From: Baffinella frigidus | Lineage: Eukaryota > Cryptophyceae > Cryptomonadales > Baffinellaceae | Length of the DNA: 27,292 bases | Assembly: GCA_026770585.1 (NCBI GenBank) | Contig: MU646460.1 | Coordinates: forward strand, 467,443 to 494,734 | Direction of reading: 5' to 3' | Shown here: one piece after another, positions 1-27,292 of the stretch | Numbering within the stretch: the stretch's first letter is position 1 | Layout: each line of letters starts with the position of its first letter | The notes under the pieces: generated by a model | The model's input: the letters and a program-made list of their open reading frames with translations, nothing else | What the model was told of the DNA's origin: nothing | The model's database searches: none | Program-made: the position numbers and the translations under genes

Positions 1-3000
1 GCCTGGTGGCCGGCGGCGTATCCTGCTGGATCTGTAACCACCAACCACCCAAGCAGGTTCCCAGCGGATCGCACGCCCGCGGATGACAACTGCCTGGTGG
101 GCGCGCGCATCCTGTTGGACCTGTACCGGGCGGACGGCGACGAGAAGTGGCTGTACGAGGCGGCGATGGTCGCGCGCTACGGCCTGCAGGTCTCCCAAAC
201 TGCTGCCGAGCGAGAAGGGAACAGTCCATCTAAACGTAATCCGTAGGCCCTACGGATCACATCCGTAGGGACATTTGGGGTTCCTATGGAAAAACCAAGA
301 TCGATTTGGACGGCGACGAGAAGTGGCTGTACGAAGCGGCGATGGTCGCGCGCTACGACCTGCAGGTCTTCCTAGAAAGAGTCATTTATTGACGACCAAC
401 TTGTCCGGATCCACCTCATCATGGCTCAGATGATTCTGGTGGACCGGCCTCGCGCCACGGGAGTTTGAATTCCCTTTTCCAGGTAGCCTTACCACACGAG
501 GCTATCCATGCGAACAGAATAAAAGGGCGTTTTAAAAAATTGTGGGGAAATGATCACATTTCCCCCGGAAAAACCGGGAGGAAACGTGATCATTTGCTGA
601 CTTTTGGCGTGTTTCCTGGGCAATAATCCAATAATTGACTTATGAATCTGTTTGCATGGATAGCCTCGTGTGGTAGATCGACCTGCAGGTCTTCCTACCA
701 CTCGGTGAACTACAAACCGTTCATCAAAAGTCAACTTACCTGAAGGCGATTGACTGCGAGGATTTTTCTGTGCAACTTGATCACGTAACACCCCGGAATC
801 AAGGGCCAACGAAACCCTCGAAGCCCACCGTGTGGAACCCTTACCTCTACAAAAGCATAAAGCATAAACCATAAACCGTAAATCCTGAATCCTCAACCCC
901 AAAACGGCTCGGGCTGCAGGTCACTTACCCTGAACACCGTAATTTCCCACCCTGAACCCTAAACCCCGAAACCCGCGACCCGAGACCCAAAACCCGAAAC
1001 TCTCGGCTATCCCGGCAGGTAATCCCGGACCAAATCGTCGATTCTCAGACGTCGAAATCGCCTTGCAGCGGGGTCGGATCCGACCCCGCTGCAAGGTGGT
1101 TTCGAGGTCTGAAAATCGACCGTTTGGTCCTTCCGTGAGTGCTGGTGGTCACTCTCGACGGAGGAGATCCTGGCGCTCACAGGCCTGAAGCGGCCTTTGA
1201 GCGCAACCACAATCTCATCTCGGAAGATAACTGAATCCGTTCCTTTTCAATAGGAGGTTGAATAGGAGAAATTAGTTAGGGCGTAGTAAATCTAATTAGT
1301 TAGGGCGTAGTAAATTTAATTTTAGTTGTTTTTCAATACCAGGTCTCTCCGATAAACTTCCAGTTCAAGTGAACTGGAAGTTCAATCCCGGAGGAGATCC
1401 TGGCGCTGACAGGCCTGAAGCGGCTCGCACTCGACCACAACCACATCACGGTCCGGCCCCCAGCGATGGGGCCCGAAACCCGAAACCCTGTACCAGGTCT
1501 CTCCTACAAACTTCCAGTTCAAGAATAGGAGAAATTAGTTAGGGCGTCGTAAATTTGATTAGTTAGTTCGTAGTAAATTTAATTTTAGTTGCTTTTCAAT
1601 ACCAGGTCTCTCCGACGAATTTCCAGTTCAAGCTGCTGCTCATGCGGATCCTGCGGCTTCTCGGCGCCTGGGACATGTACCACGACGTCTTTGTCCAGGT
1701 TGAGGGGTTGGGGTTTAGGGGTTAGGGGTTAGGGTTTAGGGTGTAGGGTGTTGAGGTTATGGCTTAGGGTTCAGGGTTTGGGGTTTAGGGTGTAGGGTGT
1801 CGGGTTTGTGGGGTTAGGGGTTAGGGGTTGGGTGATGAGCCCTTCCGGAACGAAGGGGCCGCGTGTGAAAACCCAACAACTTATCCCCCAACTCCTCAAC
1901 CCTAAACCCTGTACCCTGTACCCTGTATCCTACACCCTAAACCATCAACCCTCAACCCTGAATCCTGAACCTACACCCTAAACCCTCGACCCTCGACCCT
2001 GAATCCTGAACCATGATCCCTCAACTCTAAACTCTGAACCTGATCCATAATCCCTAATCTCTAATCCCTAATCCCTAAACAAGAACCTTGAAGTGACACC
2101 CTTATCCCTAACCCCTGATCCCTAACCCCTAACCCCTAATCCTCAAACCGAAACCTCATACTCCAACCTCTAGACCCTACACCTCACCCCGAAACTCTCA
2201 CTCCGAACCCCGAAACCCAAACCTCTCAAGCAGCTCGACATCAAGCACATCCTGCGGGACACGCTCCCGAATCTCTCACCCCAAACCCCGAACCCCGAAC
2301 CCCGAAACCCGAAAGCAGCTGGACATCAAGCACATCCTGTGGGACACGCTCTCGTACCTCATCCTCCCCGCGGCGTGGGGCTGGGCGGCGGCGGGCAAGG
2401 CCAAGCAGGCGCGCACCTCAACCCCGAAACCCCTTTAGGCCCTTCAGGTTTTGAATGCTCCCAACATATGCCAACGACACGCCCTTCCGTAGAAAGGACT
2501 GCAGAAAAAGATTTTTTGCTTTCGGATCGCGCCGCAACCCGAAGCCCCGCAACCCGACACCCCGCAACCTGAAGCCCCGGATCCCGAAACCCGGAACCCG
2601 GGACGCTAAGCCCGAGGCCTGACGACAGGCGTGCGAGAGCCTGGTGCGGCTGGAGAGAGACAACCGCAAGGACACGCCCGAGTACGCCTTCCAGGTTACG
2701 AGCCCCCCCCCGCCCCTGCGAACCACGCCAGATTGCAGGTGGGGTTTGAATTTTTTGAACCCTATCAGGATATAGGGTTTGCAACTTTTGAAAACCACTG
2801 CCTTGACGGAAAATTGACGTTTGGCAACCCCTTCCAAGAATCTGGCGTGGAAGGAGACCCGCGGCGGTTGACTGAACCTGACAGGGTTTGTACGTGCAAG
2901 GTAAATCAACCGGGCAGGGTGTGTACCGGGGAGCGCTTGGATGATTTAATAGGGTAACGGCCTGAAAATGGGGTAGTTAGGCCTACGGCATTGCCTAGGA

Positions 3001-6000
3001 CCTCCTACCGTAGGCCGAGGGATCCTAGGACCAACAAGTCTCGGCCTACGGTAGGAGGTCCCTAGGCAATGCCGTAGGCCTAACAACCCCATTTTTAGGC
3101 CGTTAGCCTATGAGATTGAAGCGACGCCGTTATTTGACTCCGGCGCGTTTCAGCACTCGAGTGCAAACCCCGGACCGCCACACGCGGATGCTAGAGGGGC
3201 CTATTTAAAATCGAATATGTAGAGTCTTTACTACACAAAAACCCAAATTTGTACCAGGATAAGGTAGAAGTAACCTCGCGCCTGGTATAATTTTTACCGG
3301 GCACGAGGGTACTTTATCTTATCCTGGTACAAAGGTTTGCAACCCCATATTTAAATAGGCTCCTCCAGCATTCTCGAGTGGCGTGGCCTTTGTCCACAAT
3401 CTACAAGTGAGCACGTCAATCCTCTTTTAGAGGATGTGTACCCGGAATTGGTCACGTTACGCCACCACAGGTCATCAGTCAGAATTTCAGAACGCAACGT
3501 TTCATTTCGTGGTACGAAATGAGTGTGCGGTCCCACGTGACACGCAACTCCTCGTCCTTTCCACCTCCGACTTGTGACTCCGAATTTCGGATCCGGGTAC
3601 AAAATTCAAAACAAGACTTGTATCTGGAATTCCGACCAATGTTCTGGCGTGGCACGCTCAAACCGTGGGCAAAGTTGACCCTAAAGGTCAACTTTTGTCC
3701 TTTAGGTCCTTTAGGTTTCAATTTCGCCCAACATAGCCCAACGACACGCTCTTCCGTTGAAAGGACTGCAGAGAAAGCATTTTTGCAACGTGGCCAGCTC
3801 TTGCACAAACTTGGGCGCACACGTAAATCTGATGTTGCAACAAAGGGAACCCCTCTGTTGTCAGGCGGTAGGAGGTGGAGTTAGAACCCATCCGGAAAAT
3901 GCTCGTATGAGCGGCCGACACGGGGAACAGTAAGTGGCACAATGCGTCGAGCATGTGCGGCGTTGACGCTGGTTGTTTGGCAATAAATTATCAATCTCTC
4001 TGGTCTTCATGTGAGGAGACCGGAAGTTGATTCTTATGTTTTGTGTTACAAATTCGTCGACTGTTGGCGTGAAATTATCATAATTAATAATCAATAAATT
4101 ATGAATCTCTCTTGGCAGGCGTTCAAGTACGGGACGTACTCCAAGGTCTCGGAGCTGATCCGCTTCGAGAATCGCCTCAACAGGTTTCTGCCCCGCCTTC
4201 TAACATCATTCTGTTCATAGGCCAACGCACTGAAAACCGGGTAGTTAAGCCTAAGGTATTGCCTACGGTAGGCCTTAGGGGCTTAGTGGGGGTCCTATGA
4301 AGCATTAGGTCCTAGGGGCCTACGGCCTACCGTAGGCAATGCCGTAGGCCTCACTACCCGGTTTTCAGGACGTTACCCTATTAATGTATGAAACATTGCG
4401 ATGCAGTGAGAGCTTATATGTGGTGTGTGTGTCGTGTGTCCGTGTTGGATTACTGGGGAATATCCGCAAGGCTCGTAGTCTTTCGGATCACTCAATTTCA
4501 GGTCTGTGAGGCCGCGCCCGGCCACTCGAGGCTACAAGTGTGACTATTTTAAAACAGGGATTCGTTGACAAGTAAAGAGGAAAAAAGAGGTGTGTAGTAA
4601 TTTTCACACAAATGGGGGCGTTTGGTCACGTTGCGGGCGGAATTCCGCCCGCAACGTGACCACGCCTGCCCGTGACTGGTACTGAATTTAACAATCCCAC
4701 ATTTAAAATAGTCTCATTTCTAGCCTCGAGTGGGGAGGCGAACCGGTCCACAAAATCGAGAGACGGAAATCTGTCTTCTTTGAAATGGATCCATTTCGTA
4801 TAACGGAATCGGTAAACAAACGGATGTCAACTTGTTCCGGGCGCGCTGGTAATGAAGAAAGAAGGAGAAGGAGCATACAGGATAACAATGTTGTGATTCC
4901 ACAATGTAACAATGCTGCGTCCCTGAGGCGGGGCCGTTTCTTAAGGCTCATAGACTTTTGTATCACTCAACTCAAGGCTCAAGGGCCTGATTTAGGACCT
5001 GTGTCGAGAGTAATAAAGAAGAAGAAGAAGCTGCGTCCCCTCAACAGGTAGGGGGTGGAGTGAGAATCCATCCGGAAAACGCTCGTATGAGCGGCCGACA
5101 CGGGGTACAGCAATGGCACAACACGTCGAGCATGTGCGACACTGACGCTAACTGTCTGGCAATAAATCATCAATCTTTCCCCTCAACAGCAAGGGAGACG
5201 GGGCATAACAATGTCGTTATTCCACAATGTAACAATGTTGCGCCCCCCTCGCTAGAGGGTTCTCGAACCTGAGGATGCGTGCCGCCCTGCAGTCGTACAG
5301 TAGGCCGATGCCTAGTGCTCATCCGGGAACATGTTCGGCAATAAATCATCAACCCCCCCCCCCTCACAGCTCGCTGCAGCTCGCGTCGGCGCGGGGGGAC
5401 CTCGTCGCCCTCGCGCTCCTCGAAAACCTCGCGACCCCCGCGGACGCCAAGGCCTTCATGCTCTCCATGGGCGGCCTCCCGTGCTTCTTCGTCTCGGCGG
5501 ACGCGGCGGATAAGCTTGCTGACAACCGCGACCACACGGTCGAGGTCACGTGCGACTCGATGGACGTCCCCACGGCGGCCGAGCGGGAGCCTGCGCGCGC
5601 GGCCGAGCTGCGCCTCCAGGCGCAAATCTCCGCGGCGGGCCCGTACGTCCTCGCGGCCACGCTCGGAGCCGCGACCCCCGCCGAGGTGCCCAGAGAGATC
5701 CCTAAACCCTCAACACCAAATCCAACCCTACACCCTACACCCTAGAGAGATTGATAATTTATTGTCAAACAACCAGCGACAGCGCCGCACATGCTACACA
5801 TTGTGCCACTGCTGTACCCCGTGTCGGCCGCTCACACGAGCATTTTCCGGATGGATTCTACCTCCACCTCCTACCACCCACAAAATGACACCACGTGTTG
5901 TGGATCAGTTCGATTCGCAACTGAATTTGTGGTTGGTGACGTTACTGAATGAATTTGTGGTTGGTAACCAACTGAATTTGTGGTTGGTGACTCCACCTCC

Positions 6001-9000
6001 TACAGGTGCCCAGCCGCCCAGAGCTGGTCACGTTGCTCCACGACCTCCTCGCCCGTGTCGGGTGGATCTCCGAAGGACCTGGAGGCACCGTGGCGCTGCT
6101 CAAGGTGAGAGAGCCCTCATCCGGGGACATGTTTGATGTAAACGAAAATGGACTATCAAACCGGATTATGGCCCGCATTGAATTTACTTAGGGCCCTATT
6201 TAACCGTCGTCTAACTCCTATGAACACATAGGGGTCCATTATCTTTTAAATTAAGCATATCCCCGGATTATCCCCCCCTCAGACTGTTGGCCCGCCTCCT
6301 CCTCCTCCTCCTCCTCCTCCTCCTCCTCCAGGGGATGTCATGTGGAGCAGCGGAATGTGAGAGCGTCCCCCGCACTAGAGAGATTGGTAATTTGATTGTT
6401 ACCCGCCCCTTGCCTCCACTGGGGGCTGCTGCTCCTGCGTGTGCCTCTGCCCTGCACACGCGCGTGATCACGGAGCGCTCTGATGACAGAATGCTGACAT
6501 GGCATCGCGGAATGTGAGGGCGTCCCCCGCACTAGAGAGGCTGATAATTTATTGCGACACAACCAGCGTCAGCGCCGCACATGCTCGACGCATTGTGCCA
6601 CTACTGTACCCCGTGTCGGCCGCTCCTACGAGCATTTCCCGGATGGATTTCAACTCCACCTCCTACGTCCCCCGCACTACCCAACCACAGCTGTCTCTCT
6701 GCCCGAATCAGCCACCCCCCCCCGGCTCACAACCCTTCCGCGTGACTCAAGCAAGCTGCGGGAAACCACTGGCAGGTTCTTCCCCCGGGGCCGTCCCCGG
6801 TGAACCCCGCCGGGGGGGCGGTGCGCGTCTACTCGGACGGGGTGCAGCCCGATTCGTACCTGTGCAGGCTGTCGTGGGCCGCCTGCCTTCTCCTTGCGCT
6901 CCTTGGCCTGCGAGTTGACCAGGTCTTCGGAAACCCGAAACCCGAAACCCGAAACCCGAAACCCGAGACCCGAAATTCGAAACCCGAGACCCGAGACCCG
7001 AAACCCAAAACCCGAAACCCGAAACCCGAAACCCGAAACCCGCAACCCGAAACCCGAAACCCGAAACCAATTTATTCTGGCCCCCACGCTCCCTAAACCC
7101 CAAACCCTAAACCCTAAACCCTAAACCCTAAGCCCTAAGCCCTAAACCCTAAACCCTAAACTCTAAACCCGAAACCTTAAACCCTAAACCCAAACCCTCA
7201 ACCCCAAACCCTGGAACCAGTTGCCGCCGAGAGTCCCCCTGACGTTGAACCGTTGACTAGTTTGAGCTGTTTATGTGGGCACGAGCGTGACTTCCTTTGT
7301 TTAGGGTTTCGGGTTGAGGGCTTTGCACACCTGGCCAGAGACGACGCCCTCTCCTGGACACGGCTGCCCACCCGCGACCCCCTCCTCACGAGCCTCTGCA
7401 CTGGAGAGCTAAAGGCGATCCGAAAGCAAAAATGCTTTCTCTGCAGTCCTTTCTACGGAAGGGCGTGTCGTTGGGCTATGTTGGGCGAAATTAAAACCTA
7501 AAGGACCTAACGGACCCGGGCCTACCTGATGTTCACAAAATACGCGATATGGCAGCTGTGCTGAGGAGGGGGGGTGACCTGCAGTTCACAAAACATGATA
7601 TGGGAGGTGTGTGCAGGGGAGCCACTCGAGAATGCTAGAGGGGCCTATTTACATGTGGGGTTGTAAATATTTGTACCAGGATAAGGTAAAGTAACCTCCT
7701 GACTGTGCAATTTGAGCAGAGTCACGTGACTATTCAACGAAAGTTACTACACAAATGCCCTCTTTTAAAAGCACATCGGTTCTAAATAGGCCCCTCTAGC
7801 ATCCTCGTGTGGAGGGGCCTACACGGTCTCTTCACAAATCCGCGATGCGGCTGACGTCCTGAAACATAACCCCTGCACCCGAAACCCCGAGCCCGAAACC
7901 CGAAACCCGGAACCAGGTGTGCGCGGGGGAGGGGGCGGAAACCACCACGACAGCAGGTGGCTCCTAAACCACAAACCATACCCCCCAAACCCTAAACCAC
8001 AAACCATAACCCCCAAACCCCAAACCCTAAACCAGAACCCCCAAACCCTCAACCATAAACCATAAACCATAAACCATAAAACCCGACACCGAAACCCCAA
8101 CCCTCACACCTGACCCCTAAACCCTACACCCTCCACCGCAACCCCTACAGGCGCAGCGGAGCTAGCGGCGAAACTCGGCGAGGTGCTGCTGGAGCTGAAC
8201 CGGGAGGTAGCGCGCGTGTGGCGCATGCCGGGCAAGGAGGGGGGCGGCGCGGAGGCGGTAGACCCGAACCCCGAAACCAAGAGAGAGAAGCCCAGGCAGT
8301 GCCATGCGCCCTCGTAGGCACGGGGCCGTCCGCTGCAAGGTGGCGGCCCCATCACCATTGGGGCGAAGCTCCCGAAACGGGTGAGTCTTGGAACAAGGTT
8401 AAGTTAACTGGGCGACTACTTTAGACGTTGTCTGGAAACTCGGCGAGGTGCTGCTGGAGCTGAACCGGGAGGTTGCGCGAGTGTGGCGCATGCCGGGCAA
8501 GGAGGGGGGAGGCGCGGAGGCGGTAGACCGGAAACCCGAAACCCGAAACCCGAGACCCGAGACCCGAAACGCGAAACGCGAAACGCGAAACGAGAAGCCC
8601 GAAACCCGAAACCCGAAACCCGAAACCCGAGACCCGAAACGCGAAACGCGAAACGCGAAACGCGAAACGCGAAACGAGAAGCCCGAAACCCGAAACCCGA
8701 AACCCGAGACCCGAGACCCGAAACGCGAAACGCGAAACGCGAAACGAGAAGCCCGAAACCCGAAACCCGAAACCCGAGACCCGAGACCCGAGACCCGAAA
8801 CCCGAAACCCGAAACCCGAAACCCGAGACCCGAGACCCGAAACCCGAAACCCGAAACCCGAAACCCGAGACCCGAGACCCGAGACCCGAAACCCGAAACC
8901 CGAAACCCGAAACCCGAGCGAAGCCCTGACCCCGAATCGCAAAAGCAGGACCGGGGCGGGGCGCTGTCGGGAGTGGAGTTGAGCGAGGGGGTCGGAGGGC

Positions 9001-12000
9001 TTTTCGCGTGGGCGGTGCGAAACCCTACACCCTAGACCCTACACCCCAACACCCTAAACACTGAGCGAAACCCAACACCCCAACACCCTGAACCCTGAGC
9101 CACGAACCCTAACCCCCAAACCATGGTTCAGGTGCGGCCGCTTGCGTGGGCGGGGCTTTGCCTGCCGGCATGGGGGGGGGGGCTCGGAGGGGTCAAGAAG
9201 CCTGCGACACCAGCTGGGCAGGTGTACCCCGAACCCCGAACCCAGAACCCAGAACCCAGAACCCAGAACCCGGAACCCCGAACTCCAAGTCCTGAGTCGT
9301 GTCCGGCAGGTGTACAGTGGACCTGCCCTAACACATACCCGTCGGGGCCGGACGGATTGAGTATGTGTGGAGGGTAGGTATGCGTTATGGTGTCCACCCT
9401 TCAGGCATACTTCCTTGCAGGGGAAAATCGGGGGCCGGCCGGAGGAGTATGTGTGGAGGGTAAGTATGTGTTACGGTAGCCTGTGTTAGGGTAGGTGGAC
9501 TGTACTGACGCGGCATGTTTCCTGTCCGGCGCATGTTCATAGGATAAATGACTAAAAGTGGGGTAGTTAGGCCTACGGTATTGACTACGGTAGGCCGTAG
9601 AGGCCTAAGGGGGCTCCTACGAAAAACCCTACGGCCTACCGTAGGTAATACCGTAGGCCCAAGTGCCCCATTTTTAGTCCGTTACCCTATTAATGTGTTG
9701 CAGCTATTGCCAGCCCCGAGGCGGGTGCTTTGGACGCCGTTAACTCCGTTTTGTAGAAATGGGCTCCGCGCGGAATCAAGGCCAGGTCAGGAGATCAGGA
9801 AAATTGATAAAACGTCGAGAATGAACTTTTGTCAGGTCAGGAGATCAGGAAATTTGATAAAAACGTCGAGAATGAACTTTTATGCTATCTTAGGCATGGG
9901 CAAGATACCTAAAATAGAACCAAAACCCCGCAACATGTCACAAAATGGGGGAAATCATTTTTTTGGTGTTCCTGACCTCCTTACCTGACGTTCTAAAATT
10001 CCCCGCGGAGGCCATTTCTACGATAATTCCGATTCATGAATGAGGATTGTCGATGTCAGCCCGTGCCGTCCCCAAGCAAGGTGCTTTGGTGCTTTGGTGC
10101 TTTGGTGCTTTGGTGCTTTGTATGACACTCACATCGAAGGCCACGCCCACCTCACTCTTGAGGAGATGGGAACAAACCCCAAGCAAGGACCGGGGCTGTC
10201 TTGCGCAGAGAGATTGATAATTTATTGCCAAACAACCAGCGTCAGCGCCGCACATGCTCGACGCATTGTGCCACTACTGTACCCCGTGTCGGCCGCTCAT
10301 ACGAGCATTTTCCGGATGGGTTCTAGCTCCACCTCCTACGTCCCCCGCACTAACCAACCACAGCTGTCTTGCGCATTCAACGATGAGCAGAGGACGCCGC
10401 CCGCTGTGGTGCAGGGGGCCGCTCCCCGCAGATGTTTGAGGGATAGTTGGTTTCTCTTCTCGACCAGGGATAGTAGGTTTCTCTACTGGACCCACCCTGG
10501 TGAAACCCGCATTGGAGCCGAAACTCCGGGGATCAACAGGAGGCCTAGATACCTGAACCCACCCTGGAAAAACAGAGAGATTGATAATTGATTGCCAAAC
10601 AACAAGCGTCAGCGCCGCACATGCTCCGCATTGTGCCACTACTGTACCCCGTGTCGGCCGCTCATACGAGCATTTTTCGGATGGATTCAAACTCCACCTC
10701 CTACCCTGGAAAAACACACGCATTGGCGCCGAAGCTCCGCGATTGAATCACCAGGAGGCCCAGAGACCCCTTCAGCCTATCCCTCCCTTGAACTCAGATG
10801 GTGCTTTAGATGAGTTCCCGCCCCAGTTAAAGTTAATAACTTTCACAAAGTTAACTTGTGCGCGGCTGACAGTCGTGGGGAGTTCCAGAAACTAATCACC
10901 GTACAAGGATGGTTTATCTGCCTTTTGAAAATTCCTGCGCAGTTGGATCATACCACTAATAGTAAAGCATTTATGATGTAAATCGTTGCCCCCAAAGCGA
11001 TAAATCAATACTGTTGCGGAGATGAAAACGAGGGTGGTGTGTGGCAGGCGCTGCTAGAGAGATCGATAATTTATTGCCAAGCAACCAGCGTCAGCGCCGC
11101 ACATGCTCGACGCATTGTGCCACTTACTGTACCCCGTGTCGGCCGCTCATACGAGCATTTTCCGGGATGGATTCTAACTCCACCTCCTACACTGGCAGGC
11201 GCTACTAGCTGAGGCGAAGACGGCTGTGAGCGACGTGCGGAAGGGCATGGCCGAGGCGGTAGCCGCAAGCCTCCGGATGACCAAGGTGTGCCAAAGGAAG
11301 CAGGGCCTTTCTACAGAACAATTTCCGGTGTCCGCCTATGTTGGGAGCTCGAAGAACCTAAAGGACCTAAAGGGCCAGAGAATAGTTCGTTGAAGCCGTC
11401 ATGACCACACCTCATAGTTTTCATCTGGTGGTGTTGCACTTGAGGGTGCGCGGTTCAACGTTCTAGACCTAAACCAGGGTCGGGGGTTTAGGGTTTCGCA
11501 CTATACACGCCATCAGCCCTCCGACCCTCTCACTCAACTCCACCCCCGACAGCGCCCCGCCCCGCCCCTGGTCAAATGTCAAACTGGTCAAATTCACTTA
11601 GCGGTGGTCAAATGCACTTAGCGCCCCACCCGCACTCTTCGGGACCCCCGCGAAGTTCATAGGGTAACGGCCTGGAAATGGGGTAGTTAGGCCTACGGCA
11701 TTGCCTAGGACCTCCTACCGTAGGCCGAGGGATCCTAGGACCAAAACGTCTCGGCCTACGGTAGGAGGTCCTAGGCAATGCCGTATGCCTAACTACCCCA
11801 TTTTCAGGCCGTTACTCTATTAAAGTCTCAAGTCCCCGAGCGAGACAAGCCATCTCCCTCTCTTTTCATCAGTCGCGATACGAGAAACTGCCCTCCCTCT
11901 CTCCTGGGGGTGATGAGGCGCACGGTGCCTAGGGTGGCTACTGGGCACTAATCCGGGGACATGTTTAATTTAAAAGGAGATGGATCCCCATGTGTTCATA

Positions 12001-13514
12001 GGGGTTGGAGGAAGATTAATCAGGGCCCTAAGTAAATTTAGTTAGGGCAGAATCCGGTTTGATGGTCCATTTTCTTTTAAATTGAACATGTTCCCGGATG
12101 AGCACTAGGCATCGGCCTACTGTACGACTGCAGGGCGGGGCGCATCCTCAGGTTCGAGTACCCTCTAGCGAGATTGATAATTAATTGCCAAACAACCAGC
12201 GTCAGCGCCGCACATGCTCGACGCATTGTGCCACTTACTGTACCCCGTGCCGGCCGATCATACGAGCATTTTTCGGATGGATTCTAACTCCACCTCCTAC
12301 CGAGTACCCCCTACCCTAAACGCGATCCCGTATGTGGCGAGTTGCCTGGTACACTCCTGTGTAGGCCACGAAGGGCCTAGGACCTGCTTGGGTCAAATAT
12401 GACCCACGCGCCACTCAAGTGATACCCTAAACCCTAAACCCTAAACCCTAAACCCTAAACCCTAAACCCTAAACCCTAAACCCTAAACCCTAAACCCCAC
12501 CCCTGTCCGCAGACTCACCGGGCCACGCACACTCATTCAGTACCACGAAACGAAACTGCAAAGAAGCATCCGGCGTTGATCGTGTTGGCATTCATAAAGA
12601 GCTCTCTGAACCTTTCTCTCCCTTTGCGGGAGAGAACGCAGGAGGTGGAGTTAGAACCCATCCGGAAAATGCTCGAATGCGCGGCCGACACGGGGTACAG
12701 CAATGGCACAATGCGTCGGAGCATGTGCGACACTGACGCTGACCGTTTGGCAATAAATTACCAATCTCTCTCTTCCACCTGGCCACGCCAGGGCACAGCT
12801 TGGGTCAAATATGCCCCCCGCGCCACTTAAGGGATACCCCCACCCCCCTCCGCAGACTGTGGAGGCTGCCACAAAGGCCGCGAAGCCCCCGTCGGCCGCG
12901 GGGCTCATCCCCGAGCTGGAGAGCAAGATGGCGGGGGCGACGGAGGAGCGGGCCAGCCTCACGCGCGGAGTCGCAGCGAGCAAGGTCAGAGAGGCCGTTG
13001 TTTTGATGCGCAGGGTTAGGTGGCGTACGGTGGTGGGCGTGCCACTGGAGGCTGGAAGTGTGACTATTTTAAAACAGGGATTCGTTGACAAGTGATGGAA
13101 AAAAAAGGTGAGTAGTAATTTTCACACAAATGGGGGCGTTTGGTCACGTATCGGGCGGAATTCCGCCCGATACGTGACCACGCCTGCCCGTGACTGGTAC
13201 TAAATTTAACAACTCCGCATTTAAGATAGTCCCATCTCGGGTGAGAAGGAGGAGCGGGCCAGCCTCACGCGCGGGGTCGCAGCGAGCAAGGTCAGAGAGG
13301 CCGTTGTTTTGATGCGCAGGGTTGGGTGGCGTACGTTCCACCAACCCTCATGGAAAGACCAAATCGTCGATTTTCAGACCTCGAAATCGCCTTGCAGCGG
13401 GGTCGGATCCGACCCCGCAGCAAGGTGATTTCGAGGTCTGAAAATCGACGGTTTGGTCCGCCCGTGAGGGTTGGTGGTTGGTGGGCGTGTGGCAGGCGGT
13501 AGCGCTCGTTGGCG

Positions 13515-13545
<31 letters not shown>

Positions 13546-14651
13546 GAGAGGGAGAGAGGGAGGGAGAGAGAGAGAGAGAGAGAGATAGCGAGAGAGAGAG
13601 AGAGAGAGAGACGTTTATTGATACCAGCACGGCCGCCATGTATTCCCCCGCACGGTGGCCGGGGAGGCCGATTCCTCACAGAAGATATCACTCTTACTCC
13701 ATCCAAGAGCTCTGTGAGCCTCGGTCGGACAGGTAACGAGCCTCGGTGGTTGACTCATGAGCGGTATCTTCGGTCGTGCGTCGGGCCTTGGCCTCTGCGG
13801 CCTCTCTCCTCCCAAGCGGGGTCTCAAGCTCCACGATCTCTCCCGCGCCTTGCCTATCCCAGACAAGTCCTCACATTGAGCGGGGGCGACACACTGAGCA
13901 GGCTGCAGGGTTTAGCGAATCAGGACAAACTGGTGGTCATTTGTCAAGGCACTCGCGCCAACATTTGACTTCATTCACGTCACGCGTATCGCGTGGATCC
14001 CTTGCTTGGTAATGCGAAAAGCCAACGCCAGCGGACCCCTTAGCCTACGGTAGGAAGCCCCCCTCCTCCTACGACGTTTAAAACAAAAGGTCTTTAAAAG
14101 TCGTAGGAGGGGGGCTCCTACCGTAGGCAATCCGTAGGCTCTAGGTACCTCGCTGGCGGTGGCTTTTTGCATGATTGGTGGGAGGGAGACCTTTGTTAAT
14201 GCCAACACTACCTGGCCTCCACTGAGGCTGTGACTCAGTAGGACCTAGACCCTAAACTCTAGACCCTAAACCCTAAACCCTAAACCTTAAAACCCTAAAC
14301 CCTAAACCCTAAACCCTAAACCCTAAACCCTGAACCCTGAAACCTAAACCCCAAACCCTGTTTATTAATACCGGCGGACCGCAGGGGCAACGTATCTATT
14401 AAACCCGGTACTTATTAATACCAGTGAGCCGCAGGAACTAGACCCTAAACCCTAAACTCTAAACCCTAAACCCTAAACCCTAAACCCTAAACCCTAAACT
14501 CTAAACCCTCAACCTTCAACCCTAAACCCTCATCCCTCAACCATCAACCCTAAACCCGCAACCCTAAACCCTACAGGAACAAGCTCTGAAAGGGCTGCGT
14601 GCGATGCTGCAAGCTCGCCAGGACACCCTCGCTGCATCTGCGGCCCGGTAG
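1..14651 (+). CDS. NAA25: NAA25/MDM20, auxiliary subunit of the NatB N-terminal acetyltransferase (spliced, 5' partial)
   Basis: NAA25 is the large TPR-superhelix partner of the catalytic subunit NAA20. In the cytosol at the ribosome the NatB complex acetylates nascent N-termini such as Met-Asp, Met-Glu, Met-Asn and Met-Gln. Twelve exons (57-14651) give about 468 codons. Read in order they follow the C-terminal half of animal NAA25: NCLVGARILLDLY, then VSPTNFQFKLLLMRI (family: SPSNAQFKLLLVRI), LDIKHILWDTLSYL (family: LDAKHIQHDTIGYL), RKDTPEYAFQAFKYG (family: QKDTSEYIIQAYKYG), IRFENRLNSSL (family: IAFRNRLNNSL), DNRDHTVEV, and a helical Ala/Leu-rich tail ending ASAAR-stop. The N-terminal TPR half lies left of the window. 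The phases of exons 8 and 10 do not join, so one exon of length 3n+1 is missing between 6922 and 8151. Introns are packed with mobile elements. The family comparison is from memory, not from a search. Confidence 0.87.
57..189 (+). CDS. NAA25: NAA25 exon 1 of window
   Basis: The acceptor is AAGCAG before 57 and the donor is CTGCAG|GTCTCC after 189. The exon holds 1 nt of a split codon plus 44 codons, including NCLVGARILLDLYRADGDEK and ending VARYGLQ, and it ends in phase 0. It corresponds to the TPR helix pair of NAA25 that precedes the QFKLLL segment. Bases 1-36 are a degenerate copy of 91-126 of this exon, and 308-369 is a near-perfect copy of 132-193 including the donor. Confidence 0.8.
308..369 (+). 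repeat. Duplicated 3' end of NAA25 exon 1 with donor
   Basis: This 62 bp copy of 132-193 has two differences. It contains the coding piece DGDEKWLYEAAMVARY followed by CTGCAG|GT. A third, short copy of 18 bp lies at 680-697 (identical to 357-374). Because CTGCAGGT holds both AG and GT, either copy could act as donor or acceptor without changing the protein. Confidence 0.85.
490..675. mobile_element. Inverted-repeat element, TIR 22 bp (family CC, variant)
   Basis: The ends TACCACACGAGGCTATCC (490 onwards) and GGATAGCCTCGTGTGGTA (to 675) are perfect inverted repeats of 22 bp. The interior has further hairpin pieces (GATCACATTTCCCCCGG and AAACGTGATCA). The CCAC-CGAGG terminus links it to the elements at 4522, 13042 and 21540. 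There is no coding capacity. It lies in NAA25 intron 1 between two copies of the exon 1 donor. Confidence 0.8.
1027..1134. repeat. Z hairpin, copy 1
   Basis: The two arms (GACCAAATCGTCGATTCTCAG and the reverse of CTGAAAATCGACCGTTTGGTC) meet at the palindrome GGGGTCGGATCCGACCCC. A second copy lies at 13357-13462. With arms of about 50 bp and almost no loop it would form a strong cruciform or RNA hairpin. Confidence 0.85.
1208..1340. mobile_element. Family Y element, incomplete copy
   Basis: It begins ATCTCATCTCGGAAGATAAC and continues TGAATCCGTTCC, then AATAGGAGAAATTAGTTAGG, as in the fuller copies at 21031 and 23739, but the right end is replaced by copies of the exon 2 start. The part from AATAGGAG onwards occurs again at 1526-1600. 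Confidence 0.7.
1342..1369 (+). repeat. NAA25: Dead copy of NAA25 exon 2 start
   Basis: ACCAG|GTCTCTCCGATAAAC reads VSPINFQFK followed at once by a TGA stop. A second dead copy (VSPTNFQFK) is at 1497-1523. The working copy starts at 1606. The same 5 bp of acceptor sequence precedes all three. Confidence 0.8.
1606..1698 (+). CDS. NAA25: NAA25 exon 2 of window
   Basis: Acceptor ACCAG|GTCTCTCC, donor GTCCAG|GTTGAG. The 31 codons begin VSPTNFQFKLLLMRILRLLG, continue with AWDMYHDVFVQ, and sit in phase 0 at both ends. This is one of the best-conserved NAA25 segments. It joins exon 1 as GLQ-VSPTN. Confidence 0.9.
1699..2318 (+). repeat. NAA25 intron 2: degenerate telomere-like repeats
   Basis: After the donor come G-rich GGGTTTAGGG-type repeats (1704-1835); the strand then changes to C-rich CCCTAAACC/CCCTGAACC-type repeats from about 1880 up to the acceptor. 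At 2226-2265 there is a partial copy of the start of exon 3 (CTCGACATCAAGCACATCCT). The opposite orientation of the two halves would let the intron RNA fold back on itself. Confidence 0.8.
2319..2408 (+). CDS. NAA25: NAA25 exon 3 of window
   Basis: Acceptor AAAGCAG|CTGGAC. The 30 codons begin LDIKHILWDTLSYLILPAAW and end GKAKQ. No GT donor exists before the in-frame stop, and homology requires the join KQ-ACES, so the donor is AAGCAG|GCGCGC, a GC-AG intron. Confidence 0.85.
2430..2530 (-). mobile_element. Family U repeat, copy in NAA25 intron 3
   Basis: CCTTTAGGCCC...CCCAACATATGCCAACGACACGC...AGAAAGGACTGCAG is the reverse of the repeats at 7388-7500 and 18590-18718 and parallels 3690-3800. 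These repeats are about 100 bp long and hold AAAGGACCTAA at one end. Confidence 0.7.
2629..2694 (+). CDS. NAA25: NAA25 exon 4 of window
   Basis: Acceptor GACGACAG|GCGTGC, donor TTCCAG|GTTACG. The 22 codons start ACESLVRLERDNRKDTPEYA and end FQ. KDTPEY matches the conserved KDTSEY of the family. The exon start AGGCGTGC repeats the AGGCGCGC at the end of exon 3. Confidence 0.88.
2949..3111. mobile_element. Family P palindromic element, copy 1
   Basis: ATAGGGTAACGG..., then GGTAGTTAGGCCTACGGCATT; the right half is the near-exact reverse, ending CCGTTAGCCTAT. The arms are about 75 bp with almost no loop. Relatives lie at 4217, 9539, 11659, 25830 and 26424. There is no ORF and the element lies in NAA25 intron 4. 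Confidence 0.9.
3178..3381. mobile_element. Family CC element with TIR, intron 4
   Basis: The left end CCACACGCGGATGCTAGAGG and right end CCAGCATTCTCGAGTGG are imperfect TIRs. An inner hairpin pairs TTTGTACCAGGATAAGG with CCTGGTACAAAG. It contains ACTACACAAAA. Its closest relative is at 7622-7812. Confidence 0.8.
3480..3634. mobile_element. Family E element, copy 2
   Basis: The sequence from GAATTTCAGAACGCAACG through GTGCGGTCCCACGTGA and CTCCTCGTCCTTTCCAC to CGGATCCGGGTACAAA matches, reversed, the element at 25293-25450. The ends are less well preserved than in that copy. Confidence 0.75.
3690..3800 (-). mobile_element. Family U repeat, copy in intron 4
   Basis: TCCTTTAGGTCCTTTAGG...CGCCCAACATAGCCCAACG...GAAAGGACTGCAGAGAAAGC is the reverse of 7425-7500. 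It lies just left of the family I insertion at 3868. Confidence 0.7.
3868..4111 (-). mobile_element. Family I element, copy 1, with nested insertion, forming the exon 5 acceptor
   Basis: The family I body on the - strand runs 3868-4001. Its last ~20 bp (CAATAAATTATCAATCTCTCT) recur at 4091-4111 after a 90 bp insert. The flanks TTGTCAGGCG (3858-3867) and TTGGCAGGCG (4112-4121) form a 10 bp target duplication with one mismatch. The right copy carries the CAG acceptor of NAA25 exon 5. Confidence 0.82.
4119..4183 (+). CDS. NAA25: NAA25 exon 5 of window
   Basis: Acceptor TTGGCAG|GCG, donor CTCAACAG|GTTTCT. The 21 codons begin AFKYGTYSKVSELIRFENRL, followed by N and two bases, so phase 2. It joins exon 6 as NRLN-S-SLQLAS, matching the family motif NRLNNSL. 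Confidence 0.9.
4217..4381. mobile_element. Family P palindromic element, copy 2 (divergent)
   Basis: It runs from ATAGGCCAACGCACTGAAAA to GACGTTACCCTAT, has arms GGTAGTTAAGCCTAAGGTAT and the reverse, and lies 33 bp after the exon 5 donor. The flanks TTC|ATAGG and CCTAT|TAA are the same as in copies at 9539 and 11659. Confidence 0.85.
4522..4733. mobile_element. Family CC element, type 1, intron 5
   Basis: The TIRs are CCACTCGAGGCTACAAGTG and CATTTCTAGCCTCGAGTGG. The centre is a perfect palindrome GGTCACGTTGCGGGCGGAATT / AATTCCGCCCGCAACGTGACC at 4625-4662. Near copies lie at 13042-13243 and 21540-21750. The element also holds TGTGTAGTAATTTTCAC. Confidence 0.9.
4926..5029 (+). mobile_element. 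Family S element, copy 1, with 12 bp target duplication
   Basis: GCTGCGTCCCCT is found at 4914-4925 and 5030-5041 on either side. The 104 bp body has ATCACTCAACTCAAGGCTCA and GGACCTGTGTCGAGAGT, and ends in an AATAAAGAAGAAGAAGAA tail. An A-rich tail and a target duplication of this size are typical of a SINE-like retroelement. A second copy is at 22838-22911. Confidence 0.8.
5048..5178 (-). mobile_element. Family I element, copy 2, with exact 11 bp target duplication
   Basis: CCCCTCAACAG occurs at 5037-5047 and 5179-5189, flanking the element. The body in + reads GTAGGGGGTGGAG...GCTCGTATGAGCGGCCGAC...CAATAAATCATCAATC. It was inserted into the right-hand target copy of the S element, so S came first. 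Confidence 0.9.
5243..5335. repeat. Segment also present, inverted, at 12098-12170
   Basis: TCTCGAACCTGAGGATGCG, CTGCAGTCGTACAGTAGG and CGATGCCTAGTGCTCATCC appear in reverse order and orientation at 12098-12170. The piece ends in half of a family T terminus (CTCATCCGGGAACATGTT), followed by a scrap of family I (CAATAAATCATCAA). Confidence 0.75.
5370..5685 (+). CDS. NAA25: NAA25 exon 6 of window
   Basis: This is the longest exon. Acceptor CCCTCACAG|CTCGCTG, donor GCCGAG|GTGCCC. One base completes the split Ser codon and 105 codons follow, starting SLQLASARGDLVALALLENL. The piece ADNRDHTVEVTCDSMDVP aligns with the LRDNRDLNVFFSWDPKD stretch of animal NAA25. The Ala/Arg-rich rest is helical. The donor overlaps the target duplication AGGTGCCCAG. 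Confidence 0.92.
5686..6005 (+). mobile_element. NAA25 intron 6, made wholly of a family I introner with nested insertions
   Basis: Both boundaries carry AGGTGCCCAG (5684-5693 and 6004-6013, exact). The left copy gives the GT donor and the right copy the AG acceptor. Inside, the family I body (5744-5874) is split from its 5' end (AGAGAT at 5694) by a CCCTAAACCC-type insert. Its 3' end CTCCACCTCCTAC occurs at 5862-5874 and again at 5991-6003 around an insert with three copies of GAATTTGTGGTTGGTNAC. Confidence 0.92.
6006..6104 (+). CDS. NAA25: NAA25 exon 7 of window
   Basis: Acceptor CCTACAG|GTGCCC, donor CTCAAG|GTGAGA (the best donor in the gene). The 33 codons begin VPSRPELVTLLHDLLARVGW and end GTVALLK, phase 0 at both ends. 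They fit the helix of the family that follows the conserved DNRD region. Confidence 0.88.
6113..6268. mobile_element. Family T element, copy 1 (diverged)
   Basis: CCCTCATCCGGGGACATGTT and the reverse TTAAATTAAGCATATCCCCGG form imperfect ends. The interior shares AGGGCCCTA and ACACATAGGGGTCCAT pieces with 11945-12110. Confidence 0.7.
6297..6330. repeat. (CTC)n microsatellite
   Basis: About ten CTC units, CCTCCTCCTCCTCCTCCTCC, in NAA25 intron 7. It yields an artificial poly-Leu/poly-Arg reading frame. Confidence 0.9.
6535..6665 (+). mobile_element. Family I element, copy 4, exact 14 bp target duplication
   Basis: CGTCCCCCGCACTA stands at 6521-6534 and 6666-6679. The body runs GAGAGGCTGATAATTTATTG...CAGCGTCAGCGCCGCACATG...TTTCAACTCCACCTCCTA. 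A third copy of the target at 6364-6377 is followed by a truncated start of the same element (GAGAGATTGGTAATTTG). 6350-6377 and 6507-6534 are therefore a longer direct duplication. Confidence 0.9.
6776..6922 (+). CDS. NAA25: NAA25 exon 8 of window
   Basis: Acceptor ACTGGCAG|GTTCTT, donor GACCAG|GTCTTC. The 49 codons include VRVYSDGVQPDSYLCRLSWA and end ALLGLRVDQ, phase 0. They match in position the hydrophobic helix of NAA25 after its DGNLKTHP segment. The family stretch of about 100 residues before this helix is mostly absent here, so the algal protein may be shorter or a further exon may be hidden in 6105-6775. Confidence 0.75.
6923..7220 (+). repeat. CCCGAAA and CCCTAAA arrays at the start of intron 8
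   Basis: 6930-7070 is a 7 bp CCCGAAA array with CCCGAGA variants. 7091-7215 is a CCCTAAA array. Both are C-rich on the NAA25 sense strand. Translation gives artificial RNPKPET repeats. Confidence 0.92.
7319..7390 (+). CDS. Candidate missing NAA25 exon (weak)
   Basis: After GGTTGAG at 7318 the frame that continues from exon 8 reads GFAHLARDDALSWTRLPTRD and then PLL before entering a family U repeat. The phases require an exon of length 3n+1 in this intron, and this is the only exon-like GC-rich open stretch I see. I found no convincing donor and no clear family match. Confidence 0.22.
7388..7500 (+). mobile_element. Family U repeat, copy in intron 8
   Basis: CGAGCCTCTGCACTGGAGAG...AAAAATGCTTTCTCTGCAG...GGCTATGTTGGGCGAAATT...AAAGGACCTAA. 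The same ~110 bp is at 18594-18718 with a few changes, and reversed relatives lie at 2430 and 3690. Confidence 0.85.
7622..7812. mobile_element. Family CC element, type 2, intron 8
   Basis: The TIRs CCACTCGAGAATGCTAGAGG and CCTCTAGCATCCTCGTGTGG are imperfect inverses, and GGGGCCTATTTA mirrors TAAATAGGCCCC. It holds TTGTACCAGGATAAGGTA and ACTACACAAATGCCC, shared with 3178-3381. Confidence 0.85.
7855..8150 (+). repeat. Degenerate CCCTAAAC / CCATAAAC tract up to the exon 10 acceptor
   Basis: Variants of CCCGAAACC, ACCATAAACC and CCCTAAACC continue directly into AACCCCTACAG, the acceptor at 8150. Confidence 0.8.
8151..8257 (+). CDS. NAA25: NAA25 exon 10 of window
   Basis: Acceptor CCCTACAG|GCGCAG, donor GAGGCG|GTAGAC. 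It needs 1 nt from the exon before it; two bases complete that codon and 35 codons follow, starting AAELAAKLGEVLLELNREVA and ending EGGGAEA. It joins exon 11 in phase 0. Its last 88 bp plus donor (8170-8264) are duplicated at 8435-8529. Confidence 0.8.
8435..8529 (+). repeat. NAA25: Duplicated 3' part of exon 10 with donor
   Basis: This 95 bp copy of 8170-8264 has about four changes and is still open, reading KLGEVLLELNREVARVW. It has no acceptor at its left edge. Both copies contain GAG|GT at two places, so splicing from copy 1 into copy 2 would give an almost unchanged protein. Confidence 0.9.
8530..8925 (+). repeat. CCCGAAA / CGCGAAA / CCCGAGA higher-order array
   Basis: 7 bp units CCCGAAA and CCCGAGA are interrupted at regular intervals by blocks of CGAAACG followed by AGAAG. 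The blocks recur at 8569-8597, 8637-8682 and 8722-8752, a second level of repetition. All six frames are open, so the long reading frames here carry no coding meaning. Confidence 0.92.
8945..9025. repeat. Segment repeated inverted at 11500-11575
   Basis: GGGGCGCTGTCGGGAGTGG, AGTTGAGCGAGGGGGTCGG and AGGGCTT pair with the reverse of CCCTCCGACCCTCTCACTCA and CCCGACAGCGCCCC. Both copies lie in NAA25 intron 10. Confidence 0.8.
9026..9538 (+). repeat. Intron 10: AACCCTA-type tract and GTGTTAGGGTAGGT hairpin region
   Basis: 9026-9120 holds ACCCTAAACAC-type sequence and 9227-9285 an AACCCAGAACCCAG array. At 9311-9335 GTACAGTGGACCTGCCCTAA is the inverse of TTAGGGTAGGTGGACTGTAC (9486-9508). GAGTATGTGTGGAGGGTA occurs twice between them (9359 and 9448). 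No exon seen. Confidence 0.75.
9539..9690. mobile_element. Family P palindromic element, copy 3
   Basis: It starts ATAGGATAAATGACTAAAAG, has arms GGTAGTTAGGCCTACGGTAT and the reverse, and ends AGTCCGTTACCCTAT. Its flanks are TTC and TAA as in the copy at 11659. Confidence 0.88.
9691..10207 (+). other. NAA25 intron 10, non-coding stretch with short repeats
   Basis: AGGTCAGGAGATCAGGAAA...AACGTCGAGAATGAACTTTT occurs twice in tandem at 9783-9830 and 9834-9880. A 9 bp tandem GTGCTTTGG with about four units lies at 10081-10119. No exon seen. Confidence 0.7.
10208..10362 (+). mobile_element. Family I element, copy 5, carrying extra 3' sequence
   Basis: The 13 bp target GCTGTCTTGCGCA flanks it (10195-10207 and 10363-10375). 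Between the family end CTCCTA and the right target lie 23 bp, CGTCCCCCGCACTAACCAAC and CACA, nearly identical to the right flank of copy 4 at 6666-6689. Confidence 0.88.
10575..10702 (+). mobile_element. Family I element, copy 6, exact 14 bp target duplication
   Basis: ACCCTGGAAAAACA stands at 10561-10574 and 10703-10716. The body is GAGAGATTGATAATTGATTG...AAACTCCACCTCCT. Confidence 0.92.
10717..11056 (+). other. NAA25 intron 10, non-coding
   Basis: Apart from a short inverted repeat AAAGTTAATAACTTT at 10829-10843 I see no exon or known repeat. The AT content is higher than in the surrounding repeats. Confidence 0.5.
11057..11192 (+). mobile_element. Family I element, copy 7, at the exon 11 acceptor
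   Basis: TGGCAGGCGCTGCTAG (11042-11057) and TGGCAGGCGCTACTAG (11193-11208) form a 16 bp target duplication with one change. The right copy contains the acceptor GGCAG and the first codons of exon 11, so this insertion sits across the intron-exon boundary. Confidence 0.9.
11199..11285 (+). CDS. NAA25: NAA25 exon 11 of window
   Basis: Acceptor TGGCAG|GCG, donor ACCAAG|GTGTGC. The 29 codons begin ALLAEAKTAVSDVRKGMAEA and end LRMTK, a charged helix in the C-terminal part of NAA25, in phase 0. Confidence 0.82.
11296..11378 (+). mobile_element. Family U-like repeat, variant, copy 1
   Basis: GGGCCTTTCTACAGAACAAT...CCGCCTATGTTGGGAGCTCG...AACCTAAAGGACCTAAAGG is the reverse of 14660-14745, which begins 9 bases after the NAA25 stop codon. 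Confidence 0.8.
11379..11658 (+). other. NAA25 intron 11, first part
   Basis: It holds the inverted partner (11500-11575) of 8945-9025 and a short duplication TGGTCAAATGCACTTAGCG / TGGTCAAATTCACTTAGCG near 11585-11620. No exon seen. Confidence 0.6.
11659..11820. mobile_element. Family P palindromic element, copy 4
   Basis: It is nearly identical to copy 1 (2949-3111): ATAGGGTAACGGCCTGGAAA, inner arm CCTAGGACCTCCTACCGTAG, end GGCCGTTACTCTAT. The flanks are TTC on the left and TAA on the right. Confidence 0.92.
11945..12110. mobile_element. Family T element, copy 2
   Basis: GCACTAATCCGGGGACATGT on the left and ACATGTTCCCGGATGAGCAC on the right are inverted ends of more than 30 bp. The middle has CCTAAGTAAATTTAGTTAGGGC. 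Confidence 0.82.
12168..12300 (+). mobile_element. Family I element, copy 8, 13 bp target duplication
   Basis: CGAGTACCCTCTA (12155-12167) and CGAGTACCCCCTA (12301-12313) flank it. The body runs GCGAGATTGATAATTAATTG to CTCCACCTCCTAC. Confidence 0.88.
12324..12418. mobile_element. Family V inverted repeat (TATCACTTGAGTGG type)
   Basis: GTATGTGGCGAGTTGCCTGG with GCGCCACTCAAGTGATACCC is related to the ATCCCTTAAGTGGC elements at 17709 and 18042. GGGTCAAATATGACCCACGC recurs, partly changed, at 12803-12837. Confidence 0.6.
12424..12498 (+). repeat. Perfect CCCTAAA array
   Basis: About ten uninterrupted CCCTAAA units lie inside NAA25 intron 11, on the sense strand. It is interstitial, because coding exons lie on both sides. 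Confidence 0.95.
12639..12773 (-). mobile_element. Family I element, copy 9
   Basis: The body on the - strand runs from GGAGGTGGAGTTAGAACCCA to CAATAAATTACCAATCTCTC. I could not find a clear target duplication. Confidence 0.82.
12856..12984 (+). CDS. NAA25: NAA25 exon 12 of window
   Basis: Acceptor CTCCGCAG|ACTGTG, donor GCAAG|GTCAGAG. The 43 codons include LIPELESKMAGATEERASLT and end RGVAASK, phase 0, a charged helix. The last part and the donor are duplicated at 13248-13335. Confidence 0.82.
13042..13243. mobile_element. Family CC element, type 1, between two copies of the exon 12 end
   Basis: The left end CCACTGGAGGCTGGAAGTG and the core GGTCACGTATCGGGCGGAATT with its inverse match 4522 and 21540. 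The right end is eroded. It is flanked by the 88 bp duplication 12942-13029 / 13248-13335. Confidence 0.88.
13248..13335 (+). repeat. NAA25: Duplicated 3' end of exon 12 with donor
   Basis: This 88 bp copy of 12942-13029 has two changes and includes the coding end EERASLTRGVAASK and the donor GCAAG|GTCAGAG. The duplication continues past the Z hairpin (TGGTGGGCGTG at 13031 and again at 13476). Confidence 0.93.
13357..13462. repeat. Z hairpin, copy 2
   Basis: GACCAAATCGTCGATTTTCAG and its inverse meet at GGTCGGATCCGACC. Outer arms CCACCAACCCTCA and TGAGGGTTGGTGG extend the palindrome to 13338-13474. Copy 1 is at 1027. Confidence 0.9.
13513..13612. repeat. (GA)n microsatellite
   Basis: About 100 bp of GAGAGA with GGGA interruptions in intron 12. 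The long Arg-Glu and Leu-Ser frames across it are artefacts. Confidence 0.95.
13711..13833. mobile_element. Family Q repeat, copy 1
   Basis: TGTGAGCCTCGGTCGGACAG...GGTTGACTCATGA...GCGGCCTCTCTCCTCCCAAG, then CGGGGTCTCA. The ends TGTGAG and CTCA are short inverses. A full copy is at 22127-22231 and part copies are at 19237-19295 and 19502-19528. Confidence 0.82.
14037..14150. repeat. Palindromic element, relative of family P
   Basis: CCCCTTAGCCTACGGTAGGA and AGCCCCCCTCCTCCTACGAC are mirrored by GTCGTAGGAGGGGGGCTCCT and ACCGTAGGCAATCCGTAGG. Outer arms AAAAGCCAACGCCAGCG and CGCTGGCGGTGGCTTTT enclose it. Confidence 0.8.
14245..14576 (+). repeat. CCCTAAA arrays ending in the exon 13 acceptor
   Basis: Two blocks of CCCTAAA (14250-14355, 14440-14520) are separated by TTATTAATACC-GGACCGCAGG pieces repeated twice. 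Degenerate units then continue into ACCCTAAACCCTACAG, the final acceptor. Confidence 0.93.
14577..14651 (+). CDS. NAA25: NAA25 last exon with stop
   Basis: Acceptor CCCTACAG|GAACAA; 24 codons EQALKGLRAMLQARQDTLAA and SAAR, then TAG at 14649-14651. The family also ends in a basic helix. A repeat begins only a few bases after the stop. Confidence 0.85.
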   Translation, partial: EQALKGLRAMLQARQDTLAASAAR

Positions 14652-15490
14652 GAGGTGTCAGGGTCCTTTAGGTCCTCTAGGTTCTTCGAGCTCCCAACAT
14701 AGGCGGACACCGGAACTGGTTCTGCAGAGAAGCCATGTTTCCTTTCTGATCACATTCAGGCCCCCCGGTGCAGAGGATCGCGGCAGAAACCGGCTAAAGC
14801 ATGACCCACGTGGAATAGGCCCGCCTCCATCCAAGAGCTCCAATCGCTCTCCCGAGGCGGGCCTATCCTAGGCTAGTCCCAACATGGGGGGGTGCATGCG
14901 CCTGTTTGTCTCTGTGGTGGGAGAAAGATACAGGGGTACCACGCTCATAAGAACCCACGCCCCCGTAGGAACCTGCAGTAGGCCTATGCCTAGGGCCCTA
15001 TGGTGATCCTAGGGGGGTGGGGCGGTTTCTTATGAGCGAGGTACCCCTGTAGGGGTGCATGAGTTACTGGCGACGAAGAACACGCACCGCCCATACAGGG
15101 GTACCTCGCTCATAAGAAACTGCCTGCTCCTAGGACCCTACATGTACCACACAATCCGCTCGGTGTGCAGACCTTAAATTAAGGAACTCAAGCACAAGCG
15201 GTCGGTGCTGTCCTGGATTTCGTTAAATTCAAGTACCTCGCCAAACTCGGTCGGTGTGCGGTCCTTATACATTTATGCCCCGAGGCGTGCACCACGTGTA
15301 GCGATTACCAGAGGTACTACACCCCAGTTGTGGAGTACATGGGCTTAGCTGTACCAGCAAACGTATCAACAGTGCCAGACCGACCAAAACCTCGTTAGGT
15401 TACATGTTCATGGGCGAATTTCCCTTCCCATCGCCCTACTTAGCGCGCTTTCGTGCGCCTCCTCCGTACAGTGCATGTACACGCTCTTAC
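14652..15490. other. Intergenic region between the tail-to-tail genes, part 1
   Basis: It holds a variant U repeat (14660-14745, inverse of 11296-11378), an inverted pair GGAATAGGCCCGCCTC / GAGGCGGGCCTATCC (14810-14870) and a hairpin element (14932-15125) with CGCTCATAAGAA at both outer ends and in the middle. 15130-15490 shows nothing I recognise. Confidence 0.65.
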
Positions 15491-17104
15491 AATTTAAGAA
15501 ATGCAGACAAATAGGGCGGTGTCACGTGGTTATTTAACATTTAGTAAGAGCTCCTCACGCTGCATTCTTATGTCAACGTTTGTGGGGGAAGACCTAAGGG
15601 GAAGAGTGCCCGATTCCCGCCACAAAGAAAAGATGGTGCTCCGGGCGAAGCTGATGTGGCCGCGACTTTTGCCAAAATTCACATCAATTTTCAACGAAAT
15701 GGAAATGAATTTCGGCAAAAGTGAATCAAAATGAAACTTTCCGAGAAAGTGGAATTGGTTCTTTGAAATCGACGATTTGCCTTCTGAAAGCACGCAAGTG
15801 GGCATTCCGCACCCAAGAAGTGGGTTGAACAAAGTGACAGAAAGTCCTTCAACGTTTTTGACAAAAAGTGCAAAAAGGAAGCTGCCCCGCCGCTGTTTTG
15901 AGCCGGCCACACTAAAATTTAACAGGAAAGATAATTACTGCAAGGAAGGGAGACTGGTCCCGTTGCCCTGGGCGTGCTGGCAGCTGCGTGATATCAAGCT
16001 GAACTACAGGGTTATTTGTTGAACGATCCCTTAAGTGGCGAGCGGGTCATAATTGACCCCCAGCAGGTCGTCGGCCCCTTTGCGTTCAGTTGCTCAATAG
16101 ATGTACTGTCCAATTGTCTAATTAATTTATTAACAGGTCAAACCTACCTAAGAACCGACGTTCAATTGATTAGCACGAATGCCATGTGATATGATGGTGG
16201 TGTTGCACCCCACCCGGATTACACGCTGTTCTCCGATAGCCCCGTGATTGGACCCGTCATTTGCTATGTGCAGGGACCCACCATGGCTCATACCCGTGAA
16301 AATTCTTTGTGTGTTGTTACCAGAGATTCCCATGTTACAACGCATGACGCCCTTTTCATCATCCTCCGGGTGGTATATGCTGCCGATGGTGGCGGGGTGC
16401 CACGTGGATATTATATCGCGCAGTGGACCCAGCTGCGCCTGCTCCTTCCAACGCCGGACCAGGTGCCTCTAATGGACACAGCTGCGCCTGCTCCTTTTCC
16501 TGCGGTTGTTGCAGGTGCACGTCGCAATATTCGTGATTTGTCATTCTTCAAACGGTAGAATGTGTAAGCCGACATGTGGGCTACTCGCCATTTATGGGAT
16601 AACCCGATGCCAATCGGGGTTTGGCCGAATGTTCAAGAAGTGGTTCACGGAGGCGGGTCAGGGCAGACAGAGGTGTACCTCGAAGACAAGAAACGGCACC
16701 CTCACGTCAGGACCATCGTAAGGTCCTGGGGATAGACTTACTGTGGTGGCCTAGGACGTGTGGGTTCAAATATCCAGACACCGAGAGAAATATTTATTAC
16801 TACCAACACAGACGTGATGTGTGCACCCCCACCGAGGCTGCGTCTGAGCAGGACCTAAAGAAAGATCAGACAACCCAGGGTTGTCTGGGACACGGACGCG
16901 GGGCAGGAAGGAGAAGAGTCATCTGACTGCGGAGTAAAGTGTGGCCGACGAGTCAAGGTGAAGGTTTTAAAGGTGACCCATCAGTTTTTAAACTCGGCAA
17001 CCCATAAAACTGGCAGTTTTTAGTCAAAACACCAGTTTTTAGCGGGAAATGGGTGTTTTACTGCACTGCCAGAGTAGTGACCTAGATGGATACGCGCGTG
17101 GATG
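15491..17104. other. Intergenic region, part 2
   Basis: An inverted repeat CTTTTGCCAAAATTCA / TGAATTTCGGCAAAAG lies at 15666-15722. CAGCTGCGCCTGCTCCTT is repeated at 16431 and 16478. TCAGTTTTTAAACTCGG / CCAGTTTTTAGCGGG pieces lie at 16980-17045. Short open frames exist but lack splice-supported or family features. No gene is supported. Confidence 0.5.
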
Positions 17105-17233
17105 TAGGAAGTGGAGTTAGAATCCATCCGGAAAATGCTCGTATGAGCGGCCGACACGGGGTACAGTAATGGCACAATGCGTAGCATGTGCGACAGAGAC
17201 GCTCACTGTTTGGTAATAAATTATCAATATTTC
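17105..17233 (-). mobile_element. Family I element, copy 10, exact 14 bp target duplication
   Basis: TACGCGCGTGGATG stands at 17091-17104 and 17234-17247. The body in + runs TAGGAAGTGGAGTTAGAATC to ATAAATTATCAATATTTC. It lies between genes, so the family also inserts outside introns. Confidence 0.92.
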
Positions 17234-17257
17234 TACGCGCGTGGATGCGGATGCACA

Positions 17258-17340
17258 GGGGTTTCTCGAAATTAAGGACCTTGATTTCTCGAAATTAAGG
17301 TCCTTAATTTGTGCGTAATTTCGAGAAACCCCTGTGCACA
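17258..17340. repeat. Hairpin with AATTTCGAGAAACCCC arms
   Basis: GCACAGGGGTTTCTCGAAAT and ATTTCGAGAAACCCCTGTGC are perfect inverses. Between them AAGGACCTTGATTTCTCGAA adds an inner repeat. Confidence 0.88.
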
Positions 17341-17465
17341 GCCGGTACAGAACATGCGATAAAACGTGAATCGTTCCTGATGTGCAACAGCCGAATATGT
17401 TTCACTCTGTTATATTTTTATTTCCATAAAAGTTGTTTCCATCCAAGTCCGGTGCGTTGTTACAT

Positions 17466-17640
17466 CTCGCAGGTGGTCCACATCGTTCTTGCTGTCGCCA
17501 CGCCATGCTCTTGGGTATGGTATTTCAGGCGCGTTCTTGGAGCCATTGGCGCGTTCTTGGAGCCGTTTTATGGTACATGATGACTTTTGAAGACCGTTGC
17601 CCCTCGAAAAATCGACTTTTGAATACCCCCCCTGTAGCCC
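17466..17640. mobile_element. Family W repeat, copy 1
   Basis: TCTCGCAGGTGGTCCACATC...TTCTTGGAGCCATTGGCGCG...TATGGTACATGATGACTTTT...AATACCCCCCCTG. It is almost identical to 18247-18415. Confidence 0.85.
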
Positions 17641-17708
17641 TGCGTGGCACGTGTGCAAGCGAGTCTGCACAGGGAAAATACCACACTCTGAAGGTGAACC
17701 AAAAATGC

Positions 17709-17817
17709 TGCTATCCCTTAAGTGACCAGTAGGCTCCTACACCCTACCGTAGGGCCCTAGGACCTGCCTAGGGCGAGCTAGGGCGATTATTCACCCGTTG
17801 GTCACTTAAGGGATAGT
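17709..17817. mobile_element. Family V inverted-repeat element, copy 1
   Basis: CTATCCCTTAAGTGACCAG and TTGGTCACTTAAGGGATAG are inverted ends. The interior is CTACCGTAGGGCCCTAGGAC. A second copy is at 18042-18147. Confidence 0.88.
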
Positions 17818-18041
17818 CAGGCGTTGCTGTTGGCCTTCGCAAGTCCCTTGAAGAGAAGCCAACCCTCGGAAGGGTTTACACCGAGTACACTGGTTCAGGC
17901 CCACGTAAACTTTAGGTATAGTTGACTTAGCCCTGAACTCTAAGTTGACTTGTCCAAAAGTCGCGGCCTCTCGACCTCGAGGTTCCGGGTCCCCCAATGT
18001 TTGGCCCTCTCGAGGTCGGGCCCCATCGGGACCGCGAGCGC

Positions 18042-18147
18042 TATCCCATAAGTGGCCAGTAGGCTCATACGCCCTACCGTAGGGCCCTAGGACCTGCCTA
18101 GGACCTCTTGCGGGTCAATTTTGACCGGCGGGCCACTTAAGGGATAA
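18042..18147. mobile_element. Family V inverted-repeat element, copy 2
   Basis: The ends are CTATCCCATAAGTGGCCAG and GGGCCACTTAAGGGATAA, and the interior shares CCTACCGTAGGGCCCTAGGA with copy 1. Half-copies lie near 16027 (ATCCCTTAAGTGGC) and 12820. Confidence 0.87.
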
Positions 18148-18197
18148 CGCGCGCGCGCCGTTCTCTCAGCTCCTCATGCGTAGGTGCAGGGCCACCA

Positions 18198-18471
18198 CCG
18201 TGAAGCTGTCGGTGGGTTGTCCCTGCGAACCCCGTCTTGGGGCGGTCTCGCAGGTGGTCCACATCGTTCTTGCCGTCGCCACGCCAGGCTCTTGGGTAGG
18301 GTATTCCAGGCGCGTTCTTGGAGCCATTGGCGCGTTCTTGGAGCCGTTTTATGGTACATGATGACTTTTGAAGACCGTTTCCCCTCGAAAAAATGACGTT
18401 TGAATACCCCCCCTGCAGCCGTGAAGCTGTCGGTGGGTTGTCCCTGCGAACCCCGTCTTTGGGCGGGCTCG
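18198..18471. mobile_element. Family W repeat, copy 2, inside a 53 bp direct duplication
   Basis: CCGTGAAGCTGTCGGTGGGT and GTCCCTGCGAACCCCGTCTT are present at 18198-18250 and again at 18419-18471, with the W repeat between them. It is the same layout as the duplicated exon ends, but I cannot show that this sequence is an exon. Confidence 0.85.
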
Positions 18472-18593
18472 GGACTCGCTGAAATCCGCCTGGGGGCGAA
18501 GGATGCGCGCAGAATCCGCATGTGACCATCGCCTCGCGGGTGGAGGGGGACGCTGCAGCGCCTCTAAGAGAACCAACCCTTTATCCCCTCTTC

Positions 18594-18718
18594 GCGAGCC
18601 TCTGCACTGGAGAGCTAAACGCGATCCGAAAGCAAAAATGCTTTCTCTGCAGTCCTCTCTACGGAAGGGCGTGTCGTTGGGCTATGTTGGGCGAAATTAA
18701 AACCTAAAGGACCTACAG
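18594..18718 (+). mobile_element. Family U repeat, copy next to the LRR gene end
   Basis: CGAGCCTCTGCACTGGAGAG...TTGTGTCGTTGGGCTATG-type sequence, nearly identical to 7388-7500. It ends AAAGGACCTACAGGACC. Confidence 0.85.
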
Positions 18719-18839
18719 GACCTCTTCATGCAGGATACCGTTTTGTGGCGAGCGCTGGGCGCTGCCCTCCGAGGCAAGGAGTCGCAGACATGTGTACATA
18801 TATTTATTTCGTGTAAAGTATTCAAATTTGGGGTCTTTT

Positions 18840-18935
18840 TCGACATTTTCGCGGAATTGATCTGAAGGGCCACGTGTTATCACATCAAGGTGCGAAAACA
18901 CGCGGCCCTTCACATCACCATAGTATGGTGATCCC
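18840..18935. repeat. Inverted repeats downstream of the LRR stop
   Basis: GAAGGGCCACGTGTT with AACACGCGGCCCTTC forms a hairpin (18866-18912), followed by the palindrome ATCACCATAGTATGGTGAT. It lies just beyond the stop codon on the 3' side of the LRR gene. Confidence 0.75.
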
Positions 18936-18967
18936 AAAACGCAGCCCTTTCCGCCTCCGGGCGCGGT

Positions 18968-19180
18968 CTAAGTCGCGACGACGCCCATGTCGACGAGGAG
19001 CACCCGGAGGTTCGGGAGCAGCCCCTGCCTGAACGGGTGGGTGCGGAGGCGGTTGTCCTTGATCCACAGCTCGTTGAGCGCCGCGAGGCGCGTGAGCCCG
19101 GACGGCAGCGACGCCAGTTGGTTGTTGCTCAGCGTCAGCACCTTGAGGTTCGTCAGGTCCGCGGTGCCCGCCGGGATCAC
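18968..19180 (-). CDS. LRR gene last exon with stop
   Basis: Acceptor ACGCAG|GTGATCCCG; 70 codons and TAG. It holds VIPAGTADLTN, LKVLTLSNNQLASLPSGLTR and LNELWIKDNRL, then LRVLLVDMGVVAT-stop. The start repeats the sequence after the previous donor (GTCATCCCC). Confidence 0.92.
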   Translation of the reverse strand: MIPAGTADLTNLKVLTLSNNQLASLPSGLTRLAALNELWIKDNRLRTHPFRQGLLPNLRVLLVDMGVVAT

Positions 19181-22100
19181 CTGCGTCAGGGTTTCGGCTT
19201 TCAGGTTTCGGGTTTCGGGTTTGTCCTATAGGTTGTGAGCCTCGGTCGGACAGGTGATGAGCCTCCACGGTTGCCTCATGAAGGTATCTCAGGGGTTCGG
19301 GTCCCGGGGATGACCGCGAGCTGGTTGTCGTGCACCCAGAGCTCGCGGAGCGCGGTCATGCCAGCGATCTCCGCCGGGAGGAGCGTCAGCCGGTTTCCGT
19401 CCAGGTTCAGCACCTGCTTTCGGGTTTCGGGTTTAGGGTTTAGGGTTTCGGGGTGATGATTTAGGGTTTGGGGTTTAGGGTTTAGGGTTTAGGGTTTAGG
19501 GTTTATGTGCCTCCCAAGCGGGGTCTCAGTTTAGGGTTTATGGTTTATGGTTTAGGGTTTAGGGTTGATGGTTTAGGGTTTAGGGTTCAGGGTTTAGGGT
19601 TGAGGGTTTAGGGTTGAGGGTTTATGGTTAAGGGTTTATGGTTCATGGTTTATGGTTTCGGGTTTCGGGTTCAGGGTTTGGGGTTTCTCGCGACCATGAG
19701 CTCGGTGAGGTTCCCGATGGAGAGGGGGACGGTCGAGAGCTGGTTGCCGTCGAGGAGCAGCTCCGTCAGCGCTGACATCGACCCCATCCTGCGGTGCGCG
19801 TTGGGAGTTAGGCATCACCGGGACAAAAGTCGAGCGTGGGACGTCTCAAAGCAAAAGTGGAACCTCTGTCAACTTTAGGAAACAGTGGAAATCGGGTTTC
19901 GGGTTTCGGGGTTTGGGGTTCGGGGTTACTCGGGGGGCATCGCGGCGAGCTCGTTGTTGGAGATCGCGAGACGCTTGAGGGCGGACAGCTGCGCCACCTC
20001 GGGCGGGAGCCCTGCGTCCGATTTCGTGTTTCAATTTTCGGTTTTCGGGTTGGGGTTGAGGGTTTATATGTAGGGCAGAAAACTGCGCTACCTCGGGAGG
20101 GAGCCCATGCAGGGATTTAGGGTTTAGGGTTTAGGGATCAGGGTTTAGGGTTCAGGGTTTAGGGTTCAGGGTTTAGGGTTCAGGGTTTAGGGTTCAGGGT
20201 GTAGGGTTCAGGGTTTAGGGTTTAGGGTGCAGGGGGGCGGGGGGGCGACGGTTATTGGGAGCACCTGGTTTAGGGTTTAGGGTTTAGGGTTTAGGGTTTA
20301 GGGTTTAGGGTTCAGGGTTTAGGGTTTAGGGTTTAGGGTTTAGGGTTTAGTTTTGGCGCGGCTGGCACAGGAGAGCAAATATACAACCTTGGACCCCAAA
20401 CCCCAAACCCTGCAGGGTACAACCCTCAACCCTCAGCCCCCCCCCTCTCGATCGGGCAGGGGGAGATGTGGGGGGATGAAAGTATCACGGTACTCAGGGT
20501 GTAGGGTCCAACGTCCAGTGTTTAGGGTGTAGGGCGGAGGGTGTAGGGTCAGGGTTGAGGGTCTAGGGCTGAAGGGTGTAGGGTCAGGGTTGAGGGTGTA
20601 GGGCGGAGGGCGTAGGGTCAGGGTTGAGGGTGTAGGGCGGAGGGCGTAGGGTCAGGGTTGAGGGTGTAGGGCGGAGGGTCAGGGTTGAGGGTCTAGGGCT
20701 GAACCTTTGAGCTTGTTGTTTGCGAGGCCGAGGCGCTGCAGCGAGAAGCACTCCTGGATGTAGGGTTTAGGGTTTAGGGTTTAGGGATTAGGGTTTAGGG
20801 TTTAGGGTCTAGGGTTTAGGGCCCAGGCTGTAGGGTTTAGGGTTTAGGGTTTCGGGTTTCGGGTTAGGGTTTAGGGTTTAGGGTTTAGGGTTTAGGGTTT
20901 AGGGTTTAGGGTTTAGGGTTTAGGGTTTAGGGTTTAGGTTTTAGTTATCGAGGGGCCAGCGTCCAATGATGGAGGGGGAAGCGGCGTTTCTGGAGGGTTC
21001 TCCCAGCACAGACGCTGGCGGCAAGATTTCAACTCGGGAGATAACTGAACCAGTTCCCTATTTAGCGTTTTCATTTACTTAGGAGGCCTAATTGAATTTA
21101 CTATGCCCTAACCAATTTCTCCTATGCAACATCCTATTGGAAAGGAACTGATTCAGCTATCTTCCGAGATGAGATTGCAGTCTAGAGAGCCCGGACCGGG
21201 CCGAGAGACGTTTTGCGCCGAAAAGGCGCCAGCTCTTGCCGCCCCCAATCTCGGAACAACTCAGTCGGGTTCGTGAAATGGGTGAAAACATCGTTTATGT
21301 AGCCTGAGAGCCTACGGGCGACCGTCGCACACACCGGATTCCAATTCTGGGTAGGATGGGTGGATCCATCTTCGCAGCCCCGAAGAGCGCTGCCCACCGA
21401 GACAAAAGTCGAGAGTGCAACGTCTCAAAGCAAAAGTGGAACCTCTGTCAACTTAAGGTAACGGTGGATAACCTTGATCGACGGCGGCACGGTGGTGATC
21501 TCGTTCTCGTTGGAGTGCAGCTCGACGATTTTCGGAGTACCACTCGAGGCTGGAAATGTAACTATTTTTAAACAGGGATTCGTTTACAAGTGAAGAGAGA
21601 AAAAAGGTGTGTAGTAATTTTCACACAAATGGGGGCGTCTGGTCACGTATCGGGCGGAATTCCGCCCCTTACGTGACCACACCTGCCCGTGACTGGTACT
21701 AAATTTAACAACCCCACTTTTTAAATAGTCCCATTTCTAGCCTCGAGTGGTAACCTTGATCGACGGCGGCACGGTGGTGATCTCGTTCTCATTGGAGTGC
21801 AGCTCGACGAGCGCGGACAGGTTCCCGATCGTCCGGGGAAGCGACGCGAGCTTGTTCTCGGACACGTCGAGGACGCGCAGGTGGACGAGGTTGCCGATGA
21901 GCGGCGCCAGTACCGTTAGCTCGTTGCGCTCCAGCCGCAGGTCCGTCAGCGCCGTCAGCGTGCAGATCACCTGAAGCGCGGGGCAAGAGAGGGAGAGAAC
22001 GAGTGAGTGTGAGAGAGAGCGAGCGAGAGGGAGGGAGAGAGAGAGCGAGCGAGAGGGAGGGAGGGAGGGAGAGAGAGAGAGAGAGATACGAGGCGTCAGC

Positions 22101-25100
22101 GTGCAGATCACCTGCGCGCGCGGAGTGTGAGCCTCGGTCGGACAGGTGATGAGCCACGATGGTTGACTAACGAAGGTATCTTAGATCTCGCTGGGCCGGC
22201 GCGGCCTCTCTCCTCCTAAGCGGGGTCTCACAGAGCGCGAGAGAGAGTTTTTGAGGGGCGTACCGAGGGGACCGACGCAAAGAGGTTGTCGGCGAGGAGG
22301 AGGCGCGAGAGGAGGCGGCAGTTGGAGATCGAGGCGTGCATCGAGGTGATGCGGTTGTGCGACAGGTCCAGCGTCAGCAGCTCGCCGCAGTTGCCTGGTG
22401 GTGAGCACGGCTGTGAGAAAGGGGGGGGGGGGGATGCGCGGAAAAATGCTGTGCCGGGTCCAGCAAGGGCAGCTCGCCGCAGTTGCCTGCCGTCAGATCG
22501 ATGCACGCGTGAGGAGATGTTCTGTTTGCGAGGAAAGGAATCTCATATGAAAACGGTTTTAATTGAAAACCGGGGGAATCAATAAAAATTACTACACACA
22601 TGCTTTAATATTACTAAAAAAGATCATGCTGTGTAGTAAATTTTATTGCCCAGCAGTTTTAAATTAAAACCGCTTTCACTTGAAATCGGGGCAGGCGCCT
22701 GGTGGTGAGCACGGTTGTGAGAAAGGGGGGAGAGGAGGGGGGGGATGCTGAGAGGGAGCGTCAGCAGCTGGGAGTTGCCTGGTTGTGAACACGACTGTGA
22801 TGACACATTGGAGAGCAATGGCACCGTGGGGAGATGAGCGTATCACTCAACTCAAGGCTCAAAGGCTTCATTTAGGACCTGTGTCGAGAGTACTAAAGAA
22901 GAAGAGAAGGGGGGATGCAGCGGGGTTGAGTTGCAACCACGCACTGACTGGCCTCATCGGGCAGCGGCGGGAGGAGGGCATCGGCGAGGGCAGCTGCAGG
23001 GGGGGGACCGATTGACCCCCCCGGAAGATCACGCAAAGGAGTGTACATCTACGTTCCAGCATACAAAAGAGTCCTCACCGATGGCGATCGGGAAGCGGGG
23101 TTGAGCTGCAACCACGCACTGACTGGCCTCATCTTGTGAACACGACTGTGAGGACACTTGGGAGAGCAACAGCATCGTGGGATGCAGCGGGATGAGCTGC
23201 AACCACGCACTGAATGAACTAGAAAAGGCTGCAGTTTCGGGGCCCTTGATTGGCCATCAATTGATAGTCAAACAAGAGGCTCGAAACTGCCCCCTTTTCT
23301 AACGAGAGTGGCCTCATCGGGCAGCGGCGGGAGGCGGGCGGGGGAGGGGGCAGCTTTATCCGGGGAAACCAATTTTTCTTTCATTTGATGGCAACGAAAA
23401 CCACTACACAATTCGTTCTACACAATTCGTTCTTATTAGGAATATCAAAGAATTTGTGTAGTACTTTTGATTGCCATCAAATGAAAGAAAAATAGGTTTC
23501 TCCGGATAAAGCTGCTGGGGGGGGACCGATGGCAGGGTGGAGGAAGGAGAGAGCGTTGTTGTCGAGGAGCAGGTCGCGCAGTCCCGGCATCGACCCGATC
23601 CCCGGCGGCACTGCGCGAGGGGGCCGCGCCGTTAATTTAATTAATGGACAGGCGCGAGATTGCATGAAACGTACGACGTCGGCCACAAACTTAACGGAGG
23701 TGAAAGCGCTCTGATCCCCGCGGATCGGGTGACCAAGTTCATCTCGGAAGATAACTGAATCAGTTCCTTTTCAATAGGAGGTTGAATAGGAGAAATTAGT
23801 TAGGGCGTAGTAAATTTAATTAGGCTTCCTAATCAAACGAAAAAGCTCATTACGGAACTGATTCAGTAATCTCTCGAGATGAAAGTCCTCCAGGAAATCG
23901 GACATCGCCGACGTGCTACAAATCGGCTAATTTTGCTGCAAATCGGCTGATTTCCCTACAAATCGGCCGATTTTGCTGCAAATCGGCTGATTTTTGAAAG
24001 AAGGGTTGGAACCCCTCAAGTGGGGCGAGGCGGGCGCGCACTTCGGGTCTGGGGATCTCATCCGGACGAGTATTTATGATAAATACGCACCGGCAACGAA
24101 GTTTACTACACAAATGCTTTAATAATTACTAGTACGATTCATGTGTGTAGTAAATTTCGTTACCGTGGCGTATTTATCATAAAAACTCACCGCGATGAGA
24201 TCAGAGATGCGGGTATGGGGTTTACCTTGGGTGAGGCGGTTGTTGGAGGCCTTGAAGTGGATGAGCGAGACGCACCCTCCGATCGCGCCGGGCAGCTCCG
24301 ACAGCCGGTTCGCTGACAGGTCCAGCGTTGTCACCTGCAGCCAGGAGACACGTCCACCGTCACTGCTACTGAAAAGCCCCACCCCACCTTATCCGGTAAC
24401 CGCGGACAGATTCCGTCCGCGACGGCTCCAATTCCCACAACTTTAGGGGGTCATTAAAATCATTTTAGACCCCAAAGTTAACATATTTTACCCAACAGCC
24501 GACTATTAAACCCAAATTCGTTTTAAAACGTTGAGATGGACAGGGCGGGGTGAAGCTTTTCAGTAGTGAGCAGACACGGCCAGCGTTGCCGCCTGCTTAC
24601 CGCCATCGAAGTGAATTCTTGATCGGTCATCCGCATGGATTGTTGTTCGGTCATCCCGAATGAATAATTGTTCGGCCATCCGAATGGTTATTCGGTCATC
24701 CGAATGAAACCAGGGCTTCCACCGCCCCACCGCCAATCTCATCCGGACGAGTATTTTCCGAAAATACGACTTTAAAAGTATTTTCAACGAAAATTACTAC
24801 ACAATGTGCCTGTACTTTTAAAAATGGTCTCGTCCGTGTAGTAATTTTCGTTGCAAATCGGATCGGAGGTCCCCGAAATCGTATTTTCGGAAAATACTCG
24901 CCGCGATTAAATCAGGTGATTTGAAGTGGTGTGTTGCGGCGCGGGGCGCGCACCGAGCTGTCCGGTTTTGGTTTCGGTTCAGGGGATTCGGGTTTGCTGT
25001 CCATGACTGAACACGCTTGGGCATGTGATTGCACAGAAATCCGGGTTCCGGGCTTCGGAGAGCGCCGGCTTCTGGGGTTCGGGGTTGCACCGAGTTGAGC

Positions 25101-26126
25101 GCGCCGATCTCAGGCGGGATCGTGAGCATGTTGTTCCGCTGGAGGTGCAGCTCGGTGAGCTTCATCATCTTGCCGATGTCCGGGGAGAGGTTCGCGATGC
25201 GGTTGTCTTTGAGCGTCAGCCGCTGCAGGTCCTGCAGCTCCAGCACCTGTTGGGGGACACGACAGGGTGTCAGACACCGCCAGGTCGTAACTCGGAATTT
25301 CAGCTGCAAGTTTTTTTAATTATAAATTGTACCCGGATCCGAAGTTTTGTATTCGGATCGGACGTGGAAAGGACGAGGAGCTGCCTCTCACGTGGGACCG
25401 CATACTGATTTAGTACCAAGAAACGAACCGTTGCGTGCTGAAATTCCGCGATGCGGTTGTCTTTGAGCGTCAGCCGCTGCAGGTCCTGCAGCTTCAGCAC
25501 CTGTTCGGGGACAAGACAGGGTGTCAGACACCGCGAGTGCGTCATCCAGCGTTTGGATCTTGCTCCGAAAATTTCACCTCGAAATCGCCAAAATCGCCCC
25601 TAGGGAAAATTTATGAATTAAAACTGTTTGCGTATGATATTCCTGAGACACGGTAACGACACCGCGAGTGGTGTTCTTGAGTGCAGGACACACTCGATAC
25701 AGTGCAGGACTCACCCGAGACCGGGACACGGCACGAGCCACGTCCCAGAAATCTGGGGATACTACTACCCCGTGTAGGATGGCCGAAGTGACTTTGGGTA
25801 GTATCCCCAGAGAAAAGGTCGCGAACTTAATGGGGTAACTGCCTGAAAATGGGGTAGTTAGGCCTACGGCAATGGGGTAGTTAGGCCTACGGCCTAGGAC
25901 CTCCTACCGTAGGCCGAGACTTTTTGGTCCTAGGATCCCTCGGCCTACGGTAGGAGGTCCTAGGCAATGCCGTATGCCTAACTACCCCATTTTCAGGCCG
26001 TTAGCCTATGAAACTGGAGCCATTCAGAAAGCAACTGAGTGTGTCCCCACCTCGACGTGAGGAGATAGCATGCGGTCTCTGCCTCTGCCTCTGCGGAAGC
26101 TCATCCTATCCATGGACAGCCTCCCG

Positions 26127-26180
<54 letters not shown>

Positions 26181-26383
26181 GTCTCTCTGTCTCTCTGTCT
26201 CTCTCGCTCTCTGTCTCTGTCTCTGTCTCTGTCTCTGTCTCTGTCTCTCTCCCTCTCTCTCTCTCGCACCTGCTCCGGGAACTTGGAGAGCGAAAGATGG
26301 GAGAGGTCGAGCTCCATCGTCTTGCGCGACGTCGTGTACATGTGGAGGTAGTGGATCGTCTCGTGGTCGCCCCTCTCAATCAC
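18968..26383 (-). CDS. Leucine-rich-repeat protein, SHOC2/PIRL-like (spliced, 5' partial)
   Basis: Eleven exons on the - strand total 1347 nt (449 codons including TAG), so all phases close. After a short lead (VIERGDHETIHYLHMYTTSR) come 18 full leucine-rich repeats and one broken one, each 23 residues, with the pattern LxxLxLxxNxLxxLPxxIGxLxx. Examples are LRVLDVSENKLASLP and LKVLTLSNNQLASLP. Every inferred junction keeps the period of 23, which independently supports the splice sites. Repeats of this kind (SHOC2, plant PIRL, LRRC40) are intracellular, protein-binding horseshoes; the binding partner cannot be told. There is no signal peptide, membrane segment or kinase domain in the part seen. 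The start codon and any N-terminal domain lie to the right of 26383. Confidence 0.88.
19181..19314 (-). other. LRR intron before the last exon, with part of a family Q repeat
   Basis: 19237-19295 is the left part of family Q (GTGAGCCTCGGTCGGACAGG). Next to the acceptor the sense strand reads AACCCGAAACCTGAAAGCC, degenerate CCCGAAA repeats. Confidence 0.8.
19315..19413 (-). CDS. LRR gene exon
   Basis: Acceptor AAAGCAG|GTGCTG, donor CTCGCG|GTCATC. The 33 codons begin VLNLDGNRLTLLPAEIAGMT and end HDNQLA, phase 0. Confidence 0.92.
19414..19694 (-). repeat. TTTAGGG (sense CCCTAAA) intron with family Q right end
   Basis: The intron is almost wholly CCCTAAA, CCATAAA and CCCGAAA units on the sense strand. 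19502-19528 (CTCCCAAGCGGGGTCTCAG) is the right part of family Q. Confidence 0.9.
19695..19788 (-). CDS. LRR gene exon
   Basis: Acceptor ACCGCAG|GATGGG, donor CTCATG|GTCGCG. It completes a Glu codon, then 31 codons beginning MGSMSALTELLLDGNQLSTV and ending GNLTELM. Confidence 0.92.
19812..19878. repeat. Family R repeat, copy 1
   Basis: GGGACAAAAGTCGAGCGTGG and AAGCAAAAGTGGAACCTCTG are shared with 21396-21460. Function unknown. Confidence 0.8.
19930..20011 (-). CDS. LRR gene exon
   Basis: Acceptor GACGCAG|GGCTCC, donor CCCGA|GTAACC. The codons LPPEVAQLSALKRLAISNNE and LAAMPP stand between two split codons. Confidence 0.9.
20073..20112 (-). repeat. Decayed copy of the exon 19930-20011 start
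   Basis: GGGCTCCCTCCCGAGGTAGC on the - strand copies the exon start GGGCTCCCGCCCGAGGTGGC. Its acceptor has changed from GCAG to GCAT, so it cannot be used. Confidence 0.82.
20113..20704 (-). repeat. Telomere-like and derived minisatellite arrays in the LRR intron
   Basis: 20113-20230 and 20268-20350 are TTTAGGG/TTCAGGG arrays. 20480-20700 is a different array of about 40 bp units (AGGGTCAGGGTTGAGGGTGT, AGGGCGGAGGGCG) in four to five copies. All are C-rich on the sense strand of the gene. Confidence 0.9.
20705..20753 (-). CDS. LRR gene micro-exon
   Basis: Only 49 nt: acceptor CATCCAG|GAGTGC, donor CTCAAAG|GTTCAG. It reads ECFSLQRLGLANNKLK plus one base. The 23-residue period requires it between the exons at 21755 and 20011. 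Confidence 0.9.
20754..20945 (-). repeat. TTTAGGG array directly at the micro-exon acceptor
   Basis: More than 20 TTTAGGG units; on the sense strand they read CCCTAAACCCTACATCCAG straight into the acceptor. Confidence 0.95.
21031..21176. mobile_element. Family Y element, copy 2
   Basis: CTCGGGAGATAACTGAACCA and TGATTCAGCTATCTTCCGAG are inverted ends. The interior has CCAATTTCTCCTATGCAAC and TACTATGCCCTAA, the reverse of motifs in copy 3 (23739). Confidence 0.85.
21396..21460. repeat. Family R repeat, copy 2
   Basis: GAGACAAAAGTCGAGAGTGC...AAGCAAAAGTGGAACCTCTG, as at 19812-19878. It directly adjoins the duplicated exon end at 21469. Confidence 0.8.
21469..21528 (-). repeat. Duplicated 3' end of an LRR exon with donor
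   Basis: This 60 bp copy of 21751-21810 has one change. On the - strand it reads VELHSNENEITTVPPSIK followed by the donor GTTATCC. A family CC element lies between the copies. Confidence 0.93.
21540..21750. mobile_element. Family CC element, type 1, inserted at the donor of an LRR exon
   Basis: Ends CCACTCGAGGCTGGAAATG and CATTTCTAGCCTCGAGTGG; central palindrome CGGGCGGAATTCCGCCC. The terminus starts 4 bp after the exon boundary at 21755. Confidence 0.92.
21755..21970 (-). CDS. LRR gene exon (longest)
   Basis: Acceptor GCTTCAG|GTGATC, donor ATCAAG|GTTACC. The 72 codons begin VICTLTALTDLRLERNELTV and include LRVLDVSENKLASLPRTIGN, ending VPPSIK. The donor GTTACC lies in the edge of the family CC insertion. 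Confidence 0.93.
21971..22126 (-). repeat. (GA)n tract between two copies of the acceptor
   Basis: GCGTCAGCGTGCAGATCACC occurs at 21954-21973 (real acceptor) and 22093-22112. Between them is a GAGAGA/GAGC array, which is a pyrimidine tract on the sense strand. Confidence 0.88.
22127..22231. mobile_element. Family Q repeat, copy 2 (full)
   Basis: TGTGAGCCTCGGTCGGACAG to CCTAAGCGGGGTCTCACA, with short inverted ends TGTGAG/CTCACA. It contains CTCGCTGGGCCGGCGCGGCC. Confidence 0.85.
22264..22394 (-). CDS. LRR gene exon
   Basis: Acceptor CCACCAG|GCAACT, donor CCCTCG|GTACGC. The codons include NCGELLTLDLSHNRITSMHA and end LFASVPS. An earlier GT (after FAS) is possible but would shorten one repeat to 20 residues, so I choose the later one. 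Confidence 0.9.
22366..22535 (-). repeat. Repeated acceptor pieces of exon 22264-22394
   Basis: GCAGCTCGCCGCAGTTGCCTG at 22377-22397 recurs at 22469-22489, and CCTGGTGGTGAGCACGG-type sequence at 22394, 22697 and 22780. The first 16 or more bases of the exon thus exist at least twice. Confidence 0.82.
22538..22690. mobile_element. Inverted-repeat element with ACTACACA core
   Basis: TCTCATATGAAAACGGTTTT / AAAACCGCTTTCACTTGA arms, with inner ATTACTACACACATG and GCTGTGTAGTAAAT. Related to the family M and 23352 elements. Confidence 0.85.
22838..22911 (+). mobile_element. Family S element, copy 2
   Basis: ATCACTCAACTCAAGGCTCA and GGACCTGTGTCGAGAGTACT are followed by an AAAGAAGAAGAGAAG tail. It lies antisense to the LRR gene. 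A target duplication is not clear. Confidence 0.78.
22912..23351. repeat. Segmental duplications and a hairpin in the LRR intron
   Basis: The unit GATGCAGCGGGGTTGAG, AACCACGCACTGACTGG, CCTCATCGGGCAGCGGCGGG is present at 22914-22985, in part at 23093-23133 and 23180-23214, and its right part at 23308-23337. A hairpin (23222-23304, CTAGAAAAGG...CCTTTTCTAACG) splits one copy. GGGGGGGACCGAT at 23002 copies the donor region of the next exon (23517). Confidence 0.8.
23352..23513. mobile_element. Inverted-repeat element, TIR AGCTTTATCCGG
   Basis: AGCTTTATCCGGGGAAACC and GGTTTCTCCGGATAAAGCT are the ends. Inside are TTTCATTTGATGGCAACGAA and its inverse, and ACTACACAATTCG / TTTGTGTAGTAC. Confidence 0.92.
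23527..23610 (-). CDS. LRR gene exon
   Basis: Acceptor GCGCAG|TGCCGC, donor CCATCG|GTCCCC. The codons PPGIGSMPGLRDLLLDNNAL and SFLHPAI stand between two split codons (Val, Gly). Confidence 0.92.
23739..23883. mobile_element. Family Y element, copy 3
   Basis: TCATCTCGGAAGATAACTGA and CAGTAATCTCTCGAGATGA are the ends. The interior has AATAGGAGAAATTAGTTAGG as in 1254-1280. Confidence 0.9.
23916..23997. repeat. Short tandem repeat, ~20-22 bp units
   Basis: Four units of the type TGCAAATCGGCTGATTT (TACAAATCGGCTAATTT, TACAAATCGGCCGATTT). Confidence 0.9.
24055..24201. mobile_element. Family M element, copy 1
   Basis: ATCTCATCCGGACGAGTATT and its counterpart CACCGCGATGAGAT form the ends. Inner arms TTATGATAAATACG and CGTATTTATCATAA, then TTTACTACACAAATG and ATGTGTGTAGTAAA. 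Confidence 0.92.
24226..24334 (-). CDS. LRR gene exon
   Basis: Acceptor GCTGCAG|GTGACA, donor CCCAAG|GTAAAC. The 36 codons begin VTTLDLSANRLSELPGAIGG and end NNRLTQ, plus one base. Confidence 0.93.
24362..24575. mobile_element. Inverted-repeat element next to an LRR exon acceptor
   Basis: CTACTGAAAAGCCCCACCCC and GGGGTGAAGCTTTTCAGTAG are inverted arms. Outside it, CCAGCGTTGTCACCTGC (24322-24338) and CCAGCGTTGCCGCCTGC (24581-24597 region) repeat the exon start and acceptor. Confidence 0.8.
24736..24913. mobile_element. Family M element, copy 2
   Basis: ATCTCATCCGGACGAGTATT and AATACTCGCCGCGATTAAAT ends; inner palindromes TTTTCCGAAAATACG. ATTACTACACAATG and CCGTGTAGTAATT core. Just left of it ATCCGAATG-type units repeat (24640-24705). 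Confidence 0.9.
25091..25246 (-). CDS. LRR gene exon
   Basis: Acceptor CCCAACAG|GTGCTG, donor AACTCG|GTGCAA. The 52 codons begin VLELQDLQRLTLKDNRIANL and end EIGALNS. The first 18 codons and the acceptor are duplicated at 25447-25534. Confidence 0.93.
25293..25450. mobile_element. Family E element, copy 1, between two copies of an LRR exon start
   Basis: CGGAATTTCAGC and GCTGAAATTCCG are perfect 12 bp TIRs. The right terminus runs straight into the duplicated exon piece at 25447. A second, inverted copy is at 3480-3634. Confidence 0.9.
25447..25534 (-). repeat. Duplicated acceptor and 5' part of an LRR exon
   Basis: This 88 bp copy of 25193-25280 reads VLKLQDLQRLTLKDNRIA after an intact CCGAACAG acceptor, but then runs into the E element and meets a stop. 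Use of this acceptor would truncate the protein. Confidence 0.93.
25830..26009. mobile_element. Family P palindromic element, copy 5
   Basis: Arms as in copy 1, but with AATGGGGTAGTTAGGCCTAC present twice in tandem in the left arm (25848 and 25872). It ends GGCCGTTAGCCTAT. Confidence 0.9.
26131..26268 (-). repeat. (CT)n / (CTCTGT)n microsatellite directly after an LRR donor
   Basis: The donor GTGCGAGAGAGAG leads straight into it. The purine-rich strand is the sense strand. Confidence 0.95.
26270..26383 (-). CDS. LRR gene, first exon seen in the window
   Basis: Acceptor CCTTCGCAG|GTGATT, donor GAGCAG|GTGCGA. The 38 codons read VIERGDHETIHYLHMYTTSR then KTMELDLSHLSLSKFPEQ, the first LRR. Exon start in phase 0 with no Met at its edge, so earlier exons must exist. 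Confidence 0.88.
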
Positions 26384-26423
26384 CTGCGAAGGGTGCACGC
26401 TTCAGTCTTCAGGCTTACGTTCA

Positions 26424-26515
26424 CAGGACAATGGACTAAAAATGGGGTAGTTAGGCCTACGGAATTGCCTACCGTAGGCCGTAGGGCTCCTATGACCAAA
26501 AGGTCCTAGGATTTT
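26424..26515. mobile_element. Family P element, copy 6, left half only
   Basis: GGACAATGGACTAAAAATGG, then GGTAGTTAGGCCTACGGAAT; it stops after GTCCTAGGATTTTGG, so the right arm is missing. Confidence 0.82.
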
Positions 26516-26549
26516 GGCCGCAGACACGTCCAGCGTCAGCCTTCATGCT

Positions 26550-26830
26550 TTAGGGTTTAGGGTTTAGGGTGTACGGTCTAGGGTCTAGGGTTTATGGTTC
26601 AGGGTTTAGGGTTGAGGGATTATGGGGGAGTGTAAAGCGGCTGCGCGGGGCGTGTCTGACTAAACCCTAAGCCCTCATGGGTGAGTGTAAAGCGGCTGCG
26701 AGGGGCGTGTCTCACTAAACCGTACGCCCTAATACGGGAGTGGAGGCTGTCTCACTAGCCTGTGGGACGAGATAGGGCGCTGAGTGATCCGGGAGGGATG
26801 GTGTAGGTCGGAGCACGCCAACAAGCTTCT
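26550..26830. other. Upstream flank of the seen LRR exons: TTTAGGG tract and duplicated unit
   Basis: TTTAGGG-type repeats (26550-26625), then GAGTGTAAAGCGGCTGCG and GGGGCGTGTCT repeated at 26630 and 26682. No exon recognised. TGACGCTGGACGTGTCTG on the - strand (26521-26540) resembles an LRR coding piece but is too short to call. Confidence 0.6.
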
Positions 26831-26840
26831 AAACATCACG

Positions 26841-27005
26841 ATTTCATCCGGAAGAGTATTCATAATGAATACAATTTCGGGGATCTCCGATCCGATTCCG
26901 GTGTATCTTGAGGCTCTAAATGAAGTTTAGATAGACGACTGTCTTATTTCTACCCTCAAGATACACCAAAGTCGTATTCATTATGAATACTCGGCGGGAT
27001 GAGAT
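26841..27005. mobile_element. Family M element, copy 3
   Basis: ATTTCATCCGGAAGAGTATT and AATACTCGGCGGGATGAGAT ends; inner CATAATGAATAC and GTATTCATTATG, then GTGTATCTTGAGG and CTCAAGATACACC. ACATCACGAT recurs outside it (26833 and 27021). This copy lacks the ACTACACA core. Confidence 0.88.
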
Positions 27006-27021
27006 TCTGACTCGTAATATG

Positions 27022-27292
27022 CACATCACGATGGGCTGTAGTCTCGGTCTTCGGGTTTCGAGTTTCGGTTGGCTGTAGTCTCGGTTTTCGGGTTTCGAGT
27101 TTCGGGTTTGACACTTCGGCGGGGGGCGAGCGGAGCGGGTTGAACCCTACATCCTAAATCCTCAACCCTCAACCCTAAACACCTCGGCAGGAGGCGAGCG
27201 GAGCGGGTTGTTCTGGGTTTCGGGTTTCGAGTTTCGGGTTTCGGTTGGCTGTAGTCTCGGGTTTCGGGTTTCGAGTTTCGGGTTTCGGTTGG
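27022..27292. repeat. TTTCGGG / TTTCGAG tract with a ~45 bp unit at the window edge
   Basis: GGCTGTAGTCTCGG and GGTTTCGAGTTTCGGGTTT recur at 27033, 27070 and 27246, and GGCGAGCGGAGCGGGTTG at 27124 and 27192. No coding signal. Confidence 0.85.

Follow-up and report, generated by a model that had tools for sequence, protein, structure and literature searches.

We identified a predicted intron in the NAA25 gene of Baffinella frigidus (positions 5686-6005, plus strand; 320 nt, GT...AG) which probably, with a likelihood of roughly 73%, originated when a retroposon of a repeat family, here called family I, inserted antisense into a coding exon and the target duplication supplied the splice sites. 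Positions refer to the window, the whole stretch of 27,292 nucleotides of contig MU646460.1 that was analysed. The gene was identified as NAA25 using the concatenated predicted exons, which match the Pfam family NatB_MDM20 (2.2e-31) and the human NAA25 structures (PDB 7stx and 6vp9; approximately 1.5e-26). The repeat family, the duplications, the asymmetric junctions and the restoration of the reading frame are observed features of this origin; the RNA intermediate, a LINE-type helper, splicing, the branch point and the order of events are what we infer.

The predicted intron is bounded by exact copies of AGGTGCCCAG at 5684-5693 and 6004-6013 (both plus strand), each containing AG|GT. The preliminary description had proposed that the left copy provides the donor GT and the right copy the acceptor AG, which is borne out by the positions of the repeats and by the reading frame: excision of 5686-6005 joins ...LGAATPAE^VPSRPELVTLLHDLL... 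in frame, and retention of the intron, whose length is not a multiple of three, puts stops in the NAA25 frame. The closing AG of the left copy doubles as the opening AG of the element (AGAGAGAT), so that the target duplication is 8-10 nt long. Between the copies lie a family I element, an approximately 133-bp repeat in antisense orientation, and two later inserts. The first 8 nt of the antisense element (AGAGAGAT, 5692-5699, plus strand) are split off by a 44-nt insert of telomere-like CCCTAAA repeats (5700-5743, plus strand), which by direct reading is flanked by a duplication of these same 8 nt, found again at 5744-5751. The retroposon body (5744-5874, minus strand, antisense to NAA25) is 94% identical to the first-draft consensus of the family. 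It is followed by a 116-nt insert (5875-5990, plus strand) that contains copies of a 23-nt repeat and flanked by a 13-nt duplication, CTCCACCTCCTAC (5862-5874 and 5991-6003). In the sequence examined, telomere-like stretches similar to the first insert were common (103 matches) and the 116-nt insert had no other match. The duplicated element end at 5991-6003 (plus strand) is pyrimidine-rich and lies immediately upstream of the acceptor AG. The donor, GAG|GTGCCC, fits the usual consensus GTRAGT only weakly. The intron thus contains the duplication, the element and the nested inserts only, and the element reaches both splice boundaries. Judged from the sequence, this anatomy is best explained by one mobile element enclosed by its own target-site duplications, and the suggestion that the structure is that of a mobile element creating an intron in a coding exon is supported by the repeat, the frame restoration and the duplications found throughout the family.

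Family I is a genuine repeat family, as had been claimed, and occurs at other places with duplications of the same type. Ten full copies of the approximately 133-bp repeat are present within the window, and the proposed genome search yielded 1734-1807 first-look candidates, of which 40 were scored per search. Among 78 matches read, 76 were near full length; the copies are short and dispersed and have defined ends, with the consensus ending in GTAGGAGG and TCTCTCT. Direct reading shows that neither end is an inverted repeat of the other, and terminal inverted repeats are absent. No family I copy was found in viral contigs. Target duplications (score of at least 7) flank 45 of the 76 near-full-length copies, compared to 1 of 1503 shuffled flank pairs, a control which does not model local duplication; the sampled copies are high-scoring matches, which favours young copies, and 35,016 of the 217,352 bases in the stretches L010-L047 are N. 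The strict duplication is 9-13 nt long in 42 of the 45 and 8-14 nt in 44 (the remaining one measures 20 nt), with a median of 11 nt. The insertion point is G|T in 22 of the 45 copies (background 6.9%), and extra nucleotides are present in 24 copies at the GTAGG end, compared to 5 copies at the CT end. In the other 31 of the 76 copies no near duplication reaches the threshold; these include the 5744-5874 core when its edges are taken without the nested inserts.

Some copies carry additional sequence at the 5' end. A perfect duplication of 13-16 nt beyond such a 5' extension was found in 5 of 33 copies without a near duplication versus 2 of 249 control pairs (at least 14 nt: 4 versus 0), the shuffled controls again not modelling local duplication, and the mirror-image test for the 3' side was positive in 1 of 33. 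An extension of this kind is seen in the copy at 10207-10363 (minus strand), in which a 13-nt duplication appears only when a 23-24 nt extension is counted, and this extension matches the 5' flank of the copy at 6534-6666. Since direct duplications unrelated to the family are common here, some of the extension cases may be local duplications, the truncated copy L021 with its 359-nt extension being the most doubtful.

These properties of the copies point to a retroposon. A 3' end consisting of AATAAA followed by TCTCTC was found at 10 sites outside family I, compared to 0-1 for letter permutations, although an equally high score was reached in this test by 4 of 300 random hexamers; the AATAAA+CT tail is common to family I and other repeats. 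A LINE-type reverse transcriptase is encoded in the genome, as an open frame in L071 matches R2 and LINE-1 ORF2 structures; the 3' end of this LINE was sought and was not reached within the stretches fetched. No relationship to tRNA, 5S or 7SL RNA was found, and no Rfam match at E≤1 overlapped any of the 10 window copies; a B-box-like GTTAGAATC was noticed by eye only. Because no head derived from tRNA, 5S or 7SL RNA (Pol III promoter) was recognised, family I was not filed as a SINE. It has the variable-length target duplications with asymmetric junctions that are SINE traits, and appears to behave like a SINE-like retroposon without a recognised Pol III-type head. The best-known introners are DNA transposons with terminal inverted repeats, which family I does not resemble; the kind of element had been missed in the preliminary description.

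The likeliest alternative to a retroposon, though still an improbable one, is an ordinary DNA-transposon introner: family I would then be a non-autonomous DNA transposon lacking visible inverted repeats, such as one of the Mutator type. Mutator-type transposons make duplications of approximately 9-11 nt, and those of family I, centred on 10-12 nt, overlap this range. Gozashti et al. 2022 (PMC9860276) give duplications for 19 of the 40 non-ascomycete families that lack inverted repeats, and regard DNA transposition as the likelier route for most introners. The asymmetric distribution of extra bases argues against a DNA transposon, as do the 5' extensions, the shared AATAAA+CT tail and the ends that do not mirror each other.

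Under the retroposon origin, the element of approximately 133 bp, which in its own sense runs from GTAGGAGGTGGAG to CAATAAATTATCAATCTCTCT, would most likely have moved as RNA via target-primed reverse transcription. One strand would be nicked, preferably at a G/T junction, the CT-ending 3' tail of the RNA would prime copying at the nick, and a second cut approximately 11 nt away would give rise to the flanking duplication. The duplicated NAA25 stretch would have contained AG|GT; the left copy would close the upstream exon with AG|GT as donor, and the downstream exon would begin after the AG of the right copy as acceptor. With AG|GT in both copies, splicing out what lies between would restore the old reading. 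The antisense element end, GGATTCTAACTCCACCTCCTAC, would provide the motif CTAAC, which resembles a branch point, and, right before the acceptor AG, a pyrimidine-rich stretch.

The exon upstream of the intron (5370-5685, plus strand) ends with ...CCCGCCGAG, forms part of the composite that matches NatB_MDM20 and human NAA25, and has a strong coding score (51.9 for 5371-5685). The downstream exon (6006-6104, plus strand, 99 nt; VPSRPELVTLLHDLLARVGWISEGPGGTVALLK) is open in frame up to AAG|GTGAGA and has a moderate coding score of 6.6, the highest of the six frames; 765 of 54386 equally sized windows scored this high, and the exon was in the training set. The homology to NAA25 stops upstream of the 5685/6006 junction, at residue 211 of the 306-residue query, and no relative was found when the region surrounding the junction was searched. 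A search for protein relatives of NAA25 gave one hit at E≤1e-10, P0001, which covers 13% of the query. The exon at the insertion is single-copy in its own assembly (1 match from 1 candidate), and a search for an element-free allele within the same assembly gave none. In this assembly, the window is preceded by 20 kb of N. The moderate score and the lack of homology across the junction would fit a stretch that is not spliced, either because a recent insertion broke NAA25 in this strain or because the downstream exon is not an exon. This is improbable, as the intron copy is older than most of those sampled (5.3% from the consensus compared to a median of 1.5%, ranking 68th of 76 copies in a sample that favours young ones) and has received two later inserts, while the flanking exons still fit together in frame and the reading frame downstream is open.

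Insertion into an existing intron or splice site seems to occur in this family. The 16-nt target duplication (1 mismatch) of the copy at 11056-11190 (minus strand) spans a predicted NAA25 acceptor, tgGCAG|GCGCTACTAG, recognised by direct reading. The copy at C932:20600-21330 may likewise have inserted at an existing acceptor. That the element likewise entered a pre-existing NAA25 intron is slightly less probable still, because nothing beyond the element and inserts flanked by its own pieces lies between the duplication copies, and the left copy is joined directly to strongly coding sequence. Finally, inserts within the window are surrounded by at least 12 pairs of duplications of 21-102 nt, several of which lie at exon ends. 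It is nevertheless very improbable that the intron was made by break repair with filler or by a simple tandem duplication of exon sequence with AGGT, the element arriving later, since the duplicated unit is as long as expected for family I and sits exactly at the ends of the element.

The term introner, applied to the element in the preliminary description, fits some copies and does not describe a specialisation of the family, as the majority of the copies sampled appear noncoding. Among 21 fetched AGGT-adjacent copies, two others, at C18:1338448-1338945 and C932:20600-21330, show the AG|GT geometry of NAA25 beside coding sequence and are candidates for further introns of this origin, the one at C932 being ambiguous. 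In a coding scan around copies, only L010, L042, L045 and the NAA25 copy had a stretch scored as coding within 60 nt, and for the NAA25 copy only the left exon was called. At L045, a 5' splice site CAG|GT is directly followed by AGAGAG, which is suggestive, without a duplication. Two isolated family I 3' tails in sense orientation lie directly before NAA25 acceptors, at 4090-4112 (plus strand; acceptor tggCAG|GCGTTCAAG) and at 5337-5359 (plus strand; acceptor of the exon starting at 5370, cctcaCAG|CTCGCTG). They are the only two that ungapped matching found in 245 kb (mean for shuffled patterns 0.15). It is conceivable, as a tentative extension, that both ends of family I suit splicing, so that introns could arise in either orientation and old copies persist as splice-site remnants such as these two tails. 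An antisense copy would bring CTAAC and a pyrimidine stretch that lacks only the AG, so that an intron would be complete with any AG|GT-containing target duplication; a sense copy would bring a GTAGGAG start and a CT-tract end, and any duplication ending in AG would suffice. As an RNA-copied element with duplications of approximately 11 nt can land anywhere, intron gain would then proceed without exon targeting.

The origin of new spliceosomal introns is a long-standing question. DNA transposons are the mass producers described best so far; introns made by a SINE are known as single cases, which a retroposon family making introns would extend. Under the tentative extension above, a family-scale retroposon route would stand beside the DNA-transposon and reverse-splicing routes. 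If the ordinary target duplication of a retroposon family does provide both splice sites, a dedicated introner would be unnecessary, as duplications of approximately 10 nt with AG|GT and an element end resembling a 3' splice site would suffice. Exonic insertions with AG|GT in the duplication should then be the survivors.

Introners have been described in Micromonas, Aureococcus, Symbiodinium, Florenciella and others (Gozashti et al. 2022, PMC9860276). Like these, family I would be a repeat family that makes introns, and the Florenciella example, like the NAA25 element, carries neither splice site, both coming from the insertion site. The usual signatures given in that account are 3-9 bp duplications and inverted repeats, with DNA transposition favoured, whereas the duplications of family I measure 8-14 nt, its extra bases lie mainly on one side and its tail resembles that of a retroposon. 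The introner elements of Amoebophrya (PMC7789003) are repeated introns with direct repeats at the borders, as is proposed for family I, but differ as described there in having inverted repeats of 8-20 nt, direct repeats of 3-5 nt and noncanonical splice sites. In the AGGT-duplication model of intron gain, as cited in PMC2394776, a duplicated AG|GT likewise supplies both splice sites; in NAA25 the duplication would be the target-site duplication of a mobile element, approximately 10 nt long. The same source reports an intron made by a SINE in rice catalase A and introns made by Alu elements in 3' UTRs of human genes, in which, as proposed here, a short retroposon in an exon becomes an intron. 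Those are, as reported there, single cases or lie in untranslated regions, whereas family I offers at least one predicted coding case and two candidates.

The window (C158:467443-494734 in an assembly of 382 Mb and 1364 contigs) carries on its plus strand NAA25, the gene for the NatB auxiliary subunit (Pfam NatB_MDM20, 2.2e-31; matches to human NAA25 structures at about 1.5e-26), and on its minus strand a leucine-rich-repeat gene, with translations judged by eye. Within NAA25, AGGTGCCCAG is present twice in identical form, at 5684-5693 and 6004-6013. The left copy supplies GT and the right copy AG, giving a predicted intron of 320 nt (5686-6005). Excision of these 320 nt fuses ATPAE with VPSRPELVTLLHDLL, and their retention introduces stop codons. 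The exact flanking copies and the restored reading described preliminarily are both borne out. The exon to the left has a strong coding score; the exon to the right has a moderate score of 6.6, equalled or exceeded by 765 of 54386 windows and obtained with this exon included in the training set. Homology stops short of the exon junction, both in the NAA25 structure match and in a separate search around the junction. No second copy of the NAA25 exon was found in the assembly, where it is single-copy.

The predicted intron contains one copy of the ~133-bp family I repeat, antisense to NAA25 (5744-5874). Two inserts break it up, one close to its beginning (44 nt of telomere-like repeats, with a duplication of 8 nt) and one at its end (116 nt, with a duplication of 13 nt), in agreement with the nested structure in the preliminary description. 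The target duplication measures 8-10 nt, because the AG that ends the left repeat can also be read as the element's first AG. The core of this copy is 5.3% off the majority consensus, ranking 68th of 76 (median 1.5% in a sample skewed toward young copies), so this is not one of the most recent insertions.

The family I sample comprised 78 matches drawn from the window and from fetched loci, of which 76 were nearly complete. A target duplication was found in 45 of these 76; in the control, one of 1503 shuffled pairs of flanks attained that score. Strict duplication length was 8-14 nt in 44 of the 45 (median 11). With the element written GTAGGAGG...TCTCTCT, extra bases between duplication and element occur at the GTAGG end in 24/45 and at the other end in 5/45. 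The duplications begin with T in 33/45 and are directly preceded by G in 27/45; G|T at the start was observed in 22/45, compared to a background of 6.9%. Among 33 matches without a near duplication, five have a perfect duplication of 13-16 nt beyond a 5' extension (controls 2/249; at ≥14 nt, four versus none), and a mirror search on the 3' side yielded 1/33. These cases include the window copy at 10207, whose 23-nt extension is matched by the sequence just 5' of copy 6534, and a doubtful one (L021, extension 359 nt). At its 3' end family I has AATAAA and then a CT tract, a combination also present at 10 non-family-I sites; letter permutations of AATAAA gave 0-1, and 4 of 300 random hexamers also reached 10. 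Reverse-transcriptase domains were detected in 20 of 22 candidates, and the reading frame at locus L071 resembles R2 and LINE-1 structures. Judged from sequence, the signatures of family I appear to be those of a retroposon that moves by target-primed reverse transcription. Because an Rfam search recognised no known small-RNA head, family I is not classed as a SINE. LINE-type reverse transcriptases lie in very long open frames at L071, L073 and L075-L079 (at least 833, 767, 783, 600 and 599 codons in this group, open at the ends of the stretches). Another retroposon-like repeat, ending in AATAAA(GAA)n, was seen by eye at ~4924-5037, flanked by ctgcgtccc, and at ~22846-22920.

The antisense terminus of family I (consensus GGATTCTAACTCCACCTCCTAC) would provide CTAAC, which resembles a branch point, together with a run of pyrimidines; only an AG, from the duplication, would then be needed. 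The NAA25 copy has CTACC in place of CTAAC, and a later inserted GGTGAC precedes the repeated CTCCACCTCCTAC. Exon targeting showed no sign in a coding scan, with a coding-scored stretch within 60 nt of only four copies. Across the genome, the antisense end has AGGT at 0-3 nt at 35 sites (control 0), 13 of them spacer-free, including NAA25. Of the other 34 sites, 21 were examined: 11 have an AGGT-containing duplication, three lack an intact opposite end, one has a scored duplication without AGGT and six show no clear duplication.

The preliminary description also proposed comparing element edges with splice sites. Coding sequence adjoins 2 of the 21 examined copies; one of these, on contig C932, is explained equally well by insertion at an existing acceptor. 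At C18:1338448-1338945, ...CLNYILREEAGSNRK continues in frame into VWSNGRMDCDRDGN... across a 361-nt stretch with two family I copies and AGGTGTGGAGC at three places; a homolog of this candidate coding sequence was not found (best E 1). In C932, where GGATTCTAACTCCACCTCCTAC is intact, ...VLSQAHRQ joins VSDNYRKIRNTLRYIIGNLH with a junction-spanning match to isoleucyl-tRNA synthetase (1ffy, 1.3e-4), and a Pfam scan gave nothing convincing. Here the element would be as likely to have landed at an acceptor already in place as to have created an intron, given that the part before the junction is short, with weak coding signal, and that the exon start is present a second time farther upstream. At L045:615-746, a family I copy starts directly after the CAG|GT closing a predicted minus-strand exon.

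Isolated family I tails occur only twice in 245 kb (shuffled mean 0.15), at 4090-4112 and 5337-5359, each directly before a NAA25 acceptor; each may have begun as a new intron or may have landed at an acceptor already in place. The duplication of copy 11056 extends across an acceptor. The window further holds at least 12 pairs of direct duplications of 21-102 nt, 94-100% identical and often placed at the ends of exons in both genes, among them 132-193/308-369, 2232-2266/2317-2351, 8170-8271/8435-8536, 12932-13029/13238-13335, 21469-21528/21751-21810 and 25193-25280/25447-25534. With foldback elements, telomere-like repeats and GA tracts inserted between them, these pairs form another class of target duplication, longer than that of family I, in which splice sites are copied too. 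Long palindromic repeats (GGGTAACGGCCTGAAAATGGGGTAGTTAGGCC...) at 3001-3110, 4220-4385, 9540-9695, 11655-11825 and 25815-26015 gave false microRNA-type Rfam matches, below threshold.

Among the papers listed in searches of open-access literature, none was seen to describe a SINE-type introner family. PMC2394776 reports that a SINE gave rise to an intron in rice catalase A and that Alu elements made four introns in human 3' UTRs. DNA transposition is favoured for most introner families in PMC9860276, which also describes introners of Florenciella whose two splice sites both come from the insertion site, as is predicted likewise for the intron in NAA25.
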